Positions 1-64,000 of a stretch of DNA of 64,000 nucleotides are shown here, in pieces. The stretch is from positions 1,550,001-1,614,000 of the forward strand of contig NZ_CP097160.1 in NCBI RefSeq assembly GCF_023370115.1. Direction: 5' to 3'. The translations under genes and the position numbers were made by a program. The notes beneath the pieces are model-generated. The model was not told the origin of the DNA. It saw only the letters and a list, made by a program, of their open reading frames with translations, and did not search any database. Every line of letters begins with the position of its first letter. Position 1 is the first letter of the stretch. The stretch is from Gulosibacter sediminis (lineage in GTDB: Bacteria > Actinomycetota > Actinomycetes > Actinomycetales > Microbacteriaceae).

Positions 1-877
1 CATAGTTCCAAATCGGGTTGATCTGGAACGTCGACGCGATGAAGAAGATGAGGCCGAGCACGAGGAACATGAAGCCAACGGCCTTGCCCGCGAACACCGG
101 GAGCACGGGATTGCCGACGACGTTGCCCTCGGTCTTACCGGGGCCAGGCCACTGCGTGTGCTTGTTCACGACCATGAGCAGCAGGTGCAGCACGAGGAAC
201 ACGATGAGCACCGCGGGAAGCAGCATGATGTGCAGTGAGTAGAGGCGGCCGACGATCGCGTCGCCAGGGAACTCGCCGCCGAACAGCCAGAAGGAGATCC
301 AGGTGCCGAGCACTGGAACGCCCTTAATCATGCCGTCGACGATGCGAAGACCGTTACCCGAGAGCAGGTCGTCAGGCAGCGAGTAGCCCGAGAAGCCCTC
401 GAGCATTGCGATGACCCAGAGCACGAGGCCGATGACCCAATTAAGTTCACGCGGCTTGCGGAACGCACCGGTGAAGTAGATGCGGGCCATGTGCAGCATG
501 ATCGACGCCACGAACAGCAGCGCCGCCCAGTGGTGCACCTGGCGCATGAGCAGACCACCGCGGACATCAAAGGAGATGTCGAGCGTCGACGCCATGGCGG
601 CCGACATGCCCATGCCCTGCAGTGGCACGTACGAGCCTTCGTACTCGACGTGCGCCATCGACGGGTCGAAGAAGAAGGTGAGGAACGTGCCCGAGAGGAG
701 GATCGCGATAAAGCTGTAGAGCGCGACCTCACCGAGCATGAACGACCAGTGGTCGGGGAAGATCTTGCGGCCGAGCTCCTTCACGGCGCCCGAGACGCTC
801 GTGCGCTCGTCGAACCAGACGGCGGCCTTCGCGACCGCGCCGGTCTCGGCGGCAGGTGCCTTAAACGTTGTAGTCAT
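1..877 (-). CDS. qcrB: Cytochrome bc1 complex cytochrome b subunit, N-terminal part (3' end outside window)
   Basis: Membrane subunit that oxidises menaquinol and carries hemes bL and bH in the actinobacterial bcc-aa3 supercomplex. The frame is open to the left edge, so only about 292 N-terminal residues are visible. Two pairs of histidines sit in membrane segments at the usual spacing: in VHHWAALLF and IMLHMARIYF (13 apart), and in SLHIML and VLHLLL (14 apart). ATG at 877 lies inside the end of qcrA, overlapping it by 17 nt, which suggests translational coupling. Last visible gene of the ctaE-qcrC-qcrA-qcrB operon. Identity is secure; the C-terminal half cannot be judged. Confidence 0.95.
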   Translation of the reverse strand, partial: MTTTFKAPAAETGAVAKAAVWFDERTSVSGAVKELGRKIFPDHWSFMLGEVALYSFIAILLSGTFLTFFFDPSMAHVEYEGSYVPLQGMGMSAAMASTLDISFDVRGGLLMRQVHHWAALLFVASIMLHMARIYFTGAFRKPRELNWVIGLVLWVIAMLEGFSGYSLPDDLLSGNGLRIVDGMIKGVPVLGTWISFWLFGGEFPGDAIVGRLYSLHIMLLPAVLIVFLVLHLLLMVVNKHTQWPGPGKTEGNVVGNPVLPVFAGKAVGFMFLVLGLIFFIASTFQINPIWNY

Positions 878-1940
878 GGCGACGCTCCCAGAAGGTCGGT
901 CCGACAGGCTCGTGGAAGTCACTCTGGGCGACCAGGTAACCCTCGCTGTCAACGGTGATGGGCAGCTGCGGCAGCGGGCGGCCCGCCGGGCCGAAGATGA
1001 CGCGGCAGTGGTCAGTCACATCGAACTGCGACTGGTGGCAGGGGCACAGCAGGTGGTGGGTCTGCTGCTCGTAGAGCGCGACCGGGCAACCAACGTGGGT
1101 GCAGACCTTCGAGTACGCGACGATGCCGTGGTACGACCAGTCCTTGCGGTCCTCGGCTTCCTTGAGGCTTTCCTCGGGCAAACGCATGAGCAGCACGACC
1201 GCCTTCGCCTTCTCGTTGAGCATGCCGTGCTCGACCTCGAGCAGGCCGTCGGGGATGACGTGGAATGCCGAACCGATGGTGACCTCGGACGCCTTGATCG
1301 GCGTGCCCGTGGGGTCGCGCACGAGGCGCACACCCGTGTCCCAGAGCGTCTCGTGCATGAGCTCGACGGGCTTCGGGTTGTTCGCGTTGTAGAAGTCACG
1401 CAGCATCACGATGCCGGGCAGCGGCAGTGCGAGAACCGAGGTAATGAGTGAGTTGCGCAGCAGCTTGCGACGGCTGAAGCCCGACTCCTCGTCGGCCTGC
1501 TTGAAGATCTCGGCAACGCGCTTGTTGGTCGCCGGCGAGCCCCCCGTCTTGTGACGGGCCTCGGCCATCTCCTCGTCCTTCATCAGGTACTTCGACCAGG
1601 CGACCGCGCCGAAGCCGATCGAGAGCATGCCGAAGGCAATGCCGAGGCCGACGAACATGTTGTTCCAGCGAACGCTCGTGATGTCCTCACGGTCGATCGG
1701 CCAGATGAAGTAGGCGAGCACCGCAAAAATCGTGAACGCGAGTGAGATCCAGAACAGCAGCGTGATGACCCGCGCCGCGTTCTTTTCCTTAGCGGAATCC
1801 GTGTCGGTCACCTTGTGGTGGTGCGCCGGCAAACCGGGATTCTCGAGCGGCTCGGCGGGCTCTACGAGCGTGCCAGAGCTGACCTCACGGTCCGACGAAT
1901 TGGCGGTGCGAAGCTCGCCGCCGTGTTCGTCTTCAGCCAT
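861..1940 (-). CDS. qcrA: Rieske iron-sulfur subunit of the bc1 complex
   Basis: The 2Fe-2S subunit that passes electrons from menaquinol to the diheme cytochrome c. It has 359 aa. The N-terminal half holds three hydrophobic segments, as is typical of actinobacterial QcrA, and the C-terminal Rieske domain has both cluster boxes, CTHVGC and CPCHQS. Start ATG at 1940; the stop region overlaps the start of qcrB by 17 nt. It lies 51 nt downstream of qcrC on the same strand. Identification rests on the cluster motifs and the operon. Confidence 0.96.
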   Translation of the reverse strand: MAEDEHGGELRTANSSDREVSSGTLVEPAEPLENPGLPAHHHKVTDTDSAKEKNAARVITLLFWISLAFTIFAVLAYFIWPIDREDITSVRWNNMFVGLGIAFGMLSIGFGAVAWSKYLMKDEEMAEARHKTGGSPATNKRVAEIFKQADEESGFSRRKLLRNSLITSVLALPLPGIVMLRDFYNANNPKPVELMHETLWDTGVRLVRDPTGTPIKASEVTIGSAFHVIPDGLLEVEHGMLNEKAKAVVLLMRLPEESLKEAEDRKDWSYHGIVAYSKVCTHVGCPVALYEQQTHHLLCPCHQSQFDVTDHCRVIFGPAGRPLPQLPITVDSEGYLVAQSDFHEPVGPTFWERRHDYNV

Positions 1941-1991
1941 GGTGATGCCTTTCTGGAGTGTGGAGGAGTAAAAACGTGACGAATCGAACGA

Positions 1992-2831
1992 CTAGTTAGG
2001 CCGCGAAGTGATCCAGATGGCGAAGCCGGTGGCAGCGCCGAGGCCGAAGATCCAGATGAACAGACCCTCCGCGACGGGGCCGATCGACCCGAGGTTGTAA
2101 CCGCCGACCATCGAGGTGTTCTGCGTCATCCATTGAATCGACGTGATGATGTCGGCCTTGTCCTGCGGGGTGAGGTTCGTGTCGCTGAAGACCGGCATGT
2201 TCTGCGGGCCGGTAACCATGGCCTCGTAGATGTGCTCGGGGGCAACCGACTGCAGCTCAGGCGCGAACTTGCCCTCGGTGAGCGCACCGCCGCCAGCGGC
2301 GACGTTGTGGCACATGGCGCAGTTGATCCGGAAGAGCTCGGCACCGTGGGCGGCGTCACCGTCGCCCTGGAGGTACTGCTCGTCGGGAATCGCGGGGCCG
2401 GGGGCGAGCGACGCGACGTAGGCCGCGAGCTGCGCGGTTTCTTCGTCGGTGAACTGCACGGGCTTGGCCGGTGCCTGCGGCGCGTTGTTCTGCATCGGCA
2501 TGCGACCGGTGCCGACCTGGAAGTCGACTGAGGCGGCGCCGACACCGATGAGGCTCGGGCCCTCTGTGGTACCGACGGCATCCATACCGTGGCAGGTGGC
2601 GCAGTTCGAGTTGAACAGCGTCTCGCCAGCCTCGATGGTCTGCGCGCTGTTCATGTCGACCTCGCTGCCGCCTTCAGCGGCGTTGGCGACGACGGTGTCA
2701 ATGGCACCGTAGGCGCCGCCCGTCAGCAGCAGGCCGATTCCCAACAGGGCCGCGGTCGCGAGCGGGCTGCGACGTGCGCGCCCTCGTGACTTCCGCTTCG
2801 CAGCCGAGCGGTTCGTGGTGGTGAGAGACAT
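1992..2831 (-). CDS. qcrC: Diheme cytochrome c subunit of the bc1 complex
   Basis: Carries electrons from the Rieske protein directly to the CuA centre of the aa3 oxidase, replacing a soluble cytochrome c. The 279-aa product has a basic N terminus followed by a membrane anchor, two c-type heme motifs (CATCHG and CAMCHN) and a C-terminal hydrophobic segment. This two-heme, two-anchor plan is the known actinobacterial QcrC form. It is 24 nt downstream of ctaE and 51 nt upstream of qcrA. Confidence 0.96.
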   Translation of the reverse strand: MSLTTTNRSAAKRKSRGRARRSPLATAALLGIGLLLTGGAYGAIDTVVANAAEGGSEVDMNSAQTIEAGETLFNSNCATCHGMDAVGTTEGPSLIGVGAASVDFQVGTGRMPMQNNAPQAPAKPVQFTDEETAQLAAYVASLAPGPAIPDEQYLQGDGDAAHGAELFRINCAMCHNVAAGGGALTEGKFAPELQSVAPEHIYEAMVTGPQNMPVFSDTNLTPQDKADIITSIQWMTQNTSMVGGYNLGSIGPVAEGLFIWIFGLGAATGFAIWITSRPN

Positions 2832-2855
2832 GAGCGAACTTTCTCCTCGGCTCGG

Positions 2856-3485
2856 CTACTGAATGAACGGCAGGATGTAGATGACGAAGAACAGACCCAC
2901 CCAGACGACATCAACGAAGTGCCAGTAGTAGGAGATCGCCATGGCGCTCTGCATCTCGCGCTTGCCCATCTTGCGGACGGCATAGAGGCGCACGATCACG
3001 ATGAGGAAGGCGAAGATGCCGCCCGTCACGTGCAGACCGTGGAAGCCCGTCGCCATGAAGAAGGCGCTCGTGTACGAGTTCAGGTTGAGCACGTAGCCCT
3101 CGCTGACGAGCGTGGCGTACTCGAAGACCTGACCCGCGATGAAGATCGAGCCGAGGATCGCGCTGAGGTAGAACCACTCGATGGTGGCCCAACGACCGCC
3201 GTTGTCCTTGCGGCTGCGACGGCCCGCCTCGGCGTGCGAAACACCGATCTGGCAGGTGAACGAGCTCGAGATGAGGACGATGGTGTTGCCTACGGCGAAG
3301 GGGATGTTCAGCATGGCGTGCCCGGCATCAAACTGCGCCGGAGCCATAGCCTGAAGCGTGAAGAAGATCGCGAACAGGCCGGCGAAGAACATTACTTCAG
3401 AGCCAAGCCAGACGATCGTGCCAATCGCCACAGTATTGGGGCGATGGACCCGCGGTGCAGTCGGAGTGGGAGATGCAGAAGTCAC
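2856..3485 (-). CDS. ctaE: Cytochrome c oxidase subunit III
   Basis: Structural membrane subunit of the aa3 oxidase, 209 aa, with hydrophobic helices throughout and family motifs such as WLGSEVMFF, TGFHGLHV and YYWHFVDVVW. The open frame runs upstream to about 3974, over trpD, but recognisable subunit III sequence begins with TSASPTP after a GTG at 3485. A CATAAT box at 3497-3492 stands 6 nt before that GTG and no Shine-Dalgarno sequence is visible, so a leaderless start there is likely. First gene of the ctaE-qcrCAB operon, divergent from trpD. Confidence 0.93.
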   Translation of the reverse strand: MTSASPTPTAPRVHRPNTVAIGTIVWLGSEVMFFAGLFAIFFTLQAMAPAQFDAGHAMLNIPFAVGNTIVLISSSFTCQIGVSHAEAGRRSRKDNGGRWATIEWFYLSAILGSIFIAGQVFEYATLVSEGYVLNLNSYTSAFFMATGFHGLHVTGGIFAFLIVIVRLYAVRKMGKREMQSAMAISYYWHFVDVVWVGLFFVIYILPFIQ

Positions 3486-3520
3486 ATGACCATTATGACC
3501 GATTTCCCAGGTTCGCAAAG
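3486..3520 (-). promoter_or_regulatory. Predicted ctaE promoter, leaderless
   Basis: The -10 box CATAAT is at 3497-3492 and the GTG start follows after 6 nt, so transcription would begin at or next to the start codon. A possible -35 (TTTGCG or TTGCGA) lies 15-16 nt upstream and is weaker. Confidence 0.5.
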
Positions 3521-3551
3521 TTGACAGGCGGGGCAACATTTCTTCGACCGC

Positions 3552-3564
3552 TAGTCTTTTTGTT
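3552..3564 (+). promoter_or_regulatory. Predicted trpD -10 box, leaderless
   Basis: TAGTCT at 3552-3557 is followed after 7 nt by the trpD ATG, with no ribosome binding site between. A consensus TTGACA occurs at 3521-3526 but is 25 nt away, too far for a standard spacer, so the -35 is unclear. Confidence 0.35.
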
Positions 3565-4635
3565 ATGACATCGCTGCAAACATGGCCCGAAATGCTTGAT
3601 TCCCTGCTTCGCGGCGAGGACCTCTCAGTTCGCCAGGCCACCTGGGCGATGGAGGAAGTCATGGCTGGCAACGTGACCGACGCGCGACTCGCCGCATGGC
3701 TCATCGCGCTGCGTGCCAAGGGCGAGACCGTCGAAGAGGTCATCGGCTTCCGGGATGCGATCCTCGCGAAGGCCGTGCCGACCAAACTGCCAGCCTGGGG
3801 CGTCGACATCGTTGGCACCGGCGGCGACATGATCGGCACCGTCAATGTGTCGACGATGTCGTCGTTCGTGATCGCGGCCACCGGCACCCCCGTGCTCAAG
3901 CACGGTGGCCGGGCTGCCTCAGCGAAGTCGGGGGCCTCCGACGTGCTCACGGCGCTCGGCGCGGTGCACAGCACCGACGCCGAGGCCCTCGAGCAGATCT
4001 TTGAGGAGACCGGCCAGGCGTTCCTCTACGCTTCCCTGTTCCACCCTGGCTTCGGCTACGCGGGCAAGGTGCGCAAGGAACTCGGCGTGCCAACCGTGTT
4101 CAATTCGCTCGGCCCGCTCTCAAACCCGACGCGCGCCGAAGCATCCGCCGTCGGTGTTGCCCGCCGCGAGTCGATCCCGGTCATCGTCGGTGTGTTCCGC
4201 ACCCGCGGCGCAGCCGCGCTCGTGTTCCGGGGCGACGACGGCCTCGACGAGCTCACCGTGACCGGCTACTCGCACATCTGGGAGGTGTCGGGCGGCGACC
4301 TCGCCGAGCACGACCTCCACCCCCGCGACGTTGGCCTCGGCACCTATGACCTCGAGGAACTGCTCGGCGGCACGCCCGAACTCAATGCCGAGATCGCCCG
4401 CGAGACCCTGCGGGGCGACCGCGGCGGCGCGGTGCGCGACATCGTGTTGCTCAACTCGGCGGCCGGCCTCGTCTCGTTCGACCTCGCGAAGTCGCCCGAG
4501 TCGATCGAACGCCCGATTCGTGACCGCCTCGTCGAGAAGATCGAGGTCGCCGCCGCCGCGATCGACAGCGGTAAGGCCATCGAACAGCTCGACCGCTTCG
4601 TGGCCGCGTCCCAGAAGTTCAACACCGAAGTTTGA
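3565..4635 (+). CDS. trpD: Anthranilate phosphoribosyltransferase
   Basis: Transfers the phosphoribosyl group of PRPP to anthranilate, the second step of the tryptophan branch. The 356-aa length is normal. The PRPP-binding glycine motif GTGGDMIGT and the downstream KHGGRAASAKSGASD block are intact. It stands alone rather than in a trp operon and is divergent from ctaE, an arrangement also found in other actinobacteria such as M. tuberculosis. The 79-nt gap between the two starts must hold both promoters. Confidence 0.95.
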   Translation: MTSLQTWPEMLDSLLRGEDLSVRQATWAMEEVMAGNVTDARLAAWLIALRAKGETVEEVIGFRDAILAKAVPTKLPAWGVDIVGTGGDMIGTVNVSTMSSFVIAATGTPVLKHGGRAASAKSGASDVLTALGAVHSTDAEALEQIFEETGQAFLYASLFHPGFGYAGKVRKELGVPTVFNSLGPLSNPTRAEASAVGVARRESIPVIVGVFRTRGAAALVFRGDDGLDELTVTGYSHIWEVSGGDLAEHDLHPRDVGLGTYDLEELLGGTPELNAEIARETLRGDRGGAVRDIVLLNSAAGLVSFDLAKSPESIERPIRDRLVEKIEVAAAAIDSGKAIEQLDRFVAASQKFNTEV

Positions 4636-4687
4636 GTACGGTAGAAGCCGTCCGCCGCACGCCAGTGCATCACCGCGAGGAGTAAAC

Positions 4688-4948
4688 ATGTCTGACCAGA
4701 TCAGCCGCAGCGTCACCCTGAACAACGAAACCGGCCTTCACGCCCGCCCCGCCTCGGAATTCGTCAAGGAGGCCTCGAAGCACGATGCGAAGGTCACCGT
4801 CAACGGCGTTGACGCGAAGAGCCTGCTCGGCATCATGGCCATGGGCGCCACCAAGGGCACCGAGCTTTCGCTCGTCGCCGAGGGCCCCGAGGCCGAGGCG
4901 GCTGTGAACGGTCTCGTCGCGCTCGTCGAGTCGAACTTCGGCGAATAG
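4688..4948 (+). CDS. ptsH: Phosphocarrier protein HPr
   Basis: Small cytoplasmic phosphocarrier of the sugar phosphotransferase system, passing phosphate from enzyme I to EIIA proteins. It has 86 aa, with the phosphorylated histidine at His18 in TGLHARPAS and the regulatory-site-like segment KSLLGIMAMG. A strong ribosome binding site (GAGGAG) precedes ATG 4688. Enzyme I is not in the window. The next gene starts 3 nt after the stop and may be co-transcribed. Confidence 0.95.
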   Translation: MSDQISRSVTLNNETGLHARPASEFVKEASKHDAKVTVNGVDAKSLLGIMAMGATKGTELSLVAEGPEAEAAVNGLVALVESNFGE

Positions 4949-4951
4949 TCG

Positions 4952-5485
4952 ATGCCGCGAAACACCCCGGCGGGGGGCGCCGCAGCGCACGACGACGTTC
5001 GCGTGTTTGCTTCGGCGATTCGCGGCCCGGTGCGACCGACGGCGGTTGCAATCGGAGTCACGACCTTCCTCGCCTGGGGTGTTTCGTTTTTCCTCTTTAG
5101 TTACGCCACCGAGACCGGTCGGCAGAATCTCGCCGAGAGTGGCTTTCCGGCGCTCTTTGGCAGCTGGCTCATTGTCAGCGCGCTCGTGTCAATCGGCTAC
5201 GCGCTCGGCTACGTCGTGATGCGCTCGTTCGTACCCGGCACGAACGACTTCACCGAGGCCCGAGTGACCCGACTGTCGGCCGGCGACGCCGCGGCCGCGA
5301 TGGCCGGCGGATACGTCATCGGGTTCATTCCCATGACCCTGACCGGCGACGTGCTGACGCTCCTCGCGTGGACCGCCATCGTCGGCATCCTCTTCAGCTT
5401 CGTCGCGATTCACCCCGGAAATATCCGCCGCTTCCGCGACGCAGTGGCTGCGGGCGACATCGTGCGCGACCACTACGGCGACTAG
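4952..5485 (+). CDS. Four-helix membrane protein, function unknown
   Basis: A 177-aa protein with four hydrophobic segments, near residues 30-55, 68-90, 108-130 and 133-155, and short polar ends. I do not recognise a catalytic motif or a named family. It begins 3 nt after ptsH, which suggests co-transcription, but co-transcription does not establish a sugar-related role. It ends 12 nt before the convergent winged-helix gene. Coding is supported by its length, membrane pattern and position. Confidence 0.75.
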   Translation: MPRNTPAGGAAAHDDVRVFASAIRGPVRPTAVAIGVTTFLAWGVSFFLFSYATETGRQNLAESGFPALFGSWLIVSALVSIGYALGYVVMRSFVPGTNDFTEARVTRLSAGDAAAAMAGGYVIGFIPMTLTGDVLTLLAWTAIVGILFSFVAIHPGNIRRFRDAVAAGDIVRDHYGD

Positions 5486-5497
5486 CGCGGCGGAGCG

Positions 5498-6616
5498 CTA
5501 CTCCCCCGCCGCATCCTTCTCTGGATGCGGATAGCTCGCGAACGCGCGCACAAACTCGGCCTGCGCCGCCTTCGACACCGACCCAGCGAACGGTTCCAGC
5601 AGGAACTCCGGGCCGGCCGCGCGCGGCTTCGCGCTCCAGGTGCCGAGAATTGCGCCGCGGCGGATCGCGGACGGTCGAAACACGCCGTTGTTGCCCGGCA
5701 CGAGTCGCGCGTGGTGCTCCGCCGGCACGATGTAATGCCGGTCGGGGTACCCGAGCACTAACTCGTCGAACGGTGGCAGTAGGCGGCCAACAGCAAGGGC
5801 CTCGGCGCCGATCTGCTCGCGCTCCTCGCGCAGGCCCGCGCGACCCCAGAGCGTCTCGCCCTCGAGCTCGCCGTACGCTTCGAGCCCGGCGGTCGCCTCC
5901 CCCGCGGCAGCCCGGATGCGCCCGAGTGGCAGCTTCGTCCACCACGCAAAGTCCCGCAGCGTGGCAGGGCCGTGCCCGGTCAGGTAGGCGCGGAGCCAGT
6001 GCTCGAGCGCGGCGCGCTCATCGCCGTTGAAGCGCGCCCCGAGCGTCGAGCCGGCGGGCAGCCACTCGTGCGCATCGACGAGCAGGTGCTCACTGCCTTG
6101 CAGCGGCCCATACGCGACGTCGCCCCGGGCCATCAGCGTGAAGACGAGGTGATAGAGGCGGCCGGCATCGGTCGGGATGCCGGCCGCCTCCCAGGCCTCG
6201 CCGAGCACAGATCGACTGATCGCCTCCTCGTCCGCTGCCGCGATCGTCGCCCGTGCAATCTCGGCCGCCCGCGGTACCAGCTCGTCGAGCCCGTGCTCGA
6301 TGCGCCGACGCTTCGCGGAGGCGAGTTGGCGCTGTCCGGTGAGCGCCACCTGCCACGCGAGGTCGTCCGCGGCAACGGCAAACACCGTTCCGCGCATCGG
6401 GTATCCACGCACGATCTCGCCGCGAGCGAAGGCCGAGACGACATCGGTGCGCGCCCCGCTCGTCGTGCGCAGCGCCAGGGAGGCAATGACGCCGCCGAGG
6501 TGCTGACCCTGGGATGCCGAGAGGTGGGTCGCGGCGGCGGCCGGCGTCTCGAAGGGTGCCGTGACGAAGCCCTGGGCAATCATTCGCAGCTCGACGAGCT
6601 CGTTCGCGGTGACCAT
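5498..6616 (-). CDS. Winged-helix DNA-binding protein (HTH_42 / AlkZ-like family)
   Basis: A 372-aa member of the family annotated as winged helix DNA-binding domain-containing proteins (PF06224); some relatives are DNA glycosylases acting on crosslinks or alkylated bases. Family features seen are the RGYPMRGTVF segment, the LTGHGPATLRDFAWW block and a C-terminal part ending in LEPFAGSVS. The open frame extends to 6661, but ATG 6616 has a GATAAT box 6 nt upstream, and the extension would run into the ctaF terminator hairpin. Substrate is not predictable. Convergent with the small membrane protein. Confidence 0.82.
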   Translation of the reverse strand: MVTANELVELRMIAQGFVTAPFETPAAAATHLSASQGQHLGGVIASLALRTTSGARTDVVSAFARGEIVRGYPMRGTVFAVAADDLAWQVALTGQRQLASAKRRRIEHGLDELVPRAAEIARATIAAADEEAISRSVLGEAWEAAGIPTDAGRLYHLVFTLMARGDVAYGPLQGSEHLLVDAHEWLPAGSTLGARFNGDERAALEHWLRAYLTGHGPATLRDFAWWTKLPLGRIRAAAGEATAGLEAYGELEGETLWGRAGLREEREQIGAEALAVGRLLPPFDELVLGYPDRHYIVPAEHHARLVPGNNGVFRPSAIRRGAILGTWSAKPRAAGPEFLLEPFAGSVSKAAQAEFVRAFASYPHPEKDAAGE

Positions 6617-6628
6617 CACCCGATTATC
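6617..6628 (-). promoter_or_regulatory. Predicted -10 box of the winged-helix gene, leaderless
   Basis: GATAAT at 6628-6623, five of six matches to TATAAT, followed by 6 nt and ATG 6616. No clear -35 was found. Confidence 0.45.
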
Positions 6629-6646
6629 GAGTATCCGGCTGAAACA

Positions 6647-6683
6647 AACGTGGCCCCACAACTAGAAGTTGCGGGGCCACGTT
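6647..6683 (-). terminator. Terminator downstream of ctaF
   Basis: Inverted repeat with a 17-bp stem containing one A·C mismatch and a 3-nt loop, starting 10 nt after the ctaF stop. It separates the ctaC-ctaD-ctaF unit from the winged-helix gene. Confidence 0.85.
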
Positions 6684-6693
6684 GAATAACTCG

Positions 6694-7113
6694 CTAGTGC
6701 GCGTACTTGCCGCGGTAGAACTCGAACATCCAGCCGAGCAGACCAACAATCGCGACGGGGGCGAACCAGAATACCGGCCACCAGCCGAAGCAGATCGACG
6801 CGAACACAGCCCCGATTGCCGCGGCGAGGATCACTGGCCAAATCGAGTGGGGCGCGAACACACCCAGTTCGGGGTCGGCTTCGCTGATTTCGGCCTCTTC
6901 GCGGTCCTCCGGCAGAAGGTTACGGGCGAAGGGCTTGTTCTCGAGACCCAGGTACCACGCGATAAACGCGCTGAAGAGACCCATGAGCGCGAACGCGACG
7001 ATACCGACCCACTCGGCGTCCTGCTCGATCACCGCGGTCCACACGGTGTAACCGATGAACACGACGAAGTAGAAGGCAGTCAGGCCCCACAGGATATTGC
7101 GTGTGGTTTTCAT
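6694..7113 (-). CDS. ctaF: Cytochrome c oxidase subunit IV (actinobacterial CtaF)
   Basis: Small accessory membrane subunit of the aa3 oxidase in the actinobacterial supercomplex. It has 139 aa with four hydrophobic helices in two pairs, separated by a charged loop containing LLPEDREEAE, the normal layout of the family. It starts 6 nt after the ctaD stop and is followed by a strong hairpin terminator, so it closes the ctaCDF operon. Confidence 0.93.
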   Translation of the reverse strand: MKTTRNILWGLTAFYFVVFIGYTVWTAVIEQDAEWVGIVAFALMGLFSAFIAWYLGLENKPFARNLLPEDREEAEISEADPELGVFAPHSIWPVILAAAIGAVFASICFGWWPVFWFAPVAIVGLLGWMFEFYRGKYAH

Positions 7114-7119
7114 CTTGGA

Positions 7120-8844
7120 CTAGTGCGCCTTTCCGCTCGCAACGGTGTCGGACGGCAGGTGCGCGCCTGGCGCCGCGTACTCGGGGTGGTTGAGGTCAAA
7201 CGCCGGACGCTCCGAACGGATGCGCGGGATCTCCGTGAAGTTGTGACGCGGCGGCGGGCAGCTGGTCGCCCACTCAAGCGAACCACCGTAGCCCCATGGG
7301 TCGTTGACCGTGACCTTCTTGCCATTGCGGTGCGTCAGGTACACGTTAAGGAAGAACGGGATCATCGAGATCGCGAGCACGATGGCGCCGATCGTCGAGA
7401 CCTGGTTGGCCCACGTGAAGTTGTCCTCTGCCTGGTACGTGTAGTAGCGGCGGGGCATGCCGATGACACCGAGCCAGTGCTGCACGAGGAACGTGAGGTG
7501 GAAGCCGATGAACAGCAGCCAGAAATGCACCTTGCCAAGACCCTCATTGAGCATCTTGCCCGTCCACTTCGGCCACCAGAAGTAGAAGCCCGCAAACATG
7601 GCGAAGACGACCGTGCCGAAGATGACGTAGTGGAAGTGCGCGACCACAAAGTAGGTGTCGGAGATGTGGAAGTCGAGCATGGGCGACGCCAGGATCACGC
7701 CGGTGAGGCCGCCAAAGAGGAACGTGACGAGGAAGCCGAGCGACCAGAGCATCGGGGTTTCGAAGGTGATCGAACCTCGCCACATCGTACCGAGCCAGTT
7801 GAAGATCTTCACACCGGTCGGCACCGCGATGAGCATGGTCATCAGCGAGAAGAACGGTAGGAGCACCGAGCCCGTGACGTACATGTGGTGTGCCCACACC
7901 GAGGCCGACAGCGCGGCGATCGAGATGGTCGCAAGCACAAGCGTCTTGTATCCGAAGATCGGCTTGCGGCTAAACACGGGGAAGATTTCCGAGACGATGC
8001 CGAAGAACGGCAGCGCGATGACGTACACCTCTGGGTGGCCAAAGAACCAGAACAGATGCTGGTAGAGGATCGCACCTCCCGCATCGACGTCATAGATATG
8101 CGTGCCAAATACTCGGTCCATCAGCACACCGAACCAAGCGACGGTGAGCACGGGGAAGGCGAAGAGCACGAGGATCGAGGTGATCAGGGTGTTCCACGTG
8201 AAGATCGGCATGCGCCACATCGTCATACCCGGCGCACGCATCGTGACAATCGTCGTGATGAAGTTCACCGCACCGAAGATGGTGCCGTAGCCAGTCAGCG
8301 CGAGGCCGGCAAGCCAGAGACTGCCACCGACGCTCGGCGAGAAGGTCGTGAGTGAGAGCGGTGTGTAGGCCGTCCAACCGAACGCGGCGGCACCGCCCGG
8401 GGTGAGGAAGCCCATCACGGCGATAATCGCACCGAACGAGTACAGCCAGAACGCGAAGGCGTTGAGACGCGGGAACGCCACATCGGCCGTACCGATCTGT
8501 AGCGGGAGCAGCGCGTTCGCAAAGCCCGAGAACAGCGGGGTTGCGAACATCAGCAGCATGATCGTGCCGTGCATCGTGAACAGCTGGTTGTACTGATCCT
8601 TCGTGGCGATCATCTCCATGCCCGGGGCAAACAGCTGCCCACGGATGAGAAGTGCCATCACGCCACCGATGCAGAACCACACAACGGACGAGACCAGGTA
8701 CATGTACCCGATCTTCTTGTGGTCGGTGGTGGTGAGAATGTCGATGATGACATTCCCCTTGTTCCCCACCTTGCTCGGGGTCAGATCGGGCTCTGCGGCC
8801 CGCGGCGACTGGGCGGCCGCGGGTCTGTTCTGCGTAGTAGTCAT
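7120..8844 (-). CDS. ctaD: Cytochrome c oxidase subunit I
   Basis: Catalytic subunit holding heme a and the heme a3-CuB site where oxygen is reduced and protons are pumped. The 574-aa length is normal. Visible are the low-spin heme segment [12 protein letters not shown], the CuB motif [10 protein letters not shown] with its histidine-tyrosine pair, the double histidine in WAHHMY and the heme ligands in [10 protein letters not shown]. It lies between ctaC and ctaF with short gaps. Confidence 0.97.
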
Positions 8845-8862
8845 TTCACCCTGCCCTAGAAA

Positions 8863-9780
8863 TTATTCAGCTTGGTCGTGCTCGATGACCGGAACCTTGG
8901 TGCCAGGGTTCTGGTTATTGCGGTTGGCCTCGTCGCCGACGGCGCCGGTGTTGCCCTCGTCGCGCAGAGACTGAATGTACTCGTTGTACTCCGCCTGTGA
9001 GACAACCTCGACTTTGAAGAGCATCATCGAGTGGTACTCACCGCACAGCTCGGCGCACTTACCGATGTAGGTACCCTCGCGCTCGGCAACCATCGAAAAG
9101 TGGTTGGTCTTGCCCGGGATCGTGTCTTCCTTGTAATGGAACTCCGGCACCCAGAACGAGTGCGCCACGTCGCGGGACTTGAGGTCAATCGTCACCTGCG
9201 CGCCAACGGGCAGGTAGAGCGTGGGGAGCTCATCCTCGTTGATCTCGCCGGTCGTGTCGCCATTCTCATCGCGAACCTCCTCGGCCTGGACGCCTTGGTA
9301 GTACACGTCGCCGTCGTACTCCGAGCCCTCAACAGGCAGGTAGTTGAAGTCCCATGCCCACTGCTTGCCGTACACCTCAATGTGTACGTCCATTTCGCCC
9401 TCGGTGTAGACCTCTTCGGCGATGGCCTGGTCACGTGCGGTGAAGGCGAAGAAGCCGGCCACCAGGATGATCGGGACGATCGTAAAGAGCATTTCGATCG
9501 GCATGTGGTAGCGAATCTGGCGGGGCATGCCCGTCTCGTTCTTGCGACGGCGGTAGACGACAGTCGCCCAGATGATGAGGCCCCAGACGAAGATGCCCAA
9601 CGCGAGCAACACGACCCAGGAGTTCACCCAGAACGTGGAGATCATGTCGCCGAGGTCGCTCGTGCCCGGCTCGCCAGGCATATAGCCGTTGAGTTCCTGG
9701 GCAGTACATCCGGCCAGCGTCACCGAGGCGAGGGCAGCAAATGCCAGTGATGCCGCGATTTTCCGGTGGTTCTTCCGCAC
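8863..9780 (-). CDS. ctaC: Cytochrome c oxidase subunit II, lipoprotein
   Basis: Carries the CuA centre that accepts electrons from QcrC. From GTG 9780 the product is 305 aa, with a basic n-region, a hydrophobic stretch and the lipobox LAGC with Cys25. A second membrane pair follows, then the cupredoxin domain with CuA ligands in CAELCGEYHSMM. The frame is open to 9954, but the GTG gives a proper lipoprotein signal and has GAAAGG upstream at good spacing; ATG 9804 is an alternative. First gene of ctaC-ctaD-ctaF. Confidence 0.95.
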   Translation of the reverse strand: MRKNHRKIAASLAFAALASVTLAGCTAQELNGYMPGEPGTSDLGDMISTFWVNSWVVLLALGIFVWGLIIWATVVYRRRKNETGMPRQIRYHMPIEMLFTIVPIILVAGFFAFTARDQAIAEEVYTEGEMDVHIEVYGKQWAWDFNYLPVEGSEYDGDVYYQGVQAEEVRDENGDTTGEINEDELPTLYLPVGAQVTIDLKSRDVAHSFWVPEFHYKEDTIPGKTNHFSMVAEREGTYIGKCAELCGEYHSMMLFKVEVVSQAEYNEYIQSLRDEGNTGAVGDEANRNNQNPGTKVPVIEHDQAE

Positions 9781-9873
9781 GTTGGACCTTTCGAGAAGAT
9801 GCATACAGACAACTCTCAGTGTAGACCCTTCGCAACGGGCGGGCGGCCAGACACGGGTCTGCCGGGAAACGAG

Positions 9874-9909
9874 CGGCGGGTCCGCACCGGTATCGGTGCG
9901 GACCCGCCG
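9874..9909 (-). terminator. Terminator downstream of erpA
   Basis: Perfect 16-bp GC-rich stem with a GTAT loop, 19 nt after the erpA stop. It separates erpA from ctaC, so ctaC should have its own promoter between 9781 and 9873, where I see no convincing -35/-10 pair. Confidence 0.88.
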
Positions 9910-9928
9910 TATGCAGTTCTCAGGAGAC

Positions 9929-10294
9929 TCAGTGGAACGAGTCACCGCAGGCACAGCTGCCGCCCGCGTTCGGGTTGTCGATCGAGAACCCCTGCTTCTC
10001 GATCGTGTCGGCGAAGTCGATCGACGCGCCGTCGAGGTAGGGCGCGCTCATCTCATCGACGATGAGTTCGACGCCGTCGAAGTCGACCGAGGCGTCGTTC
10101 GCCATCTCGCGCTCGTCAAAGTAGAGCTGATAGATGAGGCCCGAACAGCCGCCCGGCTGCACCGCGACGCGCAGGCGCAGGTCATCGCGACCCTCCTGCG
10201 TGAGCAGCGACTTCACCTTGTCGGCCGCGGCCTGCGTCAGCGTCACGCCGTGCGTGTTTTCGGTGATGGTGATGCCATCGAGTACCTGTGTCAT
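9929..10294 (-). CDS. erpA: Iron-sulfur cluster insertion protein, HesB/IscA family
   Basis: A-type carrier that hands Fe-S clusters to apo-proteins in the cytoplasm. It has 121 aa with the three conserved cysteines: Cys50 in GGCSG, and Cys114 and Cys116 in the C-terminal GGSCACG. ATG 10294 has AGGAGAAGAC directly upstream. It sits between the dipeptidase and ctaC and has a strong terminator. The neighbourhood of bc1/aa3 genes fits a supply role for respiratory Fe-S proteins such as QcrA, which is an inference. Confidence 0.94.
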   Translation of the reverse strand: MTQVLDGITITENTHGVTLTQAAADKVKSLLTQEGRDDLRLRVAVQPGGCSGLIYQLYFDEREMANDASVDFDGVELIVDEMSAPYLDGASIDFADTIEKQGFSIDNPNAGGSCACGDSFH

Positions 10295-10365
10295 GTCTTC
10301 TCCTGCCCTCGCCGCGCCGTCACAGCGCCAGCGCTCTCACGTTCAGAACGTCGCTCCGAAAAATT

Positions 10366-11796
10366 CTATTCCCGCTCGGCCGATCCGTCACCAATCGGAG
10401 GATTCTCGGCGAGGTCGGCAAGGAACCAGGCCTCGGTGAGGATCGCGCGGTGGAGCACGCCGAGGTGCTGCGACTCGTTTGGCGAGTGCGCGCGCGTCGC
10501 CGGGTCTTCGACGCCCGTCACGAGAATCTGCGACGCCGGAAAGCGGTCGACCAGGTCGGCAATGAACGGAATCGAACCGCCGATGCCCGACAGCTGCGCC
10601 TCGGTGCCCCAGCACTCGGCCATGGCCCCGCGCATCCGCTCGACCCCGTCTCCGTCGATGTCAACGAGGAACGGACGACCGGTGTTGAGCGAATCGAACT
10701 CGAGCTCGGCGCCAAACGGCGCGTGGGCCCGCAAGTGGGCCTGGAGCGCTTCGGCGGCCGCCTCGGCGTCGGTTCCCGGAGCAATTCGGGCCGAGACGCG
10801 CACGCGCACCTCGGGAATCAGCGTGTTCGAGGCGTTCGCGACGTCTGGGGCGTCGATGCCGGTGATCGTGATCGACGGCTGGTACCAGGTGCGCGCGAGC
10901 ACGGGGCCGCTCCCGAGCAGTTCGCCGCCGATCACGCCAGCCTCCTCGACGAGCTGCGAGGCCGGCAAATCGGGCACAGCCGCGTCGTGGCTATCAAGGC
11001 CATCGACCGCGACCGAGCCGTCGGCGTTCCAGAGTGTGTCGAGCAGGCGCACGGCCGCGAGCATCGCATCCGGTGCCGCGCCGCCGAACATGCCCGAGTG
11101 CGAGGCGTGGCTGAGCGTCCGCACGGTGAGGTTGAAGGTGACGTTACCGCGCAGCGCCACGGTGAGGGCGGGCACGTCGATCGCCGCGTTGTCGCTGTCA
11201 GCGACGATGATGTAGTCGGCGCCGAGCGCCTCGCGGTGGGCGTCGAGAAACTTCGTGAAGCTGCCCGAACCGTTCTCTTCTTCACCCTCGATAAATACCG
11301 AGATGCCGAGCGGGAAACGCTCGCCGGCGGCCTCCCAGAGGTCGTGCAGCGTCTCGAGCGCGGCGACGTGCAGCAACACGCCCGCCTTGTCGTCGCTCGC
11401 CCCGCGACCGTAGAGCCGCTCCCCCACGAGCGTCGGTTCGTACGCCGGGGTGTCCCACAGCTTGTCGCGACCGGGGGGCTGCACGTCGTGGTGCGCATAG
11501 AGCAGCACCGTGGGCCAGCCCTCGCTCGCCTCGCGACGCGCGATCACGCCCGGCTGTCCAGGCGTCTCGTCGTCGATGTCGTACTGGTGGATGCCCACCT
11601 CGTCGAACATGCCGGTGCCCGCGAAGAGCTCGCGCACGCGCTCGGCGCTCGCCTGCACGTGCTCGCGGTCGAACGCATCCCACGAAACCGAGGGGATGCG
11701 CACGAGGCGCGCGAGGCGATCAATGGTGTTCGGCATGCCGAGCTGCACGCGGTCGCGCAGCTGTTCGGCAAGTTCGGCTGGATCGAATTTGCTCAT
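10366..11796 (-). CDS. M20 family dipeptidase
   Basis: Cytoplasmic two-zinc aminoacyl-peptidase of 476 aa. Metal-site motifs are present: AHHDVQPPG (His-x-Asp), the catalytic Glu pair in GEEENGSG, an Asp in VADSDN and the dimerisation-domain segment SHASHSG. ATG 11796 is chosen because family similarity begins at SKFDPAEL; the frame is open to 12012 with unrelated arginine-rich sequence. It lies 22 nt after the FAD/NAD(P) protein and could be read from the accessory operon, but this type of gene often neighbours erpA, so it may belong to the core. Actual peptide specificity is unknown. Confidence 0.9.
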   Translation of the reverse strand: MSKFDPAELAEQLRDRVQLGMPNTIDRLARLVRIPSVSWDAFDREHVQASAERVRELFAGTGMFDEVGIHQYDIDDETPGQPGVIARREASEGWPTVLLYAHHDVQPPGRDKLWDTPAYEPTLVGERLYGRGASDDKAGVLLHVAALETLHDLWEAAGERFPLGISVFIEGEEENGSGSFTKFLDAHREALGADYIIVADSDNAAIDVPALTVALRGNVTFNLTVRTLSHASHSGMFGGAAPDAMLAAVRLLDTLWNADGSVAVDGLDSHDAAVPDLPASQLVEEAGVIGGELLGSGPVLARTWYQPSITITGIDAPDVANASNTLIPEVRVRVSARIAPGTDAEAAAEALQAHLRAHAPFGAELEFDSLNTGRPFLVDIDGDGVERMRGAMAECWGTEAQLSGIGGSIPFIADLVDRFPASQILVTGVEDPATRAHSPNESQHLGVLHRAILTEAWFLADLAENPPIGDGSAERE

Positions 11797-11818
11797 GCCG
11801 CCCAGCCTAGGCCGTGCG

Positions 11819-13858
11819 CTAGCGCGTCGACTCGGTATCGGGCTGGAAGTACGCGGCCCCGTCGAAGATCTGCTCGAGCTCGGTGTCAGATGCCCCGGTG
11901 TGCGCGGCCGAGTGGTCGCCCGCGCCCCGAATCTCGACGAGCTCGCCGAGGATTGCCCGGGCGATCCTGTCCCAGATGCGGAACGAGAGTGCGTTCGTGT
12001 GGGGTCGGGCAAATGCGCCGCCCTGCGGCGTGCTCGTGCCGGGCCCGACGGCGTAACGGCGGGGATGCACGCCGCCGCCGGCGCGGATGAGCCGGCCGTC
12101 GCTCAGACGCACGTCGACGTAACCGCTCGGCGTTGAGCCGACGACCTGCTCGCGGCCCGCGCCGGAGTCGATGAGGTCACGCAGCACGGCCGAGTCGGTG
12201 TTCCGGATGCTCGGGTCGGGCAGCCAGGCGTCAATGAGCGTGGTACTGCGACGCTCGCCGGGCACGCTCGGGCTCGTCGCCACAAACTCCCCCGTCTCGC
12301 CGTCGGCGCGCACGTGCACGTCGGCACCCGCGAACTCGATGACGCCGGCTGCGCTCAGCGCGATGAGCTGTTCGATACGCTCGCCGGGAGGGCCCGACGC
12401 GATGTAGCTAAAGAACTTGTACCACCGGCGCTGGAAGTCATTGAGATACGACTCGGGTTGCCAATTGCGCACCGTCGCGAGCTCGGCCACCGCGAGGTAG
12501 ACACGGAACAACGCCACGAACAGGGCGGTGTTCTCGGAATACCGGTGGTCGGTACGGCGCAGCAGGTCGTTGCGCATGTGTTCGCGCACGCGCGCCTGCA
12601 GCTCCTCGGCGCTCTCGAACCGCTCGCCGGCGAGGGGACGGTCGAGCGCATCCACGTCGAGGTGGTCGGCCGCATCCGGCACCGCCCGCTCGACGAGCGC
12701 CCGGTACGCCTCGCCGTGGAGGTCGAGCGTCTCGAGGCCCTCGAGGAACTCGGGCCACGGCAGCGAGACGCGTCGGGGTGAGCCGGTGAACAGCTCGAGG
12801 TAGTACCCGTAGTGCAGTTCGCGCTCGATGTGTGGCCACAGGTCGCGGTAGAAGTGCAGTTCCGCGACGGAGTCGGCAAGTTGTTGCGCGATCTCGGGGG
12901 TAAAGAACCGCGGTTCGTAGTGGCTGCCGCGAAGCGGGGCCGCGATCTTCGAACGGTACGGCACACCACGGCGCGAGCTGAGCAGCAGCTTCGGCTCGCG
13001 GCCGCTCGGCACGTATCGGAGCTCGCCGCGGTCGCGCACGAACTCGCCGCCGCGGCCGAGGGTGAGCATGACCACGAGGTCGATCGCCGCGAGGCCGAGG
13101 CCGCGCACGAGCACCTCGTCGCCGGGGGCGATGTCGCTGTAGTCGAGGTCGGCGGTGAACGCCGGCGCGTAGTAGCGAGCCTCTTTCGCCTGCGCGAAGT
13201 CGGTGAAGAACTTCGCCTCGCCACTCACGTGCGAGCCAAGGTGGCCGAAGCTGTAGATGACGAGGTCCGTCGTGAGCTCGTCGCCCGAGTCGAGCTCGAC
13301 GACCTGCGCGCCGCTCTCGGTGTCGCTCACGCTCACGACACCTGCGCGGTGCCACATGACCTTCGAGCCCGGCTGCAGGCGGTCGGCGCTGCGCTCGAGG
13401 CACCACGTCATGTAGCGCTCGTGCAGGCGACGCGTCGGGAAGCTCTCGGGCCGCAGCCCGTCGAGCTCAGCCGCGAGCTCCGGGTCACGGTCGATGTCGA
13501 TCTCGACGTCGGTGATGCGGCGGGTGCGCACGAGCTCGGCCCAGGTAGCGAGATCGGGGCCCGGATCGATCGGCCCGTCGATAATGCTCGAGTCGTCGGT
13601 GAACATCGTCACGTCGCCGGCCATCGAGTTGAGCTTGAGCAGCCCCGACTGCTGGTCGCGCCAGATGCGCCCCGCCCCCGGCGGGTACGGGTCGACGAGG
13701 TGGATGATCAGCGGCCGGTCATCGATCTCGGCCTGGTTCGCGGCGATGCGCTCGACGACGCCCGCCGCAGCCGGCCCGGCACCGATGAAGGTGATGCAGC
13801 GGGTCGGCTGGTGGGCGTCTCGGTCGACGAGACGGATCGCGCGATTGTGTCGGCTCAT
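11819..13858 (-). CDS. Large FAD/NAD(P)-binding protein
   Basis: A 679-aa flavoprotein-like protein with an N-terminal dinucleotide fold (ITFIGAGPAAAG near residue 23) typical of the FAD-NAD(P)-binding family PF13454. A second nucleotide-binding segment follows near residue 250 (VLVRGLGLAAIDLV). No metal or heme motif is seen. Its ATG overlaps the stop of the upstream monooxygenase by 4 nt, indicating coupled translation. In context it may oxidise the substrate or an intermediate, or supply reduced flavin; neither is shown. It is the last gene of the accessory operon unless the dipeptidase is included. Confidence 0.85.
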   Translation of the reverse strand: MSRHNRAIRLVDRDAHQPTRCITFIGAGPAAAGVVERIAANQAEIDDRPLIIHLVDPYPPGAGRIWRDQQSGLLKLNSMAGDVTMFTDDSSIIDGPIDPGPDLATWAELVRTRRITDVEIDIDRDPELAAELDGLRPESFPTRRLHERYMTWCLERSADRLQPGSKVMWHRAGVVSVSDTESGAQVVELDSGDELTTDLVIYSFGHLGSHVSGEAKFFTDFAQAKEARYYAPAFTADLDYSDIAPGDEVLVRGLGLAAIDLVVMLTLGRGGEFVRDRGELRYVPSGREPKLLLSSRRGVPYRSKIAAPLRGSHYEPRFFTPEIAQQLADSVAELHFYRDLWPHIERELHYGYYLELFTGSPRRVSLPWPEFLEGLETLDLHGEAYRALVERAVPDAADHLDVDALDRPLAGERFESAEELQARVREHMRNDLLRRTDHRYSENTALFVALFRVYLAVAELATVRNWQPESYLNDFQRRWYKFFSYIASGPPGERIEQLIALSAAGVIEFAGADVHVRADGETGEFVATSPSVPGERRSTTLIDAWLPDPSIRNTDSAVLRDLIDSGAGREQVVGSTPSGYVDVRLSDGRLIRAGGGVHPRRYAVGPGTSTPQGGAFARPHTNALSFRIWDRIARAILGELVEIRGAGDHSAAHTGASDTELEQIFDGAAYFQPDTESTR

Positions 13859-15177
13859 ACTCGTTCCGGAGTCTCCAGGGGCACAGAGGGTGCGGCCGCG
13901 CTGCCAAGCAGCTCGCGCAGCGTTGCGTTCTCAGGGTATTCGGTGCGGTAGGCGCCCCGCTCCTGCAGGATCGGCACGACGCGGTCAACGAACTCCGCGA
14001 GCCCATCGGGCACGATGTCACCGACGAGCGTGAAGCCGTCGCAGGCGCGCTCGTCGACCCGGCGAATGATCTCGTCGGCGATCTGCTCGGGCGTGCCGAC
14101 AAGGCTCGGGCGACCATATTCGCGCACCGCGAGGTCACGCAGGCTCAGCCCCTTGGCCTCCGACTCAGCGCGCCACTGGTTCACGAGCGCCGTGCGCTCC
14201 TCGACGTCGCCGTAGTGCGGCACACGGCCGGTCGCGTGCGTCGGCGGCACGGGGTCGAAGTCGGGCAGCGGGCCGTCGGGGTCAACACCGCCCAGCTCGC
14301 GACCCCAGATCTGCTCCATGAAGTAGATCGCGTTCGGGCCGCTCACCTGTGCGTGACGGATCGCCTGCGCGCGCTCCTGCGCCTCGGCCTCGGTGTCGCC
14401 GATCGCGAGCGTGATCGCCGGCAGGATCTTGAGGTCTTCGGCGTTGCGGCCGAAGTGCTCGAGTCGTTCGTCGAGATCGGTGCGGAACTTCTGACCCTCG
14501 GCGAACTCGCCGAACATCGAGAACACGACGTCGACGTTGCGGGCCGCGATGTCGCGCCCCTCACCCGAGGCGCCGGCCTGCACGAGCACCGGTCGACCCT
14601 GCGGGCTCGCGGGCAGCGTCTGCGTCGCGGTCGCCTGGAAGTAGCGGCTGTCGAGCGTCGTGGTCTCGCCGAGCTCGGTCTCCCAGAGCTGCTCGAGCGC
14701 GCTGATCATTTCCTGCGCGCGCAGGTAGCGCTCGGGGTACGGCAGGTGGTCGCCCTTGCGGAAGTTTGCGCCGGTGAAGGCGTTCGTCGTCGTGACGACG
14801 TTCCAGCCCGCGCGCCCGTTCGAGAGCACGTCGAGGCTGCGCAGCTGGCGCGCGAGGTCGACCGGCTCGTTGTACGTCGTGGTCAGCGTGCCGACGAGGC
14901 CGATGTGCTTCGTCACCGCGGCGAGGGCCGAGAGGATCGACACCGTGTTGGGGCGGCCGAGCACGTCGAGGTCGAGGATCTCGCCGTTGCGCTCGCGCAG
15001 GCGCAGGCCCTCGGCGAGGAAGATGTAGTCCATGACGCCGCGCTCGGCGATTTCCGCGAAGCGGCGGAACGACTCGAACTCGATCTGGCTGCCCGCGTTC
15101 GGGTCGCTCCAGATGGTCTGCTGGTTGACGCCCGGGAAGTGCGCGGCGAAGTGAATCTGACGGTGCTGCTCGCTCAT
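13855..15177 (-). CDS. LLM class flavin-dependent monooxygenase (NtaA/SnaA/DszA type)
   Basis: A luciferase-like TIM-barrel monooxygenase of 440 aa using reduced FMN and oxygen. Characteristic segments are HFPGVNQQTIW near the N terminus, FLAEGLRLRER, TYNEPVDLARQL, GRAGWNVVTT and VLVQAGASGEGRDIA. This subfamily includes enzymes that open C-N or C-S bonds in small molecules such as nitrilotriacetate or sulfur heterocycles. It overlaps both neighbours by 4 nt (ATGA), so it is translationally linked to the second monooxygenase and the FAD protein. A flavin reductase is not obvious unless the FAD protein plays that part. Confidence 0.93.
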   Translation of the reverse strand: MSEQHRQIHFAAHFPGVNQQTIWSDPNAGSQIEFESFRRFAEIAERGVMDYIFLAEGLRLRERNGEILDLDVLGRPNTVSILSALAAVTKHIGLVGTLTTTYNEPVDLARQLRSLDVLSNGRAGWNVVTTTNAFTGANFRKGDHLPYPERYLRAQEMISALEQLWETELGETTTLDSRYFQATATQTLPASPQGRPVLVQAGASGEGRDIAARNVDVVFSMFGEFAEGQKFRTDLDERLEHFGRNAEDLKILPAITLAIGDTEAEAQERAQAIRHAQVSGPNAIYFMEQIWGRELGGVDPDGPLPDFDPVPPTHATGRVPHYGDVEERTALVNQWRAESEAKGLSLRDLAVREYGRPSLVGTPEQIADEIIRRVDERACDGFTLVGDIVPDGLAEFVDRVVPILQERGAYRTEYPENATLRELLGSAAAPSVPLETPERV

Positions 15178-16394
15178 GCGGAGATCTCCTCGGTGCTAGC
15201 GGTGACGGAGGCGGCGTTCGCGGTGAACGGCGGCGTCGCAACGAAACGATTGGCGGCGGGGACAAGCCCAAGCCGCTCGCGCAGGTTCGCTCCCTCGGCA
15301 ACCTCGACGCCGCCGTCGCGCAGCTTCGGCAGCACCTCCGAAATGAAGGCCTCGGTGTCGCGGTCGGTCACCAGCGGGCGCACGCGGATGCCGTCGATGC
15401 CGGTGTCGCGCAGCTCGAGAATGCGCGTAGCCACCTGCTCGGCGGTGCCGGCGATGAGCCCAGCGTCGCTCACGAACTCGCCGCCCGCGGCGTCGAGTTC
15501 GGCGAGCCGCGCCGCGGCGTCGTCGTCGGCGTCGTCGGCGTCGGCGATGAGGATGTTGTAGTCGACCCACACCTTAAGGGGGCTGCCCTGGCGGTCGACG
15601 GCGCTCGCGCCGGCCGCGAGCGCCGCACGAATCTCCTCGAGCGTGCCCTCGGTCTCGGGGGTGATGAGCACGACGTCGGCGGTAACCGCGGCGAAGCGGT
15701 ATGGCGTGTGGGTGTGCGCGAGCGAGAACACCGGCGGCTGCCCCTGCGGCGGGCGCGGTGTGATCGAGGCGCCGAACACCGAAAAGTGCTTTCCCGTGAA
15801 CTCGGGGTTGTGGATGCGCTCGCGGTCGATGAAGCGGCTCGTCGCGAGGTCGCGGATCTCGGCGTCGTCCTCCCACGAGTCCCACAGCAGGCGGACGACC
15901 TCCGCGAACTCGACACCCTCGCCGAAGCGGTCGGCGATGAGTCGTTCGAACTCCTCGGTGGGCAGGGCCCGGGCCTCGCGGATGTTGCCGAGCGTGTCCT
16001 CGCGGCCCACGGCGGCGCTCTCACTGGCGAAACCGCCGGTGCGCAGGCGCACTGCGGCGCGCCCCTCCGAGGTGTAGTCGAGCGTGGCGACCGCGGTCGC
16101 GGTGTGGAACGGTTCGAGCAGCGACGTCGTGGCGGTCGGCACGAGACCGATGCGCGTCGTCTGCGGGGCGAGCCAGTTCGTCAGCATGAACGAGTCGAAG
16201 CTCGCCGAGGTGCCGAGCGGCGCCAGCGAATCTTCGATCGTGAGCACATCAATGCCGGCCTCGTCGGCGGCCTGCGCGAGCTTGGCCCAGGCGGCCGGGT
16301 CCTGCGGCGCGAAGCTGCCCACCGCATCCGCGCCGGCATGCCAGCCGGCTCCCTTGGCCGCGAGTCCGATCGAGAACTTGCTCGTCACTGTCAT
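15174..16394 (-). CDS. LLM class flavin-dependent oxidoreductase, second copy type
   Basis: A 406-aa luciferase-like protein, clearly diverged from the 440-aa neighbour, so not a recent duplicate. Visible segments are IDVLTIEDSLAP, TTRIGLVPTATTS, LDYTSEGRAAVRL and PQGQPPVFSLAH. ATG 16394 is chosen because the family fold begins at KFSIGLAAKG; the frame is open to 16592 over unrelated sequence that overlaps the ATPase gene. It starts 4 nt after the ATPase stop. The pair of LLM enzymes may act in sequence on one imported compound. Confidence 0.9.
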   Translation of the reverse strand: MTVTSKFSIGLAAKGAGWHAGADAVGSFAPQDPAAWAKLAQAADEAGIDVLTIEDSLAPLGTSASFDSFMLTNWLAPQTTRIGLVPTATTSLLEPFHTATAVATLDYTSEGRAAVRLRTGGFASESAAVGREDTLGNIREARALPTEEFERLIADRFGEGVEFAEVVRLLWDSWEDDAEIRDLATSRFIDRERIHNPEFTGKHFSVFGASITPRPPQGQPPVFSLAHTHTPYRFAAVTADVVLITPETEGTLEEIRAALAAGASAVDRQGSPLKVWVDYNILIADADDADDDAAARLAELDAAGGEFVSDAGLIAGTAEQVATRILELRDTGIDGIRVRPLVTDRDTEAFISEVLPKLRDGGVEVAEGANLRERLGLVPAANRFVATPPFTANAASVTASTEEISA

Positions 16395-16398
16395 GCTC

Positions 16399-18063
16399 CT
16401 AGTCGTTCGATTCGTTCGCGCCGTCGGGCTGCGAGGCCCCGGCAACGCTGAGATTGCTGCCCGGAATCGCCTGCACGAGTGCCCGCGTGTACGCCTCGGT
16501 CGGGTGGTCGAGCACCTCGGTGGTGTACCCGGTTTCGACCATCTGGCCCTGTCGTAATACTCCCACTCGGTCGGCGAGTTCGCGTACGACACCTAAATCG
16601 TGCGTAATAAACAGGTAGGCGACGCCGGTCTCGCGCTGGAGGCGCGCGAGCAGGTCGAGCACCTGCGCCTGCACCGAAACGTCGAGCGCCGAGACCGCCT
16701 CGTCGAGCACGATGCACTCTGGCTCGGAGGCAAGCGCACGGGCGATCGCGACGCGCTGGCGCTGGCCGCCCGAAAGCTGCTCGGGTCGGCGCGAGGCGAA
16801 CTCCGGCGGCAGGGCGACGGACTCGAGTAGCTCGGCGACCCGCGCATCGCGCTGGTTCGGCGCGACGACCGAGAACTCGCGCAGCGGCTCGGCGATGGTC
16901 TGGCCGATCGTGCGCAAGGGGTTGAGCGAGGCGAAGGGGCTCTGGTGCACGAGCTGGAAACGGCGGTGCAGCTCGCGGGCCGCCTCACCGCGGGCACCGG
17001 TGACGTCCGCTCCCCCAAACGTGACGCGGCCCGAGGTCGCCGGCTCAAGCTGCAGGGCCACTCGCGCCGTCGTCGTCTTGCCCGAGCCCGACTCGCCCAC
17101 GAGGGCGTACGTCTCGCCCTTGTGGATGTGCAGGTTCACGCCGCTGACCGCGTCGAGGGTCTCACCGCGGCGGATGCGGTAAGTCTTGCGTACGTCGTGG
17201 AGCTCAAGCAGCGGCGCGTCATTCGCGTCGACGAAGTGCCGTTCGCGCACGACCGTGCGGCCGAGGCCCGGAGCCGCCGCAACGAGTGACTTCGTGTACT
17301 CGTGTTTCGGCGCGCGCAGCACCTCGGCGGCGCTGCCGGTCTCGACGACCTGGCCGCGCTGCATCACGATAATGCGGTCGGCACGGTCGGCGGCCACGCC
17401 AAGGTCGTGAGTGATCAGTAACACCGCGAGGCCGCGCTCGCTGCGCAGCTGCTCGAGGCGGTCGAGGATCTGCCGCTGCACGGTCACGTCGAGGGCCGAG
17501 GTCGGTTCGTCAGCGACGAGGAGTTCGGGGTCACCCGCGAGCGCCGCCGCGATGAGCGCGCGCTGGCGCAGGCCGCCGCTGAGCTGCGACGGCAGCTGCT
17601 TCGCGCGCACCTCAGGCTGGTCGACGCCGGCCTCGGCCAGCAGCTCGATCGCACGCTTCGGCGCAGCCCGCCGCGAGGCGAGGCCGTGGATGCGCAGCGT
17701 CTCGGCCACCTGTCGGCCGACGGGCAACAGCGGGTCGAGCGAGAGCGTCGGGTCCTGCGGCACGAGCGCGAGCTGGGCGCCGCGCACGCGGTGCCACTCG
17801 TTGCGGCTCAGACCGGTGAGGTCGAGGCCGTTGAACGCGAGTTCGTCGGCACGCGACGTGGCGTTGCTCGCGAGCAGGTGCAGCACGGCGCGAGCGAGCG
17901 TCGACTTGCCCGAGCCCGACTCGCCGACGATCGCGACGATCTCGCCGCGGTTGACCTCGAGGTCGATGCCGGCCACGCCGGCGACGTCGCCGCCGTCAGT
18001 CTGGTAGTCGACGTGGAGCTGGCGTACGCGCAGCAGCGGCTGGGGTGCTTCGGTCGTCATCAC
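16399..18063 (-). CDS. Peptide/nickel-type ABC transporter, fused double ATPase
   Basis: Both ATPase halves of a dipeptide-type importer in one 554-aa chain (DppD-DppF fusion). Each half has a Walker A (GESGSGKST near residue 50 and GESGSGKTT near 325), an ABC signature (LSGGLRQR and LSGGQRQR) and a Walker B (VADEPTSALD and VLDEAVSALD). It starts 4 nt inside the permease gene upstream. The fusion guarantees a 1:1 ratio of the two halves. Substrate of the importer is not predictable from the ATPases. Confidence 0.95.
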   Translation of the reverse strand: MMTTEAPQPLLRVRQLHVDYQTDGGDVAGVAGIDLEVNRGEIVAIVGESGSGKSTLARAVLHLLASNATSRADELAFNGLDLTGLSRNEWHRVRGAQLALVPQDPTLSLDPLLPVGRQVAETLRIHGLASRRAAPKRAIELLAEAGVDQPEVRAKQLPSQLSGGLRQRALIAAALAGDPELLVADEPTSALDVTVQRQILDRLEQLRSERGLAVLLITHDLGVAADRADRIIVMQRGQVVETGSAAEVLRAPKHEYTKSLVAAAPGLGRTVVRERHFVDANDAPLLELHDVRKTYRIRRGETLDAVSGVNLHIHKGETYALVGESGSGKTTTARVALQLEPATSGRVTFGGADVTGARGEAARELHRRFQLVHQSPFASLNPLRTIGQTIAEPLREFSVVAPNQRDARVAELLESVALPPEFASRRPEQLSGGQRQRVAIARALASEPECIVLDEAVSALDVSVQAQVLDLLARLQRETGVAYLFITHDLGVVRELADRVGVLRQGQMVETGYTTEVLDHPTEAYTRALVQAIPGSNLSVAGASQPDGANESND

Positions 18064-18908
18064 TTACCTGCCCGTGCGATTCGATTGGAGATATAGGAGG
18101 TCGCGAGCACAACGATCGCGATCACGAGGCCGGGCAGCACCGTCAGCCACCAGGCGGTCGCCATGTAGTCGCGGCCGGCCGAGATCAGGGCGCCCCATTC
18201 GGGCACGTCCGGCGGCGCGCCGAAGCCGAGGAAGCTCAGCGACGAGATGGCGAGCAGCGCGACGCCGAATTCGAGGGCGATGAGCGAGATCACTGGCGTG
18301 ATCGAGTTCGGCAGGATGTGCCGCCACAGCACGGTGTACCAGCGCGCACCGCTCATGAGGGCCGCCTCGACGTAGACCGCCTGCGCGTTCTGCAGCACCG
18401 AGGAGCGCATGACGCGGGCGAATGTCGCCATCGAAGTGATTCCGACAGCCACACCGATCTCGACGATGCCGAAGCCGAGCGAGGCCACGATCGCGATCGA
18501 CAGCAGGATCGCGGGAATCGACAGGAACACGTCGACGATGCGCATGATGACCTCGTCGACCCAACCGCGCAGGTAGCCCGCGAGCAGGCCGAGCACCGAG
18601 CCGACCACGAAGCCGAGGCCCACCGCGAGCGCCGCCGCCGAGAGCGTGACCGACGCGGCGTAGACGGTGCGCGCGTAGACGTCCTGTCCGAGCTGGTTCG
18701 TGCCGAAGGGGTGCTCGCCGGACGGCGACTGGAGGCGGTCGGCGGTGTCGACCGCGGCCGGGTCGGTCGCGGTGAACAGGCCGGGCCAGATGGCCCACGC
18801 GATGACGACGAGCACGACGAGCACGGCGACGCCGAGCCCGATGTTGCCGGCGAGGCCGGCCTTGCGGCGCGAGCCGGTGGCACCGGTGACTTGGGTGAGC
18901 GAGGTCAC
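18060..18908 (-). CDS. ABC transporter permease, DppC type
   Basis: Second permease of the importer, 282 aa, with an N-terminal membrane helix, a periplasmic-side segment containing HPFGTNQLGQDVYAR, the typical DppC/OppC signature, and five further helices. The coupling-helix sequence with the EAA-like loop lies near VEAALMSGARWY. The start is a GTG at 18908 whose first base is the last base of the upstream TAG stop, so the two permeases are translationally coupled. Confidence 0.94.
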   Translation of the reverse strand: MTSLTQVTGATGSRRKAGLAGNIGLGVAVLVVLVVIAWAIWPGLFTATDPAAVDTADRLQSPSGEHPFGTNQLGQDVYARTVYAASVTLSAAALAVGLGFVVGSVLGLLAGYLRGWVDEVIMRIVDVFLSIPAILLSIAIVASLGFGIVEIGVAVGITSMATFARVMRSSVLQNAQAVYVEAALMSGARWYTVLWRHILPNSITPVISLIALEFGVALLAISSLSFLGFGAPPDVPEWGALISAGRDYMATAWWLTVLPGLVIAIVVLATSYISNRIARAGK

Positions 18909-19843
18909 TATGCGGCCGCCTTTCCGGTCAGGGCGATTCGGCGATCGATGAGCGGGGTCACCAGGTCGACGATGAGGTTGATCACGACGAAGACGAGGGC
19001 GGCGATCGTGACGATCGCGAGCACGACCGAGATCTCGCTGCTCTCGACCGCGCCGATGAGCTCGCGGCCGAGGCCGTTGCGCGAGAACACGGTCTCGGTC
19101 ACGACCGTGCCGCCGAGCATGCCCGCGACGAGGATGCCGACCATGTTGAGCGATGGCAGCGCGGCGCCGCGCAGGGCGTGGCCGAAAACGATGCGGGGGC
19201 GCGTGGCGCCCTTTGCCCGCACCTGCTCGGCGTAGGCGCTCGCCATTTCGACGCGCAGGCTCGACGCAAGCACCTGCGCGAGGTACGCGCCGGTCGTGAT
19301 CGCGAGCGCGAGCGCTGGCAACACGATCGAGGCGAACGTGCCGGTGTTGTAGGCGGGGAACCAGCCGAGCCCGAACGAGAACGCCTGCAGCAGCAGGAGG
19401 CCAAGCCAGAACGACGGCAGCGAGATCGCGATGGGCGGCAGCGCCGAGAGCAGCCCGCGCAGCCAGGCGGCGCGGGGGTACACCGAGGCGATGCCGACGA
19501 CGAGGCCGATGATGAGGGCGAACACGAGCGCGACGCCGACGAGCTCGAGGGTATTCGGCAAGGCGCGCGCAATGATCTGCGACACCGGCTCGCCGGTTCC
19601 CACGGTGACGCCGAAGTCGCCGCGCACGGCGCCGATTAGCGCCGCGAAGTACTGCACGTACCAGGGCCGATTCAGGCCGAGCGCCTCGCGGCGGGCTTCG
19701 AGCGCGGCCGGGTCAGATGCATCCACGCCCGCGGCCGCGACCGCGTCGCCGGGGAGGAAGAAGAGGATGAGCCAGGCGGCGGTGAACGCGGCCCAGATGA
19801 TCAGCACGCCGAAGCCGATGCGGCGAAGAAGGTAGGTCGCCAT
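18908..19843 (-). CDS. ABC transporter permease, DppB type
   Basis: First permease of the importer, 311 aa, six predicted helices, starting with YLLRRIGFGVLII as is typical of DppB/OppB. The EAA-like cytoplasmic loop is around AYAEQVRAKGA. The open frame runs on to 20152, but family sequence begins at ATG 19843, which lies 2 nt after the stop of the solute-binding protein gene. The upstream extension is arginine- and proline-rich and lies over another gene. Confidence 0.94.
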   Translation of the reverse strand: MATYLLRRIGFGVLIIWAAFTAAWLILFFLPGDAVAAAGVDASDPAALEARREALGLNRPWYVQYFAALIGAVRGDFGVTVGTGEPVSQIIARALPNTLELVGVALVFALIIGLVVGIASVYPRAAWLRGLLSALPPIAISLPSFWLGLLLLQAFSFGLGWFPAYNTGTFASIVLPALALAITTGAYLAQVLASSLRVEMASAYAEQVRAKGATRPRIVFGHALRGAALPSLNMVGILVAGMLGGTVVTETVFSRNGLGRELIGAVESSEISVVLAIVTIAALVFVVINLIVDLVTPLIDRRIALTGKAAA

Positions 19844-19845
19844 CG

Positions 19846-21438
19846 TTACTGCTCCGTCCAGGCGCTTGCGAAGTCGACGCGGCTCGAGGCATCGAACGTG
19901 ATGCCGTGCGTGGTCGGCGACGACACGATCGTGGTTGAGAGCTGCATGACGGGAATCACGGCGCCCTGCTCGAGGATGAGCGCGACGGCCTCGTCGACGG
20001 CCTCCTGCCGCTGCTCGGGGTCGGAGATCTCGTCGATGCGCTGGAGCGCCTCGTGGATGCTCGTGTCGGGGAGGTTCTGGTTGAAGAGCGCGTTCGGGCC
20101 GATCAGGCTGCTCATCGCGCTCGGGTCGGCCCGGGTCGAGTTGACCCACCACAGGGAGCGCGAACCGTCACCGATCGTGCCGGTCTGCTGCGCGACGGTG
20201 GTCTGCTTGAGCTGCATGTCGACGCCGATGTCCTTGAACTGCTGTTGAATCAGCTGGAGCGCGTCGCTCGTCGGCTGCCAGTAATCAAGGGTGAAGCTGA
20301 GGCGCTCGCCGTCCTTCTCGCGCACGCCGTCGGAGCCGAGCTCCCAGCCGGCCTCGTCGAGCAACTGGTTCGCGAGGTCGACGTCGTACGCGAACTCGTC
20401 GGAGACATCGGTGTACAGCGGCGTCGTGTCGCTGAGCACCGAGGTGGCAGGGCGGTCGTTCGGCGTGAGCAGCGAGTTCACGGCGTCGCGGTCGATCGCG
20501 TGCATGAGCGCCTGCCGCACGGCCGGGTCTTTGCCCACGGTGCTGTCGAAGTTCACGAGGAAGCCGTAGACCTCGCCCGGGTTCGCGCGGTTGTTGAGCT
20601 CGAAGCCGCGCTCGGCAAAGATCTCCTGGTCGAGCGCCGAGATGTTGTTCGACGCCTGAATCTGATTGCTCAGCAGCGTGCCCGTCAGCGTCGACGACTC
20701 GGGAATCACGGCGAAGCGGAGCTCGTCGAGGTAGGGCGCGCCCTGGTTCTCGACGCTCGGCGGCGCCCAGGCGTAGTCCTCGCGGCCCTTGAGCACGGCA
20801 ATCGTGTCGGGCTCGTAGCGATCGAGGGTGAACGGGCCGGAGCCCGCGAAGTCGCCGGCGCAGCGATCGGCTTGCGACTTCTTCGTCGACTCGGTCGAGA
20901 TCATCCCGAGCCCCTGCGATGCCGAGGCCTGCAGGAAGTCGCCGCGCGGCGACGCGAAGGTGAGCTGCACCGTCATGTCGTCGGGCGTTTCGACCGATTC
21001 GAGCCCGGCCGTGTACCGCGCGCCGAGCACCGCGACGGCACCCATTTCGGTGATGCTGTCGAAGTTCGCCTTGACCGAGGCCGCGTCGACCGGCGTGCCA
21101 TCCGAGTAGCTCGCGCCCTCGGCGAGGTGGAACGTGAACTCGGTCGACTCGTCGTTGATTTCCCACGAGCTCGCGAGCCACGGCTCGATCTCGCCAGTGT
21201 CGGGGTTCTGCCACGTGAGTGAGGCCACGAGCGGCTTGCTCATGACGATCGCGTCGTTCGACGAGACCTGCTGCGGGTCGATGCAGCCCAGGTCGTCGGG
21301 CAGCCCGTACACCAGTGTGCCGCCCGCCTGTGGTGTGGTGGCATCGCCGGTATCCGTGGTCGTGGTGTTGGCCGCGCAGCCGGTGAGCGCGAGCACAGCA
21401 GCGGCGAGCATCGGAATGATGCGGATGCGCGAGGCCAT
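19846..21438 (-). CDS. ABC transporter solute-binding lipoprotein, family 5
   Basis: Extracytoplasmic substrate receptor of the importer, 530 aa. It has a lipoprotein signal with lipobox ALTGC (Cys21) and the family 5 (DppA/OppA/NikA) fold, with segments such as EPWLASSWEIN, GTPVDAASVKANFD, AVRQALMHAIDRDAVN and LLDEAGWE. AAGGAG precedes ATG 21438 at normal spacing. First gene of the accessory operon, which then runs through two permeases, the double ATPase, two LLM monooxygenases and the FAD protein with gaps of 4 nt or less. Confidence 0.95.
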   Translation of the reverse strand: MASRIRIIPMLAAAVLALTGCAANTTTTDTGDATTPQAGGTLVYGLPDDLGCIDPQQVSSNDAIVMSKPLVASLTWQNPDTGEIEPWLASSWEINDESTEFTFHLAEGASYSDGTPVDAASVKANFDSITEMGAVAVLGARYTAGLESVETPDDMTVQLTFASPRGDFLQASASQGLGMISTESTKKSQADRCAGDFAGSGPFTLDRYEPDTIAVLKGREDYAWAPPSVENQGAPYLDELRFAVIPESSTLTGTLLSNQIQASNNISALDQEIFAERGFELNNRANPGEVYGFLVNFDSTVGKDPAVRQALMHAIDRDAVNSLLTPNDRPATSVLSDTTPLYTDVSDEFAYDVDLANQLLDEAGWELGSDGVREKDGERLSFTLDYWQPTSDALQLIQQQFKDIGVDMQLKQTTVAQQTGTIGDGSRSLWWVNSTRADPSAMSSLIGPNALFNQNLPDTSIHEALQRIDEISDPEQRQEAVDEAVALILEQGAVIPVMQLSTTIVSSPTTHGITFDASSRVDFASAWTEQ

Positions 21439-21484
21439 AGAGCTCCTTGAGCGGGTTGAATCGGTTGCCTCGGAAACGTATGCG

Positions 21485-21517
21485 CGTTCACCAAAGCCCC
21501 CACGAACTTAGTGAACG
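21485..21517. promoter_or_regulatory. Inverted repeat upstream of the ABC operon
   Basis: CGTTCAC at 21485-21491 is repeated inverted as GTGAACG at 21511-21517, with 19 nt between. It lies 47-79 nt before the start of the solute-binding protein and could be a dimeric repressor site. No regulator gene is adjacent. Confidence 0.35.
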
Positions 21518-21536
21518 GTGAGCCAATGTCTTGCAG

Positions 21537-21590
21537 CGTCACGATCAACGTCGTCACGATTCGTCACGTGTCGTCATTCCCCGTCACAGT
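21537..21590. repeat. Phased CGTCAC direct repeats
   Basis: CGTCA(C) occurs at 21537, 21552, 21562, 21572 and 21582, so four units are exactly 10 bp apart, one helical turn, and the first is 15 bp before them. The array lies in the 286-nt gap between the ABC operon and the divergent DUF3043 gene. Confidence 0.6.
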
Positions 21591-21685
21591 CGCGATTTGC
21601 CGTTGCCGCGCAACCTCACCCTTTGCTATCTGCGAACGTTGCGGGCGAATCGAGCGCGACCTGCGCCCGCCGCATCCGCGTCGCT

Positions 21686-21691
21686 TAGAAT
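21686..21691 (+). promoter_or_regulatory. Possible -10 box of the DUF3043 gene
   Basis: TAGAAT, 33 nt before the start codon, followed by a GAAGGA ribosome binding site. No matching -35 was found. Confidence 0.3.
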
Positions 21692-21724
21692 TGCCGGATA
21701 CCGCAGTCAACGTAGAAGGACACC

Positions 21725-22315
21725 ATGGCGAAGAATTCGGCGAGCGAGCAGAACGTCCCCGAGTCGAGCGACGAGGCCGGCCTGACCTCGGGCAAGAAGG
21801 GACCAACGCCCCGCCGCAGGGACGCCGAGGCGGCGAACTTCCGCCCGCTCGTGCCCGAAGACCGCAAAGAGGCCAAGCGCCAGTCGCGGGCCAAGATGCA
21901 GGTCGAGCAGCAGAAGGCGCGCGAGGGCATGGCCCGCGGCGACGACCGCTACTTGCGCCCGAACGAGCGCGGCCCGCAGAAGCGCTACCTGCGCGACTTC
22001 ATCGACGCGCGCATCACGCTCGGCGAGTGGCTGCTTCCCCTCATGTTCCTCGTGATCTTCGCCACGTTCATTCCGCAGACGAACGCCGCCGTGTGGGCAA
22101 TGATGTTCATCTGGATTTACCTCGCGCTCTGTGTCGCCGAGGGCCTGCTCTACGGTGCGATGATCCGCCGCAAGGTGCGCGAGGTCGTCGGCGACGACAA
22201 GACCGAGAAGGGCTTCCTCTTCCAGGCCATGGGCCGCAGCATGCAGATCCGCATGCTGCGCATGCCGAAGCCCCAGGTGAAGCGCTTCGACAAGATTGAG
22301 TTCACCGGCCGCTAG
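21725..22315 (+). CDS. DUF3043 domain membrane protein
   Basis: A 196-aa protein of the actinobacterial DUF3043 family. The N-terminal 90 residues are highly charged, with GPTPRRRDAEAANFRPL and a lysine/arginine-rich stretch, then two hydrophobic helices (near residues 103-118 and 122-145), then a basic C terminus ending in FDKIEFTGR. Function is unknown. It is found beside respiratory or dipeptidase genes in many actinobacteria. GAAGGA precedes ATG 21725 and a T-tailed terminator follows the stop. Confidence 0.9.
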   Translation: MAKNSASEQNVPESSDEAGLTSGKKGPTPRRRDAEAANFRPLVPEDRKEAKRQSRAKMQVEQQKAREGMARGDDRYLRPNERGPQKRYLRDFIDARITLGEWLLPLMFLVIFATFIPQTNAAVWAMMFIWIYLALCVAEGLLYGAMIRRKVREVVGDDKTEKGFLFQAMGRSMQIRMLRMPKPQVKRFDKIEFTGR

Positions 22316-22330
22316 GGCCGCCTCCGTGAG

Positions 22331-22362
22331 ACCGGGTCGCCACCGCGCGGCCCGGTTTTTTT
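22331..22362 (+). terminator. Rho-independent terminator after the DUF3043 gene
   Basis: ACCGGG and CCCGGT arms, with a weaker CGC/GCG inner pairing, followed by seven T residues. It begins 15 nt after the stop codon. Confidence 0.85.
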
Positions 22363-22376
22363 GGCGCGCCGAAGAC

Positions 22377-22967
22377 TCAGATCGTGTCGTCAGCGCCGAT
22401 GATGTCGAGATTCCAGAAGCGAGTGTCGGGGTCAGCCGGGTCGTGGGCGTGCGTGGCCTCGGTGATGACTTCCTGGATCCTCGCCTCGAGCCTGCGGAAT
22501 TCCGCCTCGCTGAGCCGAAGACTGCTCTGCGAAAACGTTCCGTGCTGCGCGGCGTCGCGGCCCGAGACATAGTCGCCCGCCCACGCCACGACGCGCCTCA
22601 GCAGCGCGAGGTGGTCTTCGGCGAGCTCGCCCATGACCGACATCGCGAGCACTTCGTCATCGACCGGATGCTCGGGCGAGCCGACGGTCCACGCCCCGTC
22701 GACGGTCTTCCACACGCGGTCACGCTTGTCGCGCGCGTGTTCCGAGTCCTCCTCGAGCATGCCCGCGTTCGCGAGTACCCGCAGGTGGAAGCTCACACTG
22801 TTCGCGGGCACCCCGAGGTCGGCGGCCAGATCGGCCGCTCGCGCGTACCCTCGCGCCGCGACGGCCCTCGCGATGCGGCGCCGCAGCGGATGCGCGTACG
22901 CCTTCAGCATTGCCGTCGTCGCGGGCCGCTCCCCCGGATGCGCTGACCGTTGCTGCTCGTCTGCCAT
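22377..22967 (-). CDS. ArsR-like winged-helix repressor
   Basis: A 196-aa regulator with an N-terminal winged helix at about residues 18-85 (AYAHPLRRRIARAV, then the recognition-helix region GVPANSVSFHLRVL) and a C-terminal helical domain of unknown ligand. No cysteine metal site is apparent. It is divergent from an MFS exporter, with 75 nt between the start codons containing a perfect 30-bp palindrome, so it probably represses both genes. A TAGAAT box 6 nt before ATG 22967 suggests a leaderless transcript. Confidence 0.9.
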   Translation of the reverse strand: MADEQQRSAHPGERPATTAMLKAYAHPLRRRIARAVAARGYARAADLAADLGVPANSVSFHLRVLANAGMLEEDSEHARDKRDRVWKTVDGAWTVGSPEHPVDDEVLAMSVMGELAEDHLALLRRVVAWAGDYVSGRDAAQHGTFSQSSLRLSEAEFRRLEARIQEVITEATHAHDPADPDTRFWNLDIIGADDTI

Positions 22968-23000
22968 GGGCCGATTCTATCCACACCAAATATTGCGCAA
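22968..23000 (-). promoter_or_regulatory. Predicted promoter of the ArsR-like gene, leaderless
   Basis: The -10 TAGAAT is at 22979-22974 and ATG follows after 6 nt. A -35-like TTGCGC at 23000-22995 gives a short 15-nt spacer and lies inside the left arm of the palindrome. Confidence 0.5.
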
Positions 23001-23018
23001 TTTCTATTGCGCAATATT
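22989..23018. promoter_or_regulatory. Perfect 30-bp palindromic operator
   Basis: Two 13-bp arms, AATATTGCGCAAT and its exact reverse complement, flank a TTCT spacer. Each arm also contains the smaller palindrome ATTGCGCAAT, so two dimers could bind side by side. It overlaps the -35 regions of both divergent promoters. Confidence 0.8.
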
Positions 23019-23042
23019 TCTTGCGGAACTAGCATCGACGGC
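23007..23042 (+). promoter_or_regulatory. Predicted promoter of the MFS gene, leaderless
   Basis: TTGCGC at 23007-23012 and TAGCAT at 23030-23035 are separated by the ideal 17 nt, and ATG 23043 follows the -10 by 7 nt. The -35 lies in the right arm of the palindrome. Confidence 0.55.
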
Positions 23043-24389
23043 ATGAGCACCTCAACGACGCGGCACAGCCTGCTTCGCAACCGCCAGTACGCGGCGTGGC
23101 TCGTCAGCGATACGGCCAAGGGACTCGCGAGCGCACTGTTTGCGTTCGCGCTACCTCTCATTGCGCTCTTCGTCACCAACGACCCCGCCCAGGCCGGCGT
23201 CATCGGCGCCGTCGGCATGGCGGTGCGCACGGTCACGACCGTGTTCGGCGGCGTCCTCGCCGACCGGCACCCCCGCATCGCCCTCATGGTCACCGGCTCG
23301 CTCGTCGGGGTGGTGCTGGCGGTGGCCCTCACCGCGCTCGCGCTCACCGATGCCCTCAGCTTCGCCACGCTACTCGGCGTGCAGACCCTGCTCGCGGCGC
23401 GTGCTGGCCTCTTCGATGTTGCCGGCGAGAGCGCGCTCAAGGAGCTCGTGCCCGACGACGCGATGGGCCGCGCGCAGGCGGCGAATCAGGGCCGGGATGC
23501 GGTGCTGCAACTCGCCGGCGGACCCCTCGGTGGCATCCTGCTCGCGGCCGGCGCCTGGCTGGTCGGGGCGGTAATGGCTCTGTGTCATCTCGTGGCCGCG
23601 GCCACCGCCTGGCTGCTGCATCGACGCACCACGGCGTCAACCGGCGCTGCGGACGAATTCGCCTGGGCGGCCCGGGCCGCCGAGGCGCCCGGAGCATCCG
23701 AAGCATCCGAGACCACCGAGACGAAGTCCGGCGCCGCGCCGAACGCCGCCCGCGAGATCGCCGAGGGGTTCCGCTGGCTGTTCGCCCGGCCCGATCTGCG
23801 CGGGGCACTCTTCGCCGCGACGATCATCAATCTTGGCTTCAGCAGCGCCCTCACCACCGTGACGTACGCGCTGCAGCAGCAGGGCCACTCACCCGTGACG
23901 ATCGGCTTCCTCACGACCGGCGCCGGCCTCGCGATGCTCGGCGGTGCCATGCTCGCCCCACTGCTCGTCACGCGCGTGCGCGCCGGCACCGTGGTCATCG
24001 GCGGCCTTGCCGTGGCGGCAGTCGGCGTGTTCGGCATGATCCCCGTTCACGACCCGCTCGCGCTCGCCTTCGTGCTGGCCGGCACCGTCGTGTGCATCCC
24101 CGCCGTCAACGCGGCCCTCATGGGCTACTTCATGGTGGCCACCCCGAGCGCGATGCTCGGGCGCGCCAACAGCGCCTCCGCCGTACTCGGCATGGGTGCG
24201 ATGCCCCTCGCGCCCCTCATCGCCGGGGTCGGCCTGTCGCTCGTCGGCCGCGACGTCACCCTCATCGTCGCGACGGTCATCTGCGCGGCCTCTGTGCTGC
24301 TCGCCGCAAAGAACCCGGCGCTGCGAGCCCTGCCCACCGAGTCGGGCTGGTCGGCGCACGCCGCACAGTTCGAGCGCCCCAATACCTAG
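23043..24389 (+). CDS. MFS transporter, probable exporter
   Basis: A 448-aa membrane protein with about twelve hydrophobic helices. The N terminus (LLRNRQYAAWLVSDTAKG) and the loop-2/3 motif ADRHPRIALM fit the MFS subgroup often annotated as drug or macrolide exporters. A central cytoplasmic loop near residues 200-240 is rich in alanine and glutamate. ATG 23043 is chosen because the frame further upstream would pass through the operator and the divergent gene. Divergent regulator plus operator suggests inducible efflux; the substrate is unknown. Confidence 0.9.
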   Translation: MSTSTTRHSLLRNRQYAAWLVSDTAKGLASALFAFALPLIALFVTNDPAQAGVIGAVGMAVRTVTTVFGGVLADRHPRIALMVTGSLVGVVLAVALTALALTDALSFATLLGVQTLLAARAGLFDVAGESALKELVPDDAMGRAQAANQGRDAVLQLAGGPLGGILLAAGAWLVGAVMALCHLVAAATAWLLHRRTTASTGAADEFAWAARAAEAPGASEASETTETKSGAAPNAAREIAEGFRWLFARPDLRGALFAATIINLGFSSALTTVTYALQQQGHSPVTIGFLTTGAGLAMLGGAMLAPLLVTRVRAGTVVIGGLAVAAVGVFGMIPVHDPLALAFVLAGTVVCIPAVNAALMGYFMVATPSAMLGRANSASAVLGMGAMPLAPLIAGVGLSLVGRDVTLIVATVICAASVLLAAKNPALRALPTESGWSAHAAQFERPNT

Positions 24390-24418
24390 GCCCTGCGTCT
24401 CGCCGCAGCCACGGCAAT

Positions 24419-24476
24419 GGCGCGCTCAGCGACAACTGGCGCGAGCAGGATCGCGCCACTTGTCGCTGAGCGCGCC
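24419..24476. repeat. Long intergenic palindrome between convergent genes
   Basis: Two 25-nt arms with a single mismatch around an 8-nt loop. It fills the middle of the gap between the MFS gene and pyrD, so it can end transcripts from both sides. It shares the 14-mer CAGCGACAACTGGC with the element near 55155. Confidence 0.75.
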
Positions 24477-24572
24477 ACTCCACGTGAACGAGGGTCACTC
24501 GACCGAGTCAGCGGATGCCGCACCGCACATCACGCCGCCCACAACTGTTGGGGCCACGCGGCGGCACAGTCA

Positions 24573-25613
24573 TTAGCGCGTCAGCTCGCGGTTAATCGCC
24601 GCGGCCCACATCGGCCCCTCGTAGAGGAACGCCGTGTACCCCTGCACGAGCGTGGCGCCGGCATCGAGCCGGGCGCGCACGTCGCCCGCGCCGGTGACGC
24701 CGCCGACCGAGATGACGCAGAGGTCGTCGCCGAGCGCCGCGCGCACGAGCCGCAGCACCTCGAGGGAGCGGCCCGCGAGCGGCGCGCCCGAGAGTCCGCC
24801 AGCGCCGTACGCCTCGACAACGCGCGCCGAGGCCCGCAGCCCATCGCGCGAGATCGTCGTGTTTGTCGCGACGACGCCCGCAAGGCCGACCCGGCGCACG
24901 AGTTCGCCGATGCGCTGAATCGCGTCGTTCTCGAGGTCGGGCGCGATCTTCACGAGCAGCGGTACCCCCTCGGCCGCGTCCAGCGTCTCGCGCAGGATCG
25001 GCTCGAGCGCATCGAGCTCCTGCAGGCCGCGCAGGCCAGGAGTGTTCGGCGACGACACGTTGATCACGAGGTAGTCGGCCTCGTCGCGCACGGACTTCGC
25101 CGCGGCAACGTAGTCGGCGACGGCATCCTCGTCGCGCGTCAGCTTGTTCTTCCCAATGTTCACGCCGACGATGGCACTCCGGTTGCGGCGCGCACGCAGC
25201 GAGGCCGCGGCCCCCTCCGCGCCGTCGTTGTTGAAACCCATGCGGTTGATGAGGCCGCGGTCGCGCGGCAACCGGTACATGCGCGGCTTCGGATTGCCCG
25301 GCTGCGCGAGCGGCGTCACGGTGCCCACCTCGACGTGGCCAAAGCCGAGCGCCGCGAGACCGTCGACCATGTCGGCGTTCTTGTCGAAACCGGCGGCCAG
25401 GCCGAATGGCGAGGGAAACTCGAGGCCGAGCGCGCTCGTGCGCAGCCGCGCATCCGGCCGGGTGAAGCGCCCGAGCACGGCCGCGAGCGGCGGCACCGAG
25501 CCGATCCAGCGAATCACCGAGGCCCCGACGTGGTGGGCCTTCTCGGCATCCATGCGCCGGAACACGCAATTGAAGACGACACGGTAACCGGCCCGGGCGA
25601 GCTGCAGCAGCAC
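24573..25613 (-). CDS. pyrD: Dihydroorotate dehydrogenase (quinone), class 2
   Basis: Oxidises dihydroorotate to orotate in pyrimidine synthesis and passes electrons to the quinone pool at the membrane. It has 346 aa, with the N-terminal hydrophobic extension (LLQLARAGYRVVF) that marks the membrane-associated class 2 enzyme, the NRMGFNNDGA motif, NVSSPNTPGLR with the catalytic-base serine region, and FMN phosphate-binding glycines near ISVGGVTGAGD. The adjacent nrdR gene ends 13 nt upstream. Confidence 0.95.
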   Translation of the reverse strand: MLLQLARAGYRVVFNCVFRRMDAEKAHHVGASVIRWIGSVPPLAAVLGRFTRPDARLRTSALGLEFPSPFGLAAGFDKNADMVDGLAALGFGHVEVGTVTPLAQPGNPKPRMYRLPRDRGLINRMGFNNDGAEGAAASLRARRNRSAIVGVNIGKNKLTRDEDAVADYVAAAKSVRDEADYLVINVSSPNTPGLRGLQELDALEPILRETLDAAEGVPLLVKIAPDLENDAIQRIGELVRRVGLAGVVATNTTISRDGLRASARVVEAYGAGGLSGAPLAGRSLEVLRLVRAALGDDLCVISVGGVTGAGDVRARLDAGATLVQGYTAFLYEGPMWAAAINRELTR

Positions 25614-25626
25614 TGGGGTTCCTTCG

Positions 25627-26130
25627 CTATTCGGAGTGGTCGAGCGGCTCGCCGTCGACGGTCTCGTCGGAGTACTTCGGCACGATGTCGTCGTGCTTGA
25701 GGTGTTCGATCGCCTGCTCGAAGTCGCTCAGCGAGGCAAAGCCCTGATAGACGCTCGCGAAGCGGAGGTAGGCAATGTCGTCGAGCTCGCGCAGGAACGG
25801 GAGGATCGCGAGGCCGATCTCGTTCGCCTCGACCTGCGAGGCGCCCGACTGCCGAATCGTCTCCTCGACCTTCTGCGCAAGCTGCGCGAGGTCGGCGTCG
25901 GTGACGGGTCGACCCTGGCATGCCTTGCGCACGCCCGACATTACCTTGTCGCGCGAGAATGACTCGGCCACGCCGGAGCGCTTGATGACGCTGAGGCTCG
26001 CGGTCTCGAGCGTCGAAAAGCGGCGATTGCAGTTCGGGCACTGACGACGCCGGCGGATCGCGTAGCCGTCGTCGGTTGTGCGCGAGTCGATGACCCGCGA
26101 ATCGGGGTGGCGGCAGAACGGACAGTGCAC
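25627..26130 (-). CDS. nrdR: Ribonucleotide reductase repressor NrdR
   Basis: Nucleotide-sensing repressor of ribonucleotide reductase genes. It has 167 aa with a zinc ribbon (Cys3, Cys6, Cys31, Cys34), the [16 protein letters not shown] block and an ATP-cone domain ([16 protein letters not shown] onwards). It starts at GTG 26130, where family sequence begins at HCPFC; the frame is open to 26412 inside hisD but without family match. It is 4 nt after hisD. No nrd genes are in the window. Confidence 0.95.
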
Positions 26131-26134
26131 GGCG

Positions 26135-27448
26135 CTACTCCCCCGTCGTCGCGCGGGCGGTGACCGACGCGGCGTGTGCCGGCAGATCCTCCGCGAGCGC
26201 CACCGCGCTGAGGCGGTCGGCCACGTCGGCGAGCGCCGCGGCGTCGTAGCGAATGATCTGCTGGGCGCGCAGGAACGTGTAGGCGCCGAGCCCCGCCGAG
26301 TGTGCCGACTGGCCACCCGTGGGCAGCACGTGATTCGATCCGGCGATGTAGTCGCCGAGCGGCACGGGCGAGTTAGGGCCGAGGAAGATCGCGCCGGCGT
26401 TCGTGATGCCACGCAGCGTCGCGTCGTCGTCGGCGGTGTGGATCTCGAGGTGCTCGGGGCCGTACACGTTCGACACGGCGCAGGCGGCGGCGATGTCGTC
26501 GACGAGCACGATCGCCGACTGCTGGCCCGAAAGCGAGATCTGCACGCGCTCGGCGTGCCTGGTCGCCGCCGCGAGCGCCTCGAGTTCGGATGCGACGGCG
26601 TCGGCGAAAGCCTGGCTGTCGGTGACGAGCACGGCCGCAGCCAGCTCGTCGTGCTCGGCCTGGCTCAGCAGGTCGGCGGCCACGAGCTGCGGCCGCGCGG
26701 TCTCGTCGGCGATGATCAGGATCTCGGTGGGGCCAGCCTCCGCATCGATGCCCACTTGCGCGCTCACGGCGCGCTTCGCGGCCGCGACCCAGACGTTGCC
26801 CGGGCCGGTGATGACGTTGACCGGCTCAAGGTCGAGCTCGGCAACGCCGTAGGCGAGCGCGCCGATCGCGCCCGCGCCACCCATCGCGTAGACCTCGGTG
26901 ACGCCGAGGATGCCCGCGGCCGCGAGGATGGTCGGGTGCGGCAGTCCGCCGAACTCGGCCTGCGCCGGCGAAGCGAGCGCAATCGACGGCACGCCGGCCG
27001 CCTGGGCGGGCACGACGTTCATGACGACGCTCGAGGGGTACACGGCCTTGCCGCCGGGCACGTAGAGCCCGACGCGGTCGACCGGCTGCCAGCGCTGCTC
27101 GACGACCGCCCCGCTCGCGAGTTCGGTGCGGGCGGGCGGCGGCACCTGGGCTGCCGAACCGAGGCGCACGCGGCGAATCATCTCGTCGAGTCCGGCCCGC
27201 ACCTGCGCATCCAGCCCCGCGACGGCCTCGTCGATCGCCGCCTGCGGCACCCGGATGTGCTCGGGGCGCACCCCGTCGAACTTTTCGGCCTGCTCGCGCA
27301 GCGCATCCGCCCCATGCTCGCGCACGTCCTGGATGAGCTGGGTCGCGCCGGCGAGCGCACGGCTCACGTCGACCTCGGGGCGGGGCAGGGCAGCGCGCAG
27401 CTGCGCGACCGAAAGGTCGCGACCGCGCAGATCAATGAGCTGGATCAT
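26135..27448 (-). CDS. hisD: Histidinol dehydrogenase
   Basis: Catalyses the last two oxidation steps of histidine synthesis using NAD and zinc. It has 437 aa, with the family blocks [27 protein letters not shown], and [17 protein letters not shown] with the catalytic and zinc-ligand histidines. TGGAGG precedes ATG 27448. The rest of the his operon is not nearby. It is followed at 4 nt by nrdR, so the two are probably co-transcribed. Confidence 0.96.
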
Positions 27449-27505
27449 AGTGACCTCCAGTCTAGTGACGCGCGCGGGGTCCCCCGCACCGAGTGAACTG
27501 CGCGA

Positions 27506-30500
27506 CTAGCTGACCGAGCCGGGGCCGAGCAGCGCGGCGAGCTCCGAGTAGATCGCCGAGCCGAGCGACACCCGGTGCGGCAGCTCGAACATGCGCACCG
27601 ATTGCTGGGTCTCGAGGTGCAGGCGCACCTCGGACTCGCCCGAATTACGGCGCAGCAGTTCGTCGAGCTCGGTCACAAGCGTCTCGGTCGCGCGCACGTC
27701 GGGCAGCGTCAGGGTAAGCGGCGGGTTGTCGCCGACCGACAAGTGCGGCACCGTGATGCCCTGCGCCGTGATGTTGATGCCATCGTCGCGGTGCTGCGCC
27801 CGGCCGCGAATCACGGCGATCGTGTCGCTCTCGAGCTGATCGCGGTACTCGAGGTAGGTCTTGCCAAGGAACATGATGGTAATCTCGCCGCCGAAGTCCT
27901 CGATCGATACGAGCCCGTACGGGTTACCGGAATTGCGGGCCACGCGGTGCTGCACCGTCGTGATGAGCCCGGCGATCTGCACCTGTTCGCCGTCGCGCAC
28001 GTCGGTGTCGCCGACGAGGTCGAGGATCGGCGTGGCCGAGAGCTTCGAGAGCTCAACCTCCAGGCCCTTGAGCGGGTGGTCGGAGACGTAGAGGCCGAGC
28101 ATGTCGCGCTCGAAGGCGAGCTTGTCCTTGCGAGTGAACTCGGGGCGCTCGGGCACCACCTGTTCCTCTTCCTCGAACTCCATGAGCCCGGCGAAGAGGT
28201 CGACCTGACCGTGGGCCTCGTTGCGCTTGCGGCTCACGGCGGCGTCGATCGCATCGTCGTGAATCTCGAGCAGCGCGCGGCGGGTCGGGCCCATCGTGTC
28301 GAACGCGCCGGCTTTGATGAGCGACTCGACGGTGCGCTTGTTCGCGACCGAGATCGGCACCTTCTTGAGGAAGTCGTGGAACGACGTGAAGTCGCCCTGT
28401 TCCTCGCGTGCCTTGATGATCTCGGCCACGACCTGCTCGCCCACGTTGCGCACGGCGCCGAGGCCGAAGCGGATGTCGTGGCCGACGGCGCGGAAGCGCA
28501 GGGTCGACTCGTTCACGTCGGGCTGCAGCACCTGGATGCGCATGCGGCGGCACTCGTTGAGGTACTCGGCGAGCTTGTCGCGCGAGTCGCCAACCGAGGT
28601 GAGCAGACCGGCCATGTACTCGGGCGCGTAGTGGGTCTTGAGAAATGCGGTCCAGTACGAAATGACGCCGTAGGCGGCCGAGTGGGCCTTGTTGAACGCG
28701 TAGTCCGAGAACGGCAGCAGGATATCCCAGAGCGCCTGCACGGCGGCGTCCGAGAAGCCGCTCTTGTTCATGCCCTCCGAGAAGATCGCGAACTGCTTGT
28801 CGAGCTCGGACTTCTTCTTCTTACCCATCGCGCGACGCAGCAGGTCGGCCTGGCCGAGGGTGTAGCCCGCGACCTTCTGCGCGATCGCCATCACCTGCTC
28901 CTGGTAGATGATGAGGCCGTAGGACTCCGAGAGGATGTCGGCGAGCGGCTCTTCGAGCTCGGGGTGGATCGGCGTGATCGGCTGCTGGCCGTTCTTGCGC
29001 ATCGCGTAGTTCGTGTGCGAATTCGCGCCCATGGGGCCGGGGCGGTAGAGCGCGATCGTCGCCGAGACGTCGTCGAAGTTGTCGGGGCGCATGAGGCGCA
29101 GCAGCGAGCGCAGGCCGTTGCCATCGAGCTGGAACACGCCGAGCGTGTCGCCGCGGCTCAGCAGCTCGTAGGTCGCCTTGTCGGTGAGCTCGAGCGTCTC
29201 GAGGTCGATCGTCTCGCCGCGGTTCTGCGTGATGTTCTCGAGCGCATCCGAGATGATCGTGAGGTTGCGCAGTCCGAGGAAGTCCATCTTGATCAGGCCG
29301 AGCGACTCGCACGAGGGGTAGTCGAACTGCGTGACGATCTGGCCATCCTGCTCGCGCTTCATGAGCGGGATCACGTCGATGATCGGATGCGAGGACATGA
29401 TCACGCCGGCCGCGTGCACGCCCCACTGGCGCTTCAGGCCCTCAATGCCCTTCGCCGTCTCGAACGCCTTCTGGAAGTCGGGGTTCGATTCGATGACGGC
29501 ACGCATCTCCCCCGCCTCCTTGTAGCGTGGGTGCGCCGTGTCGTAGACACCGGCGAGCGGGATGTCCTTGCCCATGATCGCCTCGGGCATCGCCTTCGTG
29601 AGCTGGTCGCCCACCGAGAACGGGTAGCCGAGCACGCGCGAGGCGTCCTTGAGCGCCTGCTTCGACTTGATCGTCCCGTACGTGACGATCTGCGCGACGT
29701 ACTCGTCGCCGTACTTCTCGGTGACGTAGTGGATCACCTCGGAGCGGCGGCGGTCATCGAAGTCGATATCGAAGTCGGGCATCGAGACGCGGTCGGGGTT
29801 GAGGAAGCGCTCGAAGATAAGGCCGTGCTGCAGCGGGTCGAGGTCGGTGATGCGCATCGCGTAGGCGCACATCGAGCCGGCGCCCGAACCACGACCGGGG
29901 CCGACGCGCACGCCGTTCTCCTTCGCCCACTGGATGTAGTCGGCGACGACGAGGAAGTAGCCGGGGAAGCCCATCTGGGTGATGATGCCGATCTCGTAGT
30001 CGGCCTGCTTGCGCACATCGTCGGGGATCGTGTCGCCGTAGCGGTAGTGCAGGCCACGGTCGACCTCCTTCACGAACCACGTCGCCTCGGTCTCCCCCTC
30101 GGGCACCGGGAAGGCGGGCATGTAGTTCGCTTCTTCGTCGAACGCAGCGGTGCAGCGCTCGGCGATGAGGAGGGTGTTGTCGCAGCCCTCGGGGAACTCG
30201 CGGAACTGGTGCCGCATCTCCTCGGCGGTCTTGAGGTAGTACCCCTCGCCATCAAACTTGAAGCGATTCGGGTCGTCGAGCGTCGCGCCCGACTGCACGC
30301 AGAGCAGCGCCGAGTGCGCGACGGCGTCTTCCTTGTGCGTGTAGTGGAGGTCGTTCGTGATCACCATGGGCAGGCCCAGGTGATCGCGCAGCTTCAGCAG
30401 GTCCTCGCGCACGCGGCGCTCAACGCCAACCCCGTGGTCCATGAACTCGAGGAAGAAGTTGTCCTTGCCGAAGATGTCGCGGAACTCGCCCGCGGCCTCG

Positions 30501-31012
30501 ACCGCCGCATCCCACTGCCCGAGCCGCAGGCGCGTCTGCACCTCGCCGGAAGGGCAGCCCGTCGTCGCAATGATGCCCTTCGCATAGCGCTGCAGCAGCT
30601 CGCGGTCCATGCGCGGCTTGAAGTACTGCCCCTCGATGGAGGCGTAGGACGAGAGCCGGAACAGGTTGTGCATGCCCTCGGTGGTCTCGGACAGCATCGT
30701 CATGTGCGTGTACGCGCCACCACCTGAGACGTCGTCACCGCCACCGTTGCCCCAGCGCACGCGCGAGCGGTCGGAGCGGTGCGTGCCCGGGGTGAGGTAC
30801 GCCTCGGTGCCGATGATCGGCTTGATGTCGTAGCGCTTCGCGGTACGGAAGAACTCGTACGCCGAGAACATGTTGCCGTGGTCAGTGGTCGCGATCGCCG
30901 GCATGCCGAGTTCGGCCGCGCGTTTGATCATGTCCTCGATCTTCGCCGCACCGTCGAGCATCGAATACTCGGTGTGATTGTGCAGGTGAACGAACGAGTC
31001 TGTTGCCGCCAC
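27506..31012 (-). CDS. dnaE: DNA polymerase III alpha subunit
   Basis: Replicative polymerase, 1168 aa from GTG 31012. An N-terminal PHP domain (HLHNHTEYSMLDG, TTDHGNMF), the catalytic palm with PDFDIDFDD and its aspartates, the fingers segment RRAMGKKKKSELD, helix-hairpin-helix and OB-fold regions follow in normal order. The frame includes a TTG five codons upstream at 31027, but GGAGG stands 8 nt before the GTG, which is therefore preferred. It matches DnaE1 in type, without the shorter mutagenic DnaE2 plan. Confidence 0.97.
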   Translation of the reverse strand: MAATDSFVHLHNHTEYSMLDGAAKIEDMIKRAAELGMPAIATTDHGNMFSAYEFFRTAKRYDIKPIIGTEAYLTPGTHRSDRSRVRWGNGGGDDVSGGGAYTHMTMLSETTEGMHNLFRLSSYASIEGQYFKPRMDRELLQRYAKGIIATTGCPSGEVQTRLRLGQWDAAVEAAGEFRDIFGKDNFFLEFMDHGVGVERRVREDLLKLRDHLGLPMVITNDLHYTHKEDAVAHSALLCVQSGATLDDPNRFKFDGEGYYLKTAEEMRHQFREFPEGCDNTLLIAERCTAAFDEEANYMPAFPVPEGETEATWFVKEVDRGLHYRYGDTIPDDVRKQADYEIGIITQMGFPGYFLVVADYIQWAKENGVRVGPGRGSGAGSMCAYAMRITDLDPLQHGLIFERFLNPDRVSMPDFDIDFDDRRRSEVIHYVTEKYGDEYVAQIVTYGTIKSKQALKDASRVLGYPFSVGDQLTKAMPEAIMGKDIPLAGVYDTAHPRYKEAGEMRAVIESNPDFQKAFETAKGIEGLKRQWGVHAAGVIMSSHPIIDVIPLMKREQDGQIVTQFDYPSCESLGLIKMDFLGLRNLTIISDALENITQNRGETIDLETLELTDKATYELLSRGDTLGVFQLDGNGLRSLLRLMRPDNFDDVSATIALYRPGPMGANSHTNYAMRKNGQQPITPIHPELEEPLADILSESYGLIIYQEQVMAIAQKVAGYTLGQADLLRRAMGKKKKSELDKQFAIFSEGMNKSGFSDAAVQALWDILLPFSDYAFNKAHSAAYGVISYWTAFLKTHYAPEYMAGLLTSVGDSRDKLAEYLNECRRMRIQVLQPDVNESTLRFRAVGHDIRFGLGAVRNVGEQVVAEIIKAREEQGDFTSFHDFLKKVPISVANKRTVESLIKAGAFDTMGPTRRALLEIHDDAIDAAVSRKRNEAHGQVDLFAGLMEFEEEEQVVPERPEFTRKDKLAFERDMLGLYVSDHPLKGLEVELSKLSATPILDLVGDTDVRDGEQVQIAGLITTVQHRVARNSGNPYGLVSIEDFGGEITIMFLGKTYLEYRDQLESDTIAVIRGRAQHRDDGINITAQGITVPHLSVGDNPPLTLTLPDVRATETLVTELDELLRRNSGESEVRLHLETQQSVRMFELPHRVSLGSAIYSELAALLGPGSVS

Positions 31013-31047
31013 GGTGTGTTCCTCCAAGCTCTCGCGAAGCCTCGAGT

Positions 31048-31977
31048 CTACTCGGGCTTACCCGCCCGCAAGAGTTCCAGGGCGTGTTGCAGATCGGCCG
31101 GATACTCCGAGCTGAATTCAACGTAGCCGCCGCGCTCGGGATGCTCAAAACCAAGCTTCACGGCGTGCAGCCACTGCCGCTCGAGGCCGAGGGCCGCGGC
31201 GAGCTTCGGGTCGCCGCCGTAGAGCGGGTCGCCCATGCACGGGTGGTGCTGGGCCGACATGTGCACGCGGATCTGGTGGGTGCGGCCGGTCTCTAGGTGC
31301 ACTTCGATGAGCGAGCCGCGACGGAACGCCTCGAGCGTCTCGTAGTGGGTGATCGAAGGCTTGCCGCCGGCGACCACCGCGAACTTCCAGCTCGAGCCGG
31401 GATGCCGGCCGATCGGCGCGTCAATCGTGCCCGAGAGCGGGTCGAGCAGACCCTGCACGACCGCGTGATACGTCTTGTCGACCGTGCGATCGCGGAAAGC
31501 CTGCTTGAGCACCGAGTAGGCACGCTCGGTCTTCGCGACGACCATGAGGCCGCTCGTGCCGACGTCGAGGCGGTGCACGATGCCCTGGCGCTCCGGCTGC
31601 CCCGAAGTCGAAATGCGGAAGCCGGCAGCGGCGAGCGCGCCAAGCACGGTTGGGCCGGTCCACCCCACCGAGGGATGTGCGGCAACGCCGACCGGCTTCA
31701 TGACGACGACGAAGCTCGCCTCGTCGTGCACGATCTCGAGCTCGGGCACGTCGATCGGCTCGACCTCCAGGGGCCGCTCGGGCTCCCACTCGACGTCGAG
31801 CATCGCGCCGGCCCGGAGGCGGTCCGACTTGCCGACGACGCGGCCGTCAAGGCGAACCGTTCCCCCATCGGCGATCGCGGCCACTCGCGAACGGCTCAGG
31901 CCGAGGAGCTTCGAGACTCCGGCATCCACCCGCTCGCCGTCGAGGCCGTCGGGTACCGGCAGCATCCGTGATTCCAT
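31048..31977 (-). CDS. RluA family pseudouridine synthase
   Basis: Modifies uridines in 23S rRNA or other RNA. It has 309 aa: an N-terminal S4 RNA-binding domain ([15 protein letters not shown]) and the catalytic core with the aspartate in [12 protein letters not shown], then [11 protein letters not shown]. The S4 domain and layout are like RluD, but the exact target positions cannot be told. It starts 2 nt after the lspA stop, so the two are probably co-transcribed, as commonly seen. Confidence 0.94.
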
Positions 31978-31979
31978 GG

Positions 31980-32558
31980 CTAGGCCCGCGCGCTTTCGTC
32001 GGGCGTCGCCTCGGCGTCATCGGCCGGCTCGTCATCGCCCCGCTTGCGGCGGCGACCGTCGAGGCCGACGTCGAGAATCGTGAGCAGCACAAACAGGCAC
32101 ATGCCCACGACGACGCCGATGTCGGCGACGTTATAGATCGCCGGCATCATCCATGGCGTCGAGATGAAGTCGACGACGTGCCCCTCGCCAAACGACGGTG
32201 GTCGAAACAGGCGATCAAACAGGTTGCCGAGCGCGCCGCCGAGCACGAGGCCGAACACGAGCGCCCACCACTTCGACTGGATGCGCCGGGCCAGCACCAC
32301 GATCACGACGACCACCGCGGTGGCCACGATCGTGAGGATCCAGGTCATGTCGGCGATCATCGAGAACGCCGCGCCGGGGTTGCGCACGAAGTACCACTGC
32401 AAGACGTTGCCGAGCACCGGCACGACTTCACCCTCGGTCAGATTCGTTTCGACGAGGTGCTTCGTGAATTGGTCAAGGGAAAACCAGACAACAGCGATGC
32501 CGGCCAGGAGTGCAAGGACTCCTGGCCGGACTCGCCGTTCGGGGGATGCGTCGCTCAC
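31980..32558 (-). CDS. lspA: Lipoprotein signal peptidase (signal peptidase II)
   Basis: Inner-membrane aspartic protease that removes signal peptides from prolipoproteins such as CtaC and the solute-binding protein in this window. It has 192 aa and four helices, with conserved [28 protein letters not shown] and the catalytic aspartates in FDRL and [10 protein letters not shown] charged C-terminal tail ([10 protein letters not shown]) follows. It begins 6 nt downstream of wag31. Confidence 0.95.
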
Positions 32559-32564
32559 GCGGTG

Positions 32565-33398
32565 TTAGTTCTTCGCCTCGCCACCGTCGAACTCGTTGCT
32601 CGAAGCAGTGAACTCTTCGAGCTGACCCTCGATGTAGCTGCGCAGCTGTGTGCGGTAGCTCGCCTCGAAGCCGCGCAGCTCTTCGATGCGCTCCTCGAGT
32701 CGGGTCTTCGTGTTCTCAAGGTTCGTCGTGATCTCACGCTCGCGGGTCTCCGCGTTCGTGATCAGCGTCTTCGCCTTGTTCTCGGCCTCGCTCACGAGGC
32801 GGTTCGCGTTGGTCTGCGATTCCTGCGTGCGCTTGGTCGCGGCGGCCTCGGCCTCCTGCGTGAGCTTGCTCGCGGCAGCCTCGGCGTCGCTCTTGCGCTT
32901 CTGCGCCTCGGCCTCAGCGTCGGCAACGAGCTTCGACGCCTTCGTCTCGGCTTCCTTGATGAGCTGGTCGCGGGTGCGCGTACCTTCGGCAACGTGCTCG
33001 TCGTGCAGGCGACGGGCGAGGGCGAGGAGCGAGGAGCTCGAGGCGGCTTCGTCTTCGCCACCCGCGACTGCGGCGGCGGGAGCTGTCGCGGCCGGCGCAA
33101 CCTGCGCTGCGGGCGCCGGGGCTGCGGGTGCCTCGGGCTCGGCCGGTGCCTCGGGCGCTTCGGCCTCGGGCTCGGCAGGTGCTTCGGGCTGGGTCTGCGC
33201 TGCCGCAGCGGGCGCGGACGCACCCTCCGACTGCAGTCGCTCGTTTTCGGTGCGGAGTTCGTCGTTCTCGGCGATCAGGCGACGCAGTTCTACGACAACC
33301 TCGTCAAGGAAGTCGTCTACTTCGTCCTGGTCGTATCCCTCACGGAACTTCGTCTGCTGAAAACGCTTATTGACCACGTCTTCCGGAGTCAGTGCCAT
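32565..33398 (-). CDS. wag31: DivIVA/Wag31 polar growth protein
   Basis: Coiled-coil protein that marks poles and septa and recruits cell wall synthesis in actinobacteria. It has 277 aa: an N-terminal DivIVA membrane-binding domain (TPEDVVNKRFQQTKFREGYD), a first coiled coil, an alanine-, proline- and glutamate-rich linker at about residues 75-120, and a long second coiled coil. ATG 33398 is chosen over the ATG at 33440 because family sequence starts at ALTPEDV and AAAGGG stands upstream. Probably followed by lspA and rluA in one transcript. Confidence 0.95.
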   Translation of the reverse strand: MALTPEDVVNKRFQQTKFREGYDQDEVDDFLDEVVVELRRLIAENDELRTENERLQSEGASAPAAAAQTQPEAPAEPEAEAPEAPAEPEAPAAPAPAAQVAPAATAPAAAVAGGEDEAASSSSLLALARRLHDEHVAEGTRTRDQLIKEAETKASKLVADAEAEAQKRKSDAEAAASKLTQEAEAAATKRTQESQTNANRLVSEAENKAKTLITNAETREREITTNLENTKTRLEERIEELRGFEASYRTQLRSYIEGQLEEFTASSNEFDGGEAKN

Positions 33399-33508
33399 TT
33401 CCGACCCTTTCGTTTCGACAAGAAGTTTGGTACCGATCACACTACGGTACTTGTGCCACGTTCGTCACATTCCATAGCGGTGAACCCGTCCACGATAGCG
33501 AGCGAGTC

Positions 33509-33826
33509 TTAGAAGAAGATGCTCCGCACGACGATCGACAGCACGCTCAGCGCAATGATGACGACGATCCACGCGAGGTCGAGCGCGACGGGGCCAACAC
33601 GCACCGGCTTGATCCAGCGGCGCACGAACTTCAGCGGCGGATCGGTCAGCGTGTACACGAATTCGGCGAGCAAGAGCACGAAGCCGCGCGGTCGGAAACT
33701 CGGCACGAGCACGACGACCCAATCGAGAATGAGCCGCGCCCACATGACGAAGTTATAGAGCTGCAGGGCGATCAGCAGGATCGTGCCAATGAGAGCCAAA
33801 GGGGGCGCGCTTTCTTTGAGATTCAA
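33509..33826 (-). CDS. YggT family membrane protein
   Basis: A 105-aa protein with two YggT hydrophobic segments (LIALQLYNFVMWARLILDWV and DLAWIVVIIALSVLSIVV), separated by a loop with PPLKFVRRWIKP. The family is found in division clusters; its role is poorly known, with links to membrane or osmotic functions. It sits between sepF and wag31, the usual place in actinobacteria, but the hairpin at 33881-33912 separates it from sepF. Confidence 0.93.
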   Translation of the reverse strand: MNLKESAPPLALIGTILLIALQLYNFVMWARLILDWVVVLVPSFRPRGFVLLLAEFVYTLTDPPLKFVRRWIKPVRVGPVALDLAWIVVIIALSVLSIVVRSIFF

Positions 33827-33880
33827 TCGGTCGAGCGAGCGACCACCTAGTTATTCTGCCAGGCTCCCGGAAAACAGCCA

Positions 33881-33912
33881 TCGGCGGCGCACCGTATTCG
33901 GTGCACCGCCGA
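33881..33912 (-). terminator. Terminator downstream of sepF
   Basis: Stem of 13 pairs with one mismatch and a TATT loop, followed on the minus strand by TTTT. It lies 34 nt after the sepF stop and separates the ftsZ-yggS-sepF block from yggT-wag31. Confidence 0.8.
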
Positions 33913-33945
33913 GGTGATCACACCTGGAGGCCGAAGCCGGACCGC

Positions 33946-34452
33946 CTACGCGAAGAAGGTCGGGTCGTCGTTGCGCACGTGCTGCTCATCGCCGTGCACG
34001 TTAACGTGCTCGGGGGTGAGCAGGAACACGCGGTTGGTAACGCGTTCGATGCGACCGTTGAGCCCCTGCGTCAGGCCCGACGCGAAGTCGATGATGCGAC
34101 GCGCGTCGGCGTCGGTCATCTGCGAGAGGTTCATGATGACGGGCACACCATCGCGGAAGCTCTCGGCGATGAGCTGGGCGTCCTTGTCGTAGGCCTTCGG
34201 GTGGACGGTCAGGATTTCGTTCATCTCTCCAACTGCTGTGGTCGAGGGCTTCGGAGCCGGGGCGGGGGTCACCGTCGGCTTGATCGGCGTCACGGGCGCC
34301 GAGAACTCTTCCTCCTGCACCGCCTCGACGCGGTCGGTCTGCACGGGTGCCGGCGCCGGTGCCGGACGCGAGGATGCGGTCGGTGCGGTGGTCTCTTCCT
34401 GCTCCTCGGCGAGGCCGAGGTAGACCATGGCATTGCGAAGGGGGTTAGCCAT
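33946..34452 (-). CDS. sepF: Cell division protein SepF
   Basis: Membrane anchor for FtsZ in bacteria that lack FtsA. It has 168 aa: a short N-terminal amphipathic helix (MANPLRNAMVYLGLA), a proline- and glutamate-rich linker to about residue 70, and the SepF core with HPKAYDKDAQLIAESF and RRIIDFASGLTQGL. FtsZ in the same cluster ends with DIPDFLR, the type of tail SepF binds. No ftsA is present, consistent with this role. Confidence 0.95.
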   Translation of the reverse strand: MANPLRNAMVYLGLAEEQEETTAPTASSRPAPAPAPVQTDRVEAVQEEEFSAPVTPIKPTVTPAPAPKPSTTAVGEMNEILTVHPKAYDKDAQLIAESFRDGVPVIMNLSQMTDADARRIIDFASGLTQGLNGRIERVTNRVFLLTPEHVNVHGDEQHVRNDDPTFFA

Positions 34453-34483
34453 TGTTGCCTCCTGTGATTGGTGTTACTCCACG

Positions 34484-35197
34484 TTATTGCGCGCCGGGCC
34501 GTTTTCCGGTGATTGCCTCGCCGATTCGCAGGTGTGTTGCTCCCTGTGAAATTGCTGAATGGAAGTCGTGGGACATTCCCATCGACAGCCAGTCGGCGTC
34601 GGGCGCGAGGGTGCGGATGCGCTCGGAGATTTCGCGCGCCTGCGCGAACGCGGCTTCGGGCTCCATGCCGATCGGAGCAACCGTCATCACGCCGCGAAGC
34701 CGCAGCGTCGGGGTCGCGAGGATCCGCTCAGCGAGCGCCTCGGCGTTGGGCAGCGGCACGCCGCCGCGGCTCGTGTCACCGTCGATCGACAGTTGAATCG
34801 TCACGTCAACCGTGACGTCTTCGAGCTTCGCGAGGGCATCAACGAGGTCTTCGCGGTCGATCGATTCGATGACGTCGGCGTACCGCGCGACCTGCCGGGC
34901 CTTGTTGCGCTGCAGCTGGCCGATGAAGTGCAGCCGGGCGTCGGCCACCTCGTGGGCGACCTCGGCCTTGAGCCGGGACTCGGGGTGTCGGTTCTCACCG
35001 AAGTCGCGCACGCCGAGCTCGGCAAGGGCGCGCACGATCTCGGGGTCGTGGAACTTCGTGACGGCGACGAGCGTGATGTCTTCGGCCGCGCGGCCGGCTG
35101 CCGACGCGGCGTCAGAAATGCGCTCGCGCACCGTCGCGAGACGGTGCGCGAGTTCGGCGTCGCTCCCCCACGAGGGCGAAACGGGCGTAGTGGTCAC
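34484..35197 (-). CDS. YggS family pyridoxal phosphate-binding protein
   Basis: Pyridoxal 5'-phosphate homeostasis protein, 237 aa, alanine-racemase-like TIM barrel. The PLP lysine is in LVAVTKFHD, followed by the RDFGENR motif; the phosphate-binding region is near the C terminus (LSMGMSHDF). It sits between ftsZ and sepF. In many actinobacteria a YfiH/PgeF laccase-domain gene stands between ftsZ and yggS; here the ftsZ stop is only 6 nt from the yggS start, so that gene is missing. Confidence 0.94.
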   Translation of the reverse strand: MTTTPVSPSWGSDAELAHRLATVRERISDAASAAGRAAEDITLVAVTKFHDPEIVRALAELGVRDFGENRHPESRLKAEVAHEVADARLHFIGQLQRNKARQVARYADVIESIDREDLVDALAKLEDVTVDVTIQLSIDGDTSRGGVPLPNAEALAERILATPTLRLRGVMTVAPIGMEPEAAFAQAREISERIRTLAPDADWLSMGMSHDFHSAISQGATHLRIGEAITGKRPGAQ

Positions 35198-35203
35198 GAC
35201 GAT

Positions 35204-36505
35204 CTAGCGCAGAAAGTCGGGGATGTCGAGGTCGTTCTCGTCCTCGCCGTACGAGGCGTCGGCATAGGGCGACTCGGTCTGGCGCGGCGAGATGGTCGGC
35301 GCCTCAGCGGTCGACCACGCGGGGCTCTCGCCGAGACGCGGGGCCGCCTCTTCGGCGGGCTTGCGCTCGGCCGGCTGCTCGGTCGAGCCTGCCGCGTTGG
35401 CCGAGTTCGAGGTGTTGGTCGAGGCGTAGGCCGGGGCCTGCGGCTCCTCCTGCTTCGCCGACTGGTTGCGCGCGGTGGCCTCTTCGAGCGAGGGCAGCGG
35501 GTTCGGCGCCGACTTCGGGATCTCGGCCTCGTCAAGCGGACGGGGCTCACCGCCGTCGAAGCCCGCGGCAATGACGGTCACGCGCACCTCGTCGCCGAGG
35601 GTGTCGTCGACCGCAGTACCGAGAATGATGTTCGCACCCTCGTGCACGGCGTCACGCACGAGCTGCGCCGCCTCGGCGACTTCGAACATGCCGAGGTTCG
35701 AACCACCCTGCACCGAGAGCAGCACGCCGTGCGCGCCCTCAATCGAGGCCTCGAGCAGCGGCGACGCGACCGCGAGTTCGGCGGCCTTCACCGAGCGGTC
35801 GGCGCCCCGTGAGGTGCCGATACCCATGAGCGCCGAACCGGCGCCCTGCATGACCGACTTCACATCGGCGAAGTCGACGTTAATCACACCCGGGTTGGTG
35901 ATGAGGTCGGTGATGCCCTGCACACCGGCGAGGAGCACCTGGTCGGCCGTGGCGAACGCCTCGAGCATCGAGATGCCGCGGTCGCTGATCGCGAGCAGGC
36001 GGTCGTTCGGCACGACGATGAGCGCGTCGACCTGCTCCTTGAGCGCAGCGACGCCGTGCTCGGCCTGGTCTGCGCGGCGACGGCCTTCGAACGAGAACGG
36101 TTTCGTGACGACACCGATGGTGAGCGCGCCGAGCGACTTCGCGATGCGCGCGACCACGGGCGCACCGCCGGTGCCCGTGCCGCCACCCTCGCCCGCGGTC
36201 ACGAAGACCATGTCGGCGCCGGTGAGCGCCTCCTCGATCTCCTCAACGTGGTCTTCGGCCGCGCGACGGCCGATTTCGGGGTCGGCGCCGGCGCCGAGAC
36301 CGCGCGTAAGTTCGCGGCCGACGTCGAGCTTGACGTCGGCGTCCGACATCAGCAGCGCCTGCGCGTCAGTGTTGATTGCGATGAACTCGACGCCGCGCAG
36401 ACCGATGTCGATCATTCGGTTCACGGCATTCACGCCACCGCCACCAACGCCGACGACCTTGATTACGGCGAGGTAGTTGTTCGTTGCTGCACTGGTGTTC
36501 GACAC
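35204..36505 (-). CDS. ftsZ: Cell division protein FtsZ
   Basis: Tubulin-like GTPase that forms the Z ring. It has 433 aa: GTP-binding core with [13 protein letters not shown] and the tubulin signature [12 protein letters not shown], catalytic T7-loop region [10 protein letters not shown], a glutamine/serine-rich disordered linker at about residues 330-420, and the conserved C-terminal tail DLDIPDFLR. Between ftsQ and ftsZ there is a 143-nt gap with a 21-nt palindrome. Followed by yggS and sepF. Confidence 0.97.
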
Positions 36506-36620
36506 GTGAGCGGCCCCTTTGTCGTGGTCGTGATGGGCGGGATTTCGAGAGCAACCCTAGGAGCGAGGATTGCGCCCGCGCCCCAGGCGTGCCGGGCGTG
36601 TTGCCGAGGTGACCCAAATC

Positions 36621-36641
36621 GCTTCAACCCTGGGTTGAAGC
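36621..36641. promoter_or_regulatory. Palindrome between ftsQ and ftsZ
   Basis: Two 10-nt arms (GCTTCAACCC and its inverse) around a single central base, 7 nt after the ftsQ stop. As a hairpin its loop would be very tight and no T run follows, so an operator is as likely as a terminator. Confidence 0.5.
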
Positions 36642-36648
36642 TTTCCGC

Positions 36649-37464
36649 CTAGTGCGTGACCGGCGTGTCGGGGCTCGAAACGTCGTACGACGAGACGCCA
36701 ACGTCCTGCGTCGCCGTGATCAACGACGTGAGCACCTGCGCCTTGCGCTGCGAGTCCTCGGCGCTGCCCCACGTCACGATCGCGCCGCTCGTGAGGTGCA
36801 GTACGACGTTTTCGGGCGAGGATGCGGTGATCTTCGCGACCTGCGCGCGAAAATCGCTCGGCAGCGCGAGCGACACGCGCCCAGCGGCGAGGAAGGCCTC
36901 GGAGCCGAGCGCGCCCGCATCCATCACCGGCAGCGTGAGTTCTTCCTCGGGCGCGTCCTCGCCGCCGACCTGCCAGAGCACGACGCCAGCCGCGTCGACC
37001 ACGACCTCACCGGCATCCTGCTCGTACCGGCCGATCGGCTCGCGCTCGACGAGCTGCACCACGAGCGTCGAGGGCGGCGTGCGCTGCACGGTGTAGCTCT
37101 GCACGAGCACGAATTCCTCGAGCAGCGCCTCGACTTCGGCGTTCGACACCTGCGCGAGCGGCCGCCCCTCGAGGGGTGCGAGCGCCTCCTGCACCGTGGC
37201 GGGGTCGAGCCGCGACGTGCCCTCCACCTCGATCGTGCGCACACTCATGAGTGGCGTATACACGGCGACGATCACGAACGCGATGAGCAGGGCGAACGAG
37301 CCCAGGCCGATGATCCAGCCGCGGCGGCGAGCGGCACGCTTGCGCGTGAAGCGGCGCACCTCGGCGCGGTCGTGTCGCCGCCGCGCGAGGCTCGCGCGCC
37401 ACACGGCGCCGATGCCCCCGCGACGGCGCGCGCCGCGCCGTTCTTCTGGCGTTCCGCTAGTCAC
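36649..37464 (-). CDS. ftsQ: Cell division protein FtsQ
   Basis: Bitopic membrane protein linking the early and late divisome. From GTG 37464 it has 271 aa: an arginine-rich cytoplasmic part, one membrane helix ([14 protein letters not shown]), a POTRA domain ([19 protein letters not shown]) and the FtsQ beta domain. GTG 37464 has GGAAG upstream and overlaps the murC stop by 8 nt; ATG 37476 is an alternative. The upstream open frame to 37554 is not family sequence. Confidence 0.9.
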
Positions 37465-38878
37465 GCCCGCTTCCATCTGCGTCGCGCTCGCGCAGTGCGT
37501 CGAGCAGCTGCGGCACGATGCGGTACACGTTGCCGCAACCGAGGGTGATGACATAGTCGCCGGGCTCGGCGACCCGGGCGACGGCCTGCGCGGCGTCGCC
37601 CCAGTCGGGCTGGTACTCGACGAGACTCGCGTCGGTGAACGCCTCGGAGACGAGCGCGCCGGTGACGCCAGGCACCGGGTCTTCGCGGGCGCCGTCGACG
37701 TCGAGCACGATCGTGTGGTCGGCGAGTCGCTCGTACACCTCGGCGAAGACGTCGCTCATGGCCTGCGTCCGCGAGAACAGGTGTGGCTGGTGCACCGCGA
37801 TAATGCGGCCCTCGCCGACGACGGTGCGTGCGGCCGAGAGCGCCGCCTCGACCTCGGCCGGGTGGTGCGCGTAGTCGTCGTAGACGCGCACGCCGTCGAC
37901 CTCGCCCTGAAGGTCGAACCGTCGCTTCGTGCCGCCGAAGGCGCGCAGTGAGGCGACGGCCGCCTCGAGCGTGAAGCCGAGGTGCAGCAGCACCGCAACG
38001 GCGCCCGCGGCGTTGAGCGCGTTGTGGCGACCGGGCACTGAGAGCTGCGCGGGCACGATCATCTCGTTGGCGGTGAGGTCGAATGCGACCCCGCCGTCGG
38101 CCGTCGTGATGTTCGTGACGCGAACGTCGTTGCCCTCGCCCTCGCCGAAGCGCACGACGTGCGGGTGGTCGAGCATCGAGGTGATCTCGACGGCGAGCCG
38201 GTCGTCGCCCGAGACGATGACCGCCTCATTCGCGCGGTTCGCGAACTGCACGAACGCGGCCTCGAAGGCCTCCTCGGTGCCGTAGTGGTCGAGGTGGTCG
38301 TTGTCGACGTTGGTGATGAGGGCGATCGACGTGTCGTAGAAGAGGAACGAGCCGTCGGACTCGTCGGCCTCGACGATGAATTCTCGGTCGGCGCCGGGGT
38401 GCTCGTTCGTGCCGAGCGAGCTGATGACGCCGCCGTTGACGAAGCTCGGGTCGGCCCCGAGCTCGAGCAGGGCGCTCGCGATCATGCCGGTCGACGTGGT
38501 CTTGCCGTGGGCACCCGCGACGGCGACCACGCGAGCCGCGCGCGTCAGCCAGACGAGGGCCTGCGAGCGGTGCAGGATGTTCAGGCCGCGTTCGCGTGCC
38601 AGCACGAGTTCCGGATTGTCGGGCCAGAGCGCCGAGGTGACGACGACGGTGTCGACCGATTCGTCGAGGTTCGCGGCGTCGTGCCCGATCGACACGGTCG
38701 CGCCAGCCTGGGCGAGCTTCTCGGTGTAGTCGTTCGCCGAGCGGTCGGAGCCCGAGACGGTGACGCCGCGCTGCAGGAACATCCTGGCGATGCCGCTCAT
38801 ACCGGAGCCGCCGATGCCGATGAAGTGGGCGTGGCGAATCTCCTCGGGAATCTGGGCGTTCGCGTCGGGGCTAATCAC
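37457..38878 (-). CDS. murC: UDP-N-acetylmuramate-L-alanine ligase
   Basis: Adds the first amino acid (L-Ala) to UDP-MurNAc in the cytoplasm. It has 473 aa with the UDP-binding glycines [11 protein letters not shown], the ATP loop [17 protein letters not shown] for metal binding and [11 protein letters not shown] in the C-terminal domain. All Mur ligase key residues are intact, in contrast with MurE in the same cluster. The end of the gene overlaps ftsQ. Confidence 0.97.
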
Positions 38879-38949
38879 GGTGCTTCTCCTTCAAGGCGAC
38901 GCTCGAATCGCGCCGCCGCCAGCGTTTCAGGATAGTCGGCTCGACCGAA

Positions 38950-40056
38950 TTAGGCCCGGGCGCCACGCGTCGCGTCGGCGACGGCGGCGTCGATCATCGA
39001 GAGCAGCTGCTCGGCGGCATCGCGCGCGCCGAGCTCACCGGCGCGCCGTCCAAGCTCGGTGCGCCGCGCCGCATCGGCCAACACGGGCAGCAGCTCGGCC
39101 TCCACGCGTGGCGGCAGAAACTCGCCGTCGGCGATCACCATCGCGGCGTTCGCCTCGAGCAGGGTTGCGATGTTTTTCGCCTGTTCGCCGTTGCCGACCG
39201 CGTAGGGCACGTACAGCGCGGGCAGGCCCACGGCCGAGAGCTCCGAGACCGTCGAGGAGCCGGCGCGGGTGACGATGAAGTCGGCCGCTGCGAAGGCGAG
39301 TTCCATGCGGTCGCAGTACTCGACCACGTGGTAGTGCGGCAGCTGCGGGTCATCGAACGGCGAGAGGCGGCCGACAATGTGCACGACCTGCCACTTTTCG
39401 TCGCCGTGCGCCTCCCCCACGAGCTTCGATCCGAGCTCGCGAATCGTCTCGTTGATGCGCTTCGCGCCCTGCGAACCGCCCGTCACGACGAGGGTGCGCC
39501 GCCCAGCGTCGAGGCCGAAGTAGTCGATCGCCTCGTCGCGGCTCGCCTCGCGGTCGAGCGTGGCAATCTCGTGCCGCAGCGGCATGCCGAGGGCCTTCGC
39601 GCCCACGAGCGGGGTGTTCGGGAACACGACCGCGACGCCCGCCGCCCACTTCGCCCCGAGGCGGTTGGCAAGCCCGGGGATCGCATTCGCCTCGTGCACG
39701 ATCACTGGCACGCGTTTGCGGGCCGCGACATATGCGGGCGTCGAGGCGAAGCCGCCAAAACCGACCACCACATCCACCCCGCGGGTGCGGATGATCTCGC
39801 GCACCTGGCGCACGGCGCGTTGGAATCGCGCCGGGAACTTCACCGCGGCCCCGTTAATGCGGCGTGGGAACGGTACCTTGTCGATCGTGAGCAGCTCGTA
39901 ACCGCGCTCGGGCACGAGCCGCGTCTCGAGACCCTCTTTCGTGCCGAGCACGAGCACGGTCGCGTCGGGATGCGCGGCGCGGATGCTGTCGGCCGTGGCG
40001 AGCAGCGGATTGACGTGGCCGGCGGTGCCGCCGCCCGCAAGCAGGTACGTGGTCAT
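38950..40056 (-). CDS. murG: Lipid II synthase MurG
   Basis: Adds GlcNAc to lipid I on the inner face of the membrane. It has 368 aa, with the N-terminal GGGTAGHVNPLLA loop, VVVGFGGFAS, the C-domain VTGGSQGAKRIN and the UDP-GlcNAc binding region RAGSSTVSEL. ATG 40056 overlaps the ftsW stop by 4 nt. The frame is open to 40293, but the family N terminus is unmistakable at TTYLLAGGG. Confidence 0.97.
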   Translation of the reverse strand: MTTYLLAGGGTAGHVNPLLATADSIRAAHPDATVLVLGTKEGLETRLVPERGYELLTIDKVPFPRRINGAAVKFPARFQRAVRQVREIIRTRGVDVVVGFGGFASTPAYVAARKRVPVIVHEANAIPGLANRLGAKWAAGVAVVFPNTPLVGAKALGMPLRHEIATLDREASRDEAIDYFGLDAGRRTLVVTGGSQGAKRINETIRELGSKLVGEAHGDEKWQVVHIVGRLSPFDDPQLPHYHVVEYCDRMELAFAAADFIVTRAGSSTVSELSAVGLPALYVPYAVGNGEQAKNIATLLEANAAMVIADGEFLPPRVEAELLPVLADAARRTELGRRAGELGARDAAEQLLSMIDAAVADATRGARA

Positions 40057-41312
40057 GACCTGGGTGCCTTTCGTGACGACGGCCGCGAGCTCGCGGAGCC
40101 GGAGGATGGAGTGGGGTTCGCCGCGGCCTGGCGCTTCGCGTTGTCCTTCGCGACCGACAACACGAGGCCGACTGAGAAGAGCGAGGTGATGAGCGCCGAG
40201 CCGCCGGAGCTCAGCAGCGGCAGGGGCACGCCGAGCACCGGCAGCAGCCCGAGCACGACTGCGATGTTGACGAACGCCTGGAAGATGAACCACACGAGTA
40301 CGCCACCGACGAGCGTGCGGCCCGCGACGTTCTCAGTTTCGCGCCAGATGCGCAGGAGCACGACCGCGAGAGCCGCGAACAGCATGATGACCGCGAGGGC
40401 GCCGATGAGGCCGAACTCCTCGCCGATGATCGCGAAGATGAAGTCGTTGTCGGCTTCGGGCAGCCACGACCACTTCGCCGTCGAGTTGCCGAGCCCGACG
40501 CCGAAGATGCCGCCGCTCGCGAGCGCGAAGAAGCCGTGCGAGGTCTGCCAGCACAGGCCCTCGTAGTCACACGAGCCGTCGAAGAAGCTCGTGATGCGGG
40601 CGACGCGGTTGGGCGAGACGATGGCCATCGTCACGGCGCCCACGACGGCGATGAGCGTTGCGCCGACGATGTATTGGGCGCGCAGGCCGCCGAACCAGAG
40701 GGCGCCGAGCACGAGCGCGCCGATCACCATGACGGTGCCGAGGTCTTTGCCGAGCAGCGCGAGCAGGATCACGACGCCGACGGGCAGGCCGATCGGCACG
40801 ACCACCTCTTTCAGCTGGGTGAGCTTGTCGCCCTTGCGCGCGATGATCATGCCGAGCCACATGACAAGCGCCACCTTGGCAAACTCGGCTGGCTGCACCG
40901 TGGTCGGGCCCAGGTCGATCCACGAGCGGTTGCCGTTGATTTCGGTGCCGAGCGGGGTGAACACGAGCGCCTGCATGACGACCGCGAAGCCGAGCGCAAG
41001 CCACGCGAACGAGCCCGTCCAAAACTGCAGCGGCACGCGCGAAGCGACCCACATGAACGGCAGGCCGACCGCGGCGAACACGAGTTGCTTGAGGAACTTC
41101 GTCGAGAACGTGTTGCCGGCCGCGAACTCCTCAACGGCCGAGCTCGACAGCACCATGATGAGGCCGAAGGCGACGAGCACCGCGACGATGCCGAACAGCA
41201 GCGTCGCGTTGAGATTCGCGGGGTGCTCGCTCGAGAAGAGCTTGATGCGATAGGCGGAACCGCTCGTCGCGGCCCCCGTCGCGTTACGCTTCGTCGCCTG
41301 GGGTTGCGGCAT
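40053..41312 (-). CDS. ftsW: Lipid II polymerase FtsW
   Basis: SEDS-family septal peptidoglycan polymerase, 419 aa, about ten membrane helices. Signature regions include NGNRSWIDLGPTTVQPAEFAK, GKDLGTVMVI, TSHGFFALASGGIFGVGLG and the C-terminal PLPLLSSGGSAL. A polar C-terminal tail rich in serine and proline follows. The start overlaps the end of murD by 29 nt, and the stop overlaps murG. The partner transpeptidase FtsI is in the same cluster. Confidence 0.96.
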   Translation of the reverse strand: MPQPQATKRNATGAATSGSAYRIKLFSSEHPANLNATLLFGIVAVLVAFGLIMVLSSSAVEEFAAGNTFSTKFLKQLVFAAVGLPFMWVASRVPLQFWTGSFAWLALGFAVVMQALVFTPLGTEINGNRSWIDLGPTTVQPAEFAKVALVMWLGMIIARKGDKLTQLKEVVVPIGLPVGVVILLALLGKDLGTVMVIGALVLGALWFGGLRAQYIVGATLIAVVGAVTMAIVSPNRVARITSFFDGSCDYEGLCWQTSHGFFALASGGIFGVGLGNSTAKWSWLPEADNDFIFAIIGEEFGLIGALAVIMLFAALAVVLLRIWRETENVAGRTLVGGVLVWFIFQAFVNIAVVLGLLPVLGVPLPLLSSGGSALITSLFSVGLVLSVAKDNAKRQAAANPTPSSGSASSRPSSRKAPRS

Positions 41313-42789
41313 CCTGGCCTGCTCCCCCCTGCGCGATGCGCTCTACTGCCGCGCGGAACTTGTCGCCGCGGTCGCCATAACTGTCGAACTGATCCATTGA
41401 CGCGGCCGCCGGTGCGAGGAGCACGGTGTCGCCGTCCTGTGCCACTTCGGCGGCGCGACGAACGACCTCCGGCATGACCTCACTAGTTTCGCGCACGTCG
41501 ATCTCAATGAGCGGCACGGTGGGCGCGTGTTGCTCGAACGCCTCGCGCACCGCGTCTCGGGCCACGCCGATGATGACGGCCGCGCGCAGGCGGGGAGCGT
41601 GCGCGGCGACGAGCGGCGAGATGTCGACGCCCTTCAGCAGGCCACCGACCACCCAAACCACCGAGCGGTAGGCCGAGAGCGAGGCCTCGGCCGCGTGCGT
41701 GTTCGTCGCCTTCGAGTCGTCGACCCACATGACGCCCGCCTCGTTGAGCACGAGTTCGTTGCGGTGCTGGTCGGGGGTGAACGTGGTGATCGCCTCGCGA
41801 ATCGCCGCGGGCTCGATGCCGTAGGACCGGGCGAGCGCGGCGGCCGCGAGCACGTCCTCGACGAGGTGACGCGCGCCGAGGTTGCGGGCGCGCAAGTCGT
41901 CGAGCGTCGCGAGCTCGAGCGCCGAGTTGCGACGGTCGTCGAGGAACGCTCGGTCGACGAGGAGCCCGTCGACCACGCCGAAGTTGCTCGGCGCGGGCAC
42001 GTCGACACCGAAGCCGATCGCGCGGGCGCCGTCGACGACGTCGGCCTGCTCGACGAGCCGCTCGGTTTCGGGGTCGGCGAGGTTGTAGACGCACGCCCGC
42101 TGCGTACGGTCGTAGGCGCGTCCCTTGGCCGCGCGGTAGGCGTCGAAGCTGCCGTGCCAGTCGAGGTGGTCCTCAGCAATGTTGAGCACCACGGCCGCCC
42201 ACGGCGAGACCGTGTGCGTGTAATGCAGCTGGTAGCTCGAGATTTCGACGACGAGCACCTCGAAGCCTTCGGGGTCGCGCACCGCGTCGAGCACCGGAAT
42301 GCCGATGTTGCCGGCCGGTGCGACGCGCACGCCGCCGCGGGCGACCATGTGCGCCGTGAGCTGCGTCGTCGTGGTCTTCCCGTTCGTGCCAGTCACGAGC
42401 AACCACTGCGAGGGCGTGCCGGTCTTGTCGCGCAGACGCCAGGCGAGCTCGATGTCGCCCCACACCGGCAGCCCCTGTTCCTCGGCCCAGCGCAGCAGCG
42501 CGTGGTGCGGCGCATAGCCGGGCGAGGTGACCACAAGCTCGGGCGCGAACTCGACGAGTTCGGCCGGCACCGCATCCTGCTGCGGCGCGAGCACCACGGG
42601 AACGTTCAGCACCTGCAGGATGCGCTCGCGGTCTTCGTCGGGTTTGCCCGCAATCACGAGCACCTCGGCGCCGAGTTCGGCAAGCGTGTCGGCGACGGCA
42701 AATCCGGTCATACCGAGGCCGAACACGGCGACCTTGAGACCGCTCCAGTCGTGGTGCCAGCTGGTCAGGGCGTCAGTGCGTGCGCTCAC
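41284..42789 (-). CDS. murD: UDP-MurNAc-L-alanine-D-glutamate ligase
   Basis: Adds D-Glu to UDP-MurNAc-L-Ala. From GTG 42789 the product has 501 aa. All ligase motifs are present: GLGMTGFAVA in the UDP domain, VTGTNGKTTT in the ATP loop, AEDHLDWHGS for metal binding and WVDDSKATNTHAA in the C-terminal domain. The GTG shares its first base with the last base of the mraY stop; the frame is open to 42819 without family sequence. Confidence 0.96.
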   Translation of the reverse strand: MSARTDALTSWHHDWSGLKVAVFGLGMTGFAVADTLAELGAEVLVIAGKPDEDRERILQVLNVPVVLAPQQDAVPAELVEFAPELVVTSPGYAPHHALLRWAEEQGLPVWGDIELAWRLRDKTGTPSQWLLVTGTNGKTTTTQLTAHMVARGGVRVAPAGNIGIPVLDAVRDPEGFEVLVVEISSYQLHYTHTVSPWAAVVLNIAEDHLDWHGSFDAYRAAKGRAYDRTQRACVYNLADPETERLVEQADVVDGARAIGFGVDVPAPSNFGVVDGLLVDRAFLDDRRNSALELATLDDLRARNLGARHLVEDVLAAAALARSYGIEPAAIREAITTFTPDQHRNELVLNEAGVMWVDDSKATNTHAAEASLSAYRSVVWVVGGLLKGVDISPLVAAHAPRLRAAVIIGVARDAVREAFEQHAPTVPLIEIDVRETSEVMPEVVRRAAEVAQDGDTVLLAPAAASMDQFDSYGDRGDKFRAAVERIAQGGAGQDAATPGDEA

Positions 42790-43898
42790 TATTCGACCAT
42801 CCCGCTCGCGAGGGACCATTCGGCGTAGAAGATCGCGAGACCAGCGACCGCGAACAGTCCCGCGACGATCCAGAACCGCACGACGACGGTCTGCTCGGCC
42901 CAGCCCTTGAGCTCGTAGTGGTGATGGATGGGGCTCATGAGGAAGATGCGCTTGCCGCCAGTGACCTTGAAGTAGAGGCGCTGCACGATGACCGAGCCGG
43001 TGTCGATGACGAAGAGGCCGCCGATGATGACGAGCAGGAGCTCGGTGCGGGTGATGATTGCGAATGCGGCGAGCGCGCCGCCAAGGGCGAGCGAGCCGGT
43101 GTCACCCATGAAGAGCTTCGCTGGCGAGGTGTTCCACCAGAGGAAGCCGATGAGGGCGCCGACGATGGCTGCCGCGACGATCGTCATGTCGAGCGGCGCG
43201 TAGACCTCGTAACAGGCGCCCGCGACCTGGTTCGAGAGGCGGTCGCTGCCGCAGAGCTGGTTGAACTGCCAGTAACCGATGATGCCGTAGGTGCCGATCG
43301 CGCAGATCGACGCCCCCGTCGCGAGGCCGTCGAGGCCGTCGGTGACGTTGACGGCGTTCGAGGCGGAGGTCGTGATCGCGACGATCCAGATGACGACGAG
43401 GATCGTGCCCGCGACAACGCCGAGCGCCATGAAGTCGATGCCGGTGTCGCGAATCACCGACACCTCGCTCGAGATGAGCGGCACGCCAAGTTCGTTCGTG
43501 ACCTGCAGGCCGATGAGGGCGAACAGCGCCGCGACGATGACCTGACCGGCGATCTTCTGCCAACCACCGAGGCCGAGCGACTGGTGCTTGCGCACCTTGA
43601 GGAAGTCGTCGATGAAGCCGACGAGCCCGTGGCCGACCATCATGAACAGCACGAGCAGGCCCGCGGCCGTCGGCTGAGTCTGGGTGACGAGCACCGCGAA
43701 GAAGTACGCCACTACGGTGGCGAGCACGAAGACGATGCCGCCCATAGTCGGGGTGCCGCGCTTCGCGTAGTGCTCCTTCGGACCATCCTCGCGAACGTAC
43801 TGACCCCAACGAAGCTTGTTGAAGAGCCGGATGAACACCGGCGTCAGCGTCAGCGTGAACAGCATCCCGACCGCGCCGGCGATGAGGATTGCAATCAC
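42789..43898 (-). CDS. mraY: Phospho-MurNAc-pentapeptide transferase
   Basis: Transfers the phospho-MurNAc-peptide to undecaprenyl phosphate, giving lipid I. It has 369 aa with ten helices, MGGIVFVLA near the N terminus, the Mg-binding [21 protein letters not shown] and [10 protein letters not shown]. The start overlaps the stop of murF by 4 nt and the stop overlaps murD by 1 nt, so the three are translated as a coupled block. Confidence 0.97.
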
Positions 43899-45313
43899 GA
43901 GGTACGTCCCTTCACGTAATCTCCGAGTCGGTCAGCGAGCTTCATGAGCCCTGCGGAATTGGATGACTTCACCAGCACGAGGTCGCCGTCACGCAATTCA
44001 CTCGTCAGTAGTTCGTACGCGGCGTCGGCATCTTCGGTAAACGACGCCTCATTATTCCAGCTTCCCTGCGCGATCGCGGCGAGGTAGAGCGGCCTGGCGT
44101 CACGCCCGACTACAACGATTCGGTCAATATTGAGTCGCACCGCGAGTTCGCCGAGCTTGTCGTGCTCGGCCACGGCGTATTCGCCGAGCTCCGACATCGG
44201 CCCGAGCACCGCGACGGTGCGCTGCCCCTCGGCGGCGATTTGCGCGAGCGTGCGCAAGGCGGCCGACATCGAGTTCGGGTTCGCGTTGTAGGCGTCGTTG
44301 ATCACCGTGAGCGGCTCGCGCGTGAGCACCTCCATGCGCCCGCGCTCGGCCCGCGTCACCTCGCGCAGCACCGAGGCAACTTCGGCGGCCGACACGCCCT
44401 CGACGTGCGCGGCGGCGGCCGCGGCGAGGGCGTTCATGACGTGGTGTTCGCCGATGACCGGGAAGTGAATCTCCTCGGGTTCCTCCCCCGGCGCGCGCAG
44501 CGTGAAGCGGGTGCCGTCGCCGGCAACGCTCACGCCGTCGGCGTGCACCTCGGCGTTCGAGCCGCGGCCAAACCAGACCACGCGGCCGGGCGCCTTCGCG
44601 GCCATGCGAGCGACGCGCGGGTCGTCGGCGTTGAGCACGGCGACCCCGTCGGCGCCGAGCGCCTCGATCATCTCCGACTTCGCCAGTTCGACGTTGTCGA
44701 TGCCACCAAATTCGCCCGCGTGCGCGAGGCCCACCATGAGCACGATGCCCACGTCGGGCCGTGCCATCTTCGCGAGCCGTTTGATGTGGCCGATGCCGCT
44801 CGCGCCCATCTCGGCGACGAGCCAGTCGGTCTCTTCGGTCACCTGGAGGAAAGTGGTGGGCGCGCCGACCTCGTTGTTGAACGAGCCGATCGGCGCGACC
44901 ACGTTTCCGCGGCGCGCGAAGATCTCGCGCAATAGGTTCTTCGTCGTCGTCTTGCCATTCGAGCCCGTGACCGCGACGACGCGCAGGCGGCCGAGGGCGC
45001 GCACTCGCGCGACCACCTCGGTGGCCAGCGCCCCGAGCGCGAGCACCGTGTCGGCCACGACGACCTGCGGCACGTCGAGGTCGAGCTCGCGTTCGACGAT
45101 GAGCAGGGCCGCGCCGTTCTCGACGGCCGCGGGGGCAAACAGGTGGCCGTCGGTCACCTCGCCCGGCTTCGCAAAGAAGATGTCACCGGGCGTGATCTTG
45201 CGCGAATCGGTGTCACTGAGGCCGCGCACGGTCGTCGCCTCGGTCGCGTCGCCGCGCAGCACCAGCGTGCCGGAGGTCGCGGCCGCGATTTCCGCGAGGG
45301 TCATTGCAATCAT
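43895..45313 (-). CDS. murF: UDP-MurNAc-tripeptide-D-Ala-D-Ala ligase
   Basis: Adds D-Ala-D-Ala to the tripeptide precursor. It has 472 aa, with [14 protein letters not shown], the Mur core segment [11 protein letters not shown] and a normal C-terminal domain. ATG 45313 has AAAGG at good spacing; a second ATG three codons later is possible. Key residues are intact, so the cluster must be supplied with a tripeptide substrate despite the unusual MurE beside it. The 56-nt gap to murE has no hairpin. Confidence 0.96.
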
Positions 45314-45369
45314 GGTTTGGGCCTTTGTCGTCGGATGCGCGCGGTTGCGCGCGGATGGATGGAGTTCGG

Positions 45370-46833
45370 CTACCAGCCGGCGTCGGCGAGCGCGTCGCGC
45401 ACGAGCTCGACGGTCGGGTCGACCACCTCGCCCTCGTCGAGCTCGCGGAGCGCGTCGGCGCGGGGCTCGACGAACAGGATGCGCCCGCCGCGGCCCGCGT
45501 CACGCGACGCATGCTGGAGCGCGGCCGCCGCATCCGCCGCAAGCCGGAGCCCGGGCGCGCCGTCGATCGTCGCGTCGGTAACGACGATGGGTTTCTTGGC
45601 GGTGAGCTCACGCAGCTGCGCGAAGCGCTCGATCGCGGCGGCGCCGCTCGGGTGCACGACGAGGTGCGGCGCGTCGCCGCCCGCCTCGCTGAGGGCCTGG
45701 AGCGAGCCGCGAATCGCCTCGGGGCGCTCGTCGACGTCGACGAACACCTCTGGGCCGTCTCCCCCGGCGCACACTCGCTCAAGTCGGCCGGGAATTGGCA
45801 CGTCGAAGCCGCCGGTGCGGTCGAGCGCGTCCTGAATCTGCTCGGTGGCCCAGCCACCCTCGGCGATCATGACGATGGCCGCGGCCGCGTTGACGGCCGC
45901 AAGGCGCCCGGGCTTAGTGATGCGGCTCGTGACGACGCGGTCGTCGTGGCCGCGCACCGTGAACTCGGTGCCGCCGTCGACACTGCGCCACTCGACCCGC
46001 CAGTCGGCGCCTGATTCGGGCTCGGCGCTGAGCGTTGCGACCGGGATGCGCGCGGCCTCGACGAGGTCGCGGCCCACCAGGCTGTCGACGTTGATGACCC
46101 CGGTCGAGGCGACCTCGGGGTCGAGCAGCTGTCGGTGCAGCTCGAAGAAATCCGCGGCCTCCGCGTCGGTACCGGTAAAGGTGAAGGGCCCAACCACGGC
46201 AAACTCGAGGCCCGCGAGGCGCTGCCCGCTCAGTGCGTGACCCGAGATCTCGATGGCGGCGACGCGGTCGGCGACCTCGCGCATTCGCGCCACGAGGGCA
46301 TGCAGGTCGTCGGCCTCGGGGGTCGTGAGCGTGGCGATGACGCGCTGCTCGTCGACGCGGCGGGCGATCGACGTCGACAGGCCGCTGGCGACACCGATGC
46401 GGCCGAAAAGGTCGGCAACCAGGTAGCTCACGCTCGTCTTGCCGATCGTGCCGGCGACGCCAAAGAGCCGCGGCTCCTCGGGGTCGGTGCGGTACACCCA
46501 CTTCGCGACATGCCCGAGGGCGAGCCGCGGCTCGTCGATGACGATGACGGGCACGTCGAGCTCGGCCGCCCGTTCGGCGCCCAGCGGATCTGTCAGCACC
46601 GCCACAACTCCGGCCTCGACCACCTCGTCGAGGAACTCCGCGCCGTGCGTGCGCTCGCCCGGAATGGCGACGAAGACGTCGCCCGCCTCAACGCTGCGGT
46701 GATCGCTGCTGACGCCCGTCACCTCGATGGCCTCAAGATCGAATCCTTCGGGTTCATTAAGCCCGAACTCGGCGCACATCTCGGAAAGAATGCGCGCCGC
46801 GGCATGGTGGGGGCGAATACTGTCTGTGGGCAA
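45370..46833 (-). CDS. murE: MurE-type Mur ligase with degenerate active site
   Basis: In the dcw position of MurE, which normally adds the third amino acid to UDP-MurNAc-L-Ala-D-Glu. From TTG 46833 (AGGAAG upstream; ATG 46779 is the alternative) it has 487 aa. MurE-like segments remain: VAIPGERTHGAEFL, GLSTS, TLTTPEADDLHALVARM, IEISGHAL, PGRLAAVNAAAA. Usual key residues do not: the ATP loop reads GTIGKT with Ile130 in place of Asn; the metal motif DHLD-H and the following carbamylated lysine are replaced by TGTDAEAADFFELHRQLL; YAHKPD reads DVDERPE; GGDRD and DNPR are not found. The frame is intact, so it is probably expressed. It may be a pseudoenzyme, or a ligase with a changed mechanism or amino acid; a second MurE elsewhere is possible. 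Confidence 0.85.
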   Translation of the reverse strand: MPTDSIRPHHAAARILSEMCAEFGLNEPEGFDLEAIEVTGVSSDHRSVEAGDVFVAIPGERTHGAEFLDEVVEAGVVAVLTDPLGAERAAELDVPVIVIDEPRLALGHVAKWVYRTDPEEPRLFGVAGTIGKTSVSYLVADLFGRIGVASGLSTSIARRVDEQRVIATLTTPEADDLHALVARMREVADRVAAIEISGHALSGQRLAGLEFAVVGPFTFTGTDAEAADFFELHRQLLDPEVASTGVINVDSLVGRDLVEAARIPVATLSAEPESGADWRVEWRSVDGGTEFTVRGHDDRVVTSRITKPGRLAAVNAAAAIVMIAEGGWATEQIQDALDRTGGFDVPIPGRLERVCAGGDGPEVFVDVDERPEAIRGSLQALSEAGGDAPHLVVHPSGAAAIERFAQLRELTAKKPIVVTDATIDGAPGLRLAADAAAALQHASRDAGRGGRILFVEPRADALRELDEGEVVDPTVELVRDALADAGW

Positions 46834-46846
46834 GGTCTTCCTGCTG

Positions 46847-48634
46847 CTAGTGGACGATATTGATGTCGGGGTACGGCTGCGGCGACGGCGAGACGTTGTT
46901 CGACGACAGCACGTACGACATGGTCGACTGCCATGCGGGCGCAGTGGCAGCGCTGGTAGTGATGGTAGTCGGGTCGGCCAGCGTGACCAGCACCACGTAC
47001 TGCGGATCATCCATTGGGGCTACCCCGGCCATCGACACGTTGTTCGAACCCACGATGTAGGTGCCGGTGTCGGCGTCGACACGTTCCGAGGTACCGGTCT
47101 TGATGCCGACGCGATAGCCGGGGACCTCGACCTGGTCGGCGAGCCAGCCCTCGCGGGCCACCGATTCCATGCCCTCGAGCGCGAGCTCCGCGGCCTCCGC
47201 CGACACGACCTGCGTCGGCATGGTGTCGGGCTGGTCAGTCACCGTGCCGTCCTCCTGCGTGCAGCCGAGCACGAGCTGGAGCGGGATGTGCGAGCCACCA
47301 TTCGCGAGGGCCTGGTAGGCGCTCGCCATCTGGGCGACCGTCGCGGTGAGGCCGTGGCCGAACGTCGTCGCGTAGTTCGTTTGCGGGTCCCACTCCTCGG
47401 CGGGGCGCACAATGCCCGACTCCTCGCCGAGGAAGTTCACGCCGGTCTGCTCGTTGAGCCCGTAGCTGAGCAGGTAGTCGTGCCGGGCCTCCGGCGACAG
47501 ACGGTCGGCGAACGTGGCCGTGCCGACGTTCGACGACTCGGTGAGCACCCCGTTCATGTTCATTTCGACGGGATCGTGCGGCGAATCGTCACCGAACTCG
47601 GCACCCTTTTGGTCCCACGTGTCAGGCACCGTGATCGTCTCGTCGGGGTCGACAAGGCCCTGGTCGTAGAGCATCGAGGCCGTGATCGGTTTCATGATCG
47701 AGCCCGGCTCGTACGGCGCCGTGAACGTTCTCGCGCCGCGGTCGTCGGTATCACTCTCGCCCGGCGAATTGGGATCGACCGTCGGGTACTCGGCCGCCGC
47801 CACGAGCTGGCCCGTCTTCACGTTGACGACCGTGATGGTGCCGTAGAGCGCGTTGGTCTTTTCGACCTGCTCGGCGATGATCTGCTGCGTGCGCCACTGG
47901 GTGTCGCTGTCGATGCTGAGCTTGAGCGTGCCGCCCTGCACGGGGTCGCTCAGCGTGACAACCGAGCCGGGAATCGCGACGCCATCGGCCGAGCGTTCGA
48001 AGCTCTCCTCGCCGTTCTGCCCCGCCAGGCACTGGTCGTACTGCAACTCGAGCCCGGCCAGCGGTGTGCCATCCGAGCCCACGAAGCCCGTGAGGTTTCC
48101 GGCGACCGCGCCGTTCGGGTAGGTGCGCTCGGGGTGCCGCTCGAAGTACACCCAGGGAATGCCGAGGTCGCGCACCGCCTGGTACTGCTCGAGCGTGACC
48201 CCCTGCGCGAGGTAGCCGAAGGCCGCTTCGGGGTTCGCCGCGAGCACGGCATCCACGGACGACGCGAGGTCGGAGGCGTCCTGGTCGGTCAGCTCGGCGA
48301 TCTTCTCGAGCGACTCTTCCACCGTCACGTCGACGTACTTGTTCGTTTCGGGGTCGAGCCGCTTGAAGTCGCGCATGTTCACGGGGGCCAGGGTGATATC
48401 GAATCGGTCGACGCTCGAAGCGAGCATGGTGCCGTTCGCGTCGGTGATCGAGCCGCGCGTGCCGTAGAGCGTCGAGGTCTGCCCGCGTCGACCGTCGGCC
48501 TCGGCGTTGATCGCGTTCGCGTCGATGACCTGCAGGCTCACGAGCCGCCCCGCAAACACGATCACGACGAGCGCGATCACTACGAGTACGGGAGTCGCAC
48601 GACTGCCCGTTCGACGCCGACGCGTCTTGGCCAT
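46847..48634 (-). CDS. ftsI: Septal penicillin-binding protein FtsI (class B PBP)
   Basis: D,D-transpeptidase that crosslinks septal peptidoglycan together with FtsW. It has 595 aa: short cytoplasmic arginine-rich part, one membrane helix (VLVVIALVVIVFAGRLV), PBP dimerisation domain from about residue 50, then the transpeptidase domain with SxxK (EPGSIMKPI), SxN (ESSNVG) and KTG (GIKTGTSE). ATG 48634 gives the normal N terminus; the frame is open to 48679. The stop is 13 nt before the murE TTG. Confidence 0.95.
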   Translation of the reverse strand: MAKTRRRRTGSRATPVLVVIALVVIVFAGRLVSLQVIDANAINAEADGRRGQTSTLYGTRGSITDANGTMLASSVDRFDITLAPVNMRDFKRLDPETNKYVDVTVEESLEKIAELTDQDASDLASSVDAVLAANPEAAFGYLAQGVTLEQYQAVRDLGIPWVYFERHPERTYPNGAVAGNLTGFVGSDGTPLAGLELQYDQCLAGQNGEESFERSADGVAIPGSVVTLSDPVQGGTLKLSIDSDTQWRTQQIIAEQVEKTNALYGTITVVNVKTGQLVAAAEYPTVDPNSPGESDTDDRGARTFTAPYEPGSIMKPITASMLYDQGLVDPDETITVPDTWDQKGAEFGDDSPHDPVEMNMNGVLTESSNVGTATFADRLSPEARHDYLLSYGLNEQTGVNFLGEESGIVRPAEEWDPQTNYATTFGHGLTATVAQMASAYQALANGGSHIPLQLVLGCTQEDGTVTDQPDTMPTQVVSAEAAELALEGMESVAREGWLADQVEVPGYRVGIKTGTSERVDADTGTYIVGSNNVSMAGVAPMDDPQYVVLVTLADPTTITTSAATAPAWQSTMSYVLSSNNVSPSPQPYPDINIVH

Positions 48635-48682
48635 CCGTACGCTCCTTCCACGCGGTGGGCCAGCGGCCCGCGGCCGCACTGG

Positions 48683-49231
48683 CTAGTGCGTCGAGGGCGA
48701 GCTGAGTTCGAACTCCGAAGGTACGGCAGGTTCGTCGGCCTTCGCGTCTGACGCTCCGGCGCCGTCGCTGTTCTCAGCATCCTTCGCCGACTCCTCGGGC
48801 TCGAGCACCTGGTTCGGCACGAGCGAGGGGTCGATCGGGCTCGCCTGCGCCGGCGCCGCGCTGCCCGAGTCAACGATCTGGTTCGACGCGAGGTCGAGGT
48901 ACGAGTTGCCCGTGCTTGGCACCATGCCGAGTTCGGTCGCCTGCTGCGCGAGCTGCTGAGGCGAGGATGCGGCGTCGGAGGCCTCGAGCGCGGCCGTGTG
49001 TTCGCGCTCGAGCTCGAGCTGCTGGCTTTCGAGGTCGTCGGCCCGGTAGGCGTCCTGGATGATCGCCATCGACAGCGCGAGCTGAATCGCGAAGGCGGCG
49101 AGCAGCACGATCACCGCGATGACGATCATTCGGCCCGAGATGTTCGGGCGACGGCGCAGACCGGGGATCAGGCGAAGCGCCGGGCGCGGGGTCGACTGCG
49201 GCCGTTTGCTGGGTGACGTTGCTGCGGTCAT
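48683..49231 (-). CDS. FtsL-like divisome membrane protein
   Basis: A 182-aa bitopic protein in the ftsL position between rsmH and ftsI. A basic N terminus, one membrane helix at about residues 34-58 (MIVIAVIVLLAAFAIQLALS), then a short coiled-coil-like region (LESQQLELEREHTAALEA) and the AQQATELGMVP segment typical of FtsL-like proteins. The last 75 residues are acidic and rich in Ala, Ser and Pro. Sequence conservation in this family is low, so the assignment rests on position and topology. It overlaps rsmH by 4 nt. Confidence 0.8.
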   Translation of the reverse strand: MTAATSPSKRPQSTPRPALRLIPGLRRRPNISGRMIVIAVIVLLAAFAIQLALSMAIIQDAYRADDLESQQLELEREHTAALEASDAASSPQQLAQQATELGMVPSTGNSYLDLASNQIVDSGSAAPAQASPIDPSLVPNQVLEPEESAKDAENSDGAGASDAKADEPAVPSEFELSSPSTH

Positions 49232-50190
49232 GCGGTGTGGCTCCGAATTCGTTCAACGGCGCGCAGGCGCACCGGCTTGGCTCTCGGGTTCTCGCGGGCT
49301 TCATCGTCGTGGGCTTGTTCGGCGCCCCGGGTGAGCAGCCGGAACTCCGGCTGCAGCTGCTCGGGCGTCATCGGCAGGCCGCGCGGCGCATCCGTCTTGC
49401 TGCGCAGCTGGAATAGTCGCTTCACGAGGCGGTCCTCGAGCGACTGGTACGACTCGACGGCGACTCGGCCGCCGATGCGCACGCGCCCGAGCGCCTGCGG
49501 CAGCGCCGATTCGAGGGCGTCAAGTTCGCCGTTTACCTCGACGCGCAGGGCCTGGAATACGCGCTTTGCCGGGTGCCCGGCGTTCTTGCGCGCCGCCGGC
49601 GTCGCCTGCTGAAGCAGGTCGACGAGCTGGCCCGTGGTCGTAATCGGCGACTCGGCACGAGCACGCACGATTGCCCCGGCGTAGCGGGGTGCGAGCTTCT
49701 CGTCGCCGTAGCGGTAGAAGAGTTCACGCAGCTCGGCCTCGCTGAGCTCGGCGATCAGGTCAGCCGCCGTGACGCCGCGGGTTTGGTCCATGCGCATGTC
49801 GAGCGCCGCGTCCTGCATATACGAGAAGCCGCGCTCGGCTTCGTCGAGCTGCAGCGAAGAAACGCCGAGGTCGAAGAACACGGCGTCGACCTCGTCGATG
49901 CCGGCATCGTCGAGCACCTCGTCGAATTCGTCGTAGACGGCGTGCGCGAAGTGCGTGCGGTCGGCAAACTCGACGAGGCGGGTCCGCGCAACTTCGAGGG
50001 CCGCCGTGTCGCGGTCGATGCCGACGAGGCGAGCGTTCGGGTTCGCCCGTAGCACCGCCTCGGCGTGGCCGCCCATGCCGAGCGTGCAGTCGACGTAGAT
50101 CGCGCCGGGCTCGGCGAGCGCGGGCGAGACCATCTCGACGACCCGTTCGCGCATGACGGGGATGTGAATGGAGCTGAGGTCGCGGTCCAT
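49228..50190 (-). CDS. rsmH: 16S rRNA (cytosine-1402-N4)-methyltransferase
   Basis: Methylates N4 of C1402 in the decoding centre of 16S rRNA. It has 320 aa, with HIPVMRERVVEMV at the N terminus, the SAM-binding YVDCTLGMGGHAEA, FFDLGVSSLQLDEAERGFSY and the C-terminal SYQSLEDRLVKR. Second gene of the mraZ-led cluster, 101 nt after mraZ. All family motifs are intact. Confidence 0.96.
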   Translation of the reverse strand: MDRDLSSIHIPVMRERVVEMVSPALAEPGAIYVDCTLGMGGHAEAVLRANPNARLVGIDRDTAALEVARTRLVEFADRTHFAHAVYDEFDEVLDDAGIDEVDAVFFDLGVSSLQLDEAERGFSYMQDAALDMRMDQTRGVTAADLIAELSEAELRELFYRYGDEKLAPRYAGAIVRARAESPITTTGQLVDLLQQATPAARKNAGHPAKRVFQALRVEVNGELDALESALPQALGRVRIGGRVAVESYQSLEDRLVKRLFQLRSKTDAPRGLPMTPEQLQPEFRLLTRGAEQAHDDEARENPRAKPVRLRAVERIRSHTA

Positions 50191-50291
50191 ATCGTTCCGG
50201 AGGGTTCCTCCCTGCCTCGGGGTCCCGAGTCACTCAACCTGACGCCGGGGAAGGTGCGTCAGGGTGACCGACCTGGGGCCACGGGGCAGGG

Positions 50292-50723
50292 CTAGAACAG
50301 GCCCGGGATCACCTCCTCGGCGGTCTCAGAGAATCCCGCTTCGTTCGCGGCCACGTAGGTGTTCCACGACTCGGCACCCCAGATTTCGGCGCGGCTGCCC
50401 GCGCCGATGACGGCGAGTTCGCGGTCGAGGCCCGCGTACTGACGAAGCTGCTGCGGGATCGTGATGCGGCCCTGCTTGTCGGGCGTCTCGGCGTGGGCGC
50501 CGGAGAGCAGGAGGCGCAGATAGTCGCGCGCCTGCTTGCTCGTCACCGGTGCCTGACGGATGCGGTCGTGGAAGCCCTCGAACTCAGCGTTCGAGAACAC
50601 ATAGATGCAGCGTTCCTGCCCACGGGTGAGCACGACCCCCTCGGAGAGCTGGTCACGAAACTTCGCGGGCAGAATCAGGCGGCCCTTCTCGTCGAGCTTC
50701 GGTGAGTACGTGCCGAGAAACAT
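50292..50723 (-). CDS. mraZ: Transcriptional regulator MraZ
   Basis: Ring-forming DNA-binding protein of the AbrB fold that regulates its own dcw operon. It has 143 aa with two MraZ repeats, each with the DxKGR motif: [13 protein letters not shown] near residue 10 and [12 protein letters not shown] near residue 85. AGGAGG precedes ATG 50723. A row of 10-bp-spaced GTGG units lies 37-91 nt upstream, the probable binding site. Confidence 0.96.
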
Positions 50724-50759
50724 CGGTGCGCCCTCCCCTCCTGCTCGCGGTGGTGTTCA

Positions 50760-50814
50760 CCACCTTCAGACCACCTCATGCCATCTCGCACCACTTTACT
50801 CCACATCACCCCAC
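50760..50814 (-). promoter_or_regulatory. MraZ-type operator: phased GTGG repeats
   Basis: Read on the minus strand, GTGG (once ATGG) recurs six times with its plus-strand complement starting at 50811, 50801, 50791, 50781, 50771 and 50760, a spacing of 10 bp (11 for the last). MraZ proteins are known to bind short G-rich units repeated every 10 bp in front of their own gene, which this matches. Confidence 0.75.
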
Positions 50815-50958
50815 GGGTCACGGAAAGTGAGGCAATTTGCGTCGTTTATTCCTGAGAAAACCGTGGAAACTACTGGGGAGTAGACCAGTGGAGTGAGGTG
50901 GAGGGAAAACCCTCGTTTTCGCCCTGTTTTGGGAGCGCTCGGGAGCGGAGGAAACGAA

Positions 50959-50992
50959 AAACGGGGCCAACCCGAGTGGGTTGGCCCCGTTT
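50959..50992 (-). terminator. Terminator downstream of the DUF3040 gene
   Basis: Perfect 15-bp stem with a GAGT loop, followed on the minus strand by a T-rich stretch. It lies 38 nt after the stop and insulates the mraZ promoter. Confidence 0.9.
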
Positions 50993-51030
50993 AGCTCCCG
51001 CGGGGAGCGAAGTGGGGTGGTGGGAAGTGG

Positions 51031-51432
51031 TTAGCCCTGGTTGTCCTGTCGGCGGTCCCAGCGGTCCTCCATGCGATCCATGAAGCTGCGGCCGTCGGGC
51101 GACTTCACGCCAGCGTCGGTAGTCGGTCGGCCCGGCGTGCCAGGCAGCTTCGTCGATTCGCCCGTGGACGAGGAACCCGACGAAGCAAACGCCCAGTAGA
51201 CGCCGCCGATCATGATTGCGAAGCCGATGAGGCCGGCCCAGGGCTGCTGGATCGCCATCGCGCCGACGATGACGGCGAGCCCGACCGCGAGCGCGAGCAC
51301 CGAGATGGTAATCGAACGTGCGGTGAGGGCAGCGCCAGCGGGACGACCGGTCGACACAACATCTGCATCGTGCTGATAGAGACTGCGCTCCATCTCGTCA
51401 AGCAACCGTTGTTCTTGTTCTGAGAGTGCCAT
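51031..51432 (-). CDS. DUF3040 domain membrane protein
   Basis: A 133-aa actinobacterial DUF3040 protein. The N terminus has the typical LSEQEQRLLDEMERSLYQHD motif, followed by two hydrophobic helices (ISVLALAVGLAVIVGAMAI and AGLIGFAIMIGGVYWAFA) and a polar tail ending in DRMEDRWDRRQ. Function is not known. Members are found near the dcw cluster in many actinobacteria, including M. tuberculosis. AGGGA precedes the start. Confidence 0.93.
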   Translation of the reverse strand: MALSEQEQRLLDEMERSLYQHDADVVSTGRPAGAALTARSITISVLALAVGLAVIVGAMAIQQPWAGLIGFAIMIGGVYWAFASSGSSSTGESTKLPGTPGRPTTDAGVKSPDGRSFMDRMEDRWDRRQDNQG

Positions 51433-51508
51433 GATTCCCTCGCTGTCCCTGGGCGGGCGCCCACCTTCTGGCGGATTGAACTTTCATTCTACGCTGCCGC
51501 CCCCTGAA

Positions 51509-51520
51509 TAGAATGAGACA
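51509..51520 (+). promoter_or_regulatory. Predicted -10 box of the polyprenyl synthase gene, leaderless
   Basis: TAGAAT at 51509-51514 is 6 nt before the GTG start at 51521 and there is no Shine-Dalgarno sequence. No good -35 is visible. Confidence 0.45.
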
Positions 51521-52609
51521 GTGACTGAAAGCTTGCTCTTCGTGGACCGCGTCAATCAGGCACTCGCCGCGGTTTTCGCCCAGCACCGCCCCGACCTCGT
51601 CGCGCTGAGCGACGACCTGGCTCCCCTGCTCGGCCAACTCGAGACGTTTTCAAGCGGCGGCAAGCGCACCCGTGCCCAGTTCGTCGCGGCCGGCGCGGGT
51701 CTCACCGCGGCCTCCCCCGAGCCGAGCACTGACGACGCCCTCGTCCATGCCGGCGTGGCCGTCGAGCTCTTCCACGCCGCGGCCCTCGTGCACGACGACT
51801 TGCTCGACCGCTCCGACACTCGCCGCGGCCGCCCGTCGACCCACCGAGTCTTCGAGGCACTGCACCGAGAGCGGGGCTGGACCGGCGACCGCGAGCACTT
51901 TGGCGCATCCGCTGCCATCCTCGCGGGCGACCTGCTGCTCATGTGGAGCAACGACGCGCTTGACCTGGCCCGGGGTCTCGTGGGGCGCGATCGCGCCGAG
52001 ACCGCGGCCGCGGAGTTCCGCCGGATGCGCACCGAGGTCACCGCCGGCCAGTACCTCGATGTCGTCGAGGAGCTCGCGTGGCCGGTCGTTCCGGTCGAGC
52101 GCTGGGCCGACCGCTCGATCGCGATCGCGACGGCGAAGTCCGCGCGGTACTCGGTTGAGTCGCCACTCCGGCTCGGCGCGAGCTTTGCCGGCGCATCCGT
52201 CGCCGAACTCGCCTCGGCGAGCGCGATCGGCCTGCCGCTCGGACTCGCGTTCCAGGTGCGCGACGACGTGCTCGGCGTCTTCGGCGATCCCGACGTGACC
52301 GGTAAGCCGGCGGGCGACGACCTGCGTGAGGGCAAGCGCACGCTGCTCATCGCCGAGGTCGCGGCGCGCGGCGACGCGACGACCCGCGAGTTCTTCGCGG
52401 CCCGTCTCGGGCAGCCCGACCTCACGGCCGAGGAGATTGCCCGGATGCAGGCGGCGCTCACCGAGAGCGGCGCGCTCGAGGCCGTCGAGGCGCGCATCCA
52501 GGCCTGGCTCGACGAGGCGGTCGCGGCCATCGACGCGACGCCGCTCAGTCCCGAGACTCAGTCGTCGTTGACCAAGCTCGCGCAGCAGACGGCGAAGCGC
52601 AGCTCGTAG
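51521..52609 (+). CDS. idsA: Polyprenyl diphosphate synthase (IdsA-like)
   Basis: Chain-elongating prenyltransferase making GGPP or a longer prenyl diphosphate. It has 362 aa, with the first Asp-rich motif HDDLLDRSDTRRG, GGKRTRAQF for diphosphate binding, and the second motif region RDDVLGVFGDPDVTGKPAGDD, where the last Asp of DDxxD is Gly as in many actinobacterial IdsA proteins. It starts at GTG 51521. Product length cannot be told; menaquinone side-chain or carotenoid supply is possible. It matches the idsA2 position next to Rv2175c/pknL in M. tuberculosis. Confidence 0.92.
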   Translation: MTESLLFVDRVNQALAAVFAQHRPDLVALSDDLAPLLGQLETFSSGGKRTRAQFVAAGAGLTAASPEPSTDDALVHAGVAVELFHAAALVHDDLLDRSDTRRGRPSTHRVFEALHRERGWTGDREHFGASAAILAGDLLLMWSNDALDLARGLVGRDRAETAAAEFRRMRTEVTAGQYLDVVEELAWPVVPVERWADRSIAIATAKSARYSVESPLRLGASFAGASVAELASASAIGLPLGLAFQVRDDVLGVFGDPDVTGKPAGDDLREGKRTLLIAEVAARGDATTREFFAARLGQPDLTAEEIARMQAALTESGALEAVEARIQAWLDEAVAAIDATPLSPETQSSLTKLAQQTAKRSS

Positions 52610-52612
52610 TCG

Positions 52613-52972
52613 TTAGACGGCGAACAGCTGCACCGAGCGGCGCACCGACGACTTCCGGCCCTCGGCAAGCGCGGCTACCGGCGTCATGCCCAGGCTGTCG
52701 TCTTCGCTGAGCAGCCAGGTCATGGCCTCGTCACCGTCGATGCCCTGGTCGGCCAGCAGCGTGAGCGTGCCGCGGAGGCCGGCGAGCGGCTCCCCGTTCC
52801 GGATGAATGCCTGCGGCAGTTGCTTTTCCCCGCTGTACTTCACGGACAGCAGGTAGCGCTCCTCGAGCAGGCGGTGGAGGCGGCCGGAGGAGACTCCGAG
52901 CTGCCCGGCGGCGTCTTTGAGCGAGATCCACTCGTGGTCGGCGTATACGGATTCGGTGTTGACATCGGTCAC
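52613..52972 (-). CDS. Rv2175c-like DNA-binding protein
   Basis: A 119-aa protein of the Rv2175c family with an N-terminal winged helix-turn-helix (WISLKDAAGQLGVSSGRLHRLLEE) and a C-terminal domain (FIRNGEPLAGLRGTLTLLAD onward) ending in SVQLFAV. In M. tuberculosis the family member is phosphorylated by the adjacent kinase PknL. GTG 52972 is chosen because it gives the short N terminus MTDVNTES before the domain; a longer form from 53029 is open but would reach into the spacer to the kinase gene. Convergent with the prenyl synthase. Confidence 0.85.
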   Translation of the reverse strand: MTDVNTESVYADHEWISLKDAAGQLGVSSGRLHRLLEERYLLSVKYSGEKQLPQAFIRNGEPLAGLRGTLTLLADQGIDGDEAMTWLLSEDDSLGMTPVAALAEGRKSSVRRSVQLFAV

Positions 52973-53067
52973 GCCTCCATGGTTGCAGATTTTCCAACTC
53001 CCCTGCCACCGCGCGGCAAAATGCATCATCCGCGGAGTTTCACACGCGGCAATTTGGTGCGGCCGAC

Positions 53068-53079
53068 TACCCTGCCAGC
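53068..53079 (+). promoter_or_regulatory. Predicted -10 box of the kinase gene, leaderless
   Basis: TACCCT at 53068-53073, 6 nt before GTG 53080, with no ribosome binding site. Weak match and no -35 found. Confidence 0.3.
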
Positions 53080-55044
53080 GTGAGCCCTGTGAATCCCGAC
53101 ACCGTGATCGGCCGTCTTGTCGACGGCCGCTATCAGGTTCGCTCGCTCATCGCCCGGGGCGGCATGGCCACGGTGTACGTCGCCACCGACCTCCGGCTCG
53201 ACCGCCGGGTCGCGATCAAGATCATGCACGAGCACCTCGCGGCCGACGAGTCGTTCCGCGACCGCTTCATTCGCGAGGCGCAGTCGGCGGCCCGCCTCGC
53301 GCATCCGAACCTCGTCAATGTGTACGACCAGGGCGACGACGAGGGCCTCGCCTACATCGTCATGGAGTACGTGCCGGGCATCACCCTGCGCGACCTGTTG
53401 CACGACCACCACCGACTCACGGTCGAGCAGACCATCGACATTATGGATGCGGTACTCGCGGGCCTGCAGGTCGCGCACCGCCAGGGCATCATCCACCGCG
53501 ACATCAAGCCCGAGAACGTGCTGCTCGCCGACGACGGCCGCATCAAGCTCTCGGACTTCGGCCTCGCCCGGGCCGTGACGAACAACACCGCGTCGGGTTC
53601 CGTGCTGCTCGGCACGATCGCCTACCTCGCGCCCGAGCTCGTCACCAAGGGCCTCGCCGACGTGCGCAGCGACATCTACTCGGCCGGCATCATGATGTAC
53701 GAGATGCTCGTTGGCGAGCAGCCGTACCGCGGCGACGAGCCGGTGAACATCGCCTACCGCCACGCGAACGACTCGGTGCCGCCGCCGAGCGAGGCGCAGC
53801 CGAGCGTGCCGGGAGTGCTCGACGACCTCGTCGTCTGGGCCACCGAGCGCGACGCTGAGGACCGCCCGGCCGATGCGGGCGCCATGCTCGCCGCGCTGCG
53901 GCAAGCCGAGCGCGACATCGCGACCGGCGGCGGGGCAACCGTGCCCCTCGAAACGGCGATCCAGAACTTTGCCGAGAATGACGCCCACCTGCTCGCTGTC
54001 TCCGACAACGACTCGATGCCGAACTCGGTCATGCAGCCAACCGGACCAGTCGAGGCGGTCGATGCCGCTGCGATGGCCCCGGCGGTCGAGGGTGGTGCAC
54101 CCGCGGCCAGGCGCCTGCAGCGCCTCAATGGGCAGAAACGTCGTGCTGGCGTGCTCGCATTCTTTGTCGTCTTGTTCATGGCGCTCGCCGCCGCGGGCCT
54201 TGGCTGGTACCAGGGCATCGGCCCCGGCTCGTACGGCTCGACGCCCGATGTCGTGGCGAAGACGCAGGCCGACGCCGAGGCGACCATCGTCGCGTCGGGC
54301 TTCACCGTTGGCGAGGTCACCGAGGACAACTCGCTCGACGTGCCCCAGGGCACTGTCATCAGCATGAGCCCCGAGCCCGACACCAAGCTCGCGCCCGACT
54401 CCCCGATCGACCTGGTCGTCTCGGCCGGGCCGCGCATCCTCACCGTTCCGGCCCTTGAGGGCCTCTCGACCGCCGACGCCGAGCAGGCGATCACCGACGC
54501 CGGTTTCGTCGTCGACGCCGAGACGCACGTGACCGAGTTCAGCGGCTCGATCGAGGCCGACCACGTCATCCGCGGCACCACCGAGACCGGCGAGACGCTG
54601 CCGCAGGAGATGGCAGAGCAGCAGACCATTCGCCTCGTCGTCTCGGCCGGCTCGGTGCCCGAGGTGACCGGCATGGGCCAGGGCGAGGCCGAACAGGCGC
54701 TCGCCGACGCGGGGCTCACGTCGGCCGTGGTCGACTCGCAGTACAGCTCGACGGTGCCCGCGGGCGTCGTGCTCTCACAGGAGAACACGGCCGACCCGAT
54801 GGTGCCGGGCTCGACGGTAAACCTCGTCGTCTCGCTCGGCCCCGACCTCGTCGAGGTGCCCGACGTCACTGGCAAGCCGGCGAAGGATGCGATTGCCGAG
54901 CTCGAGGGCGCGGGCTTCACCGTCGACCACAGCATCCCCTCGGTGCTGCTCGACGACGCGACGGTGTCGTCGCAAACGCCGGGCGGCGGCGAGGAAGTCG
55001 AGCGCGGCTCCTCGGTGAAGATCACCGCCACTTACGAGTTCTAG
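53080..55044 (+). CDS. pknL: Serine/threonine protein kinase with PASTA repeats (PknL/PknB type)
   Basis: Membrane receptor kinase of 654 aa. Cytoplasmic kinase domain at about residues 18-280 with GGMATVY in the P-loop, catalytic Lys47 in VAIKIM, HRDIKPEN, the DFG segment SDFGLAR and the APE equivalent LAPEL. A juxtamembrane part follows, one membrane helix (LAFFVVLFMALAAAGLGWY, about 360-380), then four extracellular PASTA repeats to the C terminus. PASTA domains sense muropeptides or lipid II. Position beside an Rv2175c-like gene, a prenyl synthase and aroG matches M. tuberculosis pknL, whose product lacks PASTA repeats. Confidence 0.92.
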   Translation: MSPVNPDTVIGRLVDGRYQVRSLIARGGMATVYVATDLRLDRRVAIKIMHEHLAADESFRDRFIREAQSAARLAHPNLVNVYDQGDDEGLAYIVMEYVPGITLRDLLHDHHRLTVEQTIDIMDAVLAGLQVAHRQGIIHRDIKPENVLLADDGRIKLSDFGLARAVTNNTASGSVLLGTIAYLAPELVTKGLADVRSDIYSAGIMMYEMLVGEQPYRGDEPVNIAYRHANDSVPPPSEAQPSVPGVLDDLVVWATERDAEDRPADAGAMLAALRQAERDIATGGGATVPLETAIQNFAENDAHLLAVSDNDSMPNSVMQPTGPVEAVDAAAMAPAVEGGAPAARRLQRLNGQKRRAGVLAFFVVLFMALAAAGLGWYQGIGPGSYGSTPDVVAKTQADAEATIVASGFTVGEVTEDNSLDVPQGTVISMSPEPDTKLAPDSPIDLVVSAGPRILTVPALEGLSTADAEQAITDAGFVVDAETHVTEFSGSIEADHVIRGTTETGETLPQEMAEQQTIRLVVSAGSVPEVTGMGQGEAEQALADAGLTSAVVDSQYSSTVPAGVVLSQENTADPMVPGSTVNLVVSLGPDLVEVPDVTGKPAKDAIAELEGAGFTVDHSIPSVLLDDATVSSQTPGGGEEVERGSSVKITATYEF

Positions 55045-55141
55045 CGCACTTCCCCGGCACGTTGTGAAGGCCTGGGGCGGGTGGGGGCTTCTCCGTTCCA
55101 CGAACCCCGTCCTGCGCCGCTCCTTTGGACCCTCATCGCAC

Positions 55142-55189
55142 GAAGTGGCGCCGCCAGCGACAACTGGCACCGAAGTTCGCGGCCACTTC
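55142..55189. repeat. Imperfect palindrome carrying the CAGCGACAACTGGC core
   Basis: GAAGTGGC at 55142 pairs with GCCACTTC at 55182. The core CAGCGACAACTGGC at 55155-55168 is identical to 24427-24440 in the palindrome after the MFS gene. Confidence 0.55.
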
Positions 55190-55208
55190 ACGACGCGTGC
55201 ATGGCCGC

Positions 55209-55281
55209 GTGACCCAGCTGTCCCATATCTGGCACGGGGGTATCTCTCCCTTCTGCGCCAATTATGGGACAGCTGGGTCAC
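55209..55281. repeat. Long palindrome with perfect 19-bp arms
   Basis: The 19-nt arm at 55209-55227 is exactly inverted at 55263-55281, with a 35-nt loop that can partly pair further (TGGCAC with GCGCCA). Too long and too far from either gene to be a simple terminator; it may be a dispersed repeat. Confidence 0.75.
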
Positions 55282-55365
55282 CTTGCCTCGTTGAGCAGAT
55301 GAGACAGCGAACTCGCCACGCACCGTTCACGACGTCACGGGGAAGAGCAACAAGAGCACAACGAG

Positions 55366-55402
55366 AAATCCCGCCCGCGGAGTTGTTCCTCGGGCGGGAT
55401 TT
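55366..55402 (-). terminator. Terminator downstream of aroG
   Basis: 12-bp perfect stem (AAATCCCGCCCG and its inverse) with a 13-nt loop, 14 nt after the aroG stop. Confidence 0.85.
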
Positions 55403-55416
55403 GTTCGTTGCGGTCG

Positions 55417-56787
55417 TTAGACCGAGCGCTGCTGCAGCAGCTCGGCCACGAGGAACGCGAGCTCGAGCGACTGCATGTGGTTGAGGCGCGGGTCGCAGAG
55501 CGACTCGTAGCGAGTCGCCAGAGCGTCCTCGTCGATGTGCTCCGAGCCGCCGAGGCACTCGGTCACGTCGTCGCCGGTGAGCTCAACGTGGATGCCGCCG
55601 GGGTGCGTGCCGGCCTGCTGGTGCGACTCGAAGAAGCCCTTGACCTCGTCGACGATGTCGTCGAAGTTGCGGGTCTTGAAGCCGCGCTCACTCGTGAAGC
55701 CGTTGCCGTGCATCGGGTCGGTGATCCACAGCGGAGTCGACTCCTCCTGCTTCGAGGCCTCGAGCAGGCCCGGCAGCACGTCGCGGATCTTGCCCGCGCC
55801 CATCCGGGTGATGAAGGTGAGGCGGCCGGGCTCGCGGTTCGGGTCGAGCTTCTCGATGATGCGGTGCATCGTCTCGGGCGTCGTCGACGGGCCGAGCTTC
55901 ACGCCGATCGGGTTGCGCACCCGCGAGAAGTAGTCCATGTGCGCCTCGTCGAGGTCGCGCGTGCGCTCGCCGATCCAGATGAAATGCGCCGAGGTGTCGT
56001 ACGGCAGGCCGGTGCGCGAGTCGATGCGGGTGAGGGCGCGCTCGTACTCGAGCAGCAGGCCCTCGTGGCCGACGTAGAACTCGACCTCCTTCATCGTCTC
56101 GAAGTCGGTGCCGGTGGCGGCCATGAACTTCAGGGCGCGGTCGATGTCGCGGGCCATCGCGTCGTACTTCGCGTTCGCGGGGTTCTGCGCGAAGCCGCGG
56201 TTCCACGCGTGCACCTCACGCATGTCGGCGAAGCCACCGGTGGTGAACGCGCGGATGAGATTGAGCGTCGACGACGAGACGTGGTAGCCCTCGAGCATGC
56301 GCTGCGGGTTCGGCGTGCGCGACGCCTCGGTGAAGGCGAAGTCGTTGACGATGTCGCCGCGGTAGGCGGGCAGCGTCACATTCTCGCGCGTCTCGGTGTC
56401 GCTCGAGCGCGGCTTCGCAAACTGGCCGGCCATGCGGCCCATCTTCACGACCGGCATCGATGCGCCGTAGGTAAGCACGAGTGCCATCTGGAGGATCGTC
56501 GAAACGCGCGCGCGGATCTTGTCGGCGGTCGCGCCGACGAAGGTCTCGGCACAGTCGCCGCCCTGCAGCACGAAGGCGTTGCCGGCCGCGGCATCGGCGA
56601 GGCGGGTGCGCAGGCGGTCAACCTCGCCCGCGAACACGAGCGGCGGACGCTTCGACAGGTCGTCGAACACGCGCGTCGCCTCGGCGGGGTCGGGCCAGGT
56701 CGGCTGCTGCTTGATCGGCAGCTCGCGCCACGCCTCAAGTCCGGGCAACGGCGAGGAGGTCGGCTGCAGAGTGGGCGTGTTGGTCAT
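55417..56787 (-). CDS. aroG: 3-deoxy-7-phosphoheptulonate synthase, class II
   Basis: First enzyme of the shikimate pathway, joining phosphoenolpyruvate and erythrose 4-phosphate. It has 456 aa, the length of plant-like class II enzymes. Family blocks are QQPTWPD, LQGGDCAETF, VKMGRMAGQFAKPRS, GDIVNDFAF, KLGPSTTPETM and DPMHGNGFTS. In other actinobacteria this type is feedback regulated, partly with chorismate mutase, which is not in the window. It ends with its own terminator. Confidence 0.96.
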   Translation of the reverse strand: MTNTPTLQPTSSPLPGLEAWRELPIKQQPTWPDPAEATRVFDDLSKRPPLVFAGEVDRLRTRLADAAAGNAFVLQGGDCAETFVGATADKIRARVSTILQMALVLTYGASMPVVKMGRMAGQFAKPRSSDTETRENVTLPAYRGDIVNDFAFTEASRTPNPQRMLEGYHVSSSTLNLIRAFTTGGFADMREVHAWNRGFAQNPANAKYDAMARDIDRALKFMAATGTDFETMKEVEFYVGHEGLLLEYERALTRIDSRTGLPYDTSAHFIWIGERTRDLDEAHMDYFSRVRNPIGVKLGPSTTPETMHRIIEKLDPNREPGRLTFITRMGAGKIRDVLPGLLEASKQEESTPLWITDPMHGNGFTSERGFKTRNFDDIVDEVKGFFESHQQAGTHPGGIHVELTGDDVTECLGGSEHIDEDALATRYESLCDPRLNHMQSLELAFLVAELLQQRSV

Positions 56788-56879
56788 GCGGAAGTGTCTT
56801 TCTTCAATGGGGCTCGGGTACGTGTGGAGATGCCGTCTGTCTCGGGCAACGCGTGGGGTTCGGGCGGAATTCCCCAGGG

Positions 56880-57575
56880 CTAGGCGGCGGCGATTGCGCG
56901 GTTCTTATACGACGACGCATAGCCGTCGACATATTCCTGATCGCTCAGCGCGGCGATCTCGCTCATGACTTCGTCGGTGATCGAGCGCAGGATAAACCGG
57001 TTCGGCTCCATACCCTGATATCGCGAGAATTCGATGGGCTTGCCGAAGCGGATGCCGACCTTGCCAGGCCGCGGGCGCTTGGCGCCAGGGGGCATGATCT
57101 TCTCGGCGTCGACCATCACCACGGGCACCACCTGCACAGGGCGCTCGCACTCGAGGATCATGCGCGCGATGCCGGTGCGGCCGCGATACAGGCGGGCGTC
57201 GGGGCTGCGAGTGCCCTCGGGGTAGATGCCGAGCCAGTCGCCGCGGTTGAGCACTTCGAGGCCCGTGCGCAGCGACGCTTCGGAGGCCTTGCCGCCCGAG
57301 CGGTCGATCGAGAGCATGCCGGTCGACTTAAAGAACCAGCGCACGAACGCGCCCTTGATGCCTTTGCCGGTGAAGTACTCGGATTTGGCGAGAAAGTAGA
57401 TGCGGCGGCGCAGTACGAGCGGGAGCAAAAAGGAGTCGATCACCGAGAGGTGATTCGAGGCAAAGATGACTGCCCCCTTTTTCCGCGGGAGGTGTTCAGC
57501 CCCGACAACTTCCGGTCCAAAAAGACTCCGAAGGATGGGGCCAGCCACAATGTGCTTGAGCAGCCAATAAATCAT
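56880..57575 (-). CDS. plsC: 1-acyl-sn-glycerol-3-phosphate acyltransferase
   Basis: Adds the second acyl chain to lysophosphatidic acid in phospholipid synthesis at the membrane. It has 231 aa from ATG 57575, chosen because related proteins begin with MxYWLLKHxVAGP; the frame is open to 57617. Catalytic motif NHLSVID (HxxxxD) is near residue 45 and the substrate motif YPEGTRS near 125. It is divergent from fadD, so both genes together suggest acyl-lipid metabolism. Confidence 0.92.
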   Translation of the reverse strand: MIYWLLKHIVAGPILRSLFGPEVVGAEHLPRKKGAVIFASNHLSVIDSFLLPLVLRRRIYFLAKSEYFTGKGIKGAFVRWFFKSTGMLSIDRSGGKASEASLRTGLEVLNRGDWLGIYPEGTRSPDARLYRGRTGIARMILECERPVQVVPVVMVDAEKIMPPGAKRPRPGKVGIRFGKPIEFSRYQGMEPNRFILRSITDEVMSEIAALSDQEYVDGYASSYKNRAIAAA

Positions 57576-57729
57576 GCGGGACCATACCTCCAATTGCGCG
57601 ACTGCAATCATACCCACCTGGGCGCCCCGCTCGGAGAATCCTCATAGGATCCCAACGAGGCCGATGCAATGAAGCAACCGCCAAAGATGACGCGCAATCA
57701 ACCCACAACTCGACGAGGAGCCACCCCAT

Positions 57730-59586
57730 ATGTCCGGTACCCCGAAGTCGGGAGCACAGGGAGGCGGGGTGCGAGAACGCATCACTCCTCCGGTCGTGCC
57801 CGCTGACCCCGATCTCAACATCACCGATCTGCTGCACAAGCAGCTCGATCTGCGACCCAATGCGGCACTGTTCTCAGTACCGAAGGGTGACGGTTGGCGC
57901 GATATCTCCACCCGCGAGTTCGTCGACGACGTGAACTCGATCGCCAAGGGGTTCATCGCCGCTGGCGTTCAGCCCGGCGACCGCATCGCCTTCCTCTGCG
58001 TCACGAGCTACGAGTGGACGCTCATCGACTACGCGCTCATGACCGCCGGCGCGGTGATGGTGCCGGTCTACGAGACAAGCTCGGCCTCGCAGGTGGCCTG
58101 GATGCTCACCGACTCGGGTGCCAAGGGCATTCTGGCCGAAGACGAGAAGCTCGCCGGCCGCTACGACGAGATCGGCGAAGGCCGGCCCGAGGTGCGGTGG
58201 CGCTGGACGATGAGCGAGGGCGCGCTCGACCAGCTGCGCGAGGCCGGCAAATCGGTCACGGATGCGCAGCTCGAGCAGGCGCGCACGCAGGCGAAGGCCG
58301 ACGACGTCGCGACCATCATCTACACCTCCGGCTCGACCGGCCGCCCGAAGGGTACCGTGCTCACGCACGCGAACTTCGTCGAGCTCGTGCGCAACATCGA
58401 GGAGCCGCTGTCGCCGCTCGTGCGCAAGCCCGGCGCATCCACCCTGCTGTTTATCACGCTCGCGCACGTGTTCGCCCGGCTCATCTCGATTCTCTGCGTC
58501 TCGACGGGCGTCAAGGTGGGCCACCAGCACGACACCTCACAGCTCGTGCCGGCGCTCGGCTCGTTCCGCCCGACGTTCCTGCTCGCGGTGCCGCGCGTTT
58601 TTGAGAAGGTCTATAACTCGGCCCTGCAGAAGGCGACCGAGGGCGGCAAGCGCAAGATCTTCGAGCGCGCCGTGAAGATCGGCGTCGCATACTCGCGGGC
58701 CCTCGACGAAGAAAAGGTGCCGCTCGGCCTCAAGCTGCAGTTTATGATCTACGACCGGCTCGTGTTCAAGAAGCTGCGCGAGACCCTCGGCGGCCGCGTC
58801 GAGCACGCCGTCTCGGGTTCGGCGCCGCTCGGCCTGTTCCTCGGCCACTTCTACCGCGCGCTCGGCGTGCAGGTGCTTGAGGGCTATGGCCTCACCGAGA
58901 CGACGGCACCCGTGTCGGTGAACCTGCCCGGCGCGTTCAAGGTCGGCACCGTCGGCCCGCCCCTGCCCGGCGTCGGCGTGCGCATCGATGACGACGACGA
59001 GATTCTCGTCAAGGGCGTCGACGTGTTCCGCGAGTACCTCAACAACCCCGAGGCAACGGCCGATGCCTTCACCGAGGACGGCTGGTTCCGCACCGGCGAC
59101 CTCGGCCGCCTCGACGCCGACGGCTACCTGACGATCACCGGTCGTAAGAAGGACATCATCGTGACGGCGGGCGGCAAGAATGTCGCGCCGGCGACGTTTG
59201 AAGACCCGATCCGCGCCGACACGATCGTCGGCGAGTGCGTCGTCGTGGGTGACCAGAAGCCGTTCATCTCGGCCGTGATAACGCTCGACCCCGAGATGCT
59301 GCCGAAGTGGCTCGAAACGCGGGGGCTCGACCCGAACCTCTCGCTCGCCGAGGCCGCCGAGAACGACAAGGTGCGCGCGCACTTGCAGTCGGTCATCGAT
59401 CGCGCGAACACGCGCGTGTCGCGGGCCGAGTCGATTCGCGAGTTCCGCATCCTCGACTATGTCTTCAGCATCGACGACGGCACGCTCACGCCGAAGCTAT
59501 CGATCAAGCGCAACGTCGTGCTCGAACGCATCGCGCCGGTTATCGCCGAGATCTACTCGAAGACCTCGTCGGTGCCCACGCTCTAG
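57730..59586 (+). CDS. fadD: Long-chain fatty acid-CoA ligase (AMP-forming)
   Basis: Activates fatty acids to acyl-CoA via an acyl-AMP. It has 618 aa. The AMP-binding motif YTSGSTGRPKGTVLTH is near residue 195, YGLTETTAPV near 385, GWFRTGDLG near 450 and the hinge GRKKDIIVTAGGKNVAP just after. The layout is like FadD15 of M. tuberculosis, which lies in the same neighbourhood. GAGGAG precedes ATG 57730. Confidence 0.94.
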   Translation: MSGTPKSGAQGGGVRERITPPVVPADPDLNITDLLHKQLDLRPNAALFSVPKGDGWRDISTREFVDDVNSIAKGFIAAGVQPGDRIAFLCVTSYEWTLIDYALMTAGAVMVPVYETSSASQVAWMLTDSGAKGILAEDEKLAGRYDEIGEGRPEVRWRWTMSEGALDQLREAGKSVTDAQLEQARTQAKADDVATIIYTSGSTGRPKGTVLTHANFVELVRNIEEPLSPLVRKPGASTLLFITLAHVFARLISILCVSTGVKVGHQHDTSQLVPALGSFRPTFLLAVPRVFEKVYNSALQKATEGGKRKIFERAVKIGVAYSRALDEEKVPLGLKLQFMIYDRLVFKKLRETLGGRVEHAVSGSAPLGLFLGHFYRALGVQVLEGYGLTETTAPVSVNLPGAFKVGTVGPPLPGVGVRIDDDDEILVKGVDVFREYLNNPEATADAFTEDGWFRTGDLGRLDADGYLTITGRKKDIIVTAGGKNVAPATFEDPIRADTIVGECVVVGDQKPFISAVITLDPEMLPKWLETRGLDPNLSLAEAAENDKVRAHLQSVIDRANTRVSRAESIREFRILDYVFSIDDGTLTPKLSIKRNVVLERIAPVIAEIYSKTSSVPTL

Positions 59587-59603
59587 CGCCCGCGCCCCAC
59601 TGC

Positions 59604-59638
59604 CGAGAGCGGCTGGTTCTTAGAACCAGTCGCTCTCG
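59604..59638. terminator. Bidirectional hairpin between fadD and def, overlapping the def stop codon
   Basis: 16-bp stem with one G·T pair and a 3-nt loop formed by the def stop codon itself (59620-59622). It begins 17 nt after the fadD stop and lies at the shared end of two convergent genes. Confidence 0.8.
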
Positions 59639-60111
59639 CGGATTTCCCGGAGGGCGAGCCTGCGCTGGTCCTTCGCGAGCGTGTCGACGTAGACGGTGCC
59701 GTTGAGGTGATCGGTCTCGTGCTGCAGCATCTGCGCCATAACGCCGGTGCCTTCGAGCACGACTTCCTCGCCCTCGAGATCGATGCCGCGCACGCGCGCG
59801 TACGGGTAGCGCTTGGTTGGGAACCAGAGGCCGGGCACCGAAAGGCAGCCCTCATCGATCTCGGTCGGCTCGCCCGACACCTCTTCGAGCACGGGGTTGA
59901 TGACGTAGCCGACCTTGCCGTCGACGTTGTAACTGAACGCGCGCAGGGGCACGCCGATCTGTGGCGCGGCCACGCCCGCGCGACCATCCATATCGGTCGT
60001 CTCGACGAGATCGGCGATGAGGCTGCGGATGCGGTCGTCGATCTTCGTGATCGGGTCGGCCTCCGTGCGCAGCACGGGGTCGCCGTAGTACCGGATGTCG
60101 CGAATGGTCAC
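59620..60111 (-). CDS. def: Peptide deformylase
   Basis: Removes the formyl group from the N-terminal methionine of new proteins. It has 163 aa with the three motifs of the metal site: [17 protein letters not shown] with the metal cysteine, and QHETDHLNG (HExxH). Its start overlaps the end of mtr by 4 nt (ATGA). The last codons lie in the convergent terminator hairpin. Confidence 0.96.
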
Positions 60112-61520
60112 GCTTGCAGTTCCTCCTCCGCCTTCAGTAGGGCGTTCTCGATGATTTCAGTGGCGGCCGGATGCGGCCAATACTGTCCGCGCGCGAGGCC
60201 GCGCACGCTCTGGTCGAAGCTCGCGGCCTGCAGCAGCGGCTGCAGGAGGATCGGCGCGTCGGGGCCGATGATGTGCGCGCCGAGCAGCTTGCCGGTGACG
60301 CGTTCGACGACGATCTTGAGGAAACTCACCTCGTCGTCGAGCGCCCATCCCCAGGCGGTCCAGCCGTAGTCGTGGCGCACCTCGAACGCGTCGATGCCCT
60401 GCTCGCTGGCTTCGGCGAGCGTGAGCCCGAAGTGGGCTACCTCGGGGGCGCTGAACACCGCGTACGGCACCGGGCCGAGCGTGTTTGCCGCGAGTGCGTC
60501 ACCGCGGGCCGCGCGGCGGAGGTTTTCCGCGACGATGCGCGCATCCTGGTTCGCAACGTGCTTGAGCTGGTGCGGCGACGAGATGTCGCCGAGGGCGTAG
60601 AGGCCGTCGACGGGCCCGCCACCGCGGAGCACGCGCTGGTGTAGGTCGACCGTGAGCGTGCCGTCGTCGCGCACGTCGAAGCCGGCCACGTCGACGCCGA
60701 GGCGGTCGGTGTTCGCGATGCGCCCGGCGGCCACGAGCACGAGCTCTGCCGTGAGCTCACCCCCGTCGTCGAGCGTGAGTTGCCAGCCTGATTCGGTGTG
60801 CTCGGCTGCGGCGACCGTGACGCCGGTGCGCACCGACCACTGTTCGCCCGCGAGCTTGGTGAACGCCTCGGAGACGTCGGCGTCGGCGCTGCGGAGCAGC
60901 GGCGAACGGTTGAGTTGTGTGACCTCGACGCCAAAAGCCGAGTAGACCGCGGCGAACTCCGACGCGACGGCACCGCCGCCGATGACAACCAGGCTCGCGG
61001 GCAGCGCGTCGAGCCGCAGCGCGTCGTCGCTCGAGATCACGGTGTCGCCGAACGGCAGGGTAGGCAGCTCGCGCGGCCGCGAGCCGGCGGCGATGACGAT
61101 GCGCTCACCGCGCAGGCGTCGCCCGCTCACTGTTGTGAGCTCACGCTCCCCCGTGAACTGCACGGTCTCGCGCACGAGCGAGATGTTCGGCTCACCGTGA
61201 TCGCGGTAGGCCTCGCCGCCCTGCGAAATCGAGTCGATGCGACCGAAGACGCGGTCGCGCACGGCGGCCCAGTCGAGCTCGGCCGAGCCGTGCACGCCGA
61301 GGTGGCCGCCCTGACGCACCTCGCGGGCGACGTCGCTCGGGTGCACGAACATCTTCGTCGGGATGCAGCCGGCGTTGAGGCACGTGCCTCCGAACCAGCG
61401 ACCGTCGTCGACGATCGCGATGCGCCAATCAGCGAAGTCCGGCCCGGGAATCGTGTTGCCCGAACCGGCCCCGATGATGATGAGGTCGAACTCCTCGTAC
61501 TCGGTCTGGGGCACGGCCAT
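60108..61520 (-). CDS. mtr: Mycothione reductase
   Basis: FAD- and NADPH-dependent disulfide reductase that regenerates mycothiol, the actinobacterial low-molecular thiol. It has 470 aa from ATG 61520. FAD-binding [10 protein letters not shown], the redox-active pair in [15 protein letters not shown], a NAD(P) fold ([16 protein letters not shown]) and the dimerisation domain follow the glutathione reductase plan; the N-terminal motif GSGN fits the mycothione branch. A GTG at 61514 has a better placed AAGGG and may be the true start. A 13-bp hairpin covers this start region. Confidence 0.92.
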
Positions 61521-61547
61521 CCCTTCGTCATGCGGGGATGGCCGTGC
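61511..61547. promoter_or_regulatory. Hairpin between pyc and mtr covering the mtr start
   Basis: Perfect 13-bp arms (GCACGGCCATCCC and its inverse) with an 11-nt loop. The left arm contains the mtr start codons and the loop side holds the ribosome binding site, so folding on the mtr transcript would hide initiation. It is also placed to end pyc transcripts. Confidence 0.6.
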
Positions 61548-61552
61548 GCGCG

Positions 61553-64000
61553 CTATTCGGCGCCGATCAGCCCGCTGCTGTCTGCGGGTCGGATGACGGC
61601 AACGAGATCGCCGTTGTCAACCGACTGCGATGCCTGCTGGAGCACCACCCGCTCAATCGTACCCGCGACGCTCGCGGTAATTGCCGCCTCCATCTTCATG
61701 GCCTCGATGGTCGCGATCTGGTCGCCCTGCGCGACCTCCTGGCCCGCCTCGACGCGCACCGTTACGGTGCCCGAGAACGGCGCCGCGACGTGGCCCGCGT
61801 TGTTCGGGTCGGCCTTCTCGCGCTCGATCTCCTCGACCTTGACGCTGCGGTCGCGCACGAGCACGGGGCGCAGCTGGCCGTTCAGCGTGGCCATGACGGT
61901 GCGGGTGCCCGACTCGTCCGGCTCACCGATCGCCTCGAGCGTGATGAATAGGTCGACGCCCTTCTCGAGTGGCACCCGGTACTCCTCGCCGGGCTCGAGC
62001 CCGTAGAGGTAGTCAAGCGTGTCGAGCTTCGACAGGTCGCCGAACAGCGCGCGGATGTCTTCGAAGATCGCGGTCGGCTGCGGGAACAGCAGGCGGTTCA
62101 GGGTCGCCCGACGAGTTGCCGAGTCGCCCGCGAGGTCGGCCTCGTCCTGCGCACTGAGCGGTTTCACGTCGATGTTCGGCTGCTGACCGCGCAGTGCCTT
62201 CGTGCGGAAGGGCTCGGGCCAGCCGCCCGGCAGGTCGCCGAGTTCGCCGGCAAGGAAGCCCGTGACCGACGCGGGAATGTCGTAATTCTCGGGGTGCTCC
62301 TCGAAGTCCTTCGGGTCGGCGTTGACGGCCACGAGGTGGAGCGCGAGGTCACCAACGACCTTCGACGACGGCGTCACCTTCGGCAGGCGGCCGAGGATTC
62401 GGTCGGCCTCGGCGTACATGTCTTCGATGCGCTCGAAGTCGTTCGCGAGGCCGAGCGCGATCGCCTGCTGGCGCAGGTTCGACAGCTGCCCGCCCGGAAT
62501 CTCGTGGCGGTAGACGCGACCGGTCGGCGACGGCAGACCGGACTCGAACGGGCGGTAGATCGCGCGCACGGCCTCCCAGTACGGCTCAAGGTCGGTGACC
62601 GCCTGCAGGTCGAAGCCGGTGTCGCGCTCGGTGTTCGCAAGCGCCGCGACAAGCGCGCTCATCGAAACCTGGCTCGTCGTGCCCGACATCGGCGCGGCAG
62701 CGACGTCGACCGCATCCACCCCGGCGTTGCTCGCGGCGACGAGCGTGGCGAGCTGGCCACCAGCCGTGTCGTGCGTGTGCAGGTGCACCGGCAGGTCAAA
62801 GCGCTCGCGCAGCGCCGCGACCAGCTTCGTCGCCGCTGCGGGGCGCAGCAACCCGGCCATGTCCTTGATCGCGAGCACGTGCGCGCCCGCGTCGACGATG
62901 CGCTCGGCCAGCTCGAGGTAGTAGTCGAGCGTATAGAGCTCCTCGGCCGGGTCAAGCAGATTGCCGGTGTAGCACATGGCCACCTCGGCGACCGCGCTGC
63001 CGGTCTCGAGCACGGCGTCGATCGCCGGGCGCATCTGCTCGACGTCGTTGAGCGCGTCGAAGATGCGGAAGATGTCGACGCCCGTGTCGGTCGCCTCACG
63101 CACGAACGCGTCGGTGAGCGCGGTCGGGTAGGGCGTGTAGCCGACGGTGTTGCGGCCGCGCAGCAGCATCTGCACCGGGATGTTCGGCAGTTCGGCGCTG
63201 AGGCGCGCGAGGCGCTCCCACGGGTCCTCCCCGAGGAACCGGAGGGCGACGTCGTAGGTCGCGCCGCCCCAGGCTTCCATCGAGAGCAGCTCCGGCAACT
63301 CGTTCGCGACGTGCGGCGCGACCTCGAGCAGGTCGGTCGTGCGCACGCGGGTCGCGAGCAGCGACTGGTGCGCGTCGCGGAACGTCGTGTCGGTCACGCG
63401 CAGGCGGGGGTCGGCGCGCAGCTGCGCCGCCCATCCGGCCGGGCCAAGCTCGCGCAGCAGCTGGCGCTGGCCGCGGAGCTCGCCGGCCTGTTCAAGGGCC
63501 GGCAGCTTGAGGCGCGGCTGTACCGTCGCGGGCCGCTCGCCGTTGGGCTTGTTCACCGTGACGTCGGCGAGCCAGTTGAGGATCTTCGTGCCGCGGTTCG
63601 CCGACTTGCGGTACTGCAGCAGCTCGGGTCGCTTCTCGATGAAATCGGTCGAGACTTCGCCGGCGACGAAGGCCTCATCGCCGAGCACACCCTCAATAAA
63701 GGGAATGTTCGTCGCGATGCCGCGGATGCGGAACTCGCTCAGCGCGCGCCGGGCCCGGCTCACGGCGGTGCGGAAGTCGCTGCCGTGAGCGATGAGCTTG
63801 AGCAGCAGCGAGTCGAAGTAAGGCAGCACCTCGGCACCGGTCGCGACGGTGCCGCCGTCGATGCGGATGCCCGAGCCGCCGGCCGAGCGGTAGGCGGTGA
63901 TGGTGCCCGAGTCGGGGCGGAAGTCCTGCGACGGGTCTTCCGTCGTGATGCGGCACTGGATCGCGTAGCCGCGGCGTTCAATCGCTTCCTGCTCGAGGCC
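61553..64000 (-). CDS. pyc: Pyruvate carboxylase, C-terminal part (5' end outside window)
   Basis: Biotin-dependent enzyme converting pyruvate to oxaloacetate. The frame is open to the right edge, so about 815 residues are visible. In order: the end of the biotin carboxylase domain (FDSLLLKLIAHG), the carboxyltransferase barrel with DTTFRDAHQSLLATR and the metal-binding HLHTHDTAG, the conserved carboxylase domain, and the biotinyl domain with the lysine in IEAMKMEA. The apparent Met at 63829 is an internal GTG and not the gene start. Located just upstream of mtr. Confidence 0.96.
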   Translation of the reverse strand, partial: GLEQEAIERRGYAIQCRITTEDPSQDFRPDSGTITAYRSAGGSGIRIDGGTVATGAEVLPYFDSLLLKLIAHGSDFRTAVSRARRALSEFRIRGIATNIPFIEGVLGDEAFVAGEVSTDFIEKRPELLQYRKSANRGTKILNWLADVTVNKPNGERPATVQPRLKLPALEQAGELRGQRQLLRELGPAGWAAQLRADPRLRVTDTTFRDAHQSLLATRVRTTDLLEVAPHVANELPELLSMEAWGGATYDVALRFLGEDPWERLARLSAELPNIPVQMLLRGRNTVGYTPYPTALTDAFVREATDTGVDIFRIFDALNDVEQMRPAIDAVLETGSAVAEVAMCYTGNLLDPAEELYTLDYYLELAERIVDAGAHVLAIKDMAGLLRPAAATKLVAALRERFDLPVHLHTHDTAGGQLATLVAASNAGVDAVDVAAAPMSGTTSQVSMSALVAALANTERDTGFDLQAVTDLEPYWEAVRAIYRPFESGLPSPTGRVYRHEIPGGQLSNLRQQAIALGLANDFERIEDMYAEADRILGRLPKVTPSSKVVGDLALHLVAVNADPKDFEEHPENYDIPASVTGFLAGELGDLPGGWPEPFRTKALRGQQPNIDVKPLSAQDEADLAGDSATRRATLNRLLFPQPTAIFEDIRALFGDLSKLDTLDYLYGLEPGEEYRVPLEKGVDLFITLEAIGEPDESGTRTVMATLNGQLRPVLVRDRSVKVEEIEREKADPNNAGHVAAPFSGTVTVRVEAGQEVAQGDQIATIEAMKMEAAITASVAGTIERVVLQQASQSVDNGDLVAVIRPADSSGLIGAE

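Follow-up and report, generated by a model that had tools for sequence, protein, structure and literature searches.

A probably catalytically dead MurE under purifying selection in the dcw cluster of Gulosibacter, accompanied by a second MurE with complete motifs

The window analysed here is a stretch of 64,000 nucleotides (G000:C1:1550001-1614000) from the genome of Gulosibacter ACHW.36C, which consists of one contig of 2,748,452 bp; the dcw cluster lies on the minus strand of this window. The murE gene of the cluster occupies positions 45370 to 46833 (minus strand), with a TTG start codon at 46833 and a stop codon at 45370-45372, and encodes a protein of 487 aa. Upstream, a 13-nt gap separates it from ftsI (46847 to 48679, minus strand), and downstream murF (43895 to 45313, minus strand) follows after 56 nt, in agreement with a preliminary description of the gene as in frame, of normal length and placed between ftsI and murF. 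The longer open reading frame that contains murE extends back into ftsI; the start is nevertheless well placed, because the two closest relatives have ATG at the same codon. The murE-murF gap is 56 nt in G. sediminis and 52 nt in G. faecalis, and the junction is +3 or -4 nt in the seven other Gulosibacter genomes measured outside this close kin.

The protein is confidently predicted to adopt the three-domain Mur ligase fold (pLDDT = 87.8, pTM = 0.89), and the nearest solved structure to the model is MurE of Mycobacterium tuberculosis, the first nine matches all being mycobacterial MurE. With the first two boundaries set by us, domain 1 comprises aa 1-120 (46474 to 46833, minus strand) and the central domain aa 121-340 (45814 to 46473, minus strand), followed by a degenerate C-terminal domain, aa 341-487 (45373 to 45813, minus strand). 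The window protein resembles UDP-MurNAc-tripeptide synthetase (MurE; TIGR01085; M. tuberculosis 2wtz and 2xja) in sequence, in fold and in the place of its gene between ftsI and murF, and its clade keeps the GKT of the P-loop and the UDP-MurNAc-peptide positions. It differs from MurE in lacking the carbamylated lysine and the DHLD, GGDRD and DNPR motifs, and the C-terminal domain of proteins of this type is degenerate or absent. Its score against TIGR01085 is 157.7 bits, below the family cut-off of 257.3, whereas the second MurE of the same genome (hereafter E2) scores 369.4; no match to the Pfam domain Mur_ligase_C was found in the window protein.

Catalytic residues were compared with 75 intact dcw MurE sequences (74 named loci and that of G010) and ten E2 sequences, and with a wider set of 84 intact dcw and 16 E2 sequences. 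The wider set includes some mutually duplicate Pseudoclavibacter rows and leaves out L209 (a duplicate), L226 (a third copy in G094) and L218 (partial), while the narrower set leaves out the partial L102. The preliminary description had listed the loss of the P-loop Asn, of DHLD with its following lysine, and of the YAHKPD-, GGDRD- and DNPR-type blocks, and all of these are borne out. The NLSHDHLDDY block is deleted or replaced at aa 218-223 (46165 to 46182, minus strand) in alignments with intact dcw MurE and E2, although DHLD or DHFD is present in 84/84 intact dcw sequences and DHLD in 16/16 E2. At the position of the carbamylated lysine, present in all 84 intact dcw and all 16 E2 sequences, the window protein has His233 (codon at 46135 to 46137, minus strand; equivalent to M. 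tuberculosis Lys262 by alignment). Both the lysine and DHLD/DHFD are absent from all eight complete degenerate copies described below (0/8 in each case). Moreover, the DYGHxP block reads DVDERPE, having lost GH, and GADGDRD, the K and R after it, and DxNPR/DxHPR are gone. The P-loop, GTIGKT (aa 128-133; 46435 to 46452, minus strand), still satisfies the pattern GxxGK[ST], with Ile130 in place of the Asn found in 84/84 intact dcw sequences. Since the M. tuberculosis enzyme has Ser at this position in the alignment, the Ile is unusual but no proof of death, and it is the missing lysine and histidine, rather than the P-loop Asn, that provide the strong evidence.

Poor sequence does not account for these losses, as the preliminary description had held: the dcw murE of G. 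sediminis (89% identical) shows the same ones, and the ACHW.36C genome is a 128x hybrid assembly according to the available part of its source (PMC12243537). The further claim that MurC, MurD and MurF of the cluster keep all equivalent residues holds for the motifs that were checked, namely the P-loops of all three (GAHGKT, GTNGKT and GSNGKT, respectively) and DHLD in MurD and MurC. We also considered whether the catalytic motifs might be preserved at shifted positions, which would have refuted the loss, and found none in full alignments of 36 and 93 sequences.

The statement that the ATP motif is lost turned out to be too strong, as most nucleotide contacts persist: GxxGKT, Glu195 (aligned with M. 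tuberculosis Glu220), Asn315, Arg350 and Asp366 all remain. The position of Asn315 is not universal, with Asn in 75/84 intact dcw sequences and Asp in 16/16 E2. We mapped MurE ligand-contact residues onto the window protein from a list in PMC9434261, a source available in part, and all eight UDP-MurNAc-peptide positions checked are kept (His63-Gly-Ala, Thr170-Thr, Glu173, Ser197 and Arg205). A check of the structure and its ligand sites, as proposed earlier, thus gives a confident fold with the ATP-site and UDP-MurNAc-peptide positions retained by alignment and the amino-acid site lost. The window protein has lost the chemistry of DHLD and the carbamylated lysine together with the amino-acid site, and not the ATP site. 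Judged by these alignments, the dcw MurE of ACHW.36C is almost certainly dead as a MurE, and it fits the description of a pseudoenzyme as a clear homologue of an enzyme family without residues essential for the chemistry.

Six genes with a Mur_ligase_M domain are found in the ACHW.36C genome: murC, murD, murE and murF of the dcw cluster, folC (named from its translation) and E2. The last of these, at G000:C1 909663-911219 and far from the dcw cluster, is the second MurE with GTNGKT and DHLD motifs for which a genome search had been suggested. Its motifs are complete (GTNGKTT, DHLDDY, DYGHTP, GADGDRD and DYNPR), and across 357 positions in the first two domains it is 41% identical to the dcw protein. 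E2 thus differs from the window protein in having the full catalytic set and in lacking the dcw-specific N-terminal residues; it is also a stand-alone gene beside an MFS gene and nrdE, whereas the window murE sits in the dcw cluster. From its motifs, E2 is very likely the working MurE of this genome. Across Gulosibacter, E2 adjoins nrdE, mostly together with MFS transporter and aldo-keto reductase genes (8/9; the G008 contig is too short). The two genomes without E2 (G001 and G010) have the aldo-keto reductase gene and nrdE with neither E2 nor the MFS gene between them, so that the transporter gene next to E2 in most others is also missing there (L077 versus L196 and L197).

Several further observations concern these genes and their relatives. 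The E2 P-loop reads GTDGKT in G004, G005 and G008 (L016, L021 and L024; 3/16 E2), with the other motifs kept. A second nrdE, 67-69% identical, is present in five of the seven Gulosibacter genomes searched (G001, G002, G006, G009 and G010). A third MurE-like gene, E3, occurs in five Gulosibacter genomes (L087-L090 in G006, G009, G005 and G002, and L031 in G008); it is 29-33% identical to the window protein, keeps GTNGKT and DHLELHG, and has GVLGDR instead of GGDRD and TEDDLK instead of DNPR. The E3 gene of G006 adjoins a ClpB-like gene. In Pseudoclavibacter, the third copy L226 of G094 has DHHPR and no DYGH. Three MurE-like genes are found in each of three genomes of another genus, g45 (G054, with L091-L093, G133 and G186).

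Among 11 Gulosibacter genomes, E2 is present in nine, and in all nine it occurs together with a degenerate dcw copy, eight of these copies being complete sequences and that of G008 being split over two contigs. The two E2-less genomes carry a dcw MurE with all motifs (2/2) and only five Mur_ligase_M genes each. The degenerate copy is full-length in ACHW.36C, G. sediminis and G. faecalis, while the C-terminal domain has been lost in six of the nine (G002, G004, G005, G006, G008 and G009). Five of these are unbroken proteins of 361-371 aa (G002, G005, G006, G009 and G004); in each, the start of murF either lies 3 nt beyond the stop of murE or falls within a 4-nt overlap, which shows that the DNA of the C-terminal domain is gone and not merely out of frame. 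The 5' part of the G008 copy has GTRGKT, and its 3' part has Met at the lysine position and ends before the C-terminal domain. The dcw copies of G005 and G008 still end in EAGW, as intact forms do, and that of G004 has lost its P-loop as well (no GKT). The two-domain form of G. chungangensis is likewise predicted to fold with confidence (pLDDT = 88.2, pTM = 0.87). Every dead copy is an open frame at the old place. The eight UDP-MurNAc-peptide positions are all kept in ACHW.36C, G. sediminis and G. faecalis and seven are kept in G. macacae (G005), but G002, G006, G009 and G004 retain just one each, and hence no ligand role can be common to all dead copies.

In the related genus Pseudoclavibacter, both copies were found in seven of ten genomes, each with the P-loop, DHLD, Lys, DYGH, GADGDRD and DYNPR; the Pro after DYGHx is absent from the E2 of these seven. 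Only the dcw type was found in the other three, one of which is an 83% complete genome. The motifs of the dcw copy are kept in 10/10 as far as they can be read, one sequence being cut by a contig end. A second copy alone therefore does not force decay, and the presence of two intact copies is likely both a lasting state and the ancestral one. Among the best 80 of 320 confirmed loci, five are degenerate, all from Gulosibacter, and the other 75 have GTNGKT. A family survey of 80 genomes gave a match in 78, and the 11 weak or odd MurE matches that were inspected all have GTNGKT (11/11). Not every MurE of this survey was read, so other genera could still contain degenerate dcw copies.

A separate pattern was seen among the intact dcw sequences. 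In 26 of 75, the Tyr of DYGH is replaced by Phe, always together with DHHPR (L111, L113-L115, L121, L125, L128, L129, L132, L134, L140, L158 and others), and one further row has Phe with DLNPR. The Phe/DHHPR group includes Homoserinibacter and Homoserinimonas, while Diaminobutyricibacter has DYGH with DFHPR. Phe/DHHPR is a candidate signature of a homoserine-adding MurE, but those members of the group that were read in the MurE tree also form one clade. Nothing of use was found on MurE with homoserine in the literature searched. For Gulosibacter, the accessible part of PMC6113628 gives DAB or D-ornithine in the wall as a statement for the genus, and no species description giving the wall amino acid was found in the literature searched.

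In a MurE tree of 46 rows, the E2 of both genera form one group (94/92, under the limit for a star) and the ten Gulosibacter dcw sequences form another (100/99, starred). The two intact Gulosibacter dcw sequences fall inside the latter, adjoining ACHW.36C, G. sediminis and G. faecalis (97/91, starred), and the dcw copy of G004 sits on a very long branch (2.03). A species tree based on eight dcw neighbours (12 genomes and 3507 columns, with G008 flagged for its letter make-up) agrees on the closest kin of the intact pair (100/100) and places both G009/G002/G006 and G004/G005/G008 more distantly (97/99 and 98/98). If the intact state is ancestral, the species tree calls for no fewer than three losses of catalysis and the gene tree for two. 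By itself, the gene tree does not reject a topology in which the dead copies are forced into one clade (p-AU = 0.062), and the number of independent losses consequently depends on the species tree. It is also possible, though less simple, that catalysis was lost once and that the ancestor of G001 and G010 later had its dcw gene replaced.

The ratio dN/dS could be measured on one pair only, ACHW.36C and G. sediminis, which is diverged enough for counting and is unsaturated. Silent sites are near or at saturation in more distant pairs, and estimates for the truncated copies (G002, G006 and G009) and for G001-G010 are unreliable; a codon with an ambiguous base was left out of murF of G007. For dcw murE, dN/dS is 0.150 (0.099-0.213) with dS = 0.421, a dS like those of seven neighbours (0.313-0.426), and the dN/dS values of these neighbours are 0.012-0.062 and that of E2 is 0.053. 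By likelihood, murE has 0.061 and six neighbours have 0.002-0.030 (murF not among them), and the identity to G. sediminis is 88.7% for dcw murE versus 94.7-99.5% for the neighbours. Along the dcw protein, the three domains have NG86 values of 0.076 (0.026-0.181), 0.109 (0.057-0.184) and 0.306 (0.198-0.520), domain 1 being the most constrained and the C-terminal domain, the equivalent of which is missing in six other Gulosibacter genomes, the least. E2 has the reverse pattern (0.152, 0.028 and 0.018), as expected if E2 does the chemistry. A drifting relic would approach a dN/dS of 1. The dead copy of ACHW.36C is under purifying selection on this one pair and also shows, on the same pair, the further mark of a pseudoenzyme, that it is kept by selection on the protein. 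We consider it likely that the dcw copy is retained for a function at the protein level. Earlier, a pseudoenzyme had been suggested with another MurE supplying the activity, and the intact E2 and the purifying selection support this as far as can be told from sequence.

To see which residues the dead copies keep, we sorted the columns of the first two domains by their conservation in intact dcw sequences (≥ 97%) and in E2 (≤ 5/10), leaving out those that fall in between (80-97% conserved in dcw, or neither above nor below the E2 limits). With 75 dcw and ten E2 sequences, 12/20 dcw-only columns are unchanged in all eight dead copies, as against 16/68 columns shared with E2 and 12/165 variable columns (Fisher p = 0.005 and 8.5e-8, respectively). 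The larger set of 84 dcw and 16 E2 sequences gives 11/22, 15/63 and 12/175 (p = 0.031 and 1.5e-6). The eight dead copies are not independent of each other. Relative to variable columns the retention effect is clear (p = 1.5e-6), and relative to shared ones it is modest (p = 0.03, larger set). The 12 kept dcw-only columns are R7, H10, R14, F23, D52, A105, W112, G147, A179, R183, E186 and V213; in the wider set G147, R183 and E186 leave this class and L106 and G107 enter it. Several of them lie together. The N-terminal stretch RPHH..AR.LSEMCAEF (aa 7-23; 46765 to 46815, minus strand) holds R7, H10, R14 and F23, all kept in 8/8 dead copies; a helix segment (46498 to 46521, minus strand) runs from A105 (6% of E2) to W112, both 8/8; and a helix with A179, R183 and E186 (46276 to 46299, minus strand) is also kept in 8/8. 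The clearest four are H10, R14, F23 and W112, found in 0/16 E2 and in 8/8 dead copies. Against the trend, E176 (0/16 E2) is kept in 4/8 dead copies and H221, beside DHLD, in none of the eight. The old constraints are thus divided between the two genes, with E2 keeping catalysis and the dead copy keeping much of what is special to dcw MurE. Since E2 presumably folds without the dcw-specific residues, they should not be a requirement of the MurE fold itself; with no interface data, their retention could still reflect packing of the fold and not a partner.

We favour, as reasonably probable, the reading that dcw murE encodes a folded but catalytically dead ligase, that the roles of MurE have been split between two genes, and that the dead copy serves in binding or as a scaffold; this role is inferred and the partner is unknown. 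On this view, both MurEs would have been intact in the common ancestor of Gulosibacter and Pseudoclavibacter. Most Gulosibacter lineages would then have come to rely on E2 for adding residue 3 to UDP-MurNAc-dipeptide, so that the dcw copy no longer had to catalyse but was still needed for a second, non-catalytic role. The G. bifidus lineage would instead have lost E2 by deletion, its dcw copy continuing to serve both functions. The two N-terminal domains may act as a docking or scaffold module for the cytoplasmic wall-precursor machinery encoded alongside by murF, murD and murG, with MurF and MurG as first candidate partners, and in the clade of ACHW.36C, G. sediminis and G. faecalis the protein perhaps still holds nucleotide and UDP-MurNAc-dipeptide without ligation. 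That the function of the dead copy is specifically scaffolding or docking is an inference to which we lean only slightly, as there are no partner, expression or phenotype data. Against the preferred reading, the dcw gene evolves faster than its neighbours, and the G004 copy, with its lost P-loop and branch of 2.03, looks like decay.

These same two facts, the extreme divergence of the G004 copy and the faster evolution of the dcw protein, would be expected if the gene were a relic kept open for operon reasons, the translation of murF being coupled to murE, so that selection would remove deletions and frameshifts, and the protein itself being useless and drifting. The close junctions in the seven other genomes and the loss of C-terminal domains in six, with the EAGW end still in place in G005 and G008, would also fit such coupling. 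We nevertheless regard it as unlikely, though not negligible. The dN/dS of domains 1 and 2 (upper 95% limits of 0.18) is far from 1, and the dead copies retain previously conserved columns at a much higher rate than variable columns. Moreover, coupling would be expected to depend mostly on the 3' end, yet this part shows the least constraint, and in the ACHW.36C clade the gap to murF is wide (52-56 nt) and the gene is still constrained.

The dead copy might instead regulate by binding UDP-MurNAc-dipeptide and ATP or ADP, whereby it would buffer, present or sense the precursor or form hetero-oligomers with E2. The complete ligand and ATP-site positions of ACHW.36C, G. sediminis and G. faecalis, and the seven of eight in G. 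macacae, speak for this. Because of the retention of a single position in each of four genomes and the loss of GKT in G004, binding cannot be the common role of all dead copies, and as a general explanation it is rather improbable, though it may hold in the ACHW.36C clade.

The preliminary description had offered a very diverged ligase, as well as a change of selectivity related to B-type peptidoglycan; such a ligase might be active with another amino acid or another acceptor. The complete fold and most ATP contacts are compatible with it, as is the DAB or D-ornithine reported for the genus in the part of PMC6113628 at hand. However, the protein has no carbamylated lysine, no DHLD histidine and no recognisable amino-acid site, all of which E2 possesses, and six relatives lack the C-terminal, amino-acid-binding domain altogether. 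We find neither version supported, since catalytic and not only specificity residues are gone, and an active ligase is very improbable; a change of selectivity for another amino acid does not explain the loss of the carbamylated lysine and DHLD. A sequencing or assembly artefact, for which nothing speaks beyond the oddity of the gene, can practically be discounted: an independent genome whose gene is 89% identical has lost the same motifs, seven others (one with the gene split over contigs) show related losses, and the assembly is a complete hybrid one.

For the preferred reading of a dead ligase kept for a non-catalytic role, the nearest precedent is PAP11 of plant plastids, which is matched by sequence and fold and is a MurE descendant that became a subunit of another complex, the plastid-encoded RNA polymerase. 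PAP11 is not known to act as an enzyme in its plastid complex. It differs as a plant organelle protein of a transcription complex with a long N-terminal extension; the window protein lacks this extension and comes from an organism without the plastid complex, and its gene lies in a bacterial dcw cluster beside active Mur genes. According to the accessible part of PMC9434261, most seed-plant forms of the plastid MurE-like proteins keep DNPR, DNPK is also common, and the change of role of land-plant MurE is termed exaptation. Associations of Mur ligases with one another and with MurG have been reported, and the Bordetella MurE-MurF fusion joins MurE and MurF in one polypeptide that binds MurG, i.e. 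the partners proposed here (both from the available portion of PMC6420597); both ligases are active in the fusion, unlike the window protein. No paper on a Mur ligase pseudoenzyme was found in the open-access literature, which leaves most subscription journals uncovered, and among the matches listed in a wider literature search none concerned one by its title or the start of its abstract.

MurE, an essential enzyme, is also a drug target. It is an open question whether Mur ligases take a structural part in a cytoplasmic wall-building complex, since a knock-out cannot separate catalysis from any structural role when both reside in the same essential protein. For Microbacteriaceae, we see an even chance that dcw MurE has an evolutionarily separable, non-catalytic role in docking precursor enzymes to one another or to the divisome, such that, once the chemistry had shifted to another gene, the active site and often the C-terminal domain would be shed and the docking surface kept. 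If this is true, nature would have carried out a separation-of-function experiment in Gulosibacter, and done so two or three times. As the two roles appear to sit in two genes in these species, the structural role would be directly testable by deleting the dead copy.
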